Shown: positions 1-64,000 of the stretch, piece after piece
How positions within the stretch are numbered: the stretch's first letter is position 1
Layout: the number at the start of each line of letters is the position of its first letter
NCBI GenBank assembly: GCA_005503065.1
Contig: SCOE01000005.1
Coordinates: forward strand, 1-64,000
DNA: 64,000 nucleotides
DNA from: Comamonadaceae bacterium ALPHA2B
GTDB lineage: Bacteria > Pseudomonadota > Gammaproteobacteria > Burkholderiales > Burkholderiaceae_C
Reading direction: 5' to 3'
Made by a program: the position numbers and the translations under genes
The notes under the pieces: model-generated
Databases searched by the model: none
The model's input: only the letters and a program-made list of their open reading frames with translations
What the model was told of the DNA's origin: nothing

Positions 1-86
1 GATTCAGGGGGTCGGGGCGCATGCGCTTTGCTCCATAGTGCTTTATTGAATTTTGAAGCAATATAAAACAAAACACAAGAGTGGAT

Positions 87-1004
87 TTAGGTGTCCTCTT
101 GGCTTCGTGTGAGGACGGAGGCCTGCTCGAGGTGTCGGCGGATGAGGGCGGCCGCCACCTCGCGCTGACCCAGCTCCAGCCGGTCCAGGATTTCCAGGTG
201 CTCGAGGCAGGAAACGCGCACGCGCTCCTGGCCGTAGGCCCAAACGTAGTTGGAGAAACGACGCATGCGGCTTTGCTGCCGGATGGCATTGAGGATGAAG
301 CGGTTGCCAGACGCCTGGGCCAGGCCCTCATGGAAGGCAGCGTTCATCTCGAACAAGGCGATGCTGGAGGTCTCGCTCCATGGCGCCTCCAGGAAGGCCT
401 TGTGTTGCCGGCGCATTTCCTCCACCCAGCCGGCATCCAGCCGGAAGCCGGCCGCGACGACGCTGGCCGGCTCGATCAGCAGGCGGAACTCGTAGCTCTC
501 CCGGCGCGCTTCGCCGTCGAGGATGGGAAGAAAGGCCCAGCCATGGCCGGGCTTGCGCTCGGCCATTCCGATTTCCGACAGCTGGCCCAGGACCCGCAGC
601 AGCAGGGGGCGGCTCACACCGTAGCGACGCATCAGGTCGGCCTCGGAGACTTCGGCCGGCAAGCGACCGCCATGGCGGTCGCCGGCGATCCGCAGGCACA
701 GCTGGTCGATTTCACTGGGCTGCGCGGCGGCGGGCGAGGAGAGTTCGGGCACGGCACGTACGCTGAAGCCGCGCCGGGGCCCGTTGTCGAGCACGCCTCG
801 GCGCGCCAGCTCCTCGAGAACTGCCCGCACGGGGGTGCGCGACACCTGCAGGTGGCTGGCGAGCGCCAGCTCGGTCACGCGGTCTCCCACCTGCAGGCCA
901 GACGTGCGGATGTATTCCAGCGTGCGAGGCAGCAGATCGCGCTGGAGGCGCGATGGGCCCGCGGTGTCGGCAACGATTTCTTGCATATCCTTATGCTGCA
1001 TCAT
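87..1004 (-). CDS. GntR/FCD-family transcriptional regulator with two winged-helix segments
   Basis: A 305-residue GntR-family regulator. Residues about 22-85 form the usual N-terminal winged helix (VSRTPVRAVLEEL, then a GxxRGF wing). Residues about 113-160 look like a second winged-helix unit (YGVSRPLLLRVLGQLSEIG). Residues about 165-295 are an FCD ligand-binding domain with the spaced histidines that usually bind metal (H225 in FHEGL, H269, H291). Most FCD regulators are 220-250 residues with one winged helix, so the extra unit explains the length. The start ATG lies 49 bp from the divergent amidase start, so it probably controls that cluster; such proteins commonly repress until an organic acid binds. 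A short palindrome GCATA-TCCT-TATGC lies at its own first codons. The effector is unknown. Confidence 0.9.
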   Translation of the reverse strand: MMQHKDMQEIVADTAGPSRLQRDLLPRTLEYIRTSGLQVGDRVTELALASHLQVSRTPVRAVLEELARRGVLDNGPRRGFSVRAVPELSSPAAAQPSEIDQLCLRIAGDRHGGRLPAEVSEADLMRRYGVSRPLLLRVLGQLSEIGMAERKPGHGWAFLPILDGEARRESYEFRLLIEPASVVAAGFRLDAGWVEEMRRQHKAFLEAPWSETSSIALFEMNAAFHEGLAQASGNRFILNAIRQQSRMRRFSNYVWAYGQERVRVSCLEHLEILDRLELGQREVAAALIRRHLEQASVLTRSQEDT

Positions 1005-1053
1005 ATAGTGTCAAAAAACAATTCATCCGATCCTGCCAACCCTGGAACTGTCC

Positions 1054-2538
1054 ATGTCCGCTCGACCCACCGCCCATCCTGACCATCCCTCGCATGCGCT
1101 GCAGGCGGCCAACGCGCCTGCGGCGCTGCACAGGCTCGATGCTGCCACCATGGCGGCACGGGTGGCTACACGCGAGCTGAGCGCCACGGCCTTGGTGGAG
1201 GCTGCCTTGGCCCGCATGGATGCGGTGAATCCGGCAGTGAACGCGGTGGTCCGGCGCATGGACGACGAGGCCCGGTCGGCGGCCGAGGCGGCCGATCGCG
1301 CGGTGGCCGACGGGCAAGCGCTGGGCCCGCTGCATGGCGTGCCGGTGACCGTGAAAATCAACATCGACCAGCGCGGGCATCCCACCGACAACGGCACGGC
1401 GCTGTACCAAGACCTGATCGCGGCCGCCGACAACCCGGTGGTGGCCAACCTGCGCGCAGCCGGCGCCATCGTCGTGGGCCGCACCAACGCACCGGTGTAC
1501 TCGATGCGCTGGTTCACAGACAACACACTGCACGGCGCCACCTACAACCCCTGGGACCGCGAGCACACGGTCGGCGGGTCGTCCGGGGGTGCGGCGGCGT
1601 CCGTGTCCACCGGCATGGTGCCGATCGCTCATGGCAATGACATCGGCGGCTCGGTGCGCTACCCCGCCTTCTGCAATGGACTGGTGGGCCTGCGTCCTTC
1701 GTACGGGCGCGTGCCCTCGTTCAATGCCACGGCCAAGGGTGTCGGCTCCGTGGCCTCGCAGCTGATGGCGGTGCAGGGACCCATCGCGCGCACCGTGCGC
1801 GACGCGGAACTGGCCTTCGCCGCCATGGCCGTGCCGCACATCGATGACCCGCGGACGGGGATGCTGCCGCATCGGTGGCCCCCGGCACCGCGCCGCGCCG
1901 CGGTCCTCGGCCGCAGCGCCTGGCCGGATTGCCATTCCAGCGCGACGCGGGCGGTCGAACAGGCGGCCCAGGCGCTGGCCGGCGCCGGCTGGGAGGTGGA
2001 GGAGGCCGTGCCGCCCGGGCTGGAGGAGCTTCATCGGATGTGGGCTGCGATCACCATCCCGGACCTCATGAGCGCGCTGGAGCCCGTCCTTGGCAAGGCG
2101 GGTGACCCGAACATCGTGACGGCGGTCGACTACTGGCGCCGTGCGCTCGGAGAATTCACGGCCGCGGACGGGCTCGCCGCCATCGCCCGGCGGCATGGCC
2201 TGCTGCGGCTGTGGCAGCGCTTCCTGGTCGACTGGCCGGTGATCGTGATGCCGACCTCGCTGCAGCCGCCGTTTCCCAGGCTGGCGGATGTGGAGTCGCC
2301 CGCCATGGCGGCACAAGTCATGCACGCGCAGGCTCCCCTGCTCGCGATCTCGGTGCTGGGCCTGCCCGCGCTCTCGGTGCCCACCGGCCTGGCGGGCGTC
2401 GACACCGCCCGCGGAAACGTCGACCTGCCCACCGGCGTGCAGCTGGTGGCTGCGCCGGGCCGTGAGGACCTGTGCTTCGCGGCCGGCTTCGCGGTCGAGG
2501 CGGCCATGGCGCGGCTGTGCCCCATCGATCCGCGCTGA
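1054..2538 (+). CDS. Amidase (amidase-signature family)
   Basis: A 494-residue amidase-signature enzyme, which hydrolyses an amide to acid plus ammonia in the cytoplasm. The Ser-cisSer-Lys triad is visible: K101 in VTVKIN, the GGSSGG stretch at 174-179, and S200 in DIGGSVR. The length fits stand-alone amidases; there is no signal peptide. The substrate cannot be deduced, and GatA is unlikely because no gatB/gatC is present. It is the first gene of a rightward group with the alpha/beta hydrolase 28 bp downstream and a solute-binding protein after that, divergent from a GntR regulator. The first ATG is used although no strong Shine-Dalgarno (SD) sequence precedes it. Confidence 0.9.
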   Translation: MSARPTAHPDHPSHALQAANAPAALHRLDAATMAARVATRELSATALVEAALARMDAVNPAVNAVVRRMDDEARSAAEAADRAVADGQALGPLHGVPVTVKINIDQRGHPTDNGTALYQDLIAAADNPVVANLRAAGAIVVGRTNAPVYSMRWFTDNTLHGATYNPWDREHTVGGSSGGAAASVSTGMVPIAHGNDIGGSVRYPAFCNGLVGLRPSYGRVPSFNATAKGVGSVASQLMAVQGPIARTVRDAELAFAAMAVPHIDDPRTGMLPHRWPPAPRRAAVLGRSAWPDCHSSATRAVEQAAQALAGAGWEVEEAVPPGLEELHRMWAAITIPDLMSALEPVLGKAGDPNIVTAVDYWRRALGEFTAADGLAAIARRHGLLRLWQRFLVDWPVIVMPTSLQPPFPRLADVESPAMAAQVMHAQAPLLAISVLGLPALSVPTGLAGVDTARGNVDLPTGVQLVAAPGREDLCFAAGFAVEAAMARLCPIDPR

Positions 2539-2566
2539 ACCGCCACCCGGACCCAGGACCCGCACG

Positions 2567-3439
2567 ATGCACAAGCGAACCGGGCACGGCGCCCAGCTGT
2601 CCTACTACGACATCGGTCGCACGGCCGTCCAGGCCTGCGCCAGCGATCCGCGCTTCTCGTACTGCGCCTACGTCCCCGAAAGCTACGACGAAGCGGGCAC
2701 CGAGCGCCTGCGCCTGCTGGTGGTGGTGCATGGGACCCGCCGCGACAACGGCGCCTGTCGGGACGATTTCATCGACCTGGCCGAGCGCCACCGGCTGCTC
2801 GTGCTGGCGCCGCTGTTTCCTGCCGGCATCACGGCGCCGCGGGAACTCTCCAGCTACAAGCGCCTTCGCGGCGCAGGCGGCGAGGGGCCTGCCTACGACC
2901 TCCTGCTGCTGTCGATGATCGAGGAGGTGTCCCGCATCTATCGGCTCGACGCCGGGCGGTTCTTCCTCTTCGGCTTCTCGGGCGGCGGTCACTTCGCGCA
3001 CCGATTTCTCTACGCGCATCCGCGGCGGCTGGCCGCGGTGTCCATCGGCGCGCCAGGCATCGTCACGCTGCTGGATCCACAGGCTCCCTGGCTCGCGGGC
3101 GTCGGCGATTTCGACGCGGTGTTCGGCAAGCCGCTGGACCTTGAGGCCATGCGCAAGGTCGCCGTCCACATGGTGGTCGGCGGCGATGACACCGACACCT
3201 GGGAGATCGCCCTCTCGCCGCGACACCCGTGGTGGCAGCCGGCGTTCGAGACGCATGGCCACAACCGGCTCGAACGCATGGAAGACCTGAAGAAAAGCCT
3301 GCAGGCGCATGGCATCCGGGTCCGCCACGACATCGTGCGCGGCGCCGATCACCAGCAGCAGCCGCTCCTGCCGGCCGTGAAGTCCTTCTTCGCCGGGTGC
3401 CTGACCGCCAGGCCGGACGACGGCCGTGAACTGCGCTGA
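2567..3439 (+). CDS. Alpha/beta hydrolase (PHB depolymerase/esterase-like)
   Basis: A 290-residue alpha/beta hydrolase. The nucleophile motif is GFSGGG with S138, preceded by an oxyanion-hole type VVVHG near residues 52-56. The aspartate in GGDDTDTW and a late histidine (GADHQQ) are plausible triad partners. It resembles the polyhydroxybutyrate depolymerase/feruloyl-esterase-like group but lacks a secretion signal, so a cytoplasmic esterase is more likely. The ATG at 2567 is chosen because upstream residues in this frame lie inside the amidase gene. It is 28 bp after the amidase and 72 bp before the binding protein, suggesting one operon. Substrate unknown. Confidence 0.8.
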   Translation: MHKRTGHGAQLSYYDIGRTAVQACASDPRFSYCAYVPESYDEAGTERLRLLVVVHGTRRDNGACRDDFIDLAERHRLLVLAPLFPAGITAPRELSSYKRLRGAGGEGPAYDLLLLSMIEEVSRIYRLDAGRFFLFGFSGGGHFAHRFLYAHPRRLAAVSIGAPGIVTLLDPQAPWLAGVGDFDAVFGKPLDLEAMRKVAVHMVVGGDDTDTWEIALSPRHPWWQPAFETHGHNRLERMEDLKKSLQAHGIRVRHDIVRGADHQQQPLLPAVKSFFAGCLTARPDDGRELR

Positions 3440-3511
3440 CACGCTCCCCCCACCCCCATGCACAAGCGCTTCGCCTGTGCTCAACCACCCCCACTGAGGA
3501 ACACGGACACC

Positions 3512-5098
3512 ATGACATCGCCCTTCTTGATCGGGTTTCGCGGCGTGCTGCTCGCCGCCACCAGCGGCGCATGGGCCGCCCTGGCGCTTGCGCCCGCGCA
3601 AGCGCAGGCGGCCGATGTGCCGAAGCGCGGCGGCACCCTGGTGATCGCCGTCAACGCCGATCCCCGCAGCCTGGAGCCCGGCATCAATCGCGACTCCAAC
3701 TCGGACATCGTGGTGAACCACCTCTTCGAAGGGCTGGTCGGCTACCGCACCGACCTGAGCGTTGGCCCGGCACTGGCCAACAGCTGGTCGATCTCGCCCG
3801 ATGGCCTGAGCTACACCTTCAAGCTGCGCGAAGGCGTCAGTTTCCACAACGGGGAGAAGCTGTCCGCGGCCGCGGTCAAGTGGAGCTGGGAGCGCAAGAT
3901 CTCCCAGTCGAACTGGCTGTGCGCCCGCTTCTTCAATGGGCAGGCGGGACTCAAGGTCGAGGCGGTCGAAGCCCCCGATCCATCGACGGTGGTGTTCAAG
4001 CTGGCCAAGCCCTCGGGCCTGTTCCTCACGCAGCTGGCCAACGTGCAGTGCGGCGTACTGGTTGCCAGTCCGGCCAGCGCAGGTGCCGACGGCAGCTGGA
4101 CCCCCATCGGGACGGGGCCGTTCAAGATGGGCAGCTGGAAGCGAGGTGATGCCTTGACCCTGAATCGCTACGACGGCTATGTGCCGTCCAAGGCGCCCGC
4201 CAGTGGCTATTCGGGGGCGCGCATCGCGCATGTGGACGCCGTCCGCTTCCAGGTGATTCCCGATGCCGATGCGGCTGTTGCGGCGGTGAAGACCGGTGCC
4301 GTGGACATCGTTCCCGATCTAGACTCCAGCAAGATGGCGGAACTCAAGTCGGGCGGCGCCAAGGTCATGACGGCGCCGGGCTTGACGTGGTCTGCACTGC
4401 TCATCCAGACCGACGACCCGTTGCTCAAGAACCAGAGCCTTCGGCAGGCCATCGCGCATGGCATCGATCTGGCGCAGCTCACGGCGGTGCGCAGCAACGG
4501 TCTGGCCAAGCCCAATCCATCGGGCGTGGCGGAGAGCATGCGGGCGTTCTCGCCCGAATTCTTGGAATGGCCCAAATACGACCCGGCGGCTGCTGCGGCC
4601 TTGATTCGCAAGGCGGGCTACAAGGGCGAGGTGATCAAGCTGCAGACCAACAAGCGGACGGTCGGCATGTACGACAGCGCCGTGATGATCCAGGCCATGC
4701 TCAGCGCCGTGGGCCTGAACGTGCAGCTCGAGGTGCTGGATTGGTCCGCACAACTCGACAACTACGTCAACGGGCGCTTCCAGCTCTCGTCCTTCGCTTT
4801 CTCCCCGCGCTTCGATCCGAGCCTGATGTACGCGGCTTTCGTGGCCGACAAGGCCACGGCGAAGTGGGCTCAGTGGGGCAGCCAGAGCGCTCGCGACTTG
4901 CTGCAGGAAAGTTCGGCCACCACCGACGAGGATGCGCGCGCCGCCATCTTCAAGCGCATGCATGCACAGATGCGCACCGAGGTGCCGATCATCGGGCTCT
5001 TCTACTCGCCCACTGTGGAGGCTGTCGGTCGTGCGGTACGTGGCTACGAGCCCTGGGCCTCGGGCCGGCCGCTGGCCTGGGCGGCCTGGAAGGAGTAG
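3512..5098 (+). CDS. Peptide/nickel-type ABC transporter solute-binding protein
   Basis: A 528-residue periplasmic binding protein of the SBP_bac_5 (DppA/OppA) family. A signal peptide ends around residue 33 (ALAPAQAQA), followed by RGGTLVIAVNADPRSLEP, the typical start of the mature domain. GVSFHNGEKLSA and the long two-lobed body are family features. The start at 3512 follows a TGAGGA SD sequence; an in-frame ATG 54 nt earlier lacks one. No permease or ATPase genes of this transporter class are adjacent, so it must use permeases elsewhere or act alone. Its partners, an amidase and a hydrolase, suggest an amide-, peptide- or ester-containing ligand. Confidence 0.9.
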   Translation: MTSPFLIGFRGVLLAATSGAWAALALAPAQAQAADVPKRGGTLVIAVNADPRSLEPGINRDSNSDIVVNHLFEGLVGYRTDLSVGPALANSWSISPDGLSYTFKLREGVSFHNGEKLSAAAVKWSWERKISQSNWLCARFFNGQAGLKVEAVEAPDPSTVVFKLAKPSGLFLTQLANVQCGVLVASPASAGADGSWTPIGTGPFKMGSWKRGDALTLNRYDGYVPSKAPASGYSGARIAHVDAVRFQVIPDADAAVAAVKTGAVDIVPDLDSSKMAELKSGGAKVMTAPGLTWSALLIQTDDPLLKNQSLRQAIAHGIDLAQLTAVRSNGLAKPNPSGVAESMRAFSPEFLEWPKYDPAAAAALIRKAGYKGEVIKLQTNKRTVGMYDSAVMIQAMLSAVGLNVQLEVLDWSAQLDNYVNGRFQLSSFAFSPRFDPSLMYAAFVADKATAKWAQWGSQSARDLLQESSATTDEDARAAIFKRMHAQMRTEVPIIGLFYSPTVEAVGRAVRGYEPWASGRPLAWAAWKE

Positions 5099-5223
5099 GC
5101 AGCGTCGGCGCCGAGATTGAGGAAGGCAGGAATTGCGACGGCACTGCCGAGGTTTTCCCAGGGGCCGATGGTTCTCGACCGCATGCGTCCCCTGTTCTTC
5201 CGCCTGCCTTCCCGTCGGATACC

Positions 5224-7041
5224 CTACTCGAGGGCGATTCGTGCCTGCGTCGGTGAAGCGTCGAACGTCAAGGTCGCGGGCCAATTGGGCCACGCCGTGC
5301 CGAGACCCGCGTGATGAGGATTGCCGGTGTGGGCAAATGCGGCGAGCGTCCCCATCATTGCCGAGGACAATTGCTCGCGTCCTGGCCGATTGGCCCGACT
5401 GTAGGAAAACGAGAAGGACGTGCGGCCGAAGTTGCCGAACCAGAACGGCAGGTCCATGGCATGTGCCGCGCCGTAGACCGTGTTGAAGGGCACAGGCTGC
5501 TGGGCCCAGTCGAAACGCAGGTACCACATGCGGTCAGGTTGCTGAGTGGCCAGCGCGGTCATCGATGTCGCGAGACCTTGATAGAACCCAGCTTGCGTGA
5601 CCAGGGATGCGGCCGCGTTCCATCCGGTCAGGGGTCGGTCGACGGGCAGGAACTCCGGCTTGAGAAGGTCAGCTTCCGTCAGCGTCGGCGGCGCGTCGGG
5701 GTCGAAGTTGTATTCCATCGTGAAGCGGTCGTAGTCGGTCGGCCTGAATGCGCCGAACGCGGCGCCGAGAAGCTTGCCTTCTTCTCGCGTGTTGCTCGCC
5801 AGCATGGAGACTTTCTGGTAGTTCCCCTGCGTGATCGCACGATGCGGGTCCAAGGGCACCACCGAGCCGTCGGGAATCACGGCCGGCGCTGCGGCCAGTT
5901 GAGGGTCGGCCAGGGAGACGGTCAGAATCTCCCGCGCCGGCTTGGCTCTCAGGTAGGCGGCAGTCTCCTGGTCGCTGTGCGATTGGATCCAGCGTTCGGC
6001 CGCGAACGCATCCGGCACCGTACCGTCGGCCATCAGCAAGCGCTTGAGCAGGGCATCCGCGTACGAGCGGGTTTGCGATCGGGTGGCGGTCGTGATGCCG
6101 CCACTCATGGATACCGCCTTGTGAAAGAGACCCTTGGCCAGCGGCGACACCATCAGCATCCACACATTCACGGCGCCAGCGGACTCGCCCATCACGGTCA
6201 CGTTCGCCGCATCACCGCCGAAGACATCCGCGTTGGCCTGCACGTAGCGAAGCGCCGCGATCTGATCGAGCAGGGCGAAGTTGCCCGAATCCGTGGCGGG
6301 GTCGCCGGTCTTCAGCTGGGGCAAGTCGAGCCAGCCGAACAGCCCGAGACGGTAGTTGATCGTTACCACGACCGCATTGGCCTGCTGCGCCAGCCGCGCG
6401 CCGTCATAGATCGGGTCGGCGGAGTAGCCGGAAATGTTGCTGCCGCCATGAATGAAAAGGAGCACGGGCAGACGCTCGGCGGACCCGACGGGACGCCAGA
6501 CGTTCAGCGTCAAACAGTCTTCGCTGCCCACCGGCTTGCCGAAGCCGTCGCGCACGCTCAACCCGAAGGGCGCGTTGTCGGGGGCAGGGCTGAAGTAGCG
6601 CCCGCCCTGGGCGCACGAGGCACCGAAGCGCGTCGCGTCCCTGACATCGGTCCAAGGCTCCGGGTCCACCGGCGGCTTCCAGCGCAAGGTGTCCACGGGC
6701 GGCTTGGCGTAGGGCAAGCCCAGCCAGGCCAGCGTCTGCGTCGTTGTGTCGAGCTTCCCGCGGACGGGCCCAGCCTGGGTGGTCAACACCAGCGCCGCAT
6801 CCCCCGTCGGCCCGCCATCGCCGGGTTCCGCGTCTGGCGGTGCCGATGGGACTTCGGGCTGAGCAGTGCCCCCCGGCGCGCCAGGCGCACCTGGGTCCGG
6901 CGTTGGCGCCGGCACGACCGGCGGCATTGCCCCAGCCACCGGCCATGCGCTGCCGCCTCCGCCGCCGCAGGCTGCCAGGGTCGAAGCGACAGCCAGGGTC
7001 GAAATGGCGCCAAGCGCCCGGATGATCTGCGTCGAATGCAT
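5224..7041 (-). CDS. Type B carboxylesterase, predicted lipoprotein
   Basis: A 605-residue carboxylesterase/lipase of the cholinesterase-like type B family. The nucleophile elbow is GESAGAVN. The N-terminus is a lipoprotein signal with lipobox LAAC (C25) followed by a run of glycines and a Pro/Gly-rich linker, so it is probably anchored in the outer membrane or periplasm. The start at 7041 is chosen because the signal peptide begins there; an upstream in-frame start adds 49 unlikely residues. It is the last gene of the Liv-acyl-CoA synthetase-thiolase operon (43 bp after the thiolase). This suggests that an ester is hydrolysed outside the cytoplasm and the acid taken up and activated. It converges with the solute-binding protein gene. 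Confidence 0.88.
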   Translation of the reverse strand: MHSTQIIRALGAISTLAVASTLAACGGGGGSAWPVAGAMPPVVPAPTPDPGAPGAPGGTAQPEVPSAPPDAEPGDGGPTGDAALVLTTQAGPVRGKLDTTTQTLAWLGLPYAKPPVDTLRWKPPVDPEPWTDVRDATRFGASCAQGGRYFSPAPDNAPFGLSVRDGFGKPVGSEDCLTLNVWRPVGSAERLPVLLFIHGGSNISGYSADPIYDGARLAQQANAVVVTINYRLGLFGWLDLPQLKTGDPATDSGNFALLDQIAALRYVQANADVFGGDAANVTVMGESAGAVNVWMLMVSPLAKGLFHKAVSMSGGITTATRSQTRSYADALLKRLLMADGTVPDAFAAERWIQSHSDQETAAYLRAKPAREILTVSLADPQLAAAPAVIPDGSVVPLDPHRAITQGNYQKVSMLASNTREEGKLLGAAFGAFRPTDYDRFTMEYNFDPDAPPTLTEADLLKPEFLPVDRPLTGWNAAASLVTQAGFYQGLATSMTALATQQPDRMWYLRFDWAQQPVPFNTVYGAAHAMDLPFWFGNFGRTSFSFSYSRANRPGREQLSSAMMGTLAAFAHTGNPHHAGLGTAWPNWPATLTFDASPTQARIALE

Positions 7042-7084
7042 GTGATGCCCTTGTCCTAGGTTGTGCTGCTTGTGCGTGTTTGCT

Positions 7085-8266
7085 TCAGAGACGCTCGTAG
7101 ACGGTGACAACGCATGCGCCGCCAAGCCCGAGGTTGTGCTGCAGTGCAAGCCGTGCACCTTCGACCTGGCGCTGCCCGGCTGTGCCACGAAGCTGGTGCG
7201 TCAACTCGAAGCATTGCGCCAGGCCCGTCGCACCCAAGGGATGTCCCTTGCTCAAAAGGCCCCCGGACGGATTGGTCACGAACTGGCCTCCGTAGGTGTT
7301 GTCGCCGTCGCAGATGAATTTCTCCGCGCCGCCGATGGGGCACAGCCCGAGCGCTTCGTAGGAAATCAGTTCGTTGTGCGCAAAGCAGTCATGCAGTTCC
7401 ACGACGTCCACATCCCGCGCTTCGATGCCCGCGTCTTCGTAGACCTCGAGAGAAGCCTGGCGCGTCATGCCGAAGCCCACGACCTCGCGCATGTCGCCCG
7501 CGTCCAGTGCCGCAGGACGGTCCGTCACCATCGACTGCGCGCGGATGCGGACCGTGCTTCGGATGCCGTTTCGCGCCGCGAATCCGGGTGAACAGACGAT
7601 GGCCGCGGCCGCGCCGCAGGTCGGTGGGCACGCCATGAGGCGAGTCATCACGCCGGGCCACAGCACACCGGCGTTCATGACTTCGTCCTCGCTGACGACG
7701 GTCCTGAACAGCGCCAGCGGATTGTTCGCTGCGTGTCGGCTGGCCTTCGCGCGCACCTTGGCGAAGGTTTCCACCTTCGTGCCGAACTCCCTCATGTGGG
7801 CCAGGCCGGCACCACCGAAGTAGCGCAGCGGCAGCGGCAGCTCCGCGTCCACCAATTCGCGAACGGCGGCGTCAAAGCGCTCGAAGGGGCTCGGCCGGTC
7901 CGCGAAGGCGGCCTCGAGGGCGCCTGGAGCCATCTGCTCGAAACCGAGTGCCAATGCGCATTCGACCGCCCCGGAAGCGACAGCCTGGCGCGCCAGGAAG
8001 AGGGCGGTAGAGCCCGTCGCGCAGTTGTTGTTGACGTTGATGATCGGGATGCCGGTCATGCCCACGTCGTAGAGGCTGCGCTGACCCGCGGTCGAATCGG
8101 CGTAGACGTACCCGACATATGCCTGCTGCACGTCCGCGTACGCCACACCTGCGTCTTCCAGTGCGTGCCGCACCGCGGCGGCTGCCATCGTCGGGTAGGG
8201 CTCGCAGGCACGAGGCTTGGTGAAGGGAGTCATCCCCACACCGGCGACCAACACTTCGCGGCTCAT
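7085..8266 (-). CDS. Thiolase / SCP-x-like acyl-CoA acyltransferase
   Basis: A 393-residue thiolase-superfamily protein of the lipid-transfer/SCP-x type. The acyl-accepting cysteine is C82 in NCATGSTA; the later conserved blocks ELHDCFAHNE and GHPLGATG carry the other catalytic residues. It probably cleaves a 3-ketoacyl-CoA with CoA, though members of this subfamily are often annotated too precisely. The ATG at 8266 overlaps the stop of the upstream acyl-CoA synthetase (ATGA), indicating translational coupling. The longer in-frame start has 16 extra residues lying in that gene. Confidence 0.87.
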   Translation of the reverse strand: MSREVLVAGVGMTPFTKPRACEPYPTMAAAAVRHALEDAGVAYADVQQAYVGYVYADSTAGQRSLYDVGMTGIPIINVNNNCATGSTALFLARQAVASGAVECALALGFEQMAPGALEAAFADRPSPFERFDAAVRELVDAELPLPLRYFGGAGLAHMREFGTKVETFAKVRAKASRHAANNPLALFRTVVSEDEVMNAGVLWPGVMTRLMACPPTCGAAAAIVCSPGFAARNGIRSTVRIRAQSMVTDRPAALDAGDMREVVGFGMTRQASLEVYEDAGIEARDVDVVELHDCFAHNELISYEALGLCPIGGAEKFICDGDNTYGGQFVTNPSGGLLSKGHPLGATGLAQCFELTHQLRGTAGQRQVEGARLALQHNLGLGGACVVTVYERL

Positions 8267-9930
8267 GATTGTTCTCCAGGAACGGACGGCGGTTGCAGAT
8301 CGGTCCGCCGCCATGCACCGGCGGTACCGGCTTGGCGCAGGACTGCCCGTTGCACCTTCCCGGTTGCGGTTCTCGGAAGCGATTCGAGCAGGCGGACGTA
8401 CTCGGGCCGCGCAAAGCGCGGCAGCAGGCGGTCTGCGTGGGCCAGCACGGCGGCAGGCGCAAGCGGGTGGCCCGCCAAGGGCACGACGGCAAGCATCAGC
8501 TCGTCCTCGGCGCCCGGGATGTCGGATGGGACGGCGTAGGCGGCAACATCCGCGACGCCGTCGCAGCTTGAGACCTGCGCCTCGACCTCCGAGGCCGATA
8601 TGTTTTCACCGCGCCGACGAATGCAGTCCTTGATGCGGTCCACGAAGGTCAGCAGGCCATCCTCGTCCATCGTGGCGGCATCGCCCGTGTGAAACCACAG
8701 GTTGCGCCAGGCCTCGACCGTTCGCTCCGGCATGCCGAGGTAGCCCGCCATGAACCCCGAAGGGATCTTGGGACGGACGAGGATCTCGCCGAGTTGCCCC
8801 CTGGCCACCTCCCGATCGGTCTCGGGATCCGCGATGACGACATCGAAATACTCGCTGCGAACCCATCCGGCTGCGCCGGGACAGGACCGATCCGTTCGCC
8901 CCCATACCGGAATGTTGACCTCTGTCATTCCGAACCCGGACACGACCGCTGCAATGCCGAAACGCGTGCGAAGGACTTTCTCGTGCGCCGGCAGATTCGG
9001 TCCGACGCAGACGGCTCGCAGGTGGTGGTCGGCGTCGTCGCCGCGCTCGGGCTGGGCAACCACGAATGCGGCTGTCGAGCCAAGCAGGTTCGTCACGGTC
9101 GCCCGGTGCCGCCGCACCTCATCGATCCATCGCGAGGCGGAGAACTTCGAGCGAAGAATGGCCGGAATCCCCGCAAGCAGTGTGGCGCCGAGTTGCATCA
9201 GCAGGCCGTTCGCGTGGAAGAGCGGCAGCGTGATGTAGTAGCGATCTCGGGAGCTGAGCTCGACGGCGGCACAGGTGCCGATGCCGTACAGCGCGCAATG
9301 CGCATGCGGCATCAGCACCCCCTTGGCCGGCCCACTCGTCCCGGAGGTGTACATGACGCATGAGATGTCATGGGCGGACGGAAGCGTCCCATCGTGTGGT
9401 GTCGCCGCGCGCCAGCCTTCCCAGTCCAGCCGGGCCAGCTGGCTTGTGGCGCGGGGCACAGCGCCAGCCACCACGGCATACGCCAGCTTGGGAGCCACCG
9501 CCACCACGTCCTCGATTTGGGCGAGCAGCGAGCCGTCCACGATCACATGGCGCGCGCCACAGTTCCTCAGCTGGTGCGCGAGGAAGGCGCCTCGAAGTTC
9601 CGTGTTCAGCAGCACGGCCGTCGCGCCGAGCAACCCCAGGCCCATCCAGGCGCGCACGAAGTCGATGTGGTTGCCCATCATCACCGCGACGCGTTCGCCT
9701 GGGCGCACCTCCAAGCCGGTCAGCCAGGTCGCGACCTGACGAGCTTCGAGCCAAGCCTGCGCAAACGTCCAGCGATCGCCCTCGACGGTCTCGATCCACG
9801 TTGCATCGCCCTGGCGTGCAGCCTGCTCGGCCAGCACGGCAGGCAGCACCCAGCGTTCGGGGTCGCCGATGCCGCTGAATCGATGATCGACGCGGCCTTC
9901 GGCGGACTCGGGATCTCGGGTGCTGGCCAT
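8263..9930 (-). CDS. AMP-forming acyl-CoA synthetase
   Basis: A 555-residue AMP-binding enzyme that activates a carboxylic acid to its CoA thioester using ATP. The P-loop-like motif YTSGTSGPAKGV, the GFGMTEVN motif, and the C-terminal hinge and lysine region (PRTATGKVQR) are present. The chain-length and aromatic specificity cannot be read from the sequence. The start at 9930 is preferred because CAGGA lies upstream at good spacing; the ATG at 9963 lacks one. It is 65 bp after livF and overlaps the thiolase start by four bases, so import, activation and cleavage are transcribed together. Confidence 0.9.
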   Translation of the reverse strand: MASTRDPESAEGRVDHRFSGIGDPERWVLPAVLAEQAARQGDATWIETVEGDRWTFAQAWLEARQVATWLTGLEVRPGERVAVMMGNHIDFVRAWMGLGLLGATAVLLNTELRGAFLAHQLRNCGARHVIVDGSLLAQIEDVVAVAPKLAYAVVAGAVPRATSQLARLDWEGWRAATPHDGTLPSAHDISCVMYTSGTSGPAKGVLMPHAHCALYGIGTCAAVELSSRDRYYITLPLFHANGLLMQLGATLLAGIPAILRSKFSASRWIDEVRRHRATVTNLLGSTAAFVVAQPERGDDADHHLRAVCVGPNLPAHEKVLRTRFGIAAVVSGFGMTEVNIPVWGRTDRSCPGAAGWVRSEYFDVVIADPETDREVARGQLGEILVRPKIPSGFMAGYLGMPERTVEAWRNLWFHTGDAATMDEDGLLTFVDRIKDCIRRRGENISASEVEAQVSSCDGVADVAAYAVPSDIPGAEDELMLAVVPLAGHPLAPAAVLAHADRLLPRFARPEYVRLLESLPRTATGKVQRAVLRQAGTAGAWRRTDLQPPSVPGEQS

Positions 9931-9995
9931 CTGGCAGCGTTCCTGTGTGGTAGTGAGCGACATGGCTGACGGGTGAATAGGTGGAACTGGTGCGC

Positions 9996-10724
9996 TTAAA
10001 CGGCCAGCCATTCGGCGAGCAGGCGCTCGTTGGCTGTCAGCGCATCGGGGCAGCCGTCGAACACGATCCGGCCATGCCCCATGACACAGACGCGATCCGA
10101 CACCTTGAGTGCGATCGCGAGCTTCTGCTCGACCAGCAGGACCGACACGCCGCGACGGCGCATGTCCAGGACGAACTCCCCGACGGCCGCCACGATCTTG
10201 GGTGCGAGACCTTCGGTGGGCTCGTCGATCAGCAGCACCAGCGGATTCCCCAACAGGCTGCGGCAGATCGTGACCATTTGCTGTTCGCCGCCGGACAGGC
10301 TGCCGGCGCGGGTGTTGCGGCGTTCCTTCAGGCGTGGGAAGTAGTCGAACATCTGGTCAGTCGTCCAACGCGTGGCGCCAGCAACAGGCGGCTGCTCGCC
10401 CATGCGCAGGTTCTCTTCGACGCTGAGGTTGTGGAATACCTCGCGCTCCTCGGGCACGTAGCCCACGCCCAGCCTGCAGATCGCGTAAGGGCGCAGGCCT
10501 GCGATGGGACGATCGCGCAGCCGAATGCCGCCAGCGGACGGCGGCACGAGGCCCATGATCGCCTTCATCGTGGTCGAGCGCCCCGATCCGTTTCTGCCCA
10601 GCAGGCTGACGACCTCACCCTCGTGCACATCGAGCTCCACACCCTGCAGGATGTGGCTCTTGCCGTAATGCACGTGGAGTCCATCGAGTCGCAACAGTGG
10701 CGAGTGCGAAGTCGTGGAGTTCAT
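9996..10724 (-). CDS. livF: Liv-type ABC transporter ATP-binding protein LivF
   Basis: A 242-residue cytoplasmic ATPase of the branched-chain amino acid/amide-type uptake transporter. The signature LSGGEQQ, Walker B LLIDEPTEGLAP and a switch histidine region are clear. The Walker A motif reads GRNGSGRST, with arginine where lysine is usual; related betaproteobacterial LivF proteins may share this, so it need not be inactive. Its ATG overlaps the livG stop (ATGA). It is placed between the other Liv genes and the acyl-CoA synthetase, so the cargo is probably an organic acid feeding that pathway rather than leucine. Confidence 0.93.
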   Translation of the reverse strand: MNSTTSHSPLLRLDGLHVHYGKSHILQGVELDVHEGEVVSLLGRNGSGRSTTMKAIMGLVPPSAGGIRLRDRPIAGLRPYAICRLGVGYVPEEREVFHNLSVEENLRMGEQPPVAGATRWTTDQMFDYFPRLKERRNTRAGSLSGGEQQMVTICRSLLGNPLVLLIDEPTEGLAPKIVAAVGEFVLDMRRRGVSVLLVEQKLAIALKVSDRVCVMGHGRIVFDGCPDALTANERLLAEWLAV

Positions 10725-11476
10725 GCGTGCGCCTCCGTGCCCAGGTAGGCCTCCCGTACCGCAGCCGATGCGCGGATCTCTTCAGGTGACCCGGTGGCAA
10801 TGACTTCTCCGTAGACGAGCACGCTGATGCGCTCGGCCAGCGAGAAGACGACGTCCATGTCGTGTTCGACGATGAGAAGTGCCCGTCCGCGTGTGACCTC
10901 TCGGATCAGGTGGGCGGTGAACGCCGTCTCCTCCCTCGACATGCCGGCCATCGGTTCGTCCAGCAGGATCACCTGTGGGTCGGACGCGAGCGTCATGCCG
11001 ATCTCCAGGGAACGCTGCTCGGAGTAGGCCAGTTCACCTGCCAACGCATTGGCCCGGCCGCACAGCCTGACCAACGTCATCAGACGCTCGGTCTCGTGCC
11101 GCACAGCCTGGTCTCGGTGAAGGAGCCGCCACGCCTTGTACTGCAGCCCCTGGGGCCGCATCACCGCCAGGCGCAGGTTCTCAGACACGCTCAGGCCGGG
11201 GAAGATGTTGGTGATCTGAAACGAGCGCGCCAGACCCATCCGGTTGATGGCCTGCGCAGACTTGCCGTCGATGCGTTCGCTCCCCAGCTGGATGCTGCCC
11301 GAGCTTGGGCGATGGTTGCCCGAGATCAGATGGAACAGGGTGGACTTTCCTGCACCGTTCGGCCCGATCAGCGCGTGCCGCTCGCCTGGCAGCAGATCGA
11401 GGTCGACGCCGCGGATGATCTGGGCATCTCCGAATGACTTGCGCACGCCACGCAGAGAGAGAACGGGTGCTGTCAT
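10721..11476 (-). CDS. livG: Liv-type ABC transporter ATP-binding protein LivG
   Basis: A 251-residue ABC ATPase with canonical Walker A GPNGAGKST near residue 40, a signature AYSEQRSLEIGM region in the LivG manner, and Walker B VILLDEPMAGMS. It pairs with LivF to power the LivHM permease. The start at 11476 overlaps the livM stop by four bases (ATGA) and its own stop overlaps the livF start in the same way. Upstream in-frame sequence is a shadow of livM. Confidence 0.93.
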   Translation of the reverse strand: MTAPVLSLRGVRKSFGDAQIIRGVDLDLLPGERHALIGPNGAGKSTLFHLISGNHRPSSGSIQLGSERIDGKSAQAINRMGLARSFQITNIFPGLSVSENLRLAVMRPQGLQYKAWRLLHRDQAVRHETERLMTLVRLCGRANALAGELAYSEQRSLEIGMTLASDPQVILLDEPMAGMSREETAFTAHLIREVTRGRALLIVEHDMDVVFSLAERISVLVYGEVIATGSPEEIRASAAVREAYLGTEAHA

Positions 11477-12768
11477 GCCGGGCTCCCGGAGCGGCCGAGC
11501 TCCTCGCCAGTCAGTGGCTTGCTCGACGGCGTACTCGACGAATCGCTCTTGAGGCGTTGGGCGATACGCGTCAACAGCGCCGAAAGGAGCCACAGGATGG
11601 CCGGCGTCAGCCAGGTGATCGCGCCCGTGGGCGACCAGGTGCGCCCGAACAGTTCCAATGGCGGCCAGGGCGCGGCGCCCGCGGCGAGCGCCAGCGCCCG
11701 GTAGTCGGACGAGAACAGGCGCTGCAACAGTTCCACGACGAACACCACACCCAAGGCCGCCAGTACCACTGCGCTGATCGCGAGCGCGGCCAACGGTGCG
11801 GCACGGGCGGTGCCTACTCGCGAACACCAGGCGCAAGCGCGCAGCCAGGCACCCACGAGGCCATCCGGCATGACCATCATCACCAGCACGAACAGGATGC
11901 CCTGGTACAGCAACCACGACTGCGTCTGGTCCGAGGCGACGTAGCCGAAAAAGGTCATGAGCACCGCGCCGACGATCGGCCCCGCGAAGACTTTCACGCC
12001 GCCGATGTAGGCGTGGAGCACGGGTGCCGCCGACAGTTGGGCGTCGAAGAGGACGTAGTTGGCGGCCTCGTTGTTGACCACCTGCAGGCCTCCTGCCACT
12101 CCGCTGAACATCGCCGACAGCGCGAACACCACCACGCGAACGTGATGCACGTCGTAGCCAAGGAAGGCAAGGCGATGGCTGTTCTCGCGAAGGCCCAGCG
12201 AGAGCCGACCCAGTGGTGTCAGCGTGAAGACATACAGCGCGATGAGGCAGCCGACCACCCACACCAGCGTCAGATAGTAGACATGGGCCGTCGAGCCGAA
12301 CGAGAGTCCAAGCGCCGGCATGCGCATCGCGGACACCCCCGATTCGCCGCCGAACCAGCCCTTCAGGTGTGGCGCCAGCGCGTGCAGCAACTCCGCGATC
12401 GCGAGGGTGATCATCGCGAAGTAGGGGCCAGACCGCTGCGTCGCAAACCAGCCAGCCGCGAGGCCCACGGCGAGGCCGGCCGCCGCACCTGCCAGGGGGA
12501 GGAGCGGCGTCGGCAGCAGCCCGGCGCCGCCCAATGCCTTCATGGCATGGACCGTGGCGAAGGCGCCGACGCCGAAGTAGGCGGCATGTCCGAAGGACAA
12601 CATCCCGGCCTGTCCGCACAGCAGATTGAACGCGCATGCGAAGAGGGCGGCGATGAGCATCTGGACTGCGGCGTTGAGCAGGCCTTGGGACAGCAGGGCC
12701 GGCAGCGCTGTCAGAGCGCAAAGCACGGCGGCGAACATCACGGCGCGGCTTCGTACTTCGCGCTTCAT
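11473..12768 (-). CDS. livM: Liv-type ABC transporter permease LivM
   Basis: A 431-residue inner-membrane permease with many hydrophobic helices and the LivM hallmarks AFNLLCGQAGMLSFGHAAYFGVGA near residues 45-68 and a cytoplasmic EAA-like loop before the last helices. It is longer than most LivM proteins (about 320-360 residues) because of a C-terminal extension with extra membrane segments and a Ser/Pro-rich tail after about residue 330. It overlaps livH and livG by four bases at each end. Confidence 0.92.
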   Translation of the reverse strand: MKREVRSRAVMFAAVLCALTALPALLSQGLLNAAVQMLIAALFACAFNLLCGQAGMLSFGHAAYFGVGAFATVHAMKALGGAGLLPTPLLPLAGAAAGLAVGLAAGWFATQRSGPYFAMITLAIAELLHALAPHLKGWFGGESGVSAMRMPALGLSFGSTAHVYYLTLVWVVGCLIALYVFTLTPLGRLSLGLRENSHRLAFLGYDVHHVRVVVFALSAMFSGVAGGLQVVNNEAANYVLFDAQLSAAPVLHAYIGGVKVFAGPIVGAVLMTFFGYVASDQTQSWLLYQGILFVLVMMVMPDGLVGAWLRACAWCSRVGTARAAPLAALAISAVVLAALGVVFVVELLQRLFSSDYRALALAAGAAPWPPLELFGRTWSPTGAITWLTPAILWLLSALLTRIAQRLKSDSSSTPSSKPLTGEELGRSGSPA

Positions 12769-13706
12769 GGCTTCTCTCCCAGCAAGCCCCCGGGCCGTAC
12801 CAGCAGCACCAGCAGCATCAACGCGAAGGGGAGCGTCGCTGCCAGGCTGGACAGCTTGAGTGTGAGCAGGCCCCCGACGGACTCGGCCCAGTCGCCAGCC
12901 CCGGCGAGCGCCAGCAGGTTGGCCGCCGTGAGGTCCACCGATACCGCGAGCGACGTCAGGATGCCGATCAGCAGCGAGGCCAGCATCGCGCCGCCGAGCG
13001 ATCCCAGTCCGCCGACCACCACCACGACGAACACGGTGGCGCCCAACTCCAGCGCCATGTTGGGGCTGGTCGTGTAGAACGCGCCCGCCACCGCACCGGC
13101 CAATCCCGCCATGCCGGCACCGGCGCCGAACACGCCCATGAAAACCAGCGGAACGTTGTGTCCCAGCGCCTCGGCCATGCGAGGCTTGTAGATGGCCGAC
13201 CGCACCACGATTCCCACCCGCGTGCGAGTAAGCAGGAGGTACATCAGCACGAACATGGCCAGAGCGACGCCGCCCATCAACGCGCGGTAGGCGGGGTAGT
13301 CGACTTCGCCGAGCGTGAATGCGGCAAAGTCCAGCGCAGCGGGCACTCGATAGCCGACCGGATAGTTGCCAAAGAACAACTTGACCAGCTCGACGATGAT
13401 GAACGACAGACCGAAGGTCACGAGCAGCTCGTGCGCGTGGCCGTGGGCATGCACCCGACGCAGGACGAAGCGTTCGACGGCTACGCCCACCACCATGACG
13501 AGCAGCGGCGACACGACCAACGCACCGAAGAATCCGAGCACGCCCTGCAGGGCATACGCGAAGTACGCCCCAAGCATGTAGAACGAGGCGTGCGCAAAGT
13601 TCAGCACGCCCATCATGCCGAAGATCAGGGTGAGACCGGCCGACACCATGAACAGCAGCAGTCCGTAGACTGCGCCGTTCAACAGGGAAACGACGAACGT
13701 GTCCAT
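12765..13706 (-). CDS. livH: Liv-type ABC transporter permease LivH
   Basis: A 313-residue membrane permease with about eight predicted helices and the LivH motif GLTLIFGMMGVLNFAHASF near residues 25-43. It forms the channel with LivM. It follows the binding-protein gene by 4 bp and overlaps livM by four, continuing the coupled operon. Confidence 0.93.
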   Translation of the reverse strand: MDTFVVSLLNGAVYGLLLFMVSAGLTLIFGMMGVLNFAHASFYMLGAYFAYALQGVLGFFGALVVSPLLVMVVGVAVERFVLRRVHAHGHAHELLVTFGLSFIIVELVKLFFGNYPVGYRVPAALDFAAFTLGEVDYPAYRALMGGVALAMFVLMYLLLTRTRVGIVVRSAIYKPRMAEALGHNVPLVFMGVFGAGAGMAGLAGAVAGAFYTTSPNMALELGATVFVVVVVGGLGSLGGAMLASLLIGILTSLAVSVDLTAANLLALAGAGDWAESVGGLLTLKLSSLAATLPFALMLLVLLVRPGGLLGEKP

Positions 13707-13710
13707 CGCG

Positions 13711-14949
13711 TCAGGCCGGATGCTGCATGCGGCAGCTCGCCTGCGGCGGGATGGCTGCTTCTTCGGCTCGGAACAGCCTCACGGGCTTGAAGCCCATGTC
13801 CGTTGCCTCTGCCTTGAACTTTGCGTCCTTGCTCACCGTGGAGACCACCAAGGGCATCAATGCCTGATGGTCCGCAGCCCTCATGCTGATCTCGCCCAAC
13901 GGCGTGCGCACCTTGGCGCTCTCCATCGCGCGCGCGAATGCGTTGACGTTGAGCTTCCCGGCTTCAGGCTGCACGCGCTTGAGTGCTTCGGCGACCATCA
14001 GCATTCCGAACACCGCCTGTGGCTGCGTGGCTACCGGCACCTGGCCGGTCTTGGCCTTGAAATCCGCGATGAACCGGTCCGCCTCTGCGCCGCCCGCTTC
14101 GGCGTTGAACGTATGCGCGACGAAGTGCCCCAATGCCAGCTCGCCGCCATTGGCCAGATTGCCGGGCTGATCAAGGAACATGGTGCCGAATCGTGTCTTC
14201 AGCCCCGAGGCCTTCGTCGCCTTCATCAGCAGCAGCAGATCGTTGGACCAGTTGCCGGTGATGACGGTGTCGGCCTTGGCCGCGCCGATCTTGGCCACAT
14301 AGGGCGCGAAGTCCTGGATCTTGTTGACGTCGTGCAGCGTTTTCTCGACAACCTGATACCCGCCGACCGCGGCTTGATCGGCGATCGCCTTCTCCATGTC
14401 CTGGCCCCAGGAGTAGTTCTGGTTCATGGCGTAGACACGGCTGCCCAGCGCGTCGACGGACTTCATGGCAAGGACCAGCGCCTTGGTCCGTATCTGCGCG
14501 TTGCCGGCGAAGCGGAAGTGATGGAAGTGACACTTCTCGCCGGTCAGTTCCAGGGCTTCGCCTCCGACGTTCACGAGGACGACTTCCTTGCCCGGATTGC
14601 GCACGTTGTACTTGCGCACGTCTTCCGTGAGTTGGCCGCCCACGGCCGAGGACGCGCCCTGCACGACGATCTGCACGCCATCGGCGACCGCAGCCTTGAG
14701 CTTGTCAGCCGCGGCCGCCGGACCGCCCTGGTTGTCATATTCCAGCAGTTGCACGGGCTCTCCATTCCAGCCGCCCTCCGCGTTCATCCGCTCGACGGCG
14801 TAGCGCACGGCGCTGCGATACAGCAATCCGGCAGCTGCCTGAGGACCTGAAAGTGTCTCGATCAACGCGATCTTGACGGGCGCAGCGGTGGCGGCGCCCG
14901 CGAGTGCGATCAATGCCGCAGCGCCGAGCGAAGCGCGGAAGAGGGCCAT
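13711..14949 (-). CDS. Liv-type ABC transporter substrate-binding protein
   Basis: A 412-residue periplasmic binding protein of the LivK/leucine-isoleucine-valine-binding family (peripla_BP_6). The signal peptide is residues 1-22 (ending ATAA), then APVKIALIETLSG as the first strand of the mature fold. The start at 14949 is preceded by CAGGAGACACC, a strong SD sequence; the longer in-frame start lacks one. It is the first gene of the operon and 233 bp from the divergent PucR-type regulator. The ligand is unknown; downstream genes suggest a carboxylate. Confidence 0.92.
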   Translation of the reverse strand: MALFRASLGAAALIALAGAATAAPVKIALIETLSGPQAAAGLLYRSAVRYAVERMNAEGGWNGEPVQLLEYDNQGGPAAAADKLKAAVADGVQIVVQGASSAVGGQLTEDVRKYNVRNPGKEVVLVNVGGEALELTGEKCHFHHFRFAGNAQIRTKALVLAMKSVDALGSRVYAMNQNYSWGQDMEKAIADQAAVGGYQVVEKTLHDVNKIQDFAPYVAKIGAAKADTVITGNWSNDLLLLMKATKASGLKTRFGTMFLDQPGNLANGGELALGHFVAHTFNAEAGGAEADRFIADFKAKTGQVPVATQPQAVFGMLMVAEALKRVQPEAGKLNVNAFARAMESAKVRTPLGEISMRAADHQALMPLVVSTVSKDAKFKAEATDMGFKPVRLFRAEEAAIPPQASCRMQHPA

Positions 14950-15182
14950 GGTGTCTCCTGGGAATGTCTTTGGCTTCGAGGCCGGCGTGGGCCTGTCCGC
15001 ATGCCCAGCACTGTCGCGAGGAAGCGGCTCCGTTCCAATGTGGTCGCGCAACATCAAAGCGCGCGGCGTGATGTGCATGCAGTACTCCGTGGTTACCCTG
15101 GCTGACCCAGGACATGCAGGCGGGGGGCGGCCCGTGTCACACCGCAGTGGCGCATTTGCATCTGATAACCTGCCAGGCGACG

Positions 15183-17210
15183 ATGGCCAGAAACGATCAA
15201 CCGACGCTCAATCCGCCCGAGAACTTGCCAACGGCCGAGCAGCTATCGGCAGAACTCATCGACCTGCTTCACCAGGGTGTCGGCATGGACGTGTTGACAC
15301 AGCGCCTGGCGCAGGCTCAGCAACTCCCGGAGGATTCCGCCGGCAAGGCTCTGCTGCTGGAGCGCGTCAGACGCGCAATGGCGCTTTGCAGCCGGCTGGC
15401 GTCGGTCCAGCAGCGTGAAAGCGGCATGCTCGCCGTGATCGATTCAGCGCGCGATCTGTCTGCCCGGCTTGACCTTCAGGAGCTCCTGCGCGCACTGGTC
15501 GCTCGAGCCCGGAACATGCTTGGCTCTCATGTTTCATGGCTCAGCACTTATGACACCCAGCAGGACGTGTTCGGCATACTGGCCGTGGATGGATCGCACA
15601 GGCTGAGCGCGGGCCAGACCGTGTCGGGGTGTGATACCGGGATCGTGGGCCTCGTCAAGAGGACGCGCCGGCCCTTCACCACGCACGACTACCAGCGCGA
15701 CACGCGGTTCGTTCACGACTCATCGCTGGACACCACTTTTCGAGAAGAGGGCGTCAATGCCATCGTCGGCGTGCCCCTTCTCTGGGAGGATGAGGTCATC
15801 GGGCTGCTTTTCGTCGGCGATCGGCACCACCGTAGCCACACCGTGCAGGAAATCTCGCTTCTGAGCACGCTGGCCACACACGCAGCCGTCGCGATCAAGA
15901 ACGCGCGTGCTTTCGAGGACGCCCGGACAGCCTTGCACAGCGCACAGGCGGCGCAGGAGGCTCTGGCGCAGCACGCGCGCCGCGTGCAGGTGGCCGCAGA
16001 GGCGCACGAACGCATGACATCCCTCCTCGCCAGGGGCGCCACGCTTTCGACCATTTGCGAGGCCATGGCGCAGATGCTGGAGGGTGATGTGCTGGTGTTG
16101 GACGAAGCTTCCCAGACCATCGGCCGTGGAGTTCACGACAAAGGCGTGGGTCCTTCGGCCGAGCGCCATGTCTCCTACGGTGCACACAGTGCCGATATCG
16201 CGGCGGCACAGCGTCGCAGCCGTCAGGTTGGACGCTCGGTGGTTGCGTACGAAGTCGACGGCGAGACCTGCCGACTCAACGCGGTCATTGGCGGAGATGA
16301 CGTGCTCGGCGCGGTCCTGCTGTTTCGAAAACGTGATTTGGCCGAGGCCGAGGTGCGCACCTTCGAGCGCTGCGCCAGCGTGGTCGGCGTGTTGTTGCTC
16401 TCACGCGAGCGCATGGAAGCCTCCCGGATTCGCGAGCAGGCGGCTCTGCTGCGCTCCTTGCTGGCGCCGCGCAGGGAAGAGCAACCGCTGCTGTCGGAGC
16501 GGGCAGAGCGCCTTGGCTTGCCCCCGGGCCATCCGCTGTCTCTGGTGGTGATCGAAGCCGAGGATCCCGACTCGTCCTATATGGCGCGCCGGCTGCGTGC
16601 TGCCAACCTGTTGCCCGGTGTGATCTTTGACGAGCTGGACGGCGCGTTGGTCCTGATCTGCCCCACCCGGCACCTGGACGAAGTCCGAGGTTCGATGACC
16701 GGCTTCATGGCTCAGCAGCATGACGCCTGCTGGCGTGGCGTGATCTCGCGTCCGGCCGAGGGATTCTCCGACCTGCCTCGGCTGCACGCGGCGCTGCGTC
16801 GTGCGCTCCCGGTACTGGCCCGCATCGGCGCAAGGAATCAATTCGTGGCGCAAAACGAGATGGCTCTCTACGCGACGCTCTTCGAGACGCACGATCAAGC
16901 CAGCCTGGCGGAGTTCTTGGAGGCCGCCATCGGTCAGCTGATTCGATATGACGAGAAGCGCGGCACGCAATTGCTGCCAACTCTTCTGACTTACTTCGAC
17001 ACCAACCAGAGTGCGACGGTGACGGCCAAACGTCTGGGCATCCACGTCAACACGGCGCGCCAGCGCCTCACCACTGTCGAGGAGCTTATTGGAAGCTGGA
17101 CGCAGGCCACTCGCGCCCTCGAGCTGCACATGGCGCTGCGCCTCTGGCAGCTACGCACAGACCCTGAGCGTCGCATCGCCCGGACGCCCGAACAGCCGGC
17201 CGCACGCTAG
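15183..17210 (+). CDS. GAF-domain PucR/CdaR-type transcriptional regulator
   Basis: A 675-residue regulator. Residues about 75-245 form a GAF domain (ESGMLAVIDSARDLSARL through LATHAAVAIKNA); a second sensory-like segment and a GGDEF-like PucR linker occupy the middle; the C-terminus has the PucR helix-turn-helix (TAKRLGIHVNTARQRL). Such proteins sense a catabolic intermediate and activate a divergent operon. It faces the Liv operon across about 230 bp and is the obvious controller. The start at 15183 is chosen for length and because the residues before it look non-coding. Its stop codon overlaps the stop of the convergent SDR gene. Confidence 0.87.
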   Translation: MARNDQPTLNPPENLPTAEQLSAELIDLLHQGVGMDVLTQRLAQAQQLPEDSAGKALLLERVRRAMALCSRLASVQQRESGMLAVIDSARDLSARLDLQELLRALVARARNMLGSHVSWLSTYDTQQDVFGILAVDGSHRLSAGQTVSGCDTGIVGLVKRTRRPFTTHDYQRDTRFVHDSSLDTTFREEGVNAIVGVPLLWEDEVIGLLFVGDRHHRSHTVQEISLLSTLATHAAVAIKNARAFEDARTALHSAQAAQEALAQHARRVQVAAEAHERMTSLLARGATLSTICEAMAQMLEGDVLVLDEASQTIGRGVHDKGVGPSAERHVSYGAHSADIAAAQRRSRQVGRSVVAYEVDGETCRLNAVIGGDDVLGAVLLFRKRDLAEAEVRTFERCASVVGVLLLSRERMEASRIREQAALLRSLLAPRREEQPLLSERAERLGLPPGHPLSLVVIEAEDPDSSYMARRLRAANLLPGVIFDELDGALVLICPTRHLDEVRGSMTGFMAQQHDACWRGVISRPAEGFSDLPRLHAALRRALPVLARIGARNQFVAQNEMALYATLFETHDQASLAEFLEAAIGQLIRYDEKRGTQLLPTLLTYFDTNQSATVTAKRLGIHVNTARQRLTTVEELIGSWTQATRALELHMALRLWQLRTDPERRIARTPEQPAAR

Positions 17211-18097
17211 ACCGCGACGCCGGCCTTCGCGAGTTCCAGGCGGTACTGTTCGCCACCCCACGCGGGAACGACTTCACCGCTGCGCGAACACACTTCGTTC
17301 CAGCGTCGACGCACTTGGTCGGCCGCCTGTGCTGCGTCCTCGACATGAATACCCCGCGTCATGGTGATATGGGCACATTCATAGCTCCCGGCCCCTGCAA
17401 GCAAGATGGCCCGCGTCGGTGCGTCGTCACTGACGAGCGCGACCAGCCCGGTACTCACCCGCTCTGGCGCGAGCGCCTCCATGGCGGTGTCAGGGAGTAC
17501 ACCTTCAGTGAGACCGGTGGAGGCCGTCGGGGCGAGACAGTTCACACGAATGCCGTGCTTCTCCCCCTCGATCGCCAAGGTCTGCATGAGCCCGACCAGC
17601 GCCATCTTTGCTGCGCTGTAGTTCGCCTGACCGAAGTTTCCATAGAGTCCGGAGGAAGATGTCGTGAACACGATCCGGCCGTATCCGCGCTCGCGCATTC
17701 CGTTCCAGACCGCCTGCGTACAGTGGACCGCACCCATGAGGTGAACGTCCAGCACGAGGCGGAATTCGGCCAGAGACATCTTGGCAAAGCTCTTGTCGCG
17801 AAGGATGCCGGCATTGTTCACAAGAATGTCGACGCGGCCCCATCGCGCCTCGGCGATCGCGACCAACGACTCAACCTCCTCAGGCCTAGTCACGTCGGCC
17901 TCGACGGCAAGGGCCGCGCCCCCCAGGCGTTCGACTTCTGCGGTCACTGCGTGAATGGACGCTCCGGCAGGTGCGCCGTCGAGATCGCTCAACACCATGC
18001 GTGCCCCGTGCCGCGCCAGTTCCAGAGCATGCGCTCGACCCAGGCCACGGCCTGCGCCCGTCACGATGGCAACCTTGCCTTCAAGTAGTTTCGACAT
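17207..18097 (-). CDS. SDR-family dehydrogenase, MFE-2 hydroxyacyl-CoA dehydrogenase-like
   Basis: A 296-residue short-chain dehydrogenase. TGAGRGLG (residues 13-20) binds NAD(P), NNAG follows, and the Ser-Tyr-Lys centre is SSSGLYGNFGQANYSAAK. The LYGNFGQANYSAAK pattern is typical of (3R)-hydroxyacyl-CoA dehydrogenase domains of peroxisomal multifunctional enzyme 2, so oxidation of a 3-hydroxyacyl-CoA is likely. The start at 18097 begins the Rossmann domain directly. It is the last gene of the second catabolic operon, separated from the hydratase by about 210 bp in which nothing else was recognised. Confidence 0.88.
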   Translation of the reverse strand: MSKLLEGKVAIVTGAGRGLGRAHALELARHGARMVLSDLDGAPAGASIHAVTAEVERLGGAALAVEADVTRPEEVESLVAIAEARWGRVDILVNNAGILRDKSFAKMSLAEFRLVLDVHLMGAVHCTQAVWNGMRERGYGRIVFTTSSSGLYGNFGQANYSAAKMALVGLMQTLAIEGEKHGIRVNCLAPTASTGLTEGVLPDTAMEALAPERVSTGLVALVSDDAPTRAILLAGAGSYECAHITMTRGIHVEDAAQAADQVRRRWNEVCSRSGEVVPAWGGEQYRLELAKAGVAV

Positions 18098-18308
18098 GAT
18101 CAAGTGGGTATCGCTCGCCCGGTTTGGCGCGTTGCGAGTGTGGGCGTGTGGCTCCTCGGTTGCTATGGGTGGCCCAGCCATCAGGACGATGCCGCAAATG
18201 TGCGTGCATGCCATGGCCCAATGCGCCGGGAGGGTCGGCCATGCACGTTTCGCGGCGAGATGACCAGCCCAGGGCCGTCATCACCCGCGCATGCCGCCCA
18301 TGCCTTGA

Positions 18309-19121
18309 TCATGCGCCGGTGAATCGGGGCGCTCGCTTGTCGACGAAATGTGCGACACCCTCCTTGAAGTCCTCGCTTCGTAGACTCAGCACCATCTCCA
18401 TGTTGGCCAGGCCGACGGCGTCTCCCAGCGTCTGAAACGGCGATTCCCACAGTTGCCGCTTCATGATGCGCACGGAGCGCGGCGACACGTCGTGGCTGAG
18501 GGATCGGGCCAATGTCAGCGCGGCAGCGGGTAGCGCCTCCGGCGGTACGACCCGGTGCACCAGTCCCATGGCCAGCGCCTCCGCGGCGTCGATTTTCCGG
18601 GAAGTCAACAGCAGGTCCGTGGCATGCGCATGTCCGACGACGCGTGGCAGCATCCACGCGATGCCGTGCTCGGCGATCAAACCCCGTTTGGCGAAGGCGG
18701 TCGCGAACACCGCATGCTCCGACGCCAGGCGGAAGTCGCTGTACAGCGCCATCACGAGGCCCAGGCCTGCAGCGGCGCCGTTGATCGCACAGATGATGGG
18801 CTTGGAGGCCGCAGGAAAGTAGGAGTAGCGCGTCTGGTAGTCCGCGCGCCTGTTCATGTCGTAGGGGCGCATCCATTGCTCGGCCTGGATGTCTTCCGGG
18901 GGCAAGACCTCGAGTTCCTCCATGTCCATGCCGGCACAGAACGCTCGGCCGGCCCCCGTCAGAACGATGGCGCGCACGCCGGCATCGCGGCTGGCCCGCT
19001 CGATGGCGGTGCGCAATTCGCCCTCCAGTACCTTCGTCAGGGCATTCATGCGTTCGGGGCGGTTGAGCGTGATCGTGGCGACGGATTCATCGACCGCGTA
19101 GAGCAGGGTTTCGTAGGTCAT
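18309..19121 (-). CDS. Enoyl-CoA hydratase/isomerase family protein
   Basis: A 270-residue crotonase-fold enzyme. Oxyanion-hole segments are GAGRAFCAGMD (about residues 60-70) and the NGAAAGLGL stretch. It would hydrate or isomerise an enoyl-CoA in the cytoplasm. It is 7 bp downstream of the aldehyde dehydrogenase gene, and this operon holds a second, distinct crotonase, which suggests two different steps or substrates. The start at 19121 gives the normal crotonase N-terminus; a longer in-frame start adds 42 implausible residues. Confidence 0.9.
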   Translation of the reverse strand: MTYETLLYAVDESVATITLNRPERMNALTKVLEGELRTAIERASRDAGVRAIVLTGAGRAFCAGMDMEELEVLPPEDIQAEQWMRPYDMNRRADYQTRYSYFPAASKPIICAINGAAAGLGLVMALYSDFRLASEHAVFATAFAKRGLIAEHGIAWMLPRVVGHAHATDLLLTSRKIDAAEALAMGLVHRVVPPEALPAAALTLARSLSHDVSPRSVRIMKRQLWESPFQTLGDAVGLANMEMVLSLRSEDFKEGVAHFVDKRAPRFTGA

Positions 19122-19128
19122 GGGTATT

Positions 19129-20568
19129 TCACTGAACAGGCAGATCGGCGAAGCCGGGAGGGAGCTGGATCGACAGCGGCTCGACGAACTCTTCCAGGCC
19201 GTAGCGGCCGTTCTCGCGGCCGAGGCCGGATTGGCGGAAACCGCCAAAGGGCGCCAGCGGGTTGAAGGGTGCGCCGTTGATGTCGACCTGGCCTGCGCGC
19301 ATCCGCCGGGCCACGCCCAGCGTGTGGGAAGTCGCGGGACCCCACACGGCGCCCGCCAGGCCGTACGCCGTTCCGTTGGCGATCGCGAGCCCGTCGTCCT
19401 CGCTGTCGTAAGCCATCAGGCACAGCACCGGGCCGAAGACCTCCTCCTGCGCGATGGCCATTTGAGGGGTCACGTCGGACAGCACCGTGGCCGGTACGAA
19501 GAAGCCGTGGCGCGGCGGCTCGTCAGCGCCGCCGATGCGGCGCGCACCGGCAGCGATGGCCTCTTCGACAAGGCTCTGGACTTTCCTCTGTTGGGCCTGG
19601 GAGACCAGCGGGCCAAGCCGCGTGCTGCCATCGGCGGGGTCTCCCATGCGGTAGCTGGGCAGGAAGCTCTGCGCAAGTTCTTCGGCCCGCCCCAGAAGAT
19701 GCCGTGGCACGAGCAGGCGCGTGATGGCGGAGCAGGTCTGGCCCGAGTTGAGCATGCAGCTGGCCAGGGTTGCCTTGACAGCGGCAGCGAGATCGGCGTC
19801 GGGCAGGACCAGCGCCGCGGACTTGCCGCCCAGTTCCAGCGCCACACGCTTGATGTCTGCGCTGGCCTGGGCGGCGATCTGGCGGCCCGCACGGGTCGAT
19901 CCTGTGAAGGAGACCATGTCCACGCCCGGGTGGCGCACGAGCGCCTGCCCGACGTCGGCGCCACCGCCATGCACCACGTTGAAGACGCCGGCGGGCAGGC
20001 CCGCCTGCCGTACGGCCTCGGCCAGCATGAACGCACTGCTGGGCGCGATTTCCGATGGCTTGAGCACGACCGTGCAACCCGCCAGGAGCGCAGGCGCCAC
20101 CTTGCCGGTGATCTGGTGCAGCGGGTAGTTCCAAGGCGTGATGCACGCGACGACACCGACCGGTACCTGCTGAACCAGCGAGTGGCCGATTCGCGATTCC
20201 CATTCAAGCCCATCGGCGAGGTCGGCATACGCGTCCCAGGCCGACAGCGGTGCGCCCACCTGGATGCGCGCCGCAAGCTTGCGCGGCATGCCGACTTCCC
20301 GGGAGATGGCAGTGGTTAGTGCCTCGGCCTGCTCGCGCAGAGCGGCAGCTACGCGGCGCACCGCGGCGGCGCGCGCGGCGGGCGCGGTGGCTGACCATGC
20401 ATCGAACGCATGCCGGGCGGCGATCACTGCGGCGTCGACGTCTTCGCTGGAGGCGCTTCGGTAGCTGGCAAAGCTTTCTTCGGTGTAGCAGTCTGTGACG
20501 GGCAGATCCTGAGTGCCGCGTGCGGGCGTCAGGCTGCCGTCGATGAACAATTGGGTGTGCTTCTGCAT
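19129..20568 (-). CDS. NAD(P)-dependent aldehyde dehydrogenase
   Basis: A 479-residue aldehyde dehydrogenase. The general base glutamate is in ELGGKSA, the catalytic cysteine in NSGQTCSA, and the C-terminal PFGGFRQSGLGRE block is intact. It oxidises an aldehyde to the acid. The start at 20568 gives MQKHTQLFIDG, a typical family N-terminus. It lies 7 bp after the second enoyl-CoA hydratase gene and 7 bp before the first, in the same operon. Confidence 0.92.
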   Translation of the reverse strand: MQKHTQLFIDGSLTPARGTQDLPVTDCYTEESFASYRSASSEDVDAAVIAARHAFDAWSATAPAARAAAVRRVAAALREQAEALTTAISREVGMPRKLAARIQVGAPLSAWDAYADLADGLEWESRIGHSLVQQVPVGVVACITPWNYPLHQITGKVAPALLAGCTVVLKPSEIAPSSAFMLAEAVRQAGLPAGVFNVVHGGGADVGQALVRHPGVDMVSFTGSTRAGRQIAAQASADIKRVALELGGKSAALVLPDADLAAAVKATLASCMLNSGQTCSAITRLLVPRHLLGRAEELAQSFLPSYRMGDPADGSTRLGPLVSQAQQRKVQSLVEEAIAAGARRIGGADEPPRHGFFVPATVLSDVTPQMAIAQEEVFGPVLCLMAYDSEDDGLAIANGTAYGLAGAVWGPATSHTLGVARRMRAGQVDINGAPFNPLAPFGGFRQSGLGRENGRYGLEEFVEPLSIQLPPGFADLPVQ

Positions 20569-20575
20569 GGGCCGG

Positions 20576-21367
20576 TCAATCGTTGCGAGGGTGGGTGGTC
20601 TTGGCGTCGCGCCGGGCGATGAACGCGTGCATCGCCCGCTGCGGTTGCCCCGTGGAGTAACACTCCAATTGGTAGCGGATGCCCGCGCTGCAGGCTTCCT
20701 CGAATCCGGCCTGGGTTCTTTCGCGAAAGCGCTGCTTGGTGGCGCGGACCGCGGCCCCAGGCAACGCGGCAAGTGCTTGTGCACGTTCCATGGCGCGCGG
20801 CAACACCTCGTTCGGCGCCACGAGGTCGTTGATCAGGCCGAGCGTGTGGGCGCGCTCCCCCGTGATGAGTTCCCCGGTCAGGGAGAGCTGCTGGTTCAGC
20901 GAGTGGCCGATCTGCAGCGACATCAGGTAAGAGCCGACGACGCTCGCCAATCCCGCCTTGACTTCGGGCTGCCCCATCCGCAGCGTGCCGTGAGCGACAC
21001 GCAAGTCGCACATCAGGGCCATCTGGAAACCGGCGCCCACGGCCGTGCCATTGAGCGCGGCGACGATCGGCTTGTCCACGTCGCGCACCGCCTGGTACAT
21101 GGCGTGCTGCCGGTTGAGCCAGCCGGCCAGGTTGGCAGTGTCGACGGTGGCCGATTCGTCCAGATCCTGGCCTCCGCAGAAGGCACGCTCGCCGCTGCCG
21201 GTCAGCACGATCGCCTGCACCTGCGAATCGGCTTCGAGTGCGTACAGATGCCGCGTCAACGCCGCACGCAGCCGCCCGTCGACGGCGTTCATGGCCGCCG
21301 GGCGGTTCAGCCGCAGGACGGCGATCTCGCCGATCAGCTCCAGCAGGACGGTGTCATTGTCCGGCAT
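20576..21367 (-). CDS. Enoyl-CoA hydratase/isomerase family protein
   Basis: A 263-residue crotonase. TGSGERAFCGGQDLDE and NGTAVGAGFQ supply the two oxyanion-hole backbones. The sequence differs clearly from the other crotonase in the same operon, so this is not a recent duplication. The start overlaps the end of the ADP-forming acyl-CoA synthetase gene by 14 bp. Exact substrate unknown. Confidence 0.9.
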   Translation of the reverse strand: MPDNDTVLLELIGEIAVLRLNRPAAMNAVDGRLRAALTRHLYALEADSQVQAIVLTGSGERAFCGGQDLDESATVDTANLAGWLNRQHAMYQAVRDVDKPIVAALNGTAVGAGFQMALMCDLRVAHGTLRMGQPEVKAGLASVVGSYLMSLQIGHSLNQQLSLTGELITGERAHTLGLINDLVAPNEVLPRAMERAQALAALPGAAVRATKQRFRERTQAGFEEACSAGIRYQLECYSTGQPQRAMHAFIARRDAKTTHPRND

Positions 21368-23480
21368 GCGTGCCTCCGCTTCGTTCGATCACTGCGTCCA
21401 CAGCGCAGCCACCCTGACCCTCGTCGCGGACGATGAAGGGATTGACGTCGATGGAAGCGATGTTGCCGGCATTGGCAGCGGCCAGTTCGCCCAGTCTGAC
21501 TGCGGCGCACGCCACCGCCTGGACATCCACGGGAGCCTCCCCGCGCACGCCCGCGAGGATGGGGGCGATGCGCAGGGTGCCCAAGCTCGCGATCACGTCG
21601 GCCTCCGAGAAAGGGTGCAGCAGCACCACGAAGTCGCGCAGGGCCTCGACGTACTTTCCGCCGTCGCTGACCATCACCACGGTGCCGAATGCCGGGTCCT
21701 GCCGGACGCCCAGGGCGAATTCGCGCCGGCCGCGCACGCGGGCCGCGACGATCGCTCCCTCGAAAGGAAGCCCCATCGCGGTCACGCGTTCCGCGCAGGC
21801 CGCCCAGGCGCTCTCGACGCGCGCTGGGTCGTCCACATACAAGAACACGAGTCCGTGCTCGGACTTGTGCGGGATACGAGCCGAGCAGGCCTTCAGTACC
21901 ACCGCTGGGCCCAGCTTGCGCCACGCGGCCAGCGCCTCGTCCAGGCTCTGGCACAGCAAGTGGGGCACGGTGGGGATGTCGGCTACCGCCAGGAGGGCCA
22001 GGCTGTCTGCCTCGCTGAGCAGGGCGTCGGCGCCGCGGGCGAGCGAGGGCGCGGACTGCGCACCTTGGGCGAGCCTGTCCCGCTCGGCGGCTCGAGCAAT
22101 CAGCTCGCCGTGGCCACGCCACTGGTGGAGGGCTTGGATGCCGTCCGTCTCGTGCGAGAAGACCGGCACGCCAGCCTTGCGGAAGGCGGTGCGTACCGCC
22201 TGCTGCGGCGCCGACACAGCGACGGGTTTGCCGTGGTTGGCGGCAAGGCGAGCTGTCTGCGCGGCCATGCCCGGAACGTCGTAGCCGGGGCCGGCCACAG
22301 GGACGCCGACCAGGAACATGTCGGCCTGCGGATCGGCGGCCAGCGCATCGAGCGTATCGGCGAACATGCCGCCCTGGGTCATGAGGGACGCGGTCAGGTC
22401 GACCGGGTTTTGCGCCGTGGCGAAGCTCGGCATGATTCGCGCGAGGCGCTTCACGGTAGGCGGCGCCAGCTCGGCGATGGGCAGGCCCAGGCTGTCGGCG
22501 GTGTCCGCGCAGAGGACACCCACGGCGCCGCTGTGGCTCATGACCACCAGCCGCCGCGCGGGCCGGGGCGGCATGGCCAGGTACAGCTCCACCGCGTTGA
22601 CCAGGCCATGCACGTCCTGCGCGCGCCAGATGCCATGCCGCTGCAGGAAGGCGTCCACCACGACGTCGTCGTTCACGATCGCACCGGTGTGCGATGCCGC
22701 GGCCTTGGCGCCTTGTGCACTGCGGCCCGACTTGAGCGCGATCACCGCAGCGCCTCGCGCCCTCGTGGTACGGGCCACTTCGGCCAGTACGGCCGGATCG
22801 GCAAGCGCCTCGATGTACATCAGCACCACGCGGATCTGCGGATCGGCCGCTGCCGCCAGGGCCAGTTCGTTCACCGAGGCATCAGCGTCGTTGCCAGATG
22901 CGACGACATAGCGCACGCCCACGCCGCGCTCGCGCAGCATGGCATAGGGCATCACGCTGGCTGCGCCGCTCTGGCTGACGATGGCGACCGGCCCGTCCTG
23001 AGGCGGCACCTCCATGAACATGGTGCTGAAGTTCATCACCGCACCATCGCGGAAATTGGCCACGCCCTGTGCGTTGGGTCCGATCAGCCGTACACCCAGC
23101 CGACGCGCCTGCGCCACCAGATCATGCTGCCGCTCGGTACCCGCAGCGCCGGTTTCGCCAAATCCCGAGCTCATCACGATCGCAGTGCCGATGCCTCGGG
23201 CCCCGCACTGCCCGATCACGTCGGCCACTGCGTCCTGACCGACCGCCACAATGGCCGCATCGGGTACCTCGGGCAAGTCAGCCAGCGAGGCGTAGGCCTT
23301 CAGCCCCTGGACGGTGTCGCGGCGAGGATTGATGGGATACACCGCACCCTGGAAGCCGAAACGCTGGAGATAGTGCAGCGGGCGGCCGCCCACCTTGTTT
23401 TGATCCTCGGTGGCGCCGACGATGGCAATGCTGCGTGGGGCAAGGACCCGCTGCAGGCGGGGGTCGGGTGCGTGGGTCAT
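21354..23480 (-). CDS. ADP-forming acyl-CoA synthetase (acetate-CoA ligase family)
   Basis: A 708-residue NDP-forming acyl-CoA synthetase with alpha and beta parts fused. Order: CoA-binding Rossmann domain (SIAIVGATEDQNKVGG at about 17-32), succinyl-CoA-ligase-like domains with the phospho-histidine motif ASHTGA, and a C-terminal ATP-grasp domain (KACSARIPHKSEHGL). It links an acid to CoA with ATP, giving ADP, so this operon carries its own activation enzyme distinct from the AMP-forming one at 8.3-9.9 kb. The ATG at 23480 is 14 bp downstream of the Bug protein gene; sequence before it in frame is a shadow of that gene. Confidence 0.9.
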   Translation of the reverse strand: MTHAPDPRLQRVLAPRSIAIVGATEDQNKVGGRPLHYLQRFGFQGAVYPINPRRDTVQGLKAYASLADLPEVPDAAIVAVGQDAVADVIGQCGARGIGTAIVMSSGFGETGAAGTERQHDLVAQARRLGVRLIGPNAQGVANFRDGAVMNFSTMFMEVPPQDGPVAIVSQSGAASVMPYAMLRERGVGVRYVVASGNDADASVNELALAAAADPQIRVVLMYIEALADPAVLAEVARTTRARGAAVIALKSGRSAQGAKAAASHTGAIVNDDVVVDAFLQRHGIWRAQDVHGLVNAVELYLAMPPRPARRLVVMSHSGAVGVLCADTADSLGLPIAELAPPTVKRLARIMPSFATAQNPVDLTASLMTQGGMFADTLDALAADPQADMFLVGVPVAGPGYDVPGMAAQTARLAANHGKPVAVSAPQQAVRTAFRKAGVPVFSHETDGIQALHQWRGHGELIARAAERDRLAQGAQSAPSLARGADALLSEADSLALLAVADIPTVPHLLCQSLDEALAAWRKLGPAVVLKACSARIPHKSEHGLVFLYVDDPARVESAWAACAERVTAMGLPFEGAIVAARVRGRREFALGVRQDPAFGTVVMVSDGGKYVEALRDFVVLLHPFSEADVIASLGTLRIAPILAGVRGEAPVDVQAVACAAVRLGELAAANAGNIASIDVNPFIVRDEGQGGCAVDAVIERSGGTHAGQ

Positions 23481-23494
23481 GGATGCGCTGCGCT

Positions 23495-24475
23495 TCAGTT
23501 CAGGCTGGCGCCGGAGTTCTTGACCACGGGTGCCCATTTGGCGATGTCGTTCTTGACGAGTTCGGCGAACTCGGCCGGCGTGGTGCTCTTCGCTTCGGCG
23601 CCATCGGCCTGCATGCGCTGCTTCATGTCGTCGCTGGCCATCACCGTCGCGATCTCCCGTTGCAGGCGGTCGACGACCGGAGCCGGTGTACCGCGTGGCG
23701 CCAGCACGCCGTACCAAATGGTGACGTCGAATCCCTTCAACCCCGCTTCCTGCGCAGTGGGGACCTGCGGCAGCAACGGCGATCGGGCCGGCCCTGTGAC
23801 GGCAAGCGCGGTCACTTTCCCGGAAGCGATGTTCTGGGTCTGCTGGGCAATGGTGTCGAACATCATCGAGATCCGGCCACCCAGAAGATCGACGAGCGCC
23901 GGCGCCGATCCCTTGTAGGGCACGTGGTTCAGCCGGATGCCGGCCGACGTGGCGAAGAGCTCGCCGGACAGGTGGTTGGAGCTGCCGTTGCCGGCCGAGC
24001 CATAGGACAGTTCCCCCGGCTTGGTCCTTGCCAGCGCCACCAGTTCGCTCAGCGTCTTCACGGGCACCTGGGGACTGGTGACGAGCACGTTCATGGTCGT
24101 GGCCATGAGGCTGATGGGCGCGAAGTCCTTGATCGGGTCGTAGCGCAGTTTCGCGTAGAGGCTGGGGTTGATCGCCATCGTGCCGGTAGTGCCGAAGAAG
24201 AGCGTGTAGCCGTCCGCGGGGGACCGTGCCACCAGCTCCGCGGCGATGCCGCCTCCAGCGCCGCCGCGGTTGTCGACGATCACCTGCTGCCCCAGCTTGT
24301 CGCCGAGCTTGAGCGCGAGGACGCGCGCCATGGCGTCGGTCGGGCCGCCGGCCGCAAAGGGAACGACCAGGCTGATCGCGCGCTTGGGGTACGTGGGATC
24401 GTCCGCAAGGACGGCTGGTGAAGTCAGCAGGCAGGCGGCTGCGCACCCGGCCGCCAGATAGGTTGCAAATCTCAA
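23495..24475 (-). CDS. Bug/TctC-family tripartite tricarboxylate-type binding protein
   Basis: A 326-residue periplasmic binding protein of the Bug (TctC) family, expanded in Burkholderiales. After a signal peptide (about residues 1-24) comes the classic YPKRAISLVVPFAAGGPTD. GELSYGSAGNGSSNHL is another family block. The start is a TTG at 24475 preceded by AGGAGACAACC; another TTG at 24505 lacks an SD sequence. No TctA/TctB membrane genes are adjacent, as is usual for Bug genes. It leads the second catabolic operon and lies opposite the LysR gene. Confidence 0.9.
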   Translation of the reverse strand: MRFATYLAAGCAAACLLTSPAVLADDPTYPKRAISLVVPFAAGGPTDAMARVLALKLGDKLGQQVIVDNRGGAGGGIAAELVARSPADGYTLFFGTTGTMAINPSLYAKLRYDPIKDFAPISLMATTMNVLVTSPQVPVKTLSELVALARTKPGELSYGSAGNGSSNHLSGELFATSAGIRLNHVPYKGSAPALVDLLGGRISMMFDTIAQQTQNIASGKVTALAVTGPARSPLLPQVPTAQEAGLKGFDVTIWYGVLAPRGTPAPVVDRLQREIATVMASDDMKQRMQADGAEAKSTTPAEFAELVKNDIAKWAPVVKNSGASLN

Positions 24476-24506
24476 GGTTGTCTCCTGTGCTTGTCGTGGG
24501 AGCAAC

Positions 24507-24523
24507 TCTAGAAGCGACCTAGA
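24507..24523. promoter_or_regulatory. LysR-type operator candidate (TCTAG-N7-CTAGA)
   Basis: A perfect inverted repeat, TCTAG AAGCGAC CTAGA, containing the T-N11-A pattern of LysR binding boxes. It lies between the divergent Bug/TctC and LysR genes, 32 bp upstream of the TTG start of the former. Assignment is by position and pattern. Confidence 0.55.
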
Positions 24524-24573
24524 ATTCCAGAAAGACGATGGAAGCGATTTCAGGTTTCAAAAAAAGTGAAATC

Positions 24574-25533
24574 ATGAACTTCAAGCAGCTCAACACCTTC
24601 TTGCAGGTGGCCGACACGAAATCGCTCTCCCGCGCGGCCATCGCTTCGGACACCGCCCAGTCGCTGGTCAGTCGGCAGATCGCCATGCTGGAAGCAGCCT
24701 GGGGTCGGCGGCTGTTCGAGCGCACGGGCCGAGGCATGGCGCTGTCCGAGTTCGGCAGGCGCATGTATCCCGAAATCAAGCGCGTCGTGGATCAGGTGGA
24801 CCAACTGGACGCCATGGCGCGCGAGTCGGCGGGGGGGCTGACCGGCACGGTGCGCGTCGGCGTGCTGCCATCGCTGGCGCGCGCTCTGCTGCCCCTCCTG
24901 CTGGCAGACGTGCGCGAGAGGGCGCCCCAGCTCCGTTTGCACGTCACAGAGGGCTTCAGCGGTGCATTGGACGAGCAGCTGGCCTCGGGTCGGCTCGACA
25001 TGATCGTCGTGAACCGCTATGGATCCTCCGCCTTGGGCGGCGAGGACGTGCTGGGCAAGCTCGAGACTTTCCTGATCGGCAAGGCCGTCCGACCGGAGCT
25101 ATCGGGTGCCACGGTGCCGTTTCGCGCCATGGCCGGCATTCCGCTGGTGCTGCCTGCCGCGCCGAACGGGCTGCGGACCACTTTGGATACGCTGTCACGC
25201 CGGCACCACGTGAAGCTGGATGTCGCCATGGAAGTCGACACGGCCACGGCGATGAAGGACGTTGCTGCCAGCGGCCATGCGTTGACCTTGCTGCCCCTCA
25301 CTGCGGTGGCGCAGGAAGTCGCGGCCGGAGAGCTGGTCGCCTGCCGGGTCACACATCCCGGCATCCGTCGCACGATCGCCCTGAGCCTCAGCCGCCAGCG
25401 AGGACTGTCGGAGGGTGCGCGTTTGGTCGCATCGCGAGTTCGGATACTCGCGTCGCAGCTCATTGCTGACCAGGTGCCGACGGGTGCCCGGGGCGCTGAG
25501 TTGCCAGACGCGGGCGATTCACGTCAGCGTTGA
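24574..25533 (+). CDS. LysR-family transcriptional regulator
   Basis: A 319-residue LysR regulator from this start: N-terminal winged helix (MNFKQLNTFLQVADTKSLSRAA) and a C-terminal periplasmic-binding-like effector domain. An in-frame ATG at 24538 would add 12 residues and has an AGAAAG SD-like sequence; 24574 is chosen because MNFKQL is the usual family start. It is divergent from the Bug/acyl-CoA synthetase operon and probably activates it in response to a pathway intermediate. Confidence 0.88.
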   Translation: MNFKQLNTFLQVADTKSLSRAAIASDTAQSLVSRQIAMLEAAWGRRLFERTGRGMALSEFGRRMYPEIKRVVDQVDQLDAMARESAGGLTGTVRVGVLPSLARALLPLLLADVRERAPQLRLHVTEGFSGALDEQLASGRLDMIVVNRYGSSALGGEDVLGKLETFLIGKAVRPELSGATVPFRAMAGIPLVLPAAPNGLRTTLDTLSRRHHVKLDVAMEVDTATAMKDVAASGHALTLLPLTAVAQEVAAGELVACRVTHPGIRRTIALSLSRQRGLSEGARLVASRVRILASQLIADQVPTGARGAELPDAGDSRQR

Positions 25534-25638
25534 TGCAATCCCCTTTGAGCGGGGGGCGCCAACGCCGGGCGATGCGCGACGAGCGCGATTGCGGACGTGT
25601 TCACCGAGCCGCTGGTGCACACGACGCCGTGACGCTCA

Positions 25639-26916
25639 TCAGCGCTGCATCGCCTCGCGCTGCGTGACCTCGGCGCCGGTGTTGCCCCAGCTGGCGCGCA
25701 CATAGCTCAGCACGGCGGCGATGTCGGCGTCGTCGAGCAGGTGGCCGAAGGGCGGCATGCCGTAGGGCTGCGGGTTGCCATCCGTCGCGGGCAGGAAGCC
25801 GCCGCGCCGCACGACCTGCACGAGGTTGCTCGCGTGGCGCATGTTGACGGCGCGGTTGCCCGCGAGCGGAGGGAAGGTGCCGGCCGCGCCTTCGCCGCGC
25901 TCGCCGTGGCACCAGGCGCACTGCTGCGCATAGATCTTCTCGCCGCGCTGCAGCACCCCCTCGTTGCGGCGACCTGCCGGCGCGGGCGCCGCGGCTGGCG
26001 CCTGCGGCAGCGCCTGCAGGTAGACGGCCATCGCGCGCAGGTCGGCATCGCTCAGGTGCTGGGTGCTGCGGTACACCACCTCGGCCATTGGGCCGAGCAC
26101 CGAGGCGTGCGCGGTGCGGCCGGTCTTGAGCAGGGTCACCACCTCCTGCGGGTCCCAGCCCGCGACGCCGGCCTCCGAAGCGGCGTCGAGCGCGGGTGCG
26201 TACCAGTTCTCGCCCGGCAGCATGCCGCCGACCAGCCCGCGCGCCGTGTCGGTCGCGCCCAGCGAATTGCGGCTGCCGTGGCAGGCGATGCAATGGCCCA
26301 GGCCGCCCACCAGGTAGGCGCCGCGGTTCCATTCGGCCGAGCGCTGCGCCTGCGGCTCGAAGCGGCCGGGCGTGAAGAAGATCGCGCGCCACACGGCCAG
26401 CGCGGCCTGCGTGTCGTAGGGAAAGGCCAGCGTGTGGGCGCGGTTCGCCTGCGCCGCCGGCGGCAGCGTGCGCAGCCAGGCGTAGATGGCGTCCGAGTCC
26501 TCGCGCGTCATCTGCGTGAAGCTGGTGTACGGGAAGGCCGGGTACAGCAGGCGGCCGTCGCGCGAGCGGCCGTTGTGCATCGCGCGCCAGAAATGGTCGG
26601 CGTTCCACAGGCCGATGCCGGTGAGCGGTTCGGGCGTGAGGTTGCTGGTGTAGATCGTGCCGAAGGGCGTCTCGATGCCACGGCCGCCGGCATACGCCGC
26701 GCCACCGCGCGCCGTGTGGCAACCGGCGCAGTTGCCGGCCAGCGCCAGGTAGCGTCCGCGCTCCACCTGGCCGGGTGAGGCGACGAAGTCCTCCGCGCGC
26801 GCATCGCTCGGCGGGTCTTCGCCGCGCAGGTTCACGGCGACCACGGCGGCGGCCAGAAGCACGAGCGCCGCGATCAGGGCCAGCACCGTGCGCAGCAATA
26901 CGTGCCGCGCCTTCAT
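25639..26916 (-). CDS. Triheme cytochrome c (dehydrogenase subunit-like)
   Basis: A 425-residue membrane-anchored or exported cytochrome c with three haem motifs: CAGCHT, CIACHG and CAWCHG. An N-terminal hydrophobic segment (residues about 8-28) acts as anchor or signal. The layout matches the cytochrome subunits of periplasmic alcohol/aldehyde/gluconate dehydrogenases, which pass electrons to the respiratory chain; no dehydrogenase subunit is adjacent. The ATG at 26916 overlaps the stop of the upstream diheme cytochrome by four bases. Confidence 0.9.
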   Translation of the reverse strand: MKARHVLLRTVLALIAALVLLAAAVVAVNLRGEDPPSDARAEDFVASPGQVERGRYLALAGNCAGCHTARGGAAYAGGRGIETPFGTIYTSNLTPEPLTGIGLWNADHFWRAMHNGRSRDGRLLYPAFPYTSFTQMTREDSDAIYAWLRTLPPAAQANRAHTLAFPYDTQAALAVWRAIFFTPGRFEPQAQRSAEWNRGAYLVGGLGHCIACHGSRNSLGATDTARGLVGGMLPGENWYAPALDAASEAGVAGWDPQEVVTLLKTGRTAHASVLGPMAEVVYRSTQHLSDADLRAMAVYLQALPQAPAAAPAPAGRRNEGVLQRGEKIYAQQCAWCHGERGEGAAGTFPPLAGNRAVNMRHASNLVQVVRRGGFLPATDGNPQPYGMPPFGHLLDDADIAAVLSYVRASWGNTGAEVTQREAMQR

Positions 26917-27662
26917 CGGTGGGCCTCCATGGCGCTGCAGGCCACCGGCAGGCCGCCGGGCAGCGTCGTGGCGGGCTTGGCGCCCGCGGGCACGGGCTGC
27001 GCGGCCAGCCAGCCGGCGATCGCCGTGATGTCGCGGTTGTCGAGCTTGCGGCCCACCTCCGCCATGCAGTCGGGCGCCAGGGCGCGGCGGTCGCCGGTGA
27101 CCCATGCGCCGAGCTGCGAGGCGATGTACAGGCGCGGCAGGCCCAGCAGCGAAGGGATGCCGGGCTGCACGCCGGTCAGTGCCTCGCCATGGCAACGCAC
27201 GCAGGCGGGCAGGCCGCGCGTTGCGTCGCCGCCGAAGACCAGCTCGCGCCCGCGGGCCAGGGCCGCGGCCGGCAGGTCGGAAGCGGCCGGCGGCGGGTAA
27301 GGGAAGTCGAGCGACGCGAAGTACTCCGCCATGTCGCGCAGGTAGGCGTCCGAGAGGTTCGCCAGCAGATGGCTCATGTCGGCCTGCTGGCGGCGCCCGT
27401 CGCGGAAGCTGCGCAACTGCTCGTAGAGGTAGCCGGCGGGCTTGCCCGCCAGGCGCGGGAAGTAGCCGGAGTTGGTGGCCTGGCCGTCGCGGCCGTGGCA
27501 GGTGATGCAGGCCGCCATGCGGCGTGCCATGTCCTCGGGCGGTGCCGCGTGCGCGGCGGTGTGTGCCAACGTGGCGCAACTGGCCAAGGCCATCGCGGCC
27601 GGCAGGGCGCGCCACCTTGCGGCGCATCGGTCGAAGAGCTTCATTCTCATGGGTCGCGCCAT
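26913..27662 (-). CDS. Diheme cytochrome c
   Basis: A 249-residue exported diheme cytochrome c (cytochrome c4/c553-like) with CITCHG and CVRCHG motifs and a signal peptide ending near ATLAHTAAHA. Starts at 27650 or 27644 are also possible and would give a more compact signal. It is translationally coupled to the triheme cytochrome, so the two probably form one electron-transfer chain. Confidence 0.88.
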   Translation of the reverse strand: MARPMRMKLFDRCAARWRALPAAMALASCATLAHTAAHAAPPEDMARRMAACITCHGRDGQATNSGYFPRLAGKPAGYLYEQLRSFRDGRRQQADMSHLLANLSDAYLRDMAEYFASLDFPYPPPAASDLPAAALARGRELVFGGDATRGLPACVRCHGEALTGVQPGIPSLLGLPRLYIASQLGAWVTGDRRALAPDCMAEVGRKLDNRDITAIAGWLAAQPVPAGAKPATTLPGGLPVACSAMEAHR

Positions 27663-27754
27663 TGTCGCGGGGTCGCATGCCCGCGGGCGGATCGCTTGCC
27701 GCCTGCCGTGGCGGAATCAGCCAGGCGTCCGGAACTGCAGGCTAAAGTCGCCCG

Positions 27755-28411
27755 ATGTCGATGCAACTCATGCGGATGGACGGTACGCAGCGCCTGGCCT
27801 ACGGCGCGCTGGCCGGTGTCGCCACCACCGGCGTGGCGGCAGCGCTGGGCGCCCGAGGCATGGCGCTGGGGCTGCTCGGCTGGAGCGGCGGTGTCGCGGC
27901 CTACCTGCTGCTTGCGCTGTGGCTGGCGCATCGCTTCGACGCCGGGCAGGTCAAGCATCGGGCGCGCTCGCTCGACCCCCCGGGCGCCGTGCTGCTGGCT
28001 GCCATGCTCGCGGCCATCGTCATCAGCCTGGCGGCCATCGCCATGCTGCTCGGGCAGGTGAAGCAGATGGACGGCGCCCTGCGCGCGGCGCATGTCGCGC
28101 TGGCCCTGGTGTCGCTCGCCGGGTCGTGGCTGATGATCCACACCATGTACGCGTTCCACTATGCGCACAGCTACTACCAGGACGACGCCACGCCCGACGA
28201 GGGCGGCCTGGACTTCCCTGGCAAGGACGAGCCCGACTACGCGGACTTCATGTACTACGCCTTCGTGGTGGGCATGACCTCGCAGGTCTCCGACGTGCAG
28301 GTCAGCTCGCGCGAGATGCGCCGCACCACGCTGATCCACAGCATCCTGTCCTTCGGCTTCAACATGCTGGTGCTGGCGCTGTCCATCAACGTGGTGGCCG
28401 GCATCATCTGA
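27755..28411 (+). CDS. DUF1345 family membrane protein
   Basis: A 218-residue inner-membrane protein with about five hydrophobic helices. The conserved FHYAHSYY and DYADFMYYAFVVGMTSQVSDVQV blocks identify DUF1345; the function of the family is unknown. It is divergent from the cytochrome pair (about 90 bp apart) and its 3' end overlaps the convergent EamA gene by 8 bp. Confidence 0.85.
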   Translation: MSMQLMRMDGTQRLAYGALAGVATTGVAAALGARGMALGLLGWSGGVAAYLLLALWLAHRFDAGQVKHRARSLDPPGAVLLAAMLAAIVISLAAIAMLLGQVKQMDGALRAAHVALALVSLAGSWLMIHTMYAFHYAHSYYQDDATPDEGGLDFPGKDEPDYADFMYYAFVVGMTSQVSDVQVSSREMRRTTLIHSILSFGFNMLVLALSINVVAGII

Positions 28412-29354
28412 CCGTCGCGCGCCGCCCCAGGCGCACGAGCCCGGTCGACAGCGCCACGCCGCACACGATCACCGCGGCGCAGCCGAGCATCCAGGGCGTG
28501 ACGGCCTCGCCCAGGAACACGGCGCCGTAGAACACGGCGAACACGGGCACCAGGAAGGTCACCGTCAGCGCTTTGGCCGGGCCGGCCCGGGCGATGAGGC
28601 GGAAGAACAGGATGTACGCCAGCCCGGTGCAGGCCACGCCCAGCGCCACCAGCGACAGCCAGGCCTTGAGGCTGGGCATGCGTGTCGGCGCCAGCCACAG
28701 GGCCGGCAGCAGCAGGAACAGGGTGGCGCCCACCTGGCTGCCGGTGGCGGTCACCAGGGCCGGCACGCCCTGCAGCCAGCGCCGGGTGGCGCTGGCCGAG
28801 ATGCCGTAGCACAGGCAGGCCCCCAGGCAGGCCAGCACGGCCCACAGCGCCGAGCCGTCACCGCCGGCGTGGAAGCCTGCGGAACGGCTGGCCAGCAGTG
28901 CCACGCCGGCGAAACCGATCACGAGCCCGGCCAGGCGCGAGCCGTCGGGCCGGTCGCCGAACCACGCCCAGGCCACCAGCGCGCCGAACATGGGCACCGT
29001 GGCGTTGAGCACCGCCGCCAGGCCGGTGTTGATGGTCAGCAGCGCGAAGCAGAAGAGCGCGAAAGGCAGCCCGGAATTGAGCACGCCGACGCCCAGCGCG
29101 GCCTTCCAGTGCTGGCGCAGCGCGCCGAACTGGCCGCGCGACAGCAGCAGCGGCCAGAGGAACAGCGCGGCCACGGCCACCCGCATGCCTGCGGCCGGCA
29201 GCGCGCCGAATTCCGCCGCGCCCACGCGCATGAAGAGGAAGGAGGCACCCCACAGCGCGGCCAGCAGCACGAGGTCGACGACCCAGCCGCGGCCGGCCGC
29301 GTCGGCCGGCGCACCGGCAGCCTGCGTGGCAGCGGCCTTGCCGGCGCCGCTCAC
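28404..29354 (-). CDS. EamA/DMT-family transporter
   Basis: A 316-residue drug/metabolite-type transporter with two EamA repeats and about ten transmembrane helices (LLAALWGASFLFMRVGA opens the first repeat). Substrate unknown; relatives export amino acids or metabolites. The GTG at 29354 overlaps the ogt stop (GTGA), which decides the start. Confidence 0.87.
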   Translation of the reverse strand: MSGAGKAAATQAAGAPADAAGRGWVVDLVLLAALWGASFLFMRVGAAEFGALPAAGMRVAVAALFLWPLLLSRGQFGALRQHWKAALGVGVLNSGLPFALFCFALLTINTGLAAVLNATVPMFGALVAWAWFGDRPDGSRLAGLVIGFAGVALLASRSAGFHAGGDGSALWAVLACLGACLCYGISASATRRWLQGVPALVTATGSQVGATLFLLLPALWLAPTRMPSLKAWLSLVALGVACTGLAYILFFRLIARAGPAKALTVTFLVPVFAVFYGAVFLGEAVTPWMLGCAAVIVCGVALSTGLVRLGRRATVR

Positions 29355-29863
29355 GCGCCGGCCCCGCGTGCGCCTTCCAGCGCCAGCAGGGTCGTCTTGC
29401 GCGCCAGCCCACCGGCATAGCCCGTGAGGCTGCCGTCGGCGCCCACCACGCGGTGGCAGGGCACGATCACGCTGATCGGGTTGCGGCCCACGGCCGCGCC
29501 CACGGCACGCACGGCGGCGGGCCGCCCCACCTGGCGGCTGAGCATGCCGTAGCTGGTCGTCGCGCCGCGCGGAATGGCGAGCAGCGCCTGCCACACCGAC
29601 TGCTGGAAAGCCGTGCCGTGCGACAGGTCCAGCGGCAGGTCGAAGCCGTCGCGTCGGCCGTCGAAGTAGGCGAGCAACTGCTCGGCGGCCTGCCGAAGCA
29701 GCGGGTGCAGGTCGTTGTCCTGCCAGCCGCGCGTGTCGGGGCTGTGCTGCTGGCCGTCGAACCACATGCCGGCCAGTCCGGCGTCGGTCGCAGCCAGTCG
29801 CACGCTGCCCAGGGGCGTGTCGATGCGGGTGGTATGGAGGGCGGAGGGGATCTTGAATTTCAT
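29351..29863 (-). CDS. ogt: Methylated-DNA-protein-cysteine methyltransferase
   Basis: A 170-residue O6-alkylguanine-DNA alkyltransferase, a suicide repair protein. The acceptor cysteine is in VPCHRVVGADGSLTGYAGG; the DNA-binding helix region (GATTSYGMLSRQVG) precedes it. It lies 7 bp after the Ada/AlkA-type gene, forming an alkylation-repair pair, and is coupled to the EamA gene. Confidence 0.94.
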   Translation of the reverse strand: MKFKIPSALHTTRIDTPLGSVRLAATDAGLAGMWFDGQQHSPDTRGWQDNDLHPLLRQAAEQLLAYFDGRRDGFDLPLDLSHGTAFQQSVWQALLAIPRGATTSYGMLSRQVGRPAAVRAVGAAVGRNPISVIVPCHRVVGADGSLTGYAGGLARKTTLLALEGARGAGA

Positions 29864-29870
29864 GGTCGAA

Positions 29871-31433
29871 TCAGGCCGCAGCGCCCGCCAGTCGGGCGCA
29901 AGTAGCTATTGAATTGATAGCGGCGGATGGCGGCGCAGCCGCCGCGGCATGCCAGGCGCGCAGCACGGCATAGCTGCGCCAGGGTCGCCAGGCCTCGGAC
30001 GCCTGCGCGGCGGCCCGGGCACCCGCCACGCCCAGCGCCTTCTGCAGGGCCACGTCGCCGGCCGGGAAGGCATCGGGCCAGCGCAGCGCGCGCATGGCGA
30101 TGTACTGCGCCGTCCAGTCGCCGATGCCGGGCAGCGCCTGCAGGGCGGCGCAGGTGCGGGCCACGTCGGCGCCCGGCTGCAGGGCCAACCGGCCTTCGAG
30201 CGCTTCATGCGCCAGCGCCTGCAGGGCGGCCTGGCGCTGGCGCACGATGCCCAGGCGGCCCAGCGCATCGCCGCTCGCTGCCGCGAGCGCTGCGGGTGTG
30301 GGGAACAGCCGGTCCAGCCCCGCGACGGGCGTGGCGATGGGCTCGCCGAAGGCCTGCACCAGCCGCGCGCCGAGCGTGCGCGCGGCGGCCACCGTGACCT
30401 GCTGGCCAAGCACGGCGCGCACCGCCAGCTCGAAGCCGTCCATCGCGCCCGGCACCCGCACGCCGTCGCCGAGCGGGAAGGCCGCATGCAGCGCCGCGTC
30501 GATGGCGGCCGGGTCGGCGTCCAGGTCGAACAGGGCGCGCACCCGTGCGATGACCGCCGGAAGCACCGGTGCCAGCGCGTCGTCGACGGACAGTTCGACT
30601 TCGCAGGCGGCGACATCGAAGCGCGCGCTCAGCCAGCCGCAGCGCGCCTGCGCGCCGTGGTCGATGCGCACCGTGCGGGCCAGGCGGTCGCCGGTGACCT
30701 GCTCCACGCCGACGATCGCGCGGCGCCCGAAGAAGCGCAGCATCGCCGCCACGTCATGGGGCGGGCGCCAGCCCAGCCGCACGCGGATGCCGTGCGCTGC
30801 AGGGGCAGGGCCGGCACGGCGCAGGGCGCTCGGATTCAGGCCGTAATGCGAGACGAAGGCCGCGTTGAAGCGGCGCACGCTCGCGAAGCCGCTGGCCAGC
30901 GCCACCTCGGTCATCGGCAGTGCAGTGTCGGCAATCAGCTGCTTGGCGGCCAGCAGGCGCCTCGTCTGCAGGTACTGCAGCGGCGAGACGCCGAACTGCG
31001 CCTCGAAGATGCGGCGCAGATGACGGTCGCTCACGCCCAGGCGCTCGGCGAGGGGGGCTACCGAGCCGCGCGTGTCGGCACGCTCACTCGGCCACCAGGC
31101 TTCGGGCTGGTCCATCAGCCTCGCGGCCTGCAGGGCGAGCAGGCGCGATGCGTCGGCCGTGCTCCATACCGCTGCCTCGTCCGGCCGCGGCGCAAGTTCG
31201 GGCCGGCAGCGCAGGCAGGGCCGAAAGCCCGCCGCCTCGGCCTGCGCCGCGTGGTGGTAGAAGCGGCAGTTCTCGCGCCGCGGCGTCTTCACGCGGCACA
31301 CCGGGCGGCAGTAGATGCCGGTGGAGGTCACGGCGGTGAAGAAGCGCCCATCGAAGCGCGCATCGTGCGTCTTCATCGCCAGGTAACAGGCGTCGCTTTC
31401 GGTAGCGTCGATGGGGGCTGGCGGGGGCGGCAT
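29871..31433 (-). CDS. alkA: Ada-type regulator / DNA-3-methyladenine glycosylase II fusion
   Basis: A 520-residue alkylation-repair fusion. First an Ada metal-binding domain with four cysteines (GIYCRPVCRVKTP, FRPCLRCRPE), then an AraC-type helix-turn-helix (residues about 90-180), then an AlkA glycosylase with helix-hairpin-helix and catalytic aspartate region (LPGIGDWTAQYIAMRAL). It senses methyl damage and excises alkylated bases, and probably regulates the operon with ogt. The ATG at 31433 is preferred because AGGA lies 8 nt upstream; ATGs at 31442 and 31484 are in frame. A 17-bp palindrome forms part of its last codons. Confidence 0.9.
   Translation of the reverse strand: MPPPPAPIDATESDACYLAMKTHDARFDGRFFTAVTSTGIYCRPVCRVKTPRRENCRFYHHAAQAEAAGFRPCLRCRPELAPRPDEAAVWSTADASRLLALQAARLMDQPEAWWPSERADTRGSVAPLAERLGVSDRHLRRIFEAQFGVSPLQYLQTRRLLAAKQLIADTALPMTEVALASGFASVRRFNAAFVSHYGLNPSALRRAGPAPAAHGIRVRLGWRPPHDVAAMLRFFGRRAIVGVEQVTGDRLARTVRIDHGAQARCGWLSARFDVAACEVELSVDDALAPVLPAVIARVRALFDLDADPAAIDAALHAAFPLGDGVRVPGAMDGFELAVRAVLGQQVTVAAARTLGARLVQAFGEPIATPVAGLDRLFPTPAALAAASGDALGRLGIVRQRQAALQALAHEALEGRLALQPGADVARTCAALQALPGIGDWTAQYIAMRALRWPDAFPAGDVALQKALGVAGARAAAQASEAWRPWRSYAVLRAWHAAAAAPPSAAINSIATCARLAGAAA
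29905..29921. repeat. 17-bp palindromic element, copy 1
   Basis: GCTATTGAATTGATAGC, inside the last codons of the Ada/AlkA gene, where it encodes part of an alanine-rich tail. One of five elements of form GCTAY-N7-ATAGC in this window. Confidence 0.75.
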
Positions 31434-31543
31434 GGCAGGCATCCTACGAGGCGAAACCCGCTCGGACGCGCCATTTTCGGACATGTGAGGTACCGGGGGC
31501 GGTGCCTACAATGCGCCGCAGCAAAGAACACCGAGGCTTCCTC

Positions 31544-32926
31544 ATGCAACTCAGCGCTTCCATCTTCAAGGCATACGACATCCGCGGCATCGTGCCCACC
31601 ACGCTCGATGCCGAGGTGGCCGAGGCGCTGGGCCGCGCCTTCGGCAGTGCGGCGCGCGCCGCCGGCGAGCGCGCCGTCGCCGTGGGCCGCGACGGCCGGC
31701 TGTCGGGCCCGGCCCTGGCCGACGCGCTGATCCGCGGCCTCGTGGCCACGGGCGTGGAGGTGATCGACATCGGCGCCGTCACCACGCCCATGCTGTACTT
31801 CGCGGCCAGCACGCTGGCCACCAGCGGCATCCAGGTCACGGGCAGCCACAACCCCAAGGACTACAACGGCTTCAAGATGGTGCTGGCCGGCCGCGCCATC
31901 TACGGCGACGAGATCCAGGCCCTGCGCAAGGTCATGGAAGACGGCAGCGCCGTGCTCGCCGAGGGCGGCAGCGTGCGCAAGGTCGATGTGCTGCCGGCGT
32001 ATGTGGAGCGCATCGTGGGCGACATCAAGCTGCAGCGCCCGCTCAAGATCGTGGTCGACTCGGGCAACGGCATCGCCGGCGCCTCGGCCCCCGCGATCTT
32101 CCGCGCCATCGGCTGCGAGGTGACCGAGCTCTACAGCGAGGTCGACGGCAACTTCCCCAACCACCATCCCGACCCGAGCAAGCCCGAGAACCTGGCCGAC
32201 CTCATCCAGGCGCTGCAGAGCGGCGATGCCGAGCTGGGCCTGGCCTTCGACGGCGACGGCGACCGCCTGGGCATCGTCACCAAGGACGGCCAGAACATCT
32301 ATCCCGACCGCCAGATGATGCTGTTCGCCAAGGACGTGCTCTCGCGCGTGCCGGGCGGCACCATCGTCTACGACGTCAAGTGCTCGCAGCGCCTGGCGCC
32401 GGCCATCGAGGCCGCGGGCGGCGTGCCCATGATCTACAAGACCGGCCACTCGCTCATCAAGGCCAAGATGAAGGAGGTCGACTCCCCGCTGGGCGGCGAG
32501 ATGAGCGGCCACATCTTCTTCAAGGAGCGTTGGTTCGGCTTCGACGACGGCACCTATGCCGGTTGCCGCCTGCTGGAGATCCTGTCGGCCAGCCCGAACG
32601 CCAGCGCCGTGCTCAATGCGCTGCCGACGAGCTTCTCCACGCCCGAGATCAACGTGAAGTGCGAGGAGGGCGAGCCGCACCGCCTGGTCGAGCAGCTCGT
32701 CAAGACCGCGAAGTTCGACGCGCCTGCCAAGGTCTCGACCATCGATGGCGTGCGCGTCGACTGGCCCGACGGCTTCGGCCTCATCCGCGCCTCCAACACC
32801 ACGCCGGTGCTGGTGCTGCGCTTCGAGGGGCAGACCCAGGAGGCGCTGCATCGCATCGAGGACGTCATGACCAAGCTGCTGAAATCCGTCAAGCCGGACG
32901 CGGTCTTCGGCGGGGCAGCACACTGA
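31544..32926 (+). CDS. Phosphomannomutase/phosphoglucomutase
   Basis: A 460-residue alpha-D-phosphohexomutase (AlgC/ManB type). The phosphoserine loop TGSHNPKDYNG, the metal loop DGDGDR and the sugar-binding GEMSGH loop are intact. It interconverts hexose 1- and 6-phosphates for nucleotide sugars used in LPS or exopolysaccharide. The ATG at 31544 begins MQLSASIFKAYDIRG, the standard N-terminus, preceded by a GAGG SD sequence. waaA follows after 5 bp. Confidence 0.93.
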   Translation: MQLSASIFKAYDIRGIVPTTLDAEVAEALGRAFGSAARAAGERAVAVGRDGRLSGPALADALIRGLVATGVEVIDIGAVTTPMLYFAASTLATSGIQVTGSHNPKDYNGFKMVLAGRAIYGDEIQALRKVMEDGSAVLAEGGSVRKVDVLPAYVERIVGDIKLQRPLKIVVDSGNGIAGASAPAIFRAIGCEVTELYSEVDGNFPNHHPDPSKPENLADLIQALQSGDAELGLAFDGDGDRLGIVTKDGQNIYPDRQMMLFAKDVLSRVPGGTIVYDVKCSQRLAPAIEAAGGVPMIYKTGHSLIKAKMKEVDSPLGGEMSGHIFFKERWFGFDDGTYAGCRLLEILSASPNASAVLNALPTSFSTPEINVKCEEGEPHRLVEQLVKTAKFDAPAKVSTIDGVRVDWPDGFGLIRASNTTPVLVLRFEGQTQEALHRIEDVMTKLLKSVKPDAVFGGAAH

Positions 32927-32931
32927 GCCAA

Positions 32932-34368
32932 GTGCGTCGTTCGCTTTCGCTTCGCCTCTACGGCCTCGTCACCCGACTCGCGCAGCCGCTGCTGCGCCGC
33001 AAGCTGCGCAAGCGCGCCGTCTCCGAGCCCGGCTACGCGGTGGCGGTCGAAGAGCGCTTCGGGCAGTACGACACGGCCTTCGCCGGTTCCGACTGGTGCT
33101 GGGTGCATGCCGTCTCGCTGGGCGAGACGCGCGCCGCCGGCATCCTGATCGCCGAGCTGCGCCGCCAGCTGCCCGGCGTGCCGATCCTGCTGACGAACGG
33201 CACCGCCACCGGCCGCGAGGAGGGCGCCAAGCTGCTCGAGGAAGGCGATGTGCAGGTCTGGCAGCCCTGGGACACGCCCGAGGCCGTCGCGCGCTTCCTC
33301 GACCGTTTCCGGCCCCGCATCGGCGTGCTGATGGAAACCGAGGTCTGGCCCGAGCTCACGGCGGCCTGCGCCGAGCGCGGCATCCCGCTCACGCTGGCCA
33401 ACGCGCGGCTCAACGAGAAGTCGCTGGCCTCGGCCGAGCGCCTGGCCTGGCTGTCGCGGCCGGCGTACTCGTCGCTGGCGGCCGTCTGGGCGCAGAGCGA
33501 GGCCGACGCGCACCGCCTGGTGTCGCTGGGCGCCAAGGTGGCCGGCGTGTACGGCAACCTCAAGTTCGATGCGGCGCCCGACCCACGGCAACTGGCCCAT
33601 GCCGATGCGCTGAGGGCGCACCTGCCCAAGCCGGTGGTCGTGTTCGCCAGCTCGCGAGACGGCGAGGAGCGCCAGCTGCTCGAAGTCCTCAAGCATTTCT
33701 GGGTCTCCGCGCCCGTGGAGCCTGCGCGTGGTGCTACGAAAGGCATAGCAAAACTGCGCGCCTGCGACGTGCAGTGGATGATCGTGCCCCGCCATCCGCA
33801 GCGCTTCGACGAGGTGGCCGCGCTCATCGAATCGATGGGCTTCACCTGCGCGCGCCGCAGCACGGCCGACGGCACTCCGCGCGAGAACGAGATCTGGCTG
33901 GGCGACTCGCTGGGCGAGATGGCCCTGTACTACGGCCTGGCCGACGTCGCGCTGCTGGGCGGCAGCTTCGAGCCCCTGGGCGGTCAGAACCTCATCGAGG
34001 CCGCGGCCTGCGGCTGTCCGGTGATCCTGGGCCCTTCGACCTTCAACTTTGCCGAGGCCGCCGAACTGGCCATCGGCGCGGGTGCGGCCCTGCGGGTCGG
34101 CGACATGATGCAGGCCGTGGTCCATGCACTGGCCCTGGTCGCCGACAAGCAGCGCAACGCGGGCATGGCGCAGGCGGCCCAGGTCTTCGCGGCCAGCCAC
34201 CGCGGCGCCGCAGAGCGCACGGTGACGGCACTGCTGGCGCTGGCGCGGCAGGTGCCCGAGGCGCCGCCTGCGACCGGCCCGGAACCGGCCGAGCCGGTGC
34301 TCGAACCCGAGGCGGTGGCGGCGCCCCAGGATCCGGCCGCCGAGCGCAGCGAACCGCGGCTGGACTAG
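32932..34368 (+). CDS. waaA: 3-deoxy-D-manno-octulosonic acid (Kdo) transferase
   Basis: A 478-residue WaaA/KdtA, which adds Kdo to lipid A precursor at the inner membrane. The GT-30 N-terminal block (WVHAVSLGETRAA) and the C-terminal nucleotide-sugar site (GGSFEPLGGQNLIEAAACGCPVI) are clear. The start is a GTG at 32932, 5 bp after the mutase stop; upstream in-frame sequence is a shadow of that gene. It has a Pro/Glu-rich tail after about residue 440. A 17-bp palindrome is inserted in frame near residue 270, encoding GATKGIAK in a loop between the two Rossmann halves. Confidence 0.92.
   Translation: MRRSLSLRLYGLVTRLAQPLLRRKLRKRAVSEPGYAVAVEERFGQYDTAFAGSDWCWVHAVSLGETRAAGILIAELRRQLPGVPILLTNGTATGREEGAKLLEEGDVQVWQPWDTPEAVARFLDRFRPRIGVLMETEVWPELTAACAERGIPLTLANARLNEKSLASAERLAWLSRPAYSSLAAVWAQSEADAHRLVSLGAKVAGVYGNLKFDAAPDPRQLAHADALRAHLPKPVVVFASSRDGEERQLLEVLKHFWVSAPVEPARGATKGIAKLRACDVQWMIVPRHPQRFDEVAALIESMGFTCARRSTADGTPRENEIWLGDSLGEMALYYGLADVALLGGSFEPLGGQNLIEAAACGCPVILGPSTFNFAEAAELAIGAGAALRVGDMMQAVVHALALVADKQRNAGMAQAAQVFAASHRGAAERTVTALLALARQVPEAPPATGPEPAEPVLEPEAVAAPQDPAAERSEPRLD
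33733..33749. repeat. 17-bp palindromic element, copy 2
   Basis: GCTACGAAAGGCATAGC, in frame within waaA. Its left arm ends in C rather than T (GCTAC), the only variation in the arms among the five copies. Confidence 0.65.
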
Positions 34369-34417
34369 CGGCGGCGCCTTGGGCCGTTGCCCCGGCAGGG
34401 CGTCTTATCATTCGACG

Positions 34418-35419
34418 ATGAGCTTCTTCGCCATCCTGTGCGCGTTGTTGATCGAGCAGGTGCGTCCGCTCGCGCATCACAACCCCGTGTATGGCGCGGT
34501 GCTGGCCTGGACACGCTGGACCAGCCGCAACTTCGACGCCGGCAAGCCGCACCACGGCTGGGTGGCCTGGGCGCTCGCGGTCGGCGTGCCCACGCTGCTG
34601 GCCCTGGGCGTCCACTGGCTGCTGCTGCTCACTCTGCCGCTGCCCTTTGCGGTGCTGTGGAGCATCGCGGTGCTCTACGTCACGCTGGGCTTTCGCCAGT
34701 TCAGCCACCACTTCACCGGCATCCGCGACGCGCTGGACATCGGCGACGAAGCCCTCGCGCGCTCGCTGCTGGCGCACTGGAAGCGCGTCGATGCGGCCGA
34801 CCTGCCGCGCAGCGAGATCGTGCGCCATGTCATCGAGTACTCGGTGATCGCCGCGCACCGCCATGTGTTCGGCGTGCTGGCCTGGTTCTCGGTGCTCGCA
34901 GCCCTGGGCCTGGGGCCGGCGGGCGCGGTGTTCTACCGCATGAGCGAGTTCGTGGCGCGCTACTGGGCGCACAAGAACAACGCCTCCATCCAGCCCGCCA
35001 GCGTGTGGGTGCAGGAGGCGGCCGACCGCGCCTGGGCCACCATCGATTGGCTGCCCGCGCGCATCACGGCGCTGGGCTTCGCGGTGGTCGGCAGCTTCGA
35101 GGAGGCGATCGACTGCTGGCGCAACGACGCGCGGCGCTTTCCCGACCCGAACGACGGCGTCATCCTCGCCGCCACCTCGGGCGCCCTCAACGTGCGCCTG
35201 GGCGGGGGGCAGTTGCGTGCCATCGCCGTGCCCGACGCGCTGCCGCACGCCCAGGCGGGAGACCCGGTCAGCGGCATGGCGGTGCTGGACAGCGGCAGCA
35301 CGCCCGGCCGCGAGCCCGAGCCGGGCCACCTGCGCAGCGTGGTCGGCCTGGTGTGGCGCTCGGTCGTGATGTGGATGGTGCTGCTGGCCCTGCTCACGCT
35401 GGCCCGGCTCCTGGGCTGA
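34418..35419 (+). CDS. CobD/CbiB-like membrane protein
   Basis: A 333-residue integral membrane protein of the CobD/CbiB-like (also AmpE-like) group: MSFFAILCALLIEQVRPL at the start, several hydrophobic helices, and the conserved RYWAHKNNAS region before a soluble loop. Genuine CobD makes adenosylcobinamide, but no cobalamin genes are nearby, and betaproteobacterial homologues in this setting are of unproven function. It is preceded by a short gap after waaA. Confidence 0.8.
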   Translation: MSFFAILCALLIEQVRPLAHHNPVYGAVLAWTRWTSRNFDAGKPHHGWVAWALAVGVPTLLALGVHWLLLLTLPLPFAVLWSIAVLYVTLGFRQFSHHFTGIRDALDIGDEALARSLLAHWKRVDAADLPRSEIVRHVIEYSVIAAHRHVFGVLAWFSVLAALGLGPAGAVFYRMSEFVARYWAHKNNASIQPASVWVQEAADRAWATIDWLPARITALGFAVVGSFEEAIDCWRNDARRFPDPNDGVILAATSGALNVRLGGGQLRAIAVPDALPHAQAGDPVSGMAVLDSGSTPGREPEPGHLRSVVGLVWRSVVMWMVLLALLTLARLLG

Positions 35420-35466
35420 GCTTCAAGCCAAATCGGCCGCCGGCGCCCGCGGGACGGGCGTGAGCA

Positions 35467-35483
35467 GCTATCGAATTCATAGC
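35467..35483. repeat. 17-bp palindromic element, copy 3
   Basis: GCTATCGAATTCATAGC, ending at the base before the hisC ATG (35484). It replaces the usual SD position, so it could form a hairpin over the ribosome-binding region. Confidence 0.75.
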
Positions 35484-36569
35484 ATGATGACTCCCACCCC
35501 TTCGTTCTGGAGCCCGCGCATCGCGCCCCTCGAGCCCTACGTGCCGGGCGAGCAGCCGCGCATTCCGGGGCTCGTGAAGCTCAACACCAACGAGAACCCC
35601 TACCCACCCTCGCCGCGCGCGCTGCAGGCCATCGCGCGCGCCGCGCAGGAGGGGCTGGAGCGCTACCCCGACCCGGCGTCCACCGTGCTGCGCGAGGCCA
35701 TCGCCCGTCGGCACGGCCTGCAGCCGGGCGAGGTCTTCGTCGGCAACGGTTCCGACGAGGTGCTGGCGCACGCCTTCTTCGCCTTCTTCCAGCAGCCCGG
35801 CCAGCCCCTGCTGTTCCCCGACGTGACCTACAGCTTCTACAAGGTCTACGCGCAGCTCTACGGCATCGAGGCCGCGCTGATGCCGGTCGACGAGGGGCTG
35901 GGCATCGACGTCGACGCCCTGGCGGCGCGTTCGGCGCAAGGCTGCGCGGGCATCGTCGTCGCCAACCCGAATGCGCCAACCGGCATCGGTTTGCCGCTCG
36001 GCGCCATCGAGCGGCTGCTGGCCGCGGCGCCGCAACGCGTGGTGCTGGTCGACGAGGCGTACGTCGATTTCGGCGGCGAGAGCGCCGTGCCGCTGATCGC
36101 GCGCCATCCCAACCTGCTGGTGGTGCACACGCTGTCCAAGTCCCGCTCGCTGGCCGGCCTGCGCGTGGGCCATGCGATGGGGCAGGCGCCGCTGGTCGAA
36201 GCGCTCGACCGGGTGAAGAACAGCTTCAATTCCTATCCGCTCGACCGCCTGGCCGAGGCCGGTGCCATCGGTGCGCTGGAGGACGAGGCGTACTTCGAGC
36301 GCACCCGCCGCGACGTGATGGACACGCGCGAGGGCCTGGTGCTGCAACTGGAAGACCTGGGCTTCGAGGTGCTGCCCTCGCAGGCCAACTTCGTGTTCGC
36401 ACGCCATGCGCAGCGCGATGCCGGCGAGCTGGCGGCCGCGCTGCGTGCGCGGGCGGTGCTGGTGCGCCACTTCCCGCAGCCGCGCATCGACGCATGGCTG
36501 CGCATCAGCATCGGCACGCGGGACCAGTGCGGGCTGCTGGTGCAGCGGCTGCAGGAGATCCTCGCGTAG
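35484..36569 (+). CDS. hisC: Histidinol-phosphate aminotransferase
   Basis: A 361-residue PLP-dependent class I/II aminotransferase of histidine biosynthesis. KLNTNENPYPPSP at the N-terminus, GNGSDEVL, the NPNAPTG motif and the PLP lysine in TLSKSRSLAGLRVG are family hallmarks. Other his genes are absent here, as is common for extra HisC copies in Betaproteobacteria. The next ATG at 35487 is equally possible. No SD sequence is seen; a palindrome occupies that position. Confidence 0.92.
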   Translation: MMTPTPSFWSPRIAPLEPYVPGEQPRIPGLVKLNTNENPYPPSPRALQAIARAAQEGLERYPDPASTVLREAIARRHGLQPGEVFVGNGSDEVLAHAFFAFFQQPGQPLLFPDVTYSFYKVYAQLYGIEAALMPVDEGLGIDVDALAARSAQGCAGIVVANPNAPTGIGLPLGAIERLLAAAPQRVVLVDEAYVDFGGESAVPLIARHPNLLVVHTLSKSRSLAGLRVGHAMGQAPLVEALDRVKNSFNSYPLDRLAEAGAIGALEDEAYFERTRRDVMDTREGLVLQLEDLGFEVLPSQANFVFARHAQRDAGELAAALRARAVLVRHFPQPRIDAWLRISIGTRDQCGLLVQRLQEILA

Positions 36570-36580
36570 CGCTCGGTACC

Positions 36581-37540
36581 TCAGTACTTCGGCGCGCTCA
36601 GCTCGGCAAACAGGTCGCTATAGATTTTATAGCGCGTCGCGCTGATCTGGCCTGCGTTGGCGGCCGATTCGACCTGTGAAATCACGCCGCAGCCCGGCTC
36701 GTGCAGGTGGGTGCAGTTGTAGAACCTGCACTCGCCCGCGTGGGCCGCGATGTCGGGCATCAGCGTGGCGAGCTGCATCGGCTCGATATGGTGCAGGCCG
36801 AATTCCTGAAACCCCGGCGAGTCGATCAGGGCGGTCTGCCGCTCGGCGTCGACCCAGTACCAGGTGGTGGTCGTCGTCGTGTGCTTGCCCGAGTTGAGCG
36901 CCTGCGAGATCTCGCCCGTCAGCGCGGTGGCGCCGGGAACGAGCAGGTTGATCAGCGTGCTCTTGCCCGCGCCCGAGGGGCCGAGCACCAGCGTGGTCTT
37001 GCCGGCGAGCTGGTGCATCAGCGCCTCGCGGTCGACCTCGCCCGAGGCCGTGAGCGACAGCGGCAGCACGCCGTAGTGCATGTGCCGGTAGGGCGCCAGC
37101 CGCGCCCACGCGCGCGCAAAGGGCTCGACCAGGTCGCTCTTGTTGAGCGCGATGACGGGGCGGATGCGCTCGGCCTCGGCCGCGATCAGCGCGCGTGCCA
37201 GTTGGTGCTCCGAAAACTCGGGCTCGGCCGCGACGAGGATCAGCACCTGGTCGAGGTTGGCCGCGAAGGACTTGGTGCGGATTTCGTCCTGCCGGTAGAA
37301 GAGGTTGCGCCGCTCCAGCACGCGCTCGATCGTGCCTTCGTCCTCGCTGGCCTGCCACTGCACGCGGTCGCCGACCACGGCCTGGCTCTTCTTGCCGCGC
37401 GGGTGGCAGATGCGGCGTTCGCCGTCGGGCGTCTCGACCACGCAGTGCCGGCCGTGGCTGCCGACGACCAGGCCGTCCTGCAGCGTTGCACCGCCGGGGG
37501 TGGGGCCGGCGCCGCGCCCCCGCTGCCTGGACGAAGCCAT
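36581..37540 (-). CDS. rsgA: Ribosome small-subunit-dependent GTPase A
   Basis: A 319-residue circularly permuted GTPase acting in late 30S maturation. Order: OB fold (residues about 20-85), G4 NKSD, G1 GPSGAGKST, G3 DSPG, then a zinc site with Cys and His (CRFYNCTHLHEPGC). The C-terminal RYKIY, normally conserved as RYxxY, is written by a 17-bp palindrome. It converges with hisC and lies 7 bp after phhB in the operon direction. Confidence 0.95.
   Translation of the reverse strand: MASSRQRGRGAGPTPGGATLQDGLVVGSHGRHCVVETPDGERRICHPRGKKSQAVVGDRVQWQASEDEGTIERVLERRNLFYRQDEIRTKSFAANLDQVLILVAAEPEFSEHQLARALIAAEAERIRPVIALNKSDLVEPFARAWARLAPYRHMHYGVLPLSLTASGEVDREALMHQLAGKTTLVLGPSGAGKSTLINLLVPGATALTGEISQALNSGKHTTTTTTWYWVDAERQTALIDSPGFQEFGLHHIEPMQLATLMPDIAAHAGECRFYNCTHLHEPGCGVISQVESAANAGQISATRYKIYSDLFAELSAPKY
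36617..36633. repeat. 17-bp palindromic element, copy 4
   Basis: GCTATAGATTTTATAGC, at the 3' end of rsgA; read on the minus strand it encodes the family-conserved RYKIYS segment, so the repeat coincides with required residues. Confidence 0.7.
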
Positions 37541-37547
37541 GTGCGAA

Positions 37548-37904
37548 TCAGCCGCTGCTGGGCTCGCCCAGCAGCGCGTCGGCCTGCCGGGCGCAGTCGA
37601 GGTCGGTGGCCGAGATGCCGCCGACGTCGTGCGTGTTGAAACGGACCACGCAGCGGTTGTAGTGCACCGACAGGTCGGGATGGTGGTCCTGCCGATGCGC
37701 GATCAAGGCCAGCGCGTTCACGAAGGCGATGGTCTCGAAGTAGTTCGCGAAGGTGTAGGTCTTCTCGATCGCGACATCGGCGCCGTCGCCCGCGAGCTTC
37801 CAGCCCGACAGGCGCGCGAGGCCGCTGACGATGTCGCTCGGCCCCAGCGCCTTGCGGGGTGGCGCGGACTTCCAGTCGGTGATGGTCAGCATGCTGTGGC
37901 TCAT
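37548..37904 (-). CDS. phhB: 4a-hydroxytetrahydrobiopterin dehydratase
   Basis: A 118-residue pterin-4a-carbinolamine dehydratase. The motif with catalytic histidines, HRQDHHPDLSVHYNRC, is complete. It recycles the pterin cofactor of aromatic hydroxylases; no hydroxylase gene is adjacent. It lies between the M48 peptidase and rsgA, gaps 15 and 7 bp. Confidence 0.93.
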   Translation of the reverse strand: MSHSMLTITDWKSAPPRKALGPSDIVSGLARLSGWKLAGDGADVAIEKTYTFANYFETIAFVNALALIAHRQDHHPDLSVHYNRCVVRFNTHDVGGISATDLDCARQADALLGEPSSG

Positions 37905-37919
37905 GGTCGGGCTCTCCGT

Positions 37920-39191
37920 TCAGGCGGCCGCGGGGCTGGCGCCCATGCGGGCCAGCCGTTCGGACGCGGGGGGGTGCGAGTAGTAGAACTTGACGAACAT
38001 CGGGTCGGGCGTGAGCGTCGACGCGTTGTCCTGGTAGAGCTTGAGCAGCGCGGCCGACAGGTCCTGCCCGCTGGTCTGCGCGACGGCATAGGCGTCGGCC
38101 TCGAACTCGTCGCGGCGCGACAGCCGGGCCAGCAGCGGCGACACGAACACGGTGAATACCGGCACGGCCAGCATGAAGAGCAGCAGCGCCAACGCATCGT
38201 TCGGCCCCGTCATGTTCGGCTGCACGCCCAGGCCGGTGTAGAACCAGGTGTGGCGCGACACCCAGCCGAGCACGGCGAAGGCGGCCAGGCTCAGCGTGAA
38301 CATCATCACCATGCGCTTGACGATGTGGCGATGCTTGAAGTGGCCCAGCTCGTGGGCGAGCACGGCTTCCACCTCGCCCGCGCTGAGCTGCTTGAGCAGC
38401 GTGTCGAAGAACACCACGCGCTTGTTGCGGCCGAAGCCGGTGAAGTAGGCGTTGGCATGCGCGCTGCGGCGGCTTCCGTCCATCACGAACAGGCCCTTGG
38501 CCGCGAAGCCGCAGCGCGCCATGAGCGCGTTCACGCGCTGCTTGAGCGTCAGGTCCTCGAGCGGTTCGAACTTGTTGAACAGCGGCGCGATCCAGGTCGG
38601 CAGGATGAACTGCAGCAGCAGCATCCAGGCCGTGAGCGCGGCCCACGCCCAGAGCCACCAGCTGTCGCCGGCCCGGCCCATCAGCCAGAGTACGAGCGCT
38701 GCCAGCGGCAGGCCGATGACGGCGCCCAGCAGCGTGCCCTTGACGGCATCGGCCAGCCACAGCTTCCAGGTCATCTTGTTGAAGCCGAAGCGCTGCTCCA
38801 GGCGGAAGGTCTGCCACAGCGTGAAGGGCAGGTCGAGCAGCCCGCCGATGAGGCTGAAGGCGACCAGCAGGGCGAGCTGCTGCCCCATGCCGCTGCCCAT
38901 CCAGGCCAGCAGGGCCTTGTTGAGCAAGTCAAGGCCGCCGAGCAGCGTCCAGCCGAGCAGCACCGCGGCGCCCCAGGCCAGTTCCAGCACGCCGAAGCGC
39001 GCCTTGGCAATGGTGTAGTCGGCGGCCTTCTGGTGCGCCGCCAGGCTGATGGTCTGCGCGAAGGCGGCAGGCACCTGGTTGCGATGCCGGGCCACATGGC
39101 GCACCTGGCGCGTGGCCAGCCAGAACTTCACGACGAGGCCCAGCACGAGCGCGGCCGAGAAGGCGAGGGTGAAGGCGAGGGAGGCGGACAT
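37920..39191 (-). CDS. M48-family (Ste24-like) zinc metallopeptidase
   Basis: A 423-residue membrane metallopeptidase with several transmembrane helices and the zinc motif [10 protein letters not shown]; a downstream EFEADAYA supplies the third ligand. This is the CAAX-prenyl-protease-like group, probably a membrane protein quality-control protease in bacteria. The ATG at 39191 begins a hydrophobic N-terminus; upstream in-frame sequence overlaps orn antisense. It is divergent from orn. Confidence 0.9.
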
Positions 39192-39288
39192 TCGTGGGCG
39201 GTCGGGGGAGGGCGGAAGTGTAGTTCCGGCCCCCAGCCGCGGCGCCGGCCGGCCCCGCGCCCCGCAAGGCCTCGTGGACAATGGCCCC

Positions 39289-39891
39289 ATGTCCGCACCC
39301 ACCGCTTCCGAACCGACCCCTGCCGCCCCGATCCCCGAACTGCGCAAGAGCGACCAGAACCTGGTCTGGCTCGACTGCGAGATGAGCGGGCTGGACCCGG
39401 AGAAGGAGCGGCTGCTCGAGATCGCCGTCGTCGTCACCGGCCCCGACCTCACGCCGCGCATCGACGGGCCGGTGCTGGTGATCCACCAGAGCGACGCGGT
39501 GCTCGATGGCATGGACGCCTGGAACAAGGGCACCCACGGGCGCAGCGGCCTGATCGACAAGGTGAAAGCGTCCACGCTCGACGAGGCGACGGCCGAGCAG
39601 CAACTGATCGACTTCATCTCGCGCTACGTGCCGAAGAACGGCTCGCCCATGTGCGGCAACACCATCGGCCAGGACCGGCGCTTCCTCGTCAAGTACATGC
39701 CGAAGCTGGAAGCCTTCTTCCACTACCGCAACCTCGACGTCAGCACGCTCAAGGAACTGGCCAAGCGCTGGAAGCCCGCCGCCTACAGCGCCTTCAAGAA
39801 GCAGCAGGCCCACACGGCCCTGGCCGACGTGCACGAGTCCATCGAGGAGCTGGCGCACTACCGCACGACCTTCCTGCGCCTGCAGGATTAG
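39289..39891 (+). CDS. orn: Oligoribonuclease
   Basis: A 200-residue DEDDh 3'-5' exoribonuclease that degrades di- to oligoribonucleotides. [20 protein letters not shown] gives the first acidic pair; [10 protein letters not shown] and the [14 protein letters not shown] block supply the rest. The ATG at 39289 leaves a short Pro/Ala-rich extension before the domain, as in related genera. It is divergent from the M48 gene. Confidence 0.95.
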
Positions 39892-40154
39892 GTAAAAACC
39901 CCGGCCCGTGTCATAATCGTGGGCTTGCCTGAGGGCGCCAACATGTTTGGCAGTGCTTTTCAGGCGTGATCCTGCATCTCCCTTCTCGCACATCGGCTGG
40001 CCGTCGGGCGCCCCTCCAGGGCGTCGTCTGAACGGCAGAGGAAAGCCAAGACGGCACGGCAGCCGTCTCATGTCGTTGGATGGTTGATGTTTTTTGACCC
40101 TCCAACGCGCGCATCCGCCTCGGGTGCGTTGCGTGCGAAAAATTGAGTTCTCTC
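39892..40154 (+). promoter_or_regulatory. Long leader of the DEAD-box helicase gene
   Basis: A 263-bp gene-free stretch. It contains a CATAAT -10-like hexamer at 39912-39917 without a good -35, a hairpin at GCCAA-CATGT-TTGGC, and a perfect hairpin GACGGC-ACGGCA-GCCGTC at 40050-40067. If transcription starts near the CATAAT, the 5' leader is about 230 nt, as is often seen for cold-inducible RNA helicases. Confidence 0.4.
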
Positions 40155-41954
40155 ATGACCGACTCCCTGCAAGACGTGCAGGGCGCTGCTGCGCCTGCGT
40201 CCCTTTCCAACGAAGTTTTCAACGAATCCTTCACGCCCGTCGTGCCTGCCACGCCGGACACCGTCGCGCCCCAGGCGCCCGTCCAGGCCGACGCGCAAGC
40301 GTTTGCCGAATTGGGCCTGGCGCCCGAGCTCGTCGCCGCCGTGCGCGACCTCGGCTACACCGAGCCCACCGCCGTGCAGCACAAGGCCATTCCCCTGGCC
40401 ATGGGCGACGCCAACACCGCCATGGTCGACCTGATGGTGTCGAGCCAGACCGGCAGCGGCAAGACCGCGGCCTTCCTGCTGCCCGTGCTGCACACCCTGC
40501 TGGCCCAGCAGAACGCAGCGCACGCCCAGGCCGAAGCCGACTTCGCCCGCCAGTGCGCCGAGGCCGCCGAGCGCGGCGAGCCCGCGCCCAAGCGCCCGCG
40601 CCGCCAGAACCCGACCAACCCGCGCCAGTTCAAGGCCGCGACTCCCGGCGCGCTCGTGCTGTGCCCCACGCGCGAACTCGCGCAGCAGGTCGCGCACGAC
40701 GCCATCGGCCTGGTGCAGCACTGCCGCGGCCTGCGCATCGCCAACGTGGTGGGCGGCATGCCCTACCAGTTGCAGATCGCGCGCCTGCAGAACGCCAACC
40801 TCGTGGTTGCCACGCCGGGCCGCCTGCTCGACCTGCAGCGCTCGATGCAGATCAAGCTCGACCAGGTGCAGTTCCTCGTCGTCGACGAGGCCGACCGCAT
40901 GCTCGACCTCGGCTTTGCCGACGACCTGGCCGAGATCAACCAGCTGACCATCCAGCGCAAGCAGACCATGATGTTCAGCGCCACCTTCGCGCCGCGCATC
41001 CAGCAACTGGCTGCCCGCGTGATGCGCGAGCCGCGCAAGCTGCAGATCGACTCGCCGCAGGAAAAGCACGCCAACATCAAGCAGATCCTGCACTGGGCCG
41101 ACCACTTCGACCACAAGCGTGCACTGCTCGACCACTGGCTGCGCGACTCGTCGATCCAGCAGGCCATCGTCTTCGCCAGCACGCAGGTCGAATGCGACGG
41201 CCTGGCCAACGACCTGCAGCAGGCCGGCTTCTCGGCCGTGGCGCTGCACGGTGCGCTGAGCCAGGGCCTGCGCAACCGCCGCCTCATGGCGCTGCGCAAC
41301 GGCCAGGTGCAGATCCTCGTGGCCACCGACGTCGCCGCCCGCGGCATCGACGTGCCCAGCATCAGCCACGTCTTCAACTTCGGCCTGCCGATGAAGGCCG
41401 AGGACTACACCCACCGCATCGGCCGCACCGGCCGGGCGGGCCGCGACGGCATCGCCGTCACCTTTGCCGAGTTCCGCGACCAGCGCCGCGTGTTCGACAT
41501 CGAGGCCTTCACCCGCCAGCAGTTCAACGCCGAGATGATCCCCGGCATGGAACCCACGCGTCGTGCGCCCACCGCCCAGCCGCCGCGCGGCTTCGGTGGC
41601 GGCAAGGGCCGCGGCCGGCCGGGCGAGGGCAGTGGTGCCCGCGGTCCGCGTCGTGACCACGGCGGTTTCCACGGCGGCCGTGCGCCAGGTTGGGGCGAGG
41701 CCGCAGCGCCGTCGCACCCGCGCAGCCATGCGCGCGACGGTTTCCAAGGCAAACCGGCCCATCACGCAGACGGGGCGGGCGCGAAGCGCTATCAGAAAGA
41801 TAGCGGCGCGTTTGCCGGCCAAGGCAAGAGCGCCGGTGCCACGCGCACCTGGTCGCCCGATCGTGATGCACGCGGTGGCTTTGGCGGCAAGGGTGGCGGC
41901 AAGCCGGCCGGGCGCCCGCAAGGCGGCCGGGTGTTCGTGCCGCGCGATCGCTGA
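40155..41954 (+). CDS. DEAD-box ATP-dependent RNA helicase
   Basis: A 599-residue superfamily 2 RNA helicase close to RhlE/DbpA. Q motif near residues 57-80, Walker A SSQTGSGKT, PTRELAQQ, DEAD (VVDEADRMLDLGF), SAT (FSATF), and motif VI HRIGRTGRAGR are intact. An insertion of about 35 charged residues lies between motif I and Ia. The C-terminal 140 residues are Gly/Arg-rich and disordered, likely an RNA-binding tail. The ATG at 40155 is preferred over a TTG at 40143. A 17-bp palindrome adds RYQKDSG in the tail. Confidence 0.93.
   Translation: MTDSLQDVQGAAAPASLSNEVFNESFTPVVPATPDTVAPQAPVQADAQAFAELGLAPELVAAVRDLGYTEPTAVQHKAIPLAMGDANTAMVDLMVSSQTGSGKTAAFLLPVLHTLLAQQNAAHAQAEADFARQCAEAAERGEPAPKRPRRQNPTNPRQFKAATPGALVLCPTRELAQQVAHDAIGLVQHCRGLRIANVVGGMPYQLQIARLQNANLVVATPGRLLDLQRSMQIKLDQVQFLVVDEADRMLDLGFADDLAEINQLTIQRKQTMMFSATFAPRIQQLAARVMREPRKLQIDSPQEKHANIKQILHWADHFDHKRALLDHWLRDSSIQQAIVFASTQVECDGLANDLQQAGFSAVALHGALSQGLRNRRLMALRNGQVQILVATDVAARGIDVPSISHVFNFGLPMKAEDYTHRIGRTGRAGRDGIAVTFAEFRDQRRVFDIEAFTRQQFNAEMIPGMEPTRRAPTAQPPRGFGGGKGRGRPGEGSGARGPRRDHGGFHGGRAPGWGEAAAPSHPRSHARDGFQGKPAHHADGAGAKRYQKDSGAFAGQGKSAGATRTWSPDRDARGGFGGKGGGKPAGRPQGGRVFVPRDR
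41788..41804. repeat. 17-bp palindromic element, copy 5
   Basis: GCTATCAGAAAGATAGC, in frame in the disordered tail of the DEAD-box helicase gene. Confidence 0.75.
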
Positions 41955-41984
41955 GCCTGCGCATCGGCGGAAACAAGCGCTGAG

Positions 41985-42009
41985 AGCGGCCCTTCGGGGC
42001 CGTTTTTTT
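41985..42009 (+). terminator. Rho-independent terminator after the helicase gene
   Basis: Stem CGGCCC-TTCG-GGGCCG followed by nine T residues, 30 bp after the helicase stop. A textbook intrinsic terminator, marking the right edge of the conserved core. Confidence 0.92.
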
Positions 42010-42533
42010 TTGCTCGCGACAAGACGCCCTTCAGCGGGCGTGATGTCGCACGGCGCCGGCGCATGGATCGCTGACGATCGCGGCAGTGCAAAAAATCACG
42101 ACGTGATCTACTTTCATTGGGGGATGGGTAGTTTCGGCCTACTGCCGACACTCGCCGTACTCTCGCCACGCAGGCGAGAATGGTCGGTAACAAGAAATAG
42201 TCAGGGAGTTCCATATGTCGTCATTCGGTGACGTGATGTCTTTGCGCGCCTGCGTGCGGGGAACACGCGGCAGCAGCGGGTCCACGACCCGCGTCAGAGT
42301 TGTACTGAAGAGCCGGTCGTTGACGTGATCGGCCGCCGGGATCGCTGCGGGGTTGCCCACGCAACTCATCCGCGGCGCACGACCCGTCCGTGCAAGCCGT
42401 CTGGCTCGGTGCTTCCCTTGGCACCTGCGTGCGGACGTCCACGCATCCACCATCCGCCTTCTCGCCGCATTGCGGCCGGCGCAGCCCTGCGCTACCGCAG
42501 ATGCATCGACCTGCGGGGCACTGCCCTTCCAGC
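42010..42533. other. Gene-free boundary region before clpV
   Basis: No convincing gene. A 37-codon reading frame (ATG at 42214, stop at 42325-42327) has a good CAGGGAG SD-like sequence similar to that of tssB but no recognised product; it could be the broken start of a lost gene. Base composition is lower in G+C near 42080-42240 than on either side, consistent with a junction between core and accessory DNA. Confidence 0.4.
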
Positions 42534-45230
42534 ATGACGATTTCCAGAAGAGCTCTCTTCGGTAAGCTCAACCTGACGCTGTTCCGATCGATTGAGTCGG
42601 CCACCGCTTTCGCCAAGCTGCGTGGCAACCCGTACGTGGAACTGACGCACTGGCTGCACCAGCTCTGGCAGGTCGCCGACACCGATGTTCATCGCATCTG
42701 CCGGCACTACCAGATCGATGCCCAAGCCGTCGAGCGCGATCTGGTCGCAGCTTTGGCGGGTCTGCCGTCGGGCGCCACCTCGCTCAGCGACTTCTCGCAT
42801 CACATCGCGCCGGCCATAGAAAAGGCGTGGGTGCTCTGCAGCCTGGAGTTCGGCGGCCAATGCATCCGCAGTGGCTGGCTGCTGGCCGCATTGCTGCAGA
42901 CACTCGAACTGCGGCGCCTGCTGCTGGGCATCTCGGCGTCCTTCCACTCGATTCCGGTGGAGCAACTGACGCAAGCTCTGCCCGCGGTGATCGCAGGATC
43001 GTCCGAGGAGCGGGACGGTCCCTATGACGGTTCGGGGATGGCGCCTGCAACCCCCGGCGAGGCCAGCCAAGCCATGGCCAAAGCGGGCGACGGCAAGTCG
43101 GCGCTGGTTAAGTACTGCACCGACCTGACCGAACGTGCGCGCGCTGGCGAAATCGACCCGGTGATCGGGCGCGAGCACGAGATCCGAACCATGGTCGACA
43201 TCCTCCTGCGGCGTCGGCAGAACAACCCCTTGCTGACCGGCGAGGCGGGCGTGGGCAAGACCGCAGTGGTCGAGGGGCTCGCGCTGGCCATTGCAGGCGG
43301 TGGCGTGCCGCCGGCCCTGCGCGAAGTCCGGTTGCTCAGCCTCGATGTCGGCGCGCTGCTGGCGGGCGCCAGCATGCGCGGCGAGTTCGAGTCACGCCTG
43401 AAGGGACTGCTGGAAGAAGCATCTACATCCGCGCAGCCCATCATCCTGTTCATCGACGAGATCCACACCTTGGTGGGTGCGGGCGGTCAAGCCGGTACCG
43501 GTGACGCGGCCAACCTGCTCAAGCCGGCATTGGCGCGCGGTACCTTGCGCACCGTGGGCGCCACTACTTGGAGCGAATACAAGCGCTACATCGAGAAGGA
43601 CCCAGCGCTGACCCGGCGCTTCCAGGTGCTCCAGGTCCTGGAACCCCAGGAGGCCTCGGCGGTCGAGATGGTGCGGGGGCTGGTCGACGTCTTCGCACAG
43701 CACCATGGGGTCGTGGTCCTCGACGAGGCAGTACGCGCCGCGGTGGTGCTCTCGCACCGCTACATTCCGTCGCGCCAGCTCCCCGACAAAGCCATCAGCC
43801 TGCTGGACACGGCCTGTGCGCGCGTCGCGATGTCTCTGCATGCGCCACCGGCCGCGGTCGAGCATCTGCGCCAGCGCATGGCGGCGCTGCGGGCCGAAAT
43901 CGATCTGCTCCACAAGGAAGGCGTGATCGGCCAGGGCGGCGAAGGCCGCGCCGAACGCCTGGCCGCCGCACAGGCCCAGTTGCAGACTGCGACGAGCGAG
44001 CTCGAGCGCCAGGAGGCACGCTGGCAGGAGGAACTGGCGCTGGTGGAGCGCATCCAGTCATTGCGGCAGGAGCATCAAGCCGCCGCGGTAGGTCCCACTG
44101 AACCGAGTGCCTTGCCCCCGGAACTGCGCCAGCTGGGACAGGAGCTCGCCAAGCGGCAGCAGGACACCCCCCTCATCTTTCCGCAGGTCGACGAATCCGT
44201 CGTGGCGGCCATCATCTCGGACTGGACCGGCATTCCCGTCGGGCGCATGGTCAAGGACGAGGTGGCGGCGGTGTTCCAGTTGCAGGCCACCCTTGACCGC
44301 CGGGTCATCGGTCAGGCCCGTGCGCTGGCGGCGATCGCCGAGCGGGTGCAAACGGCACGCGCACGCCTGACCGATCCGAACAAGCCCGTCGGCGTCTTCC
44401 TGTTGGTCGGCCCTTCGGGCGTCGGCAAGACCGAAACCGCGCTGGCCCTGGCTGAGGCCATGTATGGCGGAGAGCAGAACCTCATCACCATCAACATGAG
44501 CGAGTTCCAGGAGGCGCACACCATCTCCACGCTCAAGGGTGCGCCACCGGGCTATGTGGGCTATGGCGAAGGCGGCGTGCTCACCGAGGCGGTGCGCCGC
44601 CGCCCTTACAGCGTGATCCTGCTCGACGAGGTCGAGAAGGCGCACCCGGATGTGCACGAGATCTTCTACCAGGTCTTCGACAAGGGCTGGATGGAAGACG
44701 GGGAGGGGCGCCACATCGACTTTCGTAACAGCACGATCCTGCTGACCAGCAATACCGGCTCCGACCTGATCGCCAGCCTCTGCGAGGACCCGGCCCTGAT
44801 TCCTGACGTGGCGGCGCTGCGCGAGGCGCTGCAGCCGGTGCTTCGCCAGGTGTTCCCGGCCGCGTTCATCGGCCGCCTGTCGGTCGTGCCCTACCTGCCT
44901 CTGGCGGAAGAGGCGCTCGGCAACATCGTCTCACTCCACCTGGACCGCGTTGTCGACCGAATGCAGGCGCAGCACGGCATCGCGCTGAGCTACAGCTCCG
45001 AGTTGGTCCGATATGTCATCGACCAGTGCGGTACCCATGAAACCGGGGCCCGTCGCCTCATCGGCTTCATCGAACAGAACCTGCTGCCCGTCCTCGCGCG
45101 CCATTGGCTGGGTGCGCTGCAGGACAAGCGGCGGATTGCCCGGATCTTCGCGGACGTCGCCTCCGGGAACGACGCCCCACACGATGCCAGAGGAGGAGAC
45201 GCCATCGCCTGCCAGATCGACTACGTCTGA
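42534..45230 (+). CDS. clpV: Type VI secretion AAA+ ATPase ClpV (TssH)
   Basis: An 898-residue ClpV, the double AAA+ unfoldase that disassembles contracted TssB/TssC sheaths. An N-terminal domain (about 1-155) precedes AAA1 (Walker A GEAGVGKTA at about 236-243, Walker B ILFIDEIHTLVGAGG), a coiled middle domain, and AAA2 (Walker A GPSGVGKTE near 626, VILLDEVEKAHPD). Length and motifs suggest an intact protein. The start ATG lacks a clear SD sequence. It stands next to tssB but its other partner tssC is destroyed here, so it has no complete local sheath to act on. Confidence 0.93.
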   Translation: MTISRRALFGKLNLTLFRSIESATAFAKLRGNPYVELTHWLHQLWQVADTDVHRICRHYQIDAQAVERDLVAALAGLPSGATSLSDFSHHIAPAIEKAWVLCSLEFGGQCIRSGWLLAALLQTLELRRLLLGISASFHSIPVEQLTQALPAVIAGSSEERDGPYDGSGMAPATPGEASQAMAKAGDGKSALVKYCTDLTERARAGEIDPVIGREHEIRTMVDILLRRRQNNPLLTGEAGVGKTAVVEGLALAIAGGGVPPALREVRLLSLDVGALLAGASMRGEFESRLKGLLEEASTSAQPIILFIDEIHTLVGAGGQAGTGDAANLLKPALARGTLRTVGATTWSEYKRYIEKDPALTRRFQVLQVLEPQEASAVEMVRGLVDVFAQHHGVVVLDEAVRAAVVLSHRYIPSRQLPDKAISLLDTACARVAMSLHAPPAAVEHLRQRMAALRAEIDLLHKEGVIGQGGEGRAERLAAAQAQLQTATSELERQEARWQEELALVERIQSLRQEHQAAAVGPTEPSALPPELRQLGQELAKRQQDTPLIFPQVDESVVAAIISDWTGIPVGRMVKDEVAAVFQLQATLDRRVIGQARALAAIAERVQTARARLTDPNKPVGVFLLVGPSGVGKTETALALAEAMYGGEQNLITINMSEFQEAHTISTLKGAPPGYVGYGEGGVLTEAVRRRPYSVILLDEVEKAHPDVHEIFYQVFDKGWMEDGEGRHIDFRNSTILLTSNTGSDLIASLCEDPALIPDVAALREALQPVLRQVFPAAFIGRLSVVPYLPLAEEALGNIVSLHLDRVVDRMQAQHGIALSYSSELVRYVIDQCGTHETGARRLIGFIEQNLLPVLARHWLGALQDKRRIARIFADVASGNDAPHDARGGDAIACQIDYV

Positions 45231-45327
45231 TGTCACCGAGTTGCCAGTTCCGTCGCCCGCCTCGGCCTGAAGGCTGGTGCGGCAATTCTTCCAACCCTTG
45301 AATCTCGTCCACCCACCAGGGAGTTTT

Positions 45328-45852
45328 ATGTTCAACAACAGCAGTCAGAAGTTCATCGCCCGCAACCGGGCGCCGCGCGTGCAGATCGAGTACGACGTGG
45401 AAATCTACGGTTCCGAGAAAAAGATCGAACTGCCGTTCGTGATGGGCGTGCTGGCCGACCTGTCGGGCAAGCCCGTGCAGGCGCTACCGCCGGTCAGCGA
45501 GCGCAAGTTCCTCGACATCGACATCGACAACTTCGACGAGCGTATGAAGGCCATCCAGCCGCGCGTCGCGTTCGCCGTGCCCAACACGCTATCGGGCGCC
45601 GGCCAACTCATGGTCGACATCACCTTCGAAAGCATCGACGACTTCTCGCCCGCCGCCGTGGCTCGCAAGATCGAGCCGCTCAAGCAATTGCTCGACGCGC
45701 GCACCCAGCTGTCGAACCTGCAAACCTACATGGACGGCAAGGCAGGCGCCGAGAGCCTCATCAACAAGCTGATGCAGGACCCCGCGCTCATGAAGGCGTT
45801 GGCCGCCGCGCCGAAGCCCAAGGTCGAGGACGGCGCGGAGGCTGCCGCCTGA
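45328..45852 (+). CDS. tssB: Type VI secretion sheath small subunit TssB (VipA)
   Basis: A 174-residue TssB. NRAPRVQIEYDVE, LPFVMGVLADLSG, RKFLDIDIDNFDERM and LLDARTQLSNLQTYMDGK are the conserved blocks. It normally polymerises with TssC into the contractile sheath. The ATG at 45328 follows CAGGGAG. The gene appears intact though its partner is not. Confidence 0.95.
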   Translation: MFNNSSQKFIARNRAPRVQIEYDVEIYGSEKKIELPFVMGVLADLSGKPVQALPPVSERKFLDIDIDNFDERMKAIQPRVAFAVPNTLSGAGQLMVDITFESIDDFSPAAVARKIEPLKQLLDARTQLSNLQTYMDGKAGAESLINKLMQDPALMKALAAAPKPKVEDGAEAAA

Positions 45853-45900
45853 GGCGTGATCGACAACACATCGTCTCAGTCAGTTTTAGGGAGAGGTCTC

Positions 45901-46834
45901 ATGAAATCAAGCAATAAGCAAACCACAGTCGCTGCAAAAGCCCCTGGAATACATGGACCCCGACGCGACGGCCAACGCCAACCTGTCGGCCCGCCTGCCC
46001 TACCTGTTCGCCAGCACACGCTTCGCGCACTACCTCAAGTGCATCGTGCGCGACAAGATCGGCAGCTTCAAGGAGCGCGACGACATGCAGCGCTGGCTCA
46101 ACGAGTGGATCATGCATTACGTCGATGCCGACCCGGCGAACTCATCGCAGGACACCAAGGCGCGCCGCCCACTCGCGGCGGCGGAAGTGGTGGTCGAGGA
46201 CGTCGAAGGCAGCCCCGGCTACTACAGCGCCAAGTTCTTCCTCCGTCCTCATTTCCAACTCGAAGGCCTCACGGTCTCTTTGCGGCTGGTGGCCGACGCG
46301 CTCAGCCCTGAATCCGTGATGCAGCAATTGACGGCCCTGCGCGAGGCCGCCGGCGGCGACCCCAAGGCCCCTGTGCACCAGCTCGCGCAGGCGGCCCGAG
46401 AGACGCATGCCATCAACACCTGGTGCCGCGACCACCTGAGCGACGAGGCACCGACGCTCCAGCCGCTGCTGCGCGTGCTCGACCCGTTCCTGCCGCCGGA
46501 GCCGCCGGCCGCCGCACCCGAGGCGGCGGACCCGGCCGGTGCCGCTCCCCTCGCCATCGTGCCGACCGGTACAACGCTCTTGCCAACCACCGCCATGCCC
46601 TTGCCAGCCAGCGGCCCGGCCGCCTCCCGCGACGACGTGCTGCGCACCATCCGCGCCGCCCGCCAGTGGTTCGAAACCCACGAGCCCAGCAGCCCTGTCG
46701 CCGTGCTGCTCAGGCAGGCCGAGCGCATGGTCGGCAAGCGCTTCTCGCAGGTGGCCGACGCCATCCCGCTTGACCTGCTGCACAAGTGGGAGTCGGCAGA
46801 CGATGACGGGAGCCGTGAAAGGGGTTACCTGTGA
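45901..46834 (+). pseudogene. tssC: tssC remnant joined to the 3' part of tssA
   Basis: The ATG at 45901, with a GGGAGAGG SD sequence 48 bp after tssB, begins MKSSNKQTTVAAKA, like a TssC N-terminus. About 15 codons later the sequence jumps to the last ~115 residues of TssC in another frame: LEYMDPDATANANLSARLPYLF, then YLKCIVRDKIGSFKERDDM and FFLRPHFQLEGLTVSLRLV. Some 350 residues are missing and the frame is shifted. At about 46291 the same open frame continues into a TssA C-terminal region (SRDDVLRTIRAARQWFE, HEPSSPVAVLLRQAERMVGKRF). So two deletions fused tssC to tssA. The 294-codon open frame from 45953 could still be translated but cannot build a sheath. Confidence 0.85.
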
Positions 46835-47607
46835 ACCCGCAGCTCCCGGTCTGGCTCGGGGCTTTCGGCCTCGGGTTGCTGGGTGCAGCGCTCGGCGCGT
46901 GGTGGCTATCGGGGCGGCTGCGCGTCCAATGGGCCTCGGAGATGCAGCACCTGTTGCAGGCGGAACTCGAAGCCCATGCGCGCATGCAGTTCCAGGCGTT
47001 GCATGCCGCCTCGGGTGCGGCAGACGCTTCGGCGCTCGACACCGCGCTGCTGGCCGGCCAACTGCGATCGCAGCTCACAGGGGCGTTCGATGCCCAACGC
47101 GAGGCATTGCAGCAGGCCCGACAGCAAGCCGACGACAGCTTGCACCAGGCACTGCAGCGCATGCCGCAAGCGGTGCGGCAGGCGATCCAGGTCGAGCTGG
47201 ACTTCCAGGCCCACCAACAGGCGGAACGCGACGCGGCGTGCGCGGCGGAGCAGCAACGCTGGCACGCCGAGCAGGACGAGCGCCGCGCGGCCGACCTGCG
47301 CGTCCTGCTGCAGGCCCTGACCGCACCGCCACCGGCCAGGGCGACGCGGATAGCCGCTCCTGCGCTCGAGCCGCCACGTCCCCTCGTGCCCGGCGCGCCG
47401 GCACGCCACCCGGCAGCCGGGTCGGCGCGCCCGCCGGAGCTCGAAATGACCCCCTTGCCCCGCCCCGAACCGAGCCTTGGGCTGGAGGTGGCCACGCCCG
47501 AACTCAGCGACGAAGAACTCGATGCCATGCCGCCCGACCTGCCCGAGCCGGGCAAGGCCCGCAAACGCATCCCGCCGCCCAAGAGGCCTCCGTTTCGCAG
47601 GCTTTGA
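46831..47607 (+). CDS. Hypothetical membrane-anchored coiled-coil protein next to the T6SS remnant
   Basis: A 258-residue protein of unknown function. One N-terminal transmembrane helix (about residues 6-27, LGAFGLGLLGAALGAWWL) is followed by a Gln/Ala/Glu-rich region of about 130 residues with coiled-coil character and a Pro-rich charged C-terminus. The GTG start overlaps the stop of the tssC-tssA remnant (GTGA), suggesting that it was originally coupled to tssA. About 210 bp follow with no recognised gene apart from a 38-codon frame ending in CPACGCEFGR that may be chance. Confidence 0.65.
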   Translation: MNPQLPVWLGAFGLGLLGAALGAWWLSGRLRVQWASEMQHLLQAELEAHARMQFQALHAASGAADASALDTALLAGQLRSQLTGAFDAQREALQQARQQADDSLHQALQRMPQAVRQAIQVELDFQAHQQAERDAACAAEQQRWHAEQDERRAADLRVLLQALTAPPPARATRIAAPALEPPRPLVPGAPARHPAAGSARPPELEMTPLPRPEPSLGLEVATPELSDEELDAMPPDLPEPGKARKRIPPPKRPPFRRL

Positions 47608-47820
47608 GTGGTCAAGCGGATACGAAGGGGAGCACGAGGCGCCCCGAGTCCATGCGAGATCACCGCCTGCGACCGGTGCCGCCCACCTGCCCGTGGCCCG
47701 CGCCGAAATTCGCCACGCCCTCTGGTGTCAGCCAATGCCCTGCGTGCGGATGCGAATTCGGCCGGTAGGTCATCGCGTGCTCCGCGGCCATTCTTGGCAG
47801 CCTGATTCAAGGAGCTTGCT

Positions 47821-47967
47821 GTGAACCTGCCGTCATCTGCCTCTGAAGACATCGTCATCCCGCGTTCGGTCGTGGACGTCACACGCGCCGAAGAAGTCGC
47901 CTACTGGATGGCGACGCTGGGAACTGTACCCATTGGCGCACAAGCTGCTGTCCAAGGTCACGGCTGA
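47821..47967 (+). CDS. Short DUF3606-like reading frame, probably truncated
   Basis: A 48-codon frame from a GTG with an AAGGAG SD sequence 7 nt upstream. Residues 13-34 (IPRSVVDVTRAEEVAYWMATLG) resemble the core of the small DUF3606 family (a short N-terminal strand, then ExxYW and LGV). After MATLG the homology stops and the frame runs antisensically meaningless through the beginning of the integrase remnant, so a deletion junction near 47911-47920 is likely. Confidence 0.4.
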   Translation: MNLPSSASEDIVIPRSVVDVTRAEEVAYWMATLGTVPIGAQAAVQGHG

Positions 47968-48781
47968 AGACATCCGGGGAATCTATGAAACCCAGATCAA
48001 GCGCTCGGAACGGCAGGCGATCTATGCCATGCAGGTGATTCGTGCCGTGCTGCGCTGGCACGGCGTCGTGGTGCCCAACAACCCCTTGGGGCAGGAAACC
48101 GCCGGCCGCGACCGTATCGTGCTGGCGCCGCCCAAGGGCAACCCTGCGCCGATCCCGCCGGAGCGGCTGGGTGCCTGGTGGCGGGCTGCTTGCGCATCCG
48201 ACCGCGTAGCGGCCGATTACTATCGGTTCCAGTTGCTCACCGGCTGCCGCGGCGTGGAGATACTGGGCAGCAAGCGATACGGGTACGAGCCTATCAAGGT
48301 GGTAGACGTGAATTTGGAGGGGGGCCGCATCGTGCTGCGGGACACGAAGAACCGTAGCGATCACAAACTGCTGCTGTCCCGGCAGGCTCTGGCAATCGCG
48401 AGGGCGTATTGCACGGGCAGGAAGCCCGAGGATCGCTTGTTTGCGATCACCGACGCGCGCAAGACGCTGGCGCGGATCAACGCTGAGGCCGGTACCACCG
48501 TTCAGGGTCACGGGCTGCGGGCAACGTTCGCCAGCATTGCGGAGGAACTGGTGTCCGGCGGTGTGCTCAAGCGGATGCTCAACCACGTGGCGGGCAATGA
48601 TGTCACTCTCGGGCACTACATCGGCAAGAGCGAGGCCCAGTTGAGGGCTGGGTGGCAGACCGTGGCGGATTTCGTGGAGGCCGCCGCAGCAGTGCGGGAT
48701 GGACCTTCAGCTCTGCCGGCCTCAGATGAAGCGGTGCTTGAAAGCGCGATGGAAAGAGAGGCTGCACTTTGTGCCGCTTGA
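47933..48781 (+). CDS. Tyrosine recombinase/integrase, N-terminally truncated
   Basis: The open part is about 282 residues, starting from a TTG; family members are near 400. Homology begins upstream at WELYPLAHKLLSKVTAEDI without any start codon of its own. The catalytic domain is complete: Arg in TGCRGVEI, a central lysine region, HGLRATF (H-x-x-R), a late His/Trp-type residue and the tyrosine in GHYIGKSE. The arm-binding and part of the core-binding domain are lost, so activity is doubtful. It probably marks the end of an older integrated island; no flanking attachment repeat or tRNA was found. Confidence 0.75.
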   Translation: MAHKLLSKVTAEDIRGIYETQIKRSERQAIYAMQVIRAVLRWHGVVVPNNPLGQETAGRDRIVLAPPKGNPAPIPPERLGAWWRAACASDRVAADYYRFQLLTGCRGVEILGSKRYGYEPIKVVDVNLEGGRIVLRDTKNRSDHKLLLSRQALAIARAYCTGRKPEDRLFAITDARKTLARINAEAGTTVQGHGLRATFASIAEELVSGGVLKRMLNHVAGNDVTLGHYIGKSEAQLRAGWQTVADFVEAAAAVRDGPSALPASDEAVLESAMEREAALCAA

Positions 48782-48947
48782 AACCGGTGATGGAATTTCC
48801 ACCGCATCAAAGCTGCTGGGAATTTCGTGCCCCCGGAGTTCGAGGCCGAGTTTTGGAGTAAAATTGACAACATCCCGCCCCTCGAAGTAAGCCTCCAACC
48901 ATCTTGGATGTGCCGAAACTTGGGGCGTTTTCATTTCCGGAGGAATC

Positions 48948-49667
48948 GTGCCCACGGCTGTGCTCATTGACGGCGGCTACTTCGTGAAGCGCTATCGCGC
49001 CATTTGCCGGGAGAGCACACACGATGCGGCGCGTGCGGCCGATCTGGCTTGGCGGTGGGCCATGCTGCACATGCGCGAGGGAGGCATGCGTGGAGAACAG
49101 CGGAAGCATGAGCTGTATCGCATCTTCTTCTACGACTGCCCCCCGCTGCTCAAGAAGCTGCACAACCCCCTGACCGGCAAGGTCGTGGATTTCTCGAAAA
49201 CCGATGAAGCGCGCTTTCGCATCGAACTGCATGAGCGCCTGCGTTGCAAGCGCAAGGTTGCCCTGCGCATGGGCCATCTTTCCGGGGATACGCCATGGAC
49301 GCTCGTGCCGTCGGCCATCCAGGACCTGCTCAAGAAGAAGCGCAGCTTCGAGGACCTGAGCGAAGCTGATCTGCTGCCCAATGTCCGCCAGAAGGGGGTG
49401 GACATGCGCATCGGCATCGACATTGCCTCGCTGGCCTTCAAGCGGCAGGTTGACCAGATCGTTCTCGTCGCCGGCGATGCCGACTTCGTTCCCGCCGCGA
49501 AACTCGCTAGGCGGGAGGGGATCGACTTCATCCTTGATCCGATGTGGCGCTCTGTCGACCCGGGGCTCAATGAGCACATCGACGGACTTCGGTCCACCTG
49601 CACTCGACCTCCTCCGAAGGCCGCAAGCGAAAGGCCCAACGATGGCATCGGTGCACAGCCGGCATGA
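48948..49667 (+). CDS. NYN-domain (LabA/DUF88-like) putative ribonuclease
   Basis: A 239-residue NYN-domain protein of the PIN-like nuclease fold. Acidic site residues are visible: D in AVLIDGGYFVKR (residue 8), D in KGVDMRIGIDIASLAF and DAD in LVAGDADFVPAAKLAR. It is expected to be a metal-dependent RNase. The GTG start has GGAGGAATC directly upstream. A TTGACA sits at 48864-48869 with a weak -10 17 bp on. It opens a three-gene rightward group of nuclease-like and unknown genes after the integrase. Role unknown; such genes often lie in defence islands. Confidence 0.82.
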   Translation: MPTAVLIDGGYFVKRYRAICRESTHDAARAADLAWRWAMLHMREGGMRGEQRKHELYRIFFYDCPPLLKKLHNPLTGKVVDFSKTDEARFRIELHERLRCKRKVALRMGHLSGDTPWTLVPSAIQDLLKKKRSFEDLSEADLLPNVRQKGVDMRIGIDIASLAFKRQVDQIVLVAGDADFVPAAKLARREGIDFILDPMWRSVDPGLNEHIDGLRSTCTRPPPKAASERPNDGIGAQPA

Positions 49668-49823
49668 CGCTGGGTGCCCGGGCGGCCGCTTACCATCGCG
49701 CCGGCCTCCTGCCAGCCTCGACTGGCGCGCATGATGTTCGAGCGTCCGAGCTGCTGATCTCCTCTCGCCCGAGAAGCGCTGGTGTTCAGCAGCGACCCAG
49801 CACCTTTCAACCATCCCATCGAC

Positions 49824-50492
49824 ATGGCAGAAAAAAAAAGCATCGAGGTTTTCCAGAACCTGCATCTGAAAAGCCGTTCGTCCGCGAGCTCGATCCGGAC
49901 CGGCATCCTGGCTCGGCTTCAGGCGCCATGGCGCCATGATTCCGAGCGCGAGGCCGAAATGCGCGGGGCTGCCACGGACGACGAGGACGTGATCGTCCTC
50001 GTGCGGGCGGAATTCGACGATATCGACGAGTCCGCCTTGGTGCTCTGGCAGGAAGAAGCCGACAGCTATAGCGTCTCGAACATCGTGCCGCGCCATGTCA
50101 GCGAGCTTGGCATCACCAAGTACAACGCAATCCTGCAGGACTTCGCGGACCGCATCGCGACACCTGCCGCTCAGGCCGGGGACTTCGAGGTCGAGATGAC
50201 CTCGGCCAGCCGGACGCTGGACGACTGGCTGGCCGCGGGGCCAGCGGACGCGTTGCGGCGGTTTTCGCGCCTGGCCAACAAATCCACCGGAGCGGCCCAC
50301 CCAATGGACCGCGAGCGCTGGTACGCGTTCCTGATCGCCACGCATCGCAGCACCCAGCGGCTGAATGCCGATCAACTGGCCCGATGGCTTGTCGAGGTCG
50401 AGAACTGGCCTGCCGAGAGAGCACAAGAACTGGCGATCGACTATGAGTCCGCGCTCGGACTGCTGGAGCAATACGACCAGTCGCCTCCATGA
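49824..50492 (+). CDS. Hypothetical protein coupled to a PIN-like nuclease
   Basis: A 222-residue soluble protein I do not recognise. It is acidic in the first half (TDDEDVIVLVRAEFDDIDES) and helical towards the end. It may start at a GTG at 49782 instead, adding 14 residues. Directly after the ATG comes a run of nine A residues (49831-49839), which could permit slippage. Its stop overlaps the start of the PIN-like gene (ATGA), the arrangement of two proteins needed in fixed ratio, such as an antitoxin or regulatory partner. That role is inference only. Confidence 0.7.
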   Translation: MAEKKSIEVFQNLHLKSRSSASSIRTGILARLQAPWRHDSEREAEMRGAATDDEDVIVLVRAEFDDIDESALVLWQEEADSYSVSNIVPRHVSELGITKYNAILQDFADRIATPAAQAGDFEVEMTSASRTLDDWLAAGPADALRRFSRLANKSTGAAHPMDRERWYAFLIATHRSTQRLNADQLARWLVEVENWPAERAQELAIDYESALGLLEQYDQSPP

Positions 50493-51193
50493 GCCTGAGT
50501 CCTCAGGAAATCGCCAGCCTGGCGGCGCTGGGCGCCCCGGTGTTGTGCGTCGACACATGCACGGTACTTGATGTGATCCGCGACATCACGCGAGAGACGG
50601 TGATGCCCAGCGATGTGGCTGCCGGGCTCGCCTTGCTCGCTGCAGCAGAGACGGGCTCGGACCTTGTCGTTCTCATGGCCGAGCAGGTCGACCTGGAACT
50701 CACAACCCACATCGAGGGTGTCGAGCAGGAGGCCTCAAACGGCCTGACCAGATTCCAGTCGCAGGCTCAACGCATCCACGATGTCGCCGTGGCCTACGGC
50801 GCCCGGGGCCTCCTGCAGGTCCAGCACATCGCGGGGCATGTGGGGCGGGCCAGAAAGGTGCTCGACCGCTGGAAGAGGGTCGCGCGACCGATTCCTCACA
50901 ACGATAGCGTTGCCAGCCGCGCCTTCCGGCGCGTCAACGCACCACGCACACCGGCTCGCAAGGGCAAAGAATCAATGAAGGATTGCGTGATCGTCGAGGC
51001 CTACATCGAGACGGCAGGCCAGTTGCGTGCCGCCGGCCTTGCGTCCCCGATCGTGTTCGCGTCATCGAACACCAAGGAGTATCACGCACCGAACACCACG
51101 CGCCTTCAGAACGATATTGCCACGGACCTCAGCGTCGTCGGAGTGGAGTACGCCCCGAACTTCGGCGCGGCGAAACATCTTCTGGATCTGTAG
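50489..51193 (+). CDS. PIN-like domain protein
   Basis: A 234-residue protein with PIN-nuclease features: VLCVDTCTVLDVIRD near the N-terminus (first catalytic Asp), an acidic helix EQVDLELTTHIE, then KDCVIVEAYIE and SPIVFASSNTKEY, matching the third acidic position and the last strand. It resembles DUF4935-type PIN proteins. The start is coupled to the upstream unknown gene. Likely an RNase effector; a stand-alone VapC is less likely because it is about 100 residues longer than typical VapC. Confidence 0.7.
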   Translation: MSLSPQEIASLAALGAPVLCVDTCTVLDVIRDITRETVMPSDVAAGLALLAAAETGSDLVVLMAEQVDLELTTHIEGVEQEASNGLTRFQSQAQRIHDVAVAYGARGLLQVQHIAGHVGRARKVLDRWKRVARPIPHNDSVASRAFRRVNAPRTPARKGKESMKDCVIVEAYIETAGQLRAAGLASPIVFASSNTKEYHAPNTTRLQNDIATDLSVVGVEYAPNFGAAKHLLDL

Positions 51194-51341
51194 CTACCCC
51201 GGCTCGCGCAGCGGAGCGCACCCTGGCACGGATGAAGGCAATGACGATGATTGCCAGCAGCAGGGAGGCAAACGGATGTGCCTCGATGGCTGCCAGGTAG
51301 GCCGAGAACTCCGCGGCGTTGAACGCGATGGCATGCTTCAT
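51129..51341 (-). CDS. Small single-pass membrane protein
   Basis: A 70-residue predicted protein with one strong transmembrane helix (ASLLLAIIVIAFI, residues about 25-37) followed by basic residues, so N-out/C-in. GGAG lies 7 nt before the ATG. Its 3' end overlaps the convergent PIN-like gene by 65 bp, where the translation is Arg-rich and looks non-conserved, so the natural gene may be shorter. Function unknown. Confidence 0.45.
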   Translation of the reverse strand: MKHAIAFNAAEFSAYLAAIEAHPFASLLLAIIVIAFIRARVRSAARAGVATDPEDVSPRRSSGRTPLRRR

Positions 51342-51443
51342 GAATGGCTCCGACTTACTGAAGCCAACAGTTTTTCTAGGGCGACTCCCTACCGGGGGCT
51401 GCAGGCGGGCTTGTCGCTGCGAGAGCCGCTCCTGCCGTTACGG

Positions 51444-52427
51444 CTACCCCTCTTGCCGCTCGCTCTTGCGTGCATTGCGCAGCGCGTCGTAGATCAGGCG
51501 CTCTGGGTCGGCGGAGGCATCCTGCAGCCTTGCTGGAATCTGCAGGACCAACTGCCGTGCGATGTCCATGTCCGATCCTCGCAATGCGACAGCCTCGGAA
51601 AGCGCCCACAGCTTCAGCGCACGGCTGGCCTGATGGCGCTGCGTGCCTCCCTTCTTTCCCGCGTGTTTGGCTTCTTCGCGCCAGAGTTCCTCCCGGCCTT
51701 CCCATCCTGAAATCCATCCGGCCTGCCATGTGGCATTGGCCGCGAAGGACATCAGGCCGAGCGACTGCTGCCAATCGCCTGTAGCCAGCGCCGCGTCCAG
51801 TGCGAGCAGCGCAGCACCGGACATGATCTCCTGAGGCTTGGCCGCCTGGATGGCGGCATCGGGAGACGGCAACTCAAGTTCCTTGGCGCCTGCCTCGGGC
51901 CGATTAATGGTCATGGCCCAGTCGTAGAGGTTGTCGGCGGAAGACTCCAAGACACCGAGAAAGGTGAAAGCCTGGAAATTCGCCTTCAATACGGCTTCTG
52001 CGTCATGCCAATCGATGGCTAGCACGCTGTCGGTGAAGTGGCGTGCCGCTTCGGGTCGGTAGGTTCGATAGATGTTCAAGCGTGATCCGATCCAGAGCAC
52101 GCTGCGGAGTTGGGCACGGACGTTTTCGATGCTGGCCAACCCCGCGCGCTGCAGTCCTTGCTCGGGTACCTGACTCCCACCTAATGCCCGCCATGCATGA
52201 CCTGCCAGCGACGTTGTCTCCTCGAGCAACGCCTTGTGCGGCCGAAGCCGAAATTCGTGCCCTCGATCCTCGGGGTAGTCAAAGCGCTCGACCTGGAAAC
52301 TGCGCAGGTCGGTGTATGCCTTGATGGGAAAGCCCACCAACGCAGCGTGACTCCATGCCCTGAAGTCGGGTGATTCGGCATTCTTCTCAGAGGCTTCTTC
52401 GAGCAAGGTCTGGATGCGTTCGGTCAT
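51444..52427 (-). CDS. Hypothetical protein
   Basis: A 327-residue, mainly helical, soluble protein I do not recognise. No signal peptide, membrane helix or catalytic motif is evident. The C-terminus is basic. Start chosen at MTERIQTLLEEASEKN; an upstream in-frame start adds 13 residues. It lies between the PIN-like cluster and the element backbone, transcribed away from radC. Confidence 0.65.
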   Translation of the reverse strand: MTERIQTLLEEASEKNAESPDFRAWSHAALVGFPIKAYTDLRSFQVERFDYPEDRGHEFRLRPHKALLEETTSLAGHAWRALGGSQVPEQGLQRAGLASIENVRAQLRSVLWIGSRLNIYRTYRPEAARHFTDSVLAIDWHDAEAVLKANFQAFTFLGVLESSADNLYDWAMTINRPEAGAKELELPSPDAAIQAAKPQEIMSGAALLALDAALATGDWQQSLGLMSFAANATWQAGWISGWEGREELWREEAKHAGKKGGTQRHQASRALKLWALSEAVALRGSDMDIARQLVLQIPARLQDASADPERLIYDALRNARKSERQEG

Positions 52428-52670
52428 GTGTATCTGCGAGCCTAACCTGAGCGGGTATTGAAGCACCTTCTTGTTCGTCGATAGGGCGTGCCGTCAGGCT
52501 CTTCGGGCTGTGCCCCAAGCTGGCCGCCGGCCATCTTGGCCTGTCGGCTCCGATCCTTCACGCCTTCGGCCGCCGCTTCGCCATCGGCCTTCGCGCTGCG
52601 CTTGCCATCCAATGCGTTGGCGCACGGGGGCAGGCTTGCTGGTTCCCTCCATCCTGTCACGCCGGTCTCG
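52428..52670. other. Gene-free stretch upstream of the radC leader
   Basis: No credible gene. The GC-rich sequence resembles parts of the region before the first DUF2958 gene (about 62280-62396), so the duplicated leader may extend further upstream in diverged form. Confidence 0.4.
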
Positions 52671-52793
52671 CGGTCAAGGTCTGCGCGTGCGCTGCACGCT
52701 GGCGGCCTGCGGCCGTCTGTGAACCTGTGACCGCTGCGCTGCGGCGTGCCGTCTCCGGTCTCGGGCAATCTCGCCCGATCACTGGAGTCCGTC
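52671..52793 (+). repeat. Conserved leader, copy A (upstream of radC)
   Basis: One of three related leaders in this window, each ending at a start codon. Shared blocks: GTCAAGGTC, CGCTGGCGGCCTG, GAACCTGTGAC, GTGCCG, and a hairpin TCGGGC-AATCTC-GCCCGA at 52761-52778 just before the start region. Confidence 0.7.
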
Positions 52794-53324
52794 ATGGCGC
52801 ACGATCTTCTTTCCTCTCTCGATTCCTTCGTTGCCGTTCCCTCGTCTTCGCTGCTGGTCCGTGACCGTGCTGGCGAGTACCGGCCGGCAGTAGCCAACGA
52901 GGTGTTGCTGGCCGCGCAGAGGGTGCTGGCGGGCCGGATGCGCGGCAGCGAGGTGCTGGCTTCGCCGGCGGCGGTCCGGGACTTCCTGCGCGCGCGGCTG
53001 GGTGCGTTGCCGCACGAGGTCTTCGCGGTCGTCCACCTGGATGTGCAGTTCCGGGTTCTGGACTACGTGGAGATGTTCCGTGGCACGGTGAGCCAGACGT
53101 CGGTGTATCCGCGCGAGATCGTGAAGGAGACGCTGACGCGCAACTCGGCGGCGCTGCTTCTGGTCCACAACCACCCCTCGGGCTCGGCCGAACCTTCGCG
53201 GGCCGACCAGATGCTGACGCAGACGCTCAAGAACGCGCTGGCGCTTGTGGACGTGCGGATCATCGACCACCTGATCGTGGCGGGACCGACGGTGCTGTCG
53301 TTCGCGGAGCGGGGACTTCTCTGA
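52794..53324 (+). CDS. radC: RadC/JAB-domain protein of a mobile element
   Basis: A 176-residue RadC-like protein with the metal-binding JAMM motif HNHPSGSAEPSRAD and the upstream Glu in EVFAVVHLD. Element-borne RadC proteins like this are standard cargo of integrative and conjugative elements; the role is unknown and not clearly repair. It lacks the N-terminal helix-hairpin-helix region of chromosomal RadC. The ATG at 52794 is 16 codons into a longer open frame and follows the conserved leader. Confidence 0.9.
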   Translation: MAHDLLSSLDSFVAVPSSSLLVRDRAGEYRPAVANEVLLAAQRVLAGRMRGSEVLASPAAVRDFLRARLGALPHEVFAVVHLDVQFRVLDYVEMFRGTVSQTSVYPREIVKETLTRNSAALLLVHNHPSGSAEPSRADQMLTQTLKNALALVDVRIIDHLIVAGPTVLSFAERGLL

Positions 53325-53381
53325 GGGCGGGGGCCTCAGCCCCTTCTTTTCAGCGTACAAAAGTTACGGATCAGAGGGCCA

Positions 53382-53798
53382 TCACAAGCCATCCGTATTG
53401 CGGAATATCCGGCGGAGGCGCCGACTCAAGCGAGGCAGATCCCTTGTTTCGCATTCCCACACTTCGATCACTTTCCAGCCGGCGTGACGCAGTTCGGCCT
53501 TGTTTCGGCGATCTCGCGCTCGGTTCCGAGCAAACTTGGCGAGCCAGTATTCGGGTCGGGTCTGCGGAATCGTCCCGCGAGGACACTCGTGGTGATGCCA
53601 AAAGCATCCGTGCACAAACAGCACGACACCGTGTCGACGAAAGACCAAGTCTGGCGAACCTGGCAAGTTTCGATCGCACAATCGAAAGCGCAGGCCCAAG
53701 CTGTGGGCAAGCGACCGCACGACCATTTCAGGTTTCGTGTCTCGCCGGCCAACGCGAGACATCATTCGGCTGCGGGCCTGGGGACTTACTGTATCCAT
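53382..53798 (-). CDS. vsr: Very short patch repair endonuclease (Vsr)
   Basis: A 138-residue Vsr nuclease, which nicks 5' of T in T:G mismatches that arise when 5-methylcytosine deaminates. D50 in GSPDLVF, and H63 and H68 in HGCFWHHHEC align with the catalytic Asp and His of E. coli Vsr. It lies 67 bp downstream of the m5C methyltransferase in the same direction, its normal partner. Confidence 0.94.
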   Translation of the reverse strand: MDTVSPQARSRMMSRVGRRDTKPEMVVRSLAHSLGLRFRLCDRNLPGSPDLVFRRHGVVLFVHGCFWHHHECPRGTIPQTRPEYWLAKFARNRARDRRNKAELRHAGWKVIEVWECETRDLPRLSRRLRRIFRNTDGL

Positions 53799-53865
53799 CG
53801 CATTTCCCGATTCGGCGCGATCAGCAAGCCTACTACGTTGATCCGGAAAGCGTATGCGTGACAGT

Positions 53866-54843
53866 TCAGAACAATTGCATCACCGACAACGCGACAGCGC
53901 GGCCAAGAGCCAGCGGCACTCCGTTGCCAATCTGGCGCGCTATTGACGCGCGATCGCCATGGAACTCCCACGAATCCGGGATGCCCTGAATACGCGCACC
54001 TTCGCGCAGCGTGAGCACACGATGCTCCGTCGGGTGGATGTATCGACCCTTGGACGCATTCTGGAACGAGCAACGAAGTGTATTGGCAGGAGCATCGAAG
54101 TCCATTCGACCCCATACATCCGTTGCCTGACACCCCATACGTGACCACGAAGGCGGGCACAGGTCAGGTGCCCGCCGCATAACGTCGCGCTTGTCTCCCT
54201 TCGGAGGAATCTTCTTGAAGCGAGCGAGAGCCAACGCGCCAGGCACAGGGGCCACATGCAATCCGCCCGCTTGGGGCTTCAATGGCAAGCCGTCGAACGC
54301 TTCTCGCACGGTCCTGTGGATCCGCGCCGTAGGTGTCGGCATTGAGGGCAAACCGATGCGCGAAAAGATTCCGAACGCCCGCATACGCAGTTGAGGAGCG
54401 CCGAAGTCTGCAGCGTTGAGAATCCACTCCGCGCTCTCGTAGCCTTGGTTGCGCATACGGCGCTTCAACGTACGCCAAAAGCGCGACTTCAAGAAAGGCG
54501 GCACGTTCTCAACCACCACCACGGTCGGATTGCCAGTCGCTGCCCAGTCAGCGATGCAGAGGGATAACGCATTCCGCTCGTCGAAATGATCGCGTTTTCC
54601 TAATGTGCTGAATCCCTGACACGGAGGACCGGCAAGCAGCAAATCGGCGCAAACGTCGCTGTGAACATCCCTCACGTCGGCGCCCATCGCATCAGCTCCG
54701 ACGTTTGCCATGAAGGTCGCCCGTGCTCGCGGATCAGCCTCTACGGCAAGTGCAGTGCGCACTCCGAATTCCTTGAAAGAATATCCAAGGAGCCCTGCTC
54801 CGGAGAAGAGATCGATGGATTTGAGCTCAGCTCGATGATTCAC
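53866..54843 (-). CDS. DNA (cytosine-5-) methyltransferase
   Basis: A 325-residue m5C methyltransferase. Motif I LFSGAGLLG, motif IV GPPCQGFS with catalytic C75, motif VI VENVPP (E112), motif VIII QLRMRAFG and motif X RQIGNGVP are intact; the target-recognition region (about 200-255) is short. The recognition sequence cannot be read. The GTG at 54843 is chosen because homology begins just after it and it lies inside a palindrome that also adjoins the divergent XRE gene. An upstream in-frame start (54909) would lie within that gene. Confidence 0.92.
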   Translation of the reverse strand: MNHRAELKSIDLFSGAGLLGYSFKEFGVRTALAVEADPRARATFMANVGADAMGADVRDVHSDVCADLLLAGPPCQGFSTLGKRDHFDERNALSLCIADWAATGNPTVVVVENVPPFLKSRFWRTLKRRMRNQGYESAEWILNAADFGAPQLRMRAFGIFSRIGLPSMPTPTARIHRTVREAFDGLPLKPQAGGLHVAPVPGALALARFKKIPPKGDKRDVMRRAPDLCPPSWSRMGCQATDVWGRMDFDAPANTLRCSFQNASKGRYIHPTEHRVLTLREGARIQGIPDSWEFHGDRASIARQIGNGVPLALGRAVALSVMQLF

Positions 54844-54853
54844 ACAATGAATC
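54837..54853. promoter_or_regulatory. Operator candidate GATTCA-N5-TGAATC, site 1
   Basis: A perfect 6+6 inverted repeat with a 5-bp centre. It covers the proposed GTG start of the methyltransferase and ends 9 bp before the ATG of the divergent XRE gene, in the region of overlapping divergent promoters. Position and symmetry suit the XRE controller. Confidence 0.7.
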
Positions 54854-54862
54854 TTATCGTAT

Positions 54863-55219
54863 ATGCTGCGCTCTATGCAAGAAGTTCCGGCGGACCCGGC
54901 GGCGATCATCCTCAGAGCCCGAAAAATTGTCGGCGAGACGCAACGAGAATTCGCGGCCCGCCTGGGCAGTGCTCAGTCTCTTGTCTGCAAGTACGAGCGT
55001 GGCGAAGTCTCGCCGCCTGCCGACCTTCTGATTCAATGTATGAATCTAATTCGAGTCGGCATACCAGACATCAGCGAGGAAGATCTCGCCACGCTAGTCA
55101 GGACGCGTTTGAGGGGCGCTCGTATGGCTCCAGCACGGCTGGCCGTCGCGAACCTGATTCAGTGCATTCCTGAAAGCCGGCCTCAGTCAACTCGACGTCG
55201 GCCTCCCACTTCTGAGTAG
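54863..55219 (+). CDS. XRE-family controller of the methylation module
   Basis: A 118-residue helix-turn-helix protein (HTH about residues 16-62: RKIVGETQREFAARLGSAQSL, then CKYERGEVSPP). An alternative ATG at 54875 gives 114 residues. No SD sequence precedes either ATG, so a leaderless transcript, common for controller (C) proteins of restriction-modification systems, is possible. It is divergent from the methyltransferase and its stop is 23 bp from the end of the convergent ATPase-nuclease gene. The C-terminal 50 residues are Arg-rich without clear homology. Confidence 0.82.
   Translation: MLRSMQEVPADPAAIILRARKIVGETQREFAARLGSAQSLVCKYERGEVSPPADLLIQCMNLIRVGIPDISEEDLATLVRTRLRGARMAPARLAVANLIQCIPESRPQSTRRRPPTSE
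55030..55046. promoter_or_regulatory. Operator candidate GATTCA-N5-TGAATC, site 2
   Basis: A second exact copy of the 6+6 inverted repeat, inside the XRE coding sequence (codons for LIQCMN), 193 bp centre to centre from site 1. Only the 5-bp spacers differ. Two-site control with DNA looping is possible. Confidence 0.6.
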
Positions 55220-55242
55220 CTCAGCTGCACAGCCCTGTGCGG

Positions 55243-57576
55243 CTACCCGCTGCTCTTCTCTGCTGACGCGGGAGATGTGGGTACAGCGACCTCGGAAAAT
55301 GCCAGTTCTTCTGCAGCGTCTGACCGCGGCGCATTTGCCTGCGCGTCGGCTGTGGCTCCTTCTACTTCGCCTTCTTCGAGTGCCCTCTCGAATGCGTCAA
55401 TAGCGTCTGAGTGGATCGCCTGTGCCCTCTGGAGGAGATGCTCGAGGCCCAATACCTCCCAGGCGGTCTTTGCATCCCATTCCTTGCTGATTGCATAGAG
55501 AAGATCGCGCTGGCCACTCGCCCTCGTCTCAGGATCAGGCATTGCGCCGATGAGGTAACCGTGAACCGTGACTTTGACTTTGAGCTCCGTTTCGACGAAC
55601 TCTTCGACCCGCCGCATGTAGCTCTTGAGTTGCTGGAGGTGAGCGTTTTCGAGCGGAATAGTTGGGGACTTGAACTCGACGATCGTGATGACGTGCGGTG
55701 CGGCAGTATCTGACATCAGAAAGACGAGATCCGGACGATCCTTGTCCGCCTTCTCTTCTTCCGTGACGATCGATGCGAACTTGTCGACTTTGAGAACCTT
55801 TGCAAGCTTGCTTGCCAGCTTGTTGAGGTCCTCATCGCTGGTCAGGTACTTCGAGTACTCCGGCTTGATCAGCCAAGGTTCGTCCTTGAAGAGCTGGTGC
55901 AGTTCGGCTTCGATGCCTTTCTTGCGCCACAGTTCTTCGCCCTTCTCGATCAGCTTCCGAAGGCTGATGATCCCGGAGCGACGGCCGCGATAGAGCTTAA
56001 GCGCGTCGCTGCGCTCGATGTCCGCTAGCTCCAGCAACTCTCCGGCGATTTGATGAACGGTCTGCGGATCAGTCTGGAGCTCAATCAGCCGAATCAGGAC
56101 CTCTCCGGCACTGACGGAACTGACTACCAGCGGCGCGAGTTCCTTAAATTCGACACTGTCCGTGCCGTGCCGCAAAGCGATCGTTCGAAGCAGCTTGCCT
56201 GCCGGTGCGCGGCTGCGCTTGGGAAGGCTCTCGATGATTCGGTTCATCCGCTTGCCTTCCTCGTTGGACTGAATCTCGCCGTCAACCTTCGACTCTCTGT
56301 GTTTCGCGTGCGCGGCGAGCCCTGTCTTCATCAAGTCCGACACATGCGTGAGGATCGCTTCAACGACGTCGTTGTCCTCGCGCAGCTGCGTGCGGTTGGT
56401 ATTCACGAAGTCGACCCCGAGTTGGTCGAGCGTATCGGCTACCACCACACACTCAAGGTAGTCCTGCGCATGGAAGTTGTGCATACCAGTGCCCAGCTTG
56501 AAAAGCGATGGTCCTGCGGCCAAGCGCTTGTTGCAGTAGATGCGCGCGCCGCGCTTCCCCGCAGGCAAATGATCGCCGGACTGGCGGAATCGAACTGCGT
56601 ACCTGATGGGCAATGTGCCTACATCCGGAATGTTGACGTAGTCCTCTACCATACCGTCAGGCGAGGCGGTAGCCGCCGACGGAAAGACGAAATCGTATGC
56701 GACAGGGGCAGCCTCGATCTTGTTGCCGTTCAACAAGATCAGGAAGTCATCCGCCTCAATGCCGTAAAAGGCCTCGGCCAAGGTATTGGCGATCTTGTCC
56801 TGTCGAGAACGGACCGCGTCAGGCTTGAGGCCTTTGAGCGTGATGGTCGTGCCGCTGGCCTCGATGTCAGCGTCGCTCTCGTATTCGGCAGGGATGGCGA
56901 TTTCGCCAAGGTTCTCCACGTTCGCGAGTGCTGCAGCGTCCAGAGTGAAGACAGTCGCGAAGTCGTGCCCCGCTCGCTTCGTTCTGACAATGACTTGGCC
57001 GGCTATTCCGAATCCTGCAAGCTTACCGAGGCCCTTACGCCCCATCACCGGACGTTTGCCGCCTTCTGACTTCAGGTTCGTCTCTTCACCCGCGGCATCC
57101 GCACGGCGGCGTCGGTTGATTGGCAAGAACTTTTGGGCCACGTCTTCGGGGCTCATGCCGTGACCGTAGTCGTGGATGACGATCGCCAGATCTCCGGGGA
57201 GCGTCTTCTTGTACAGCGACACGTCCGGCGGAGCGATGGCGCCGACGATGGCTGGAGCGGCATCACCGCCGTCCGATAGCGCGGCGAGACTGCCCTCCGG
57301 ACTCCCGTTCGTAGTAGCCGCCGTGGCAGGTTCAGCTACCGCTTTTTTCGCTTCCGCCTTCGCCTTCTTGTCGGCCTCTTTTAGCGCCAGTCGCTGAGCT
57401 TCGATCTCTTCGAACGGAATCGTGACTTCGACCTTCGGCGCGTTGCCATCGTACGCGTTTGCGACAAACTCAACCAAGCATTTGCCCAGCGTGGTGTACA
57501 TATTGATGCCGAGGGCTTCGAGCATGCCGCCTTGGATAGCGAGCTTGAACTGGGCAGGTTTGACGAGAGCAGCCAT
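55243..57576 (-). CDS. GHKL ATPase fused to a PD-(D/E)XK-like nuclease (restriction-type effector)
   Basis: A 777-residue protein. The N-terminal GHKL (Hsp90/MutL/histidine-kinase-type) ATPase has the N box (E36, N40, D43 in CLVEFVANAYDG), G1 box DYGHG (136-140) and G2 box GRKGLGKLAGFG (179-190). A charged Ala/Lys insert fills about 57-115. Near residue 613-638 are RPDLVF and VEFKSP, which fit D616, E634 and K636 of a PD-(D/E)XK nuclease (DUF4263-like). GHKL ATPases with methyltransferases and nucleases have been proposed as restriction components (MutL/MORC-like). Here it converges with the XRE controller; no adjacent separate restriction gene is seen, so it is the probable restricting part. 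Confidence 0.82.
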   Translation of the reverse strand: MAALVKPAQFKLAIQGGMLEALGINMYTTLGKCLVEFVANAYDGNAPKVEVTIPFEEIEAQRLALKEADKKAKAEAKKAVAEPATAATTNGSPEGSLAALSDGGDAAPAIVGAIAPPDVSLYKKTLPGDLAIVIHDYGHGMSPEDVAQKFLPINRRRRADAAGEETNLKSEGGKRPVMGRKGLGKLAGFGIAGQVIVRTKRAGHDFATVFTLDAAALANVENLGEIAIPAEYESDADIEASGTTITLKGLKPDAVRSRQDKIANTLAEAFYGIEADDFLILLNGNKIEAAPVAYDFVFPSAATASPDGMVEDYVNIPDVGTLPIRYAVRFRQSGDHLPAGKRGARIYCNKRLAAGPSLFKLGTGMHNFHAQDYLECVVVADTLDQLGVDFVNTNRTQLREDNDVVEAILTHVSDLMKTGLAAHAKHRESKVDGEIQSNEEGKRMNRIIESLPKRSRAPAGKLLRTIALRHGTDSVEFKELAPLVVSSVSAGEVLIRLIELQTDPQTVHQIAGELLELADIERSDALKLYRGRRSGIISLRKLIEKGEELWRKKGIEAELHQLFKDEPWLIKPEYSKYLTSDEDLNKLASKLAKVLKVDKFASIVTEEEKADKDRPDLVFLMSDTAAPHVITIVEFKSPTIPLENAHLQQLKSYMRRVEEFVETELKVKVTVHGYLIGAMPDPETRASGQRDLLYAISKEWDAKTAWEVLGLEHLLQRAQAIHSDAIDAFERALEEGEVEGATADAQANAPRSDAAEELAFSEVAVPTSPASAEKSSG

Positions 57577-57810
57577 GGTTGTCGTGACCGAATATGAGTC
57601 GTGTATCTCATTGTCTCAGACCATTGCGGGGTCGCTCCCAACACATGAGTTCACCGCGACGGCACGGCTTTCCGTGCAGATCTCTGGGCCTGACAGCCTG
57701 GGCACTACCTTTCACACGCGAGCAGTGATGGCCGTTCCGTGTCGACCGCATGTCGGTGGTGGGTTTGCAATCCCTTCACCGTATCACGACGTGCTCCCCC
57801 TTCTAGGGCG
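57577..57810. other. Gene-free stretch upstream of the ATPase and of leader B
   Basis: No gene. It must carry the leftward promoter for the ATPase-nuclease gene; no clear -35/-10 pair could be picked. It marks the right edge of the restriction-like cargo, where element backbone sequence resumes. Confidence 0.4.
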
Positions 57811-57933
57811 GCGCGCCGCTGGCGCTTGCGGCCTGGCGGCCGTCCGCGGTTGCGCCTTCGACCCCTGACGGCGTGCGCTGCGTCGTGCCGGTCACGGTTC
57901 CGGGCAATCCCGCCCGAGCAACCGGAGACCATC
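57811..57933 (+). repeat. Conserved leader, copy B
   Basis: Related to the radC leader: GCGGCCTGGCGGCCGTC, GACGGCGTGCGCTGCGTCG, GTGCCGGTC, and the hairpin CGGGC-AATCCC-GCCCG at 57901-57916, ending at the ATG at 57934. Confidence 0.7.
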
Positions 57934-58328
57934 ATGGACGACAAATCCTACGTTTCGCTGAAACAACGCCTGTGCCTCGTGTGCAGCACTTTTTTCGACA
58001 CTCGCAACCTGCTGCTGGACAAGCGCCTGCGCGCGAGCATGAAGCGCCGCACGACGACGGGCTGGGCCTGTGTCCCGAGCACCAGAGGCTGGCCGATGAA
58101 GGCTTCGTCGCGCTGGTCGAATGCGATCCGCAGCGAAGCGGTGCGCCAGCGGCCAATGGCAACTTGAAACCCGAGCAGGCGTATCGCATGGGGCGGCTGG
58201 CGCATCTCAAGCGCGAAGCGTTCGCCCGGCTGTTCAACGTGCCGATCACCGAGAAGCAGACGTGCGTTTTTGTCGAGCCGGGCGTGATCGAGCAGTTGCA
58301 GTCGATGGTGCCGCCGACCACGGATTGA
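57934..58328 (+). pseudogene. Element-conserved hypothetical gene with a frameshift
   Basis: The first frame gives MDDKSYVSLKQRLCLVCSTF...KRRTTTGW; after position about 58066 the sense continues in another frame as LCPEHQRLADEGFVALVEC, LKPEQAYRMGRLAHLKREAF and ends VEPGVIEQLQSMV. Restoring one G in the GGG at 58064-58066 (TGG-GGC) would join the two halves into a protein of about 131 residues. A CxxC (CLVC) and a later Cys suggest metal binding. Family members are common on such elements; function unknown. The indel may be real or a sequencing error. Confidence 0.75.
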
Positions 58329-58865
58329 TCACTCGCTGAAGCCCTCGGTGCGTCGTCCTTCGTGGCCGGCGCACCTTTTCTTTGGCTGCGCCTGGTGTCG
58401 ATGCTTCGCGCCTGCGGCGCTGCGCTTGCCTCCGGGGGATCGACGGGTCAGCCCATCCCCGCCGCGCTTCGCTTGGCGCCCCCTGCAAGCCCGCCGAACC
58501 GGTGATGCCGGATCGGCCGGTTCTTCCTGTCTTTCGTGTCGAACGGGTTCTCTTCGGTGGCGCTGAGCGCCACCTGCGCGCCGCCTGCGGCGGCTTGCCT
58601 GGCCTTTGCGGGCGCTCCTCCCGTCAAGGGCCGCTGCGGCGCCCGTGTCCTCGGCTTCGCCTGCGGGCCGCGCCAGCGCCTTCGCTTCCTCCCTTGACGG
58701 CGCACCCGCGCCGGCCCCAGCCGGCCGTCATGGCCGCGAAAGCGCTTCGCGGCCCCTGCGGAGCCCGAACTTCCAAGGAGAGCGCCTATGCAGATCAGCC
58801 AATGAATCCACCCCTTTTCCCTTTCTTTCATTCACCACGTCCCCGCGCGGGACAGGAGATTTCAC
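58329..58865. other. Gene-free stretch upstream of parB with a coupled mini-frame
   Basis: No recognised protein. It holds a 10-bp inverted repeat CCGTCAAGGG (58621-58630) / CCCTTGACGG (58691-58700). At 58789, after AAGGAG, a five-codon frame MQISQ ends in an ATGA that starts a further short frame running into the parB start region, which may be a translational leader. Confidence 0.4.
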
Positions 58866-60953
58866 ATGAACACCGTTTCCCATTCCGAAGTCCAAGCCGT
58901 GGCCGCTGCGGCGGCTGCCGCCGCCAGCGCCCCGGCGCAGGCCGAGGCCCAGGCCACCACCGTGCCGGAGGTGGCACCCTATGAACTGCACCTGATCGCG
59001 CTGTCCAAGCTGCGGCCGTCCAATCGCAACGTGCGCAAGAGCGGCGGCACCAGCATTCCCTCGCTCGCATCGAGCATCCTGCGCGTCGGGCTGTTGCAGA
59101 ACCTGACCGTCATCGCCTCGCCCGATGGCGAGTCCTTCGAGGTGGTGGCGGGCAAGCGGCGGCTGGCGGCCTTGAAGCTGCTGGCCAAGCGCCGCAGGAT
59201 CGGGCGCGATCATCCGGTGCCCTGTCTGCTGGTGCCGGACGCTTCGGCGCGCACCGTGAGCCTGACGGAGAACGTGCAGCGGGTCTCGATGGGGGCCATC
59301 GAGGAACTGCGGGCCTGGAAGGCGCTGGCGGCCGAAGGCCGTGCCATCGAGGACATTGCGGCGGATTTCGGCGTCACGCCGCTGGTGGTGCGGCGGCGGC
59401 TCAGGCTTGCCAACGTCTCGCCCCGGCTGCTGTCCGCGTGCGAGGCCGGGGAGGTCTCCATCGAGCAGTTGATGGCGCTGGCGATCACGGATGACCACAA
59501 GGCCCAGGAGGCGGCATGGTTCGAAGCCCCGCAGTGGCAGCGCAGCCCGGATGCGCTGCGCGAGCACCTGACGCAGGACGAGATCGACGCCAGCCGCGAT
59601 CCGGTGGCGCGCTTCGTCGGGGTGGAGACCTACGAGGCGGCGGGCGGCGGCATCCGGCGCGACCTGTTCGCGGACGAGCAAAACGGCGTGTTCCTTGCCG
59701 ATGCCGGCCTGCTGGAGTCACTGGCGCGGGACCAACTGGAAGCGGTGGCCGATGCGGTGCGGGCCGAGGGCTGGCGCTGGGTGGAGGCCGTGCCGCGTGC
59801 CACGTCAGCGGAACTGCATCAGTTCCAGCGGGCGCGGCCCACGCGCCGGGCGCCCGGCAAGGCCGAGGCCAAACGCATCGCCAAGCTGGAAGCCGAGCAG
59901 GCGCGCATCCGGAACCGGCTCCATGATGAGGACACCGGCCTGTCCGACGGCGGCGCGCAAGCGCTGCATGAGGAACTCGACCGGCTGCGCGATGAACGGG
60001 ACGCCATCGAGCAGGGGCTGCTGGTGTATGCACCGGGTGTGGTGCCGCTGGCCGGGGCCGTGGTGTCGATCGACCATGCGGGCGCGCTGGTGGTGCATCG
60101 CGGGCTGCTGCGCGAGGAGCAGGCCAAGGCGCTGCGGGAGCAGGCACGGCAGGAGGTCGGACAGGCGAGCGATGCGAGCGGCAGCGGCGACGGCGCCGCC
60201 GACGCGGAGCCAATGGGGCCGGGTATCTCGGAGAAGTTGGCCCGGCGCTTGAGCGCGCACCGCACCGTGGCCTTGCAGGCCGAGGTGGCGCGGCATCCCC
60301 GCGTGGCGCTGGTGGCCCTGGTGCATGTGCTGGCGCACCGGGTCATCCTGGACGGCTACGGCGGAGCGTCCATCAACATCAGCGCCTCACCGCAGGACAG
60401 GCTGTCGCAGATCGCGCCGGACATTGACGAGTCCCCGGCGGCGCAGGGGCTGGAACGCGTGCGCGAGGCCTGGGTGGCGCGGCTGCCGTCCGATCCCGAG
60501 GCGCTGTTCGGCGAACTGCTGGCGATGGAGCGGGAGGAACTGCTGTCGCTGCTGGCGCTGTGCGTAGGCCGCACCGTCGCGGCATTCGCGTCGAAGGAAA
60601 CCGAAGTGCCTGCCCTGGCGCTGGCCCGAGCCGTGGGCCTGGACATGCACGGCTGGTGGACGCCCACGGCGGCGGGCTACTTCGGCCACGTATCCAAGGC
60701 CAAAGCGCTGGAGGCGGTGCGGGTGTTCGCGCCGGGCGAAGTGCACCGCCTCGCCAAGCTCAAGAAGGCGCAGATCGCCGCCGAGGCCGAGCGGCTGGCG
60801 GCAGGTTCCGGGTGGTTGCCGGCGATGTTCAGGACGCCGGAGGAAGCGGCCATCGGGCAGGCTGATGCCGAACCGGAAGTAGAGGCAGGCGCCGAAGCCG
60901 AAATCGATGTGGACGCCGAAGGCGCGGAGGAAGAAGCGCACGCCACGGCGTGA
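58866..60953 (+). CDS. parB: ParB/RepB-type partition protein of the element
   Basis: A 695-residue ParB-like protein. The N-terminal ParB/Srx domain (about residues 40-130) has the VVAGKRRLAALKLL and LTENVQRVSM motifs; the HTH region follows (IADFGVTPLVVRRRLRLANV). The rest is long, charged and partly coiled (about 320-400), well beyond the ~300 residues of chromosomal ParB, as in ParB homologues of integrative elements. It probably helps to maintain or regulate the element. GGAG lies 8-9 nt before the ATG. No parA is in the window. Confidence 0.9.
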   Translation: MNTVSHSEVQAVAAAAAAAASAPAQAEAQATTVPEVAPYELHLIALSKLRPSNRNVRKSGGTSIPSLASSILRVGLLQNLTVIASPDGESFEVVAGKRRLAALKLLAKRRRIGRDHPVPCLLVPDASARTVSLTENVQRVSMGAIEELRAWKALAAEGRAIEDIAADFGVTPLVVRRRLRLANVSPRLLSACEAGEVSIEQLMALAITDDHKAQEAAWFEAPQWQRSPDALREHLTQDEIDASRDPVARFVGVETYEAAGGGIRRDLFADEQNGVFLADAGLLESLARDQLEAVADAVRAEGWRWVEAVPRATSAELHQFQRARPTRRAPGKAEAKRIAKLEAEQARIRNRLHDEDTGLSDGGAQALHEELDRLRDERDAIEQGLLVYAPGVVPLAGAVVSIDHAGALVVHRGLLREEQAKALREQARQEVGQASDASGSGDGAADAEPMGPGISEKLARRLSAHRTVALQAEVARHPRVALVALVHVLAHRVILDGYGGASINISASPQDRLSQIAPDIDESPAAQGLERVREAWVARLPSDPEALFGELLAMEREELLSLLALCVGRTVAAFASKETEVPALALARAVGLDMHGWWTPTAAGYFGHVSKAKALEAVRVFAPGEVHRLAKLKKAQIAAEAERLAAGSGWLPAMFRTPEEAAIGQADAEPEVEAGAEAEIDVDAEGAEEEAHATA

Positions 60954-60960
60954 GCCTGTG

Positions 60961-60983
60961 CCCCGGCTTCGGCCGGGGCTTTT
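60961..60983 (+). terminator. Rho-independent terminator after parB
   Basis: A perfect 7-bp stem CCCCGGC-TTCG-GCCGGGG followed by CTTTT, seven bases after the parB stop. Confidence 0.88.
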
Positions 60984-61679
60984 GCCGCGCCTCGGCCCAA
61001 GGCCTCGGCGCGGCGCGCGCGGCAGGTGTGCCGCGCGCGATGGGAACCCGACTCCCAAACCCCGACGCCAGCGGGCGTGGCCCGCGCATCAGCCAGGCGC
61101 CCCGCCGGTGCGGGGCGCGGGACATTCAGTGGCCCGCTGAGCGAGTGTGCAGGGGCATGCCGTCCTCGCCTTCGACCAGGCAGTCGCACGGTGAACGGCG
61201 ACGGGACGCCGACGGGTTGGACGGTGGACGGAACTTGCGCAGGCGGCCCGGCTGTCAGGCGGGAACGATGCGGCGGTGCGTGGTGCCTTGCCGGGTGGTC
61301 AGCCGGCTTGGCATTCGGCGTGGCCGAATCCATGCCGGAACACTGCCGGGCGGCGGCGGTGCGTGAGCCATGCTGGTGTCCTGCGAGGTCTGGTCCGCTC
61401 CCACGGCCTTGTATTTGCCGTGAATCCTGGCGCGGGCACGGCGCACTCCCGCTGGTCAGGGCGCCTCGGGCTTGATCGCCGCAACCGGCCCGCCCAACAA
61501 GTTTCCCCTGCGCTGCGCGCATTCCTCGCGAGGCAAATTTCTTGGGCCTGCCGGTCCTCCACTGCGTTGCGGCCTTTCATTGCATTGCAGGTGCGGCGCG
61601 CCCGGCACCTTGCCTGATCGGATCACGCCAAGGCCGCGATGGGCGCGGACCTGGATCAACCTCGAAGGAGATTTCAATC
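60984..61679. other. Gene-free stretch between parB and DUF736
   Basis: About 700 bp without a credible gene; possible frames have shadow-like composition. The right third contains a long imperfect inverted repeat (listed separately), and AAGGAG for the DUF736 gene near 61665. Confidence 0.4.
61484..61556. repeat. Long imperfect inverted repeat
   Basis: Arms of about 25 bp match at about 21 positions (left begins ACCGGCCCGCCCAA; right, read in reverse complement, begins ACCGGCAGGCCCAA), separated by about 22 bp. It could form a cruciform or RNA hairpin upstream of DUF736. Role unknown: an element recombination, transfer-origin or partition site are all possible. Confidence 0.55.
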
Positions 61680-61988
61680 ATGGCTCACATCGGCACTTTC
61701 ACCGCACAGAACGGCAGCTACACCGGCACGGTCCGGACCCTCACGCTGAACGTGAAGGTCAAGATCGTTCCGACCGACAAGGGCAGCGAGCACGCACCGG
61801 ACTACCGCATCGTCGCCGCCGGCGGATTCGACATCGGGGCCGGCTGGCGCAAGGTCAGCCGCGCCGACCGTCCCTACCTGTCGGTGACCCTCGATGACCC
61901 GTCGTTCCCCGCGACGATCTACGCCCGCCTGGTCGAAGGCGAGGACGGCGCGCACAACCTGATCTGGTCGCGCAGCAAGGGCGACTGA
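61680..61988 (+). CDS. DUF736 family protein
   Basis: A 102-residue DUF736 protein (MAHIGTFTAQNGSYTGTVRTL, then APDYRIVAAGGFDIGAGW). The family is small, single-domain and almost confined to plasmids and integrative elements; function unknown. AAGGAG precedes the ATG and a strong hairpin follows. Confidence 0.92.
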   Translation: MAHIGTFTAQNGSYTGTVRTLTLNVKVKIVPTDKGSEHAPDYRIVAAGGFDIGAGWRKVSRADRPYLSVTLDDPSFPATIYARLVEGEDGAHNLIWSRSKGD

Positions 61989-61999
61989 ACGCCGCCCTG

Positions 62000-62027
62000 G
62001 GCGCCCCGCTTCGGCGGGGCGCCTTGT
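62000..62027 (+). terminator. Terminator-like hairpin after DUF736
   Basis: A perfect 10-bp stem GGCGCCCCGC-TTCG-GCGGGGCGCC followed by TTGT, 11 bases after the DUF736 stop. The T tract is short, so termination may be partial. Confidence 0.7.
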
Positions 62028-62057
62028 CGTGCTCGGCGCGGTCCGCGCGTGAAGGCT

Positions 62058-62194
62058 TCACTTCGATGAGGCCGCCCGCATCGTCGTATAGCCGGCTTCG
62101 CTGAACTGCGCTTCTGCTTTTCTATGGCTTCGCGCTTTGCCGTGAAGGCGTGGAGCCGCTTCTGTGCTTCGTCGGGCTTCAGCAGATGCGCCAT
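62058..62194 (-). pseudogene. Possible small frameshifted gene
   Basis: On the minus strand an ATG at 62194 starts MAHLLKPDEAQKRLHAFTAK, plausible lysine-rich coding sequence; after about 27 codons the sense seems to shift frame to AEAQFSEAGYTTMRAASSK and a stop at 62058. Restoring one G in GAAAAGCAG would connect them into about 46 residues. Not recognised; may be a chance pattern. Confidence 0.3.
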
Positions 62195-62396
62195 GGCGGT
62201 TTGGCGATTCCGTGCGTCTGCGGCGATGCCGCACCGCGCTCTTGTGCTGCGCATCGAGCCGCCTGGCGTCTCGACCCGTCGGGCGCCGATCGCTGACGCC
62301 TGCGCGCCTGCGGCGCTGCGCGCTTCGCTTGCGAGGCTGCAGGAGATGGCGGAACTGGGCTGGCTTGCTGTGGCCCCATCGTGCCACGGCGTTCTG
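62195..62396. other. Gene-free stretch upstream of leader C
   Basis: No credible gene. Its sequence partly resembles the region preceding the radC leader, suggesting a larger diverged duplication. Confidence 0.35.
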
Positions 62397-62529
62397 GCCG
62401 TCAAGGTCGGCGCGTGCTGCGCACGCTGGCGGCCTGGCGGCCGTCCTGCGGAACCTGTGACGGCGGCGCGGCGCCGTGCCGCTCCCGGTCCCGGGCAATC
62501 CCGCCCGGACACCGTTCAAGGAGGACGAC
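62397..62529 (+). repeat. Conserved leader, copy C
   Basis: Related to copies A and B: GTCAAGGTCGGCGCGTGC, CGCTGGCGGCCTGGCGGCC, GAACCTGTGACGG, GTGCCG, and hairpin CCGGGC-AATCCC-GCCCGG at 62491-62508. The outer pair is C-G here and T-A in copy A, a compensating change. Confidence 0.7.
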
Positions 62530-62880
62530 ATGCAAGCACCTCTGATCACCGACGCGCAGCGCGCGCAGCTACTGGCCAACGGCCGACAGTCCCGCGAGAA
62601 CCCGGACTTCGATCCGCCGCCCGTGGTCAAGCTGTTCACGCCCGATGCCGGCGCGACCTGGCTGCTGACCGAGATCGATCCCGACGATGAAGCCCGCTGC
62701 TTCGGGCTGTGCGATTTGGGCCTGGGCTGTCCGGAGATGGGCTGGGCAGATCCTCCCGAGATCGAAGCGCTGCGCGGGCCGCTCAGGCTGCCGGTGGAGC
62801 GCGACCTGTATTTCAGGGCCGGCAAGCCGCTGAGCGGCTATGCGCGCGAAGCGCGGCTGGCCGGGCGGATCGTGACGTAA
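62530..62880 (+). CDS. DUF2958 family protein
   Basis: A 116-residue DUF2958 protein: MQAPLITDAQRAQLLANG, VVKLFTPDAGATWLLTEIDPDD, FGLCDLGLGCPEMG. The family is element-associated and of unknown function. AAGGAGGACGAC gives a strong SD sequence. A diverged paralogue is encoded at 63292-63633. Confidence 0.92.
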   Translation: MQAPLITDAQRAQLLANGRQSRENPDFDPPPVVKLFTPDAGATWLLTEIDPDDEARCFGLCDLGLGCPEMGWADPPEIEALRGPLRLPVERDLYFRAGKPLSGYAREARLAGRIVT

Positions 62881-62938
62881 TCTACGCGGGCGCCGCCGGC
62901 TGCGGTGGCCCCCGCCAGACGGCCGGCGCACAATGCCC

Positions 62939-63211
62939 TCACTCGGCCCTGGCCCGGGCCCGCAGTTCCTTCTTGTATCGCTTCATGGTGGACTGGATCA
63001 TCTCGTCCGGCTGGATCTCCAGGCCTTCGGCCAGGCGGAAGATCGTCGTGAGCGACGGGCTGGTCTGTCCGAGTTCGAGTTTGGCGACGAAGGTCCGCGT
63101 GACGCCCGAGGCGAAGGCCAATCCTTCCTGGCTGACGCCCGAGGCGGCACGGCGGGCCTTGATTTCGGCCGCGAACGCCTGGAGAAGGGCTGGATCCTGA
63201 TTGGAGCGCAC
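62939..63211 (-). CDS. Small XRE-family regulator
   Basis: A 90-residue HTH protein from a GTG at 63211: helix-turn-helix at residues about 14-65 (AAEIKARRAASGVSQEGLAFASGVTRTFVAKLELG). An upstream in-frame start gives up to 119 residues but with an unlikely N-terminus. It is divergent from the second DUF2958 gene and probably controls this segment of the element. Confidence 0.82.
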   Translation of the reverse strand: MRSNQDPALLQAFAAEIKARRAASGVSQEGLAFASGVTRTFVAKLELGQTSPSLTTIFRLAEGLEIQPDEMIQSTMKRYKKELRARARAE

Positions 63212-63251
63212 GGCAGCGAATCTCGTTGCCGTGCATCCTTTATGCACCCGC

Positions 63252-63264
63252 TTGTATGGTACAA
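63252..63264. promoter_or_regulatory. Operator candidate TTGTA-TGG-TACAA
   Basis: A perfect 5+5 palindrome with a 3-bp centre between the divergent XRE and DUF2958 genes, 28 bp before the latter's ATG. A plausible XRE binding site; not a proven one. Confidence 0.45.
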
Positions 63265-63291
63265 AACGCGATGGCGCCAGAAGGAGAAGCC

Positions 63292-63633
63292 ATGGCATTC
63301 CTGACCGACGAACAGCGCCGTGCCCTGCTCGCCAACGGCGCGGCCCGCGCCCGCGGCGAGAGCGTCGATCCCTATCCGGTGGTCAAGCTCTACACCCCGG
63401 ACGCGGACGCCTGCTGGGTACTGGCAGCACTCGATGCCGATGGCGACCAGGCCTGGGGCCTGATCGACGCCGGGACCGGTTTCCCGGCGCTGGGCCATGT
63501 CAGCCTGACGATGCTGGCAGGGATCAAGGGGCCGAAGGGCCTGCCCGTGGCCGTGGAGCCGGGCTACCAAGCCCGCAAGACCCTCTCGGCCTACGTGGCC
63601 GACGCCCGGCGCGACGGGATGGTGACCGACTGA
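63292..63633 (+). CDS. DUF2958 family protein, second copy
   Basis: A 113-residue DUF2958 paralogue (MAFLTDEQRRALLANGAARARG, VVKLYTPDADACWVLAALD). It shares the frame of the copy at 62530 but is clearly diverged. AGAAGGAGAAGCC precedes the chosen ATG; an ATG at 63271 is also in frame. Confidence 0.9.
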   Translation: MAFLTDEQRRALLANGAARARGESVDPYPVVKLYTPDADACWVLAALDADGDQAWGLIDAGTGFPALGHVSLTMLAGIKGPKGLPVAVEPGYQARKTLSAYVADARRDGMVTD

Positions 63634-63730
63634 TCCCGCGCAGGCAGGCGCGGTGGCCGTGGCCGACCGTGGCCTTTCATGCAATGGCCTGTCGCCGCTA
63701 AAGCCACCCGCGCCGCTTCGCTTTGTGGCA

Positions 63731-63762
63731 GCGTGTCCGCTCCGACGAACGGAGCACGCGCC
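63731..63762 (+). promoter_or_regulatory. Hairpin enclosing the SD sequence of the last gene
   Basis: GCTCCG-ACGAA-CGGAGC (63739-63755) is a perfect hairpin with GGAG, the SD sequence, in its right arm, 8 nt before the ATG at 63763; flanking GCGTG/CACGC may lengthen it. Folding would hide the ribosome site. Confidence 0.5.
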
Positions 63763-64000
63763 ATGACGATCCCTTTCCATAGCGATGCGCCCGCCGCGCC
63801 CTGGTGCGCCGGCGCGGCTTATCTCTACACGCTGGACCTGGACAGCCCGGGGCTCGCGTGGGAGTACCTGCGCCGCCATCCCGGCTACCGCCGGGCCTGG
63901 CATCGCGGCCAACTGCATGGGCGTTCACGGCGAATCCATCGATGGGGGTTGCGAAGTTGCCGCTGATCCAGCGCAGGATGCGTGCGACACGCATCCGCTG
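63763..64000 (+). CDS. Element regulator-domain protein (DUF6499/DUF2285-type), partial
   Basis: The start of a gene cut by the window end. Residues 1-60 (MTIPFHSDAPAAPWCAGAAY, LYTLDLDSPGLAWEYLRRHPGYRRAW) match the small transcriptional-regulator-like domain often followed by DUF2285 in integrative elements. The first frame stops at 63964-63966 after RWGLRSCR, but family-like sense resumes one base on (AADPAQDACDTHPL), so there is a likely frameshift near 63950. Whether it is an error or real cannot be decided. Confidence 0.65.

Follow-up and report, generated by a model that had tools for sequence, protein, structure and literature searches.

A cassette of 4426 bp, occupying positions 53345 to 57770 of the window (the whole 64,000-nucleotide stretch of Comamonadaceae bacterium ALPHA2B DNA analysed here), is quite probably a mobile, self-contained restriction-modification system, and most likely protects the host bacterium by cutting unmarked foreign DNA. 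Its core, an m5C DNA methyltransferase paired with an ATPase that carries a nuclease on the same chain, is of a type already described (paraMORC3; BbrUII/HgiDII restriction enzymes), within which it represents a divergent clade. The part that looks new, as judged from the sequence, is a candidate switch formed by an XRE regulator and a palindrome.

Position and gene content of the cassette

The four genes are real, and the 4.4-kb cassette sits after radC inside a mobile element. Its borders were given by the element sequence flanking both ends: in an empty site (L123) the sequences aligning with window positions 52676-53344 and 57771-58339 were only 43 bp apart, and relatives displayed the same junction without the cassette. 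All four open reading frames described in an earlier note on this DNA were found, and the insertion that it had placed between radC and parB was located more finely, with radC on one side and, on the other, a small backbone ORF (57873-58328) preceding parB. An Rfam scan of the window yielded nothing reaching gathering scores, and the ATPase was not found in the 14 genomes of the same genus that were searched.

Vsr, a very-short-patch repair endonuclease of 138 aa (53382-53798, minus strand), matched Pfam Vsr (97.3 bits) and NCBIfam vsr (TIGR00632; 146.7 bits, above the cut-off of 97.85), and the residues previously quoted for it (D50, H63, and H68) were all present in the translation. The longest ORF of the methyltransferase, on the same strand, spans 53866-54909, starting at 54909, and matched Pfam DNA_methylase (156.4 bits); the PCQG, ENV, and QIGNGVP motifs were all there, in agreement with its description as a complete m5C enzyme. 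The true start is probably the GTG at 54843 (53866-54843, 325 aa), because the ATG of the Polaromonas relative (L014) sits at the same operator position.

The ATPase-nuclease and its partner methyltransferase

The largest gene (55243-57576, minus strand) encodes a GHKL ATPase-nuclease of 777 aa (P0004), which matched HATPase_c_3 with 47.6 bits (cut-off 25). AlphaFold2 models of the whole protein and of the nuclease part alone were both usable (mean pLDDT 80.8 and 81.6, respectively). In Foldseek searches Hsp90/TRAP1 and MORC3 headed the matches of the GHKL and S5 part, over about 500 columns, whereas the best PDB match of the nuclease model (residues 549-738, positions 55363-55932, minus strand, including D616, E634, and K636) was the Shedu nuclease 8ti9_B (E 5.2e-4, probability 1.00, with a TM-score of just 0.48-0.50), the only match of this model at E ≤ 0.001. 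A nuclease fold was thus predicted at residues 600-680, where its absence would have counted against the earlier proposal. The Pfam model SduA_C did not match P0004 up to E 1, and matched 12 of the 45 sequences formed by P0004 and 44 relatives at E 0.01.

The residues quoted for the GHKL boxes and the nuclease are not a product of chance, given their conservation in these 45 sequences: E36, N40, D43, D136, G138, G140, K181, G182, and G184 were invariant, and the E-D-ExK residues E556, D616, E634, and K636 were at least 90% conserved. In a wider set of 61 sequences, including truncated and badly aligned rows, D616 was D in 52, and E634 and K636 were E and K, respectively, in 49 each. The alignment of 45 (A3) holds P0004 plus 44 of 49 usable homologue references, leaving out L007, L018, L071, L077, and L079; a second one (A5) further excluded L006, L015, L016, and L017, and that of the nuclease alone (A7) also excluded L030, a locus with degenerate nuclease residues. 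Because of this exclusion the invariance seen in A7 for D, E, and K is biased, and the figures given above for 45 and 61 rows keep L030. L030 has lost the equivalents of D616 and E634, yet retains methyltransferase and Vsr. The statement that no separate restriction enzyme gene is present was true, the 777-aa protein itself being most likely the enzyme that fills this role. The view of the cassette as compact, restriction-like cargo that encodes ATPase and nuclease in a single polypeptide was supported.

P0004 as a single query retrieved zero relatives from viral or genome contigs, and relatives were found in those contigs with an alignment of three homologues as the query. Of 62 homologue loci, some of them near-duplicates, 57 encoded a methyltransferase in the vicinity of the ATPase (37/42 in genomes and 20/20 in viral contigs), and in 52 the distance was within 500 bp. 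Homologous modules are present, among others, in a Polaromonas MAG (L019) and on a Rhizobium daejeonense plasmid (L004). The co-occurrence on which the earlier proposal depended is therefore conserved in other genomes. The four-gene set is not: Vsr appeared in 18 of the 62 loci and XRE in only one, so that a conserved set of four was rejected, and by these counts methyltransferase and ATPase form the conserved pair whereas Vsr and XRE appear as accessory parts. ATPase and methyltransferase identities were correlated (r 0.86 over 48 sequence pairs, window included; 0 of 2000 permutations as high), although common descent of the entire module would also give rise to this pattern; 10 duplicate loci, L015, and loci with an ATPase frame <550 aa or a methyltransferase frame <280 aa were excluded from this calculation.

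The adjoining Vsr could also indicate a repair module, in which a MutL-like GHKL protein helps Vsr at deaminated m5C and the nuclease serves repair instead of restriction. The GHKL part of 17/45 sequences gave weak matches to the MutL model TIGR00585, and Iyer et al. note that some paraMORCs might function in repair (PMC2292703). This is nevertheless very improbable: Vsr is missing at 44 of the 62 loci, the nuclease model has Shedu as its best match, and ATPase/methyltransferase pairs ride on prophage-like contigs and a P2-like phage.

The claim that an ATPase-nuclease of this type is little studied was too strong. VcSduA joins a GHKL ATPase and a Shedu nuclease on a single chain, comparable to the GHKL ATPase and putative Shedu-like nuclease of the 777-aa protein, and its E27A (ATPase) and K557A (nuclease) substitutions each abolish phage defence (PMC12137116). 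The terms methyltransferase, methylase, and Vsr are absent from the available text of that paper, whereas the cassette has both genes. VcSduA thus lends some weight to the idea of a Shedu-like phage nuclease responding to a signal other than absent methylation (e.g., DNA ends or a modification), with methyltransferase and Vsr as a separate orphan pair travelling along; Shedu is also the best fold match, and the ATPase homologues at L007 and L018 lack a methyltransferase. We consider this unlikely as compared with a restriction enzyme, since a methyltransferase accompanies the ATPase at most loci and diverges jointly with it, and the nearest named model is that of a restriction enzyme. All 45 sequences scanned matched both NF050001 (BbrUII/HgiDII), a family likewise partnered by an m5C methyltransferase, and the PADLOC REase_II models.

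HgiDII-like site-specific cleavage is not assured for P0004, since its NF050001 score (168.5 bits) lies far below the equivalog cut-off of 550 bits, as against 662-775 for L054, L055, L062, and L067. M.HgiDII recognises GTCGAC (PMC5867850). This sequence was rejected as an assumed target, since the methyltransferases of L055, L062, and L067 are just 25-29% identical to that of the cassette and none was found at L054.

The protein also shares with paraMORC3, a group further marked by the lack of the MORC-specific S5 motif, intact GHKL ATP motifs followed by S5 and a C-terminal restriction-fold nuclease with E-D-ExK, and the neighbours of paraMORC3 include cytosine methylases and Vsr, as in the cassette (Iyer, Abhiman, and Aravind, 2008; PMC2292703). 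That paper, in its available text, emphasises SFII helicases and DNA looping, whereas the four genes here include no helicase, and it describes neither the Shedu identity of the nuclease nor an XRE operator, both of which are proposed here.

The XRE regulator and its candidate operators

The XRE regulator (54875-55219, plus strand; longest ORF from 54863) matched HTH_3 with 27.2 bits (cut-off 23); its true start is probably the ATG at 54875, as deduced from the Polaromonas relative L014. The 6.0-Mb genome contains exactly two copies of the palindrome GATTCA-N5-TGAATC, both lying within the cassette, 193 bp apart from start to start. The first copy, GATTCACACAATGAATC (54837-54853), is the likely XRE operator and extends over the candidate -35 box of xre as well as the methyltransferase start codon. 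The second, GATTCAATGTATGAATC (55030-55046), lies inside the XRE gene and is a less certain candidate; with a synonymous-recoding null of 1.9%, an intragenic operator was not accepted as shown. In the Polaromonas MAG the palindrome was also confined to the module, and in two other genomes it occurred away from XRE homologues (twice in G175 and once in G147).

The candidate xre promoter, TTCACA-17-TATGCT (54839-54867, plus strand), was the only sigma-70-like site in 53200-57900, with 1.3 expected by chance and hence no excess. A candidate methyltransferase -10 box, TAAGAT (54851-54856, minus strand), lies 7 nt before the GTG, with TATGAT in the same place in L014, and this promoter/operator geometry is common to the cassette and the Polaromonas relative.

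The regulator had been called C-protein-like, and a classical C-protein delaying or activating the nuclease gene is indeed suggested by a small XRE protein within a restriction locus and by a pair of palindromes whose half-sites are separated by 5 bp, as for C.Csp231I (PMC4321490). C.Csp231I and C.EcoO109I are likewise small XRE regulators of restriction-modification loci, acting on CTAAG-N5-CTTAG, which is found twice upstream of the C gene with a separation of 18 bp, and raising PC and PM (PMC4321490, PMC4824078). As in such proteins, the palindrome spans the candidate -35 of the regulator's own promoter. In contrast to them, the sequence here is GATTCA-N5-TGAATC, one copy is intragenic, and the sites are positioned to repress, with the first overlying -35, -10, and start codon. 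Furthermore, xre and the nuclease gene are convergent, arranged end to end on opposite strands, so that the nuclease is not downstream, and the whole-genome palindrome search found no copy at the nuclease-gene promoter. A profile built from 4 of 8 XRE sequences (A6) matched no controller protein of solved structure significantly (best "Regulatory protein C", E 0.07). The candidate operator lies at the regulator's own and the methyltransferase promoters, about 2.7 kb from the nuclease gene start, and therefore looks unlike that of a classical nuclease-activating C-protein. Such a role is improbable, if slightly less so than an orphan methyltransferase pair beside a phage nuclease, and XRE is best read as a putative repressor of itself and of the methyltransferase. 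No further XRE relatives emerged when the search was widened to 369 genomes of the class, and viral contigs gave eight weak matches.

Proposed mechanism and significance

In the restriction-modification system that we propose, the methyltransferase would mark one short sequence on host DNA, and Vsr would repair the T:G mismatches arising from m5C deamination. The GHKL protein would act as a dimer whose GHKL/S5 clamp is shut around DNA by ATP binding; at an unmethylated site, clamp closure would license the C-terminal Shedu-like nuclease to cut, and ATP hydrolysis would reset the enzyme. XRE bound at 54837-54853 would block its own -35 box and, for the apparently leaderless methyltransferase, both the -10 box and the start codon, the ATPase gene being driven by its own promoter. 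On entry into a new host, where XRE is absent, a burst of methyltransferase may occur, followed by throttling.

More broadly, and with somewhat less than even confidence, we suggest that Shedu, paraMORC3, and BbrUII/HgiDII form one superfamily, in which a GHKL clamp with a Shedu nuclease works either as a solo phage nuclease or, when coupled to an m5C methyltransferase, as a restriction enzyme gated by methylation. In this lineage, a dedicated repressor acting at one 17-bp operator would silence the leaderless methyltransferase and the repressor's own promoter together, a second operator would lie within the repressor gene, and the balance between self and non-self would be kept by throttling the methylase and not by delaying the nuclease.

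These results link the HgiDII- and BbrUII-type Type II enzymes with the paraMORC3 proteins, known from prediction, and with the GHKL-Shedu proteins whose role in defence was tested recently, and make testable the gating of a Shedu nuclease by methylation through its ATPase. They also yield a sharply defined candidate regulator and operator for a restriction cassette carried at a cargo site, with throttling of the methylase as the predicted logic in place of the usual delay of the nuclease.

Genes of the cassette and predicted folds of the ATPase-nuclease

The four genes that the earlier note had placed at 53382-57576 were all present, each backed by a Pfam or NCBIfam match: vsr (minus strand; NCBIfam Vsr model, 146.7 bits vs. 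a cut-off of 97.85), an m5C methyltransferase (MTase; minus strand; Pfam DNA_methylase, 156.4 bits), an XRE regulator (plus strand; Pfam HTH_3, 27.2 bits), and the 777-residue protein P0004 (minus strand; Pfam HATPase_c_3, 47.6 bits). The observation was thus confirmed, and the interpretation accompanying it was mostly right.

The GHKL and nuclease motifs read from P0004 were conserved in an alignment of this protein with 44 relatives (n = 45), in which E36, N40, D43, D136, G138, G140, K181, G182, and G184 were invariant and D616, E634, and K636 were kept in at least 90% of the sequences. In a wider set of 61, which includes truncated and badly aligned sequences, D616 was found in 52, E634 in 49, and K636 in 49. 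Structure prediction, proposed earlier as a check, yielded both a GHKL-type fold and a nuclease fold. The closest PDB folds to the AlphaFold2 model of the whole protein (41 sequences, mean pLDDT 80.8) were Hsp90/TRAP1 chains and the MORC3 ATPase cassette. Residues 549-738, modelled separately (40 sequences, pLDDT 81.6), had as sole PDB match with E ≤ 0.001 the Bacillus cereus Shedu nuclease domain 8ti9_B (E 5.2e-4, probability 1.00, TM 0.48-0.50); the next Shedu chains, including E. coli SduA, appeared at E values of 0.07 or worse, mixed with unrelated chains. The Pfam family SduA_C matched 12 of the 45 sequences and gave no match in P0004, so that the Shedu assignment for P0004 depends on its fold and its relatives. 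The ATPase-nuclease would act as a dimeric clamp gated by ATP, and its cleavage would be gated by methylation.

In a Rhizobiales homologue (L030, 5911-10379) the equivalents of D616 and E634 were lost, with ATPase motifs, MTase, and Vsr retained; this protein is possibly a natural nuclease-dead version.

Pairing with the methyltransferase and insertion in the mobile element

An m5C MTase was present in 57 of the 62 loci retrieved with the ATPase (37/42 genome contigs and 20/20 viral contigs) and lay within 500 bp of it in 52, counts that are not independent since some loci are near-copies. The four-gene set was therefore kept across genomes as regards the ATPase-MTase pairing, but not as a whole, with Vsr in 18 and XRE in one of the 62 loci. 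Among the five loci lacking the MTase (L038, L044, L054, L056, and L058), the contig end was reached in L038, L044, and L058. ATPase and MTase identities were correlated (0.86 over 48 pairs, window included; 0 of 2000 permutations as high), a value to which shared ancestry contributes.

Record titles of the ATPase relatives included Proteobacteria, Planctomycetes, Verrucomicrobia, Streptomyces, and others. Vsr, ATPase, and MTase occurred together on Rhizobium and Shinella plasmids, an MTase-ATPase pair was surrounded by phage genes on a Pantoea plasmid, and in the P2-like coliphage PhiR44_1 (L083, 4842-7890) the pair, labelled ParaMORC3 and Dcm by the depositors, occupied the gpQ-gpA interval. 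Among the 199 genomes near the window's own (this one counted) six gave an ATPase match, and none of the 14 other genomes of the same genus did.

G+C content was 58-60% across 54001-58000 vs. around 70% in the element on the right side. Alignment with L123, a relative in which the radC side and later backbone are joined without the module, gave two pieces (52676-53344 and 57771-58339), separated by 43 bp in L123 and 4426 bp in the window; radC was also found near later backbone sequence in L121, L124, and L141. The boundary at 57771 or 57772, which recurred in L122, L144, and L082, is in these loci also the start of the element's leader-like repeat. Six of the 15 parB loci fetched had radC in the stretch, none of these with the module between radC and parB; L131 presented a weak, distant GHKL match outside that interval. 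On two Pseudomonas plasmids the radC-parB interval (53325-57872 in the window) held other cargo, namely an AAA ATPase in P. aeruginosa PA83, and reverse transcriptase, HTH, and DUF2513 genes in Pseudomonas sp. BYT-5. Empty sites in relatives together with this other cargo indicated that the interval is a cargo site where the module was inserted, which supports the earlier reading.

A 62-nt repeat with a core like GGGCAATCCCGCCCG occurred at 52721-52782, 57860-57921, and 62451-62512, each copy coinciding with the start of a mobile-element gene or immediately preceding it; the copies, 68-82% identical to the first, resemble a leader or promoter unit common to the three genes. To the left of the element, the genes at 42390-46834 presumably form a type VI secretion cluster (ClpV-like, TssB-like), and are followed by a phage-integrase-family gene (47933-48781; Pfam 29.8 bits). 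The stretch 48948-51193 contained an NYN-domain gene, a 236-aa gene without named family in the middle, and a PIN-like gene whose PIN_12 match was below its cut-off.

Palindromes and candidate promoter geometry at xre

The 6.0-Mb genome contained just two copies of the palindrome GATTCA-N5-TGAATC, each lying in the module (54837-54853 and 55030-55046), and no copy of the reversed pattern. With up to two mismatches allowed these remained the only sites in the window, two such matches arising in 22 of 100 shuffles. A Polaromonas relative, with ATPase 67-68%, MTase 65%, and XRE 45% identical to those of the window, presented the same gene order and strands, and no Vsr was seen at its module. Its 4.0-Mb genome contained one exact palindrome, at the position equivalent to the window's upstream copy, and a one-mismatch copy 196 bp downstream of it (193 in the window). 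This locus (L019) was the only one with the exact palindrome among the 65 module loci scanned. In six other genomes searched, G175 had two copies and G147 one, all on contigs other than that of the XRE homologue; the palindrome is thus not confined to such loci.

In both the window and Polaromonas, a candidate xre -35 (TTCACA or TTCATA) lay inside the palindrome, with a candidate -10 (TATGCT or TAAGAT) 17 nt after it and 7 nt before the ATG. On the opposite strand the palindrome overlapped a candidate MTase -10 (TAAGAT or TATGAT), 7 nt before the GTG or ATG, and palindrome positions 11-13 formed the MTase start codon. A consensus promoter scan found one site, that of xre, with 1.3 expected, and alone would not carry the promoter and operator assignment. 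From the sequence we infer leaderless translation starts at the switch genes, as well as the direction in which XRE would regulate them. Seven of the eight loci, L137 being the exception, had near-palindromes at 185-196 bp downstream from the upstream site. When the same proteins were randomly recoded with synonymous codons, in a test that left out L136, equally good inner sites arose in 1.9% of the window's trials and in 13-31% of those for five other loci; the inner palindrome is a less certain operator candidate.

An XRE match was found in 7 of the 399 genomes of the order (window's own counted). The six homologues outside the window, which are more distant, provided a parallel to its GATTCA-N5-TGAATC: perfect AATGCA-N5-TGCATT copies at the homologue, out of the genome total, were 2/2 in G264, 2/2 in G196, 2/4 in G175, and 1/2 in G351, and in G147 the single perfect copy was on a different contig and one-mismatch copies preceded the homologue. 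None occurred in G444 or in the window's genome, and the one in Polaromonas was located elsewhere. The proximal copy overlapped a TATAAT box in all four upstream sequences examined. We take the neighbours of these homologues to resemble other restriction or defence genes.

At L138 (8195-9354), L088, L139, and L140, an XRE homologue with paired AATGCA-N5-TGCATT sites 30 bp apart (one-mismatch in L139) preceded a 246-248-aa gene, which presumably resembles DUF5131 and has a TcmP-like gene close by in some; these loci may represent a further defence module under a switch of this type. In L137 (4418-7990) the XRE homologue was divergent from a 1061-aa methyltransferase-like gene that we assume to be Type IIG-like, and no such palindrome was found.

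Relation to known systems

The paper on paraMORC3 (Iyer and colleagues, 2008; PMC2292703) describes GHKL and S5 domains with a C-terminal restriction-fold nuclease, cytosine methylases and Vsr as neighbours, and a proposal of DNA looping. The NCBI model for BbrUII/HgiDII restriction enzymes was matched by all 45 sequences, with 662-775 bits in L054, L055, L062, and L067, whereas P0004 reached 168.5 bits, far below the 550 required. VcSduA (2025; PMC12137116) joins GHKL to a Shedu nuclease, and both the ATPase and a nuclease residue were needed; the words methyltransferase, methylase, Vsr, and HgiDII are absent from its text. In the literature searched, mostly from outside subscription journals, no paper was seen to join HgiDII-type enzymes with Shedu. 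The module belongs to a known kind of system. What sets it apart is that it falls in a divergent clade, that it ties a methylation-coupled member to Shedu, and that its compact switch would work through a single operator.
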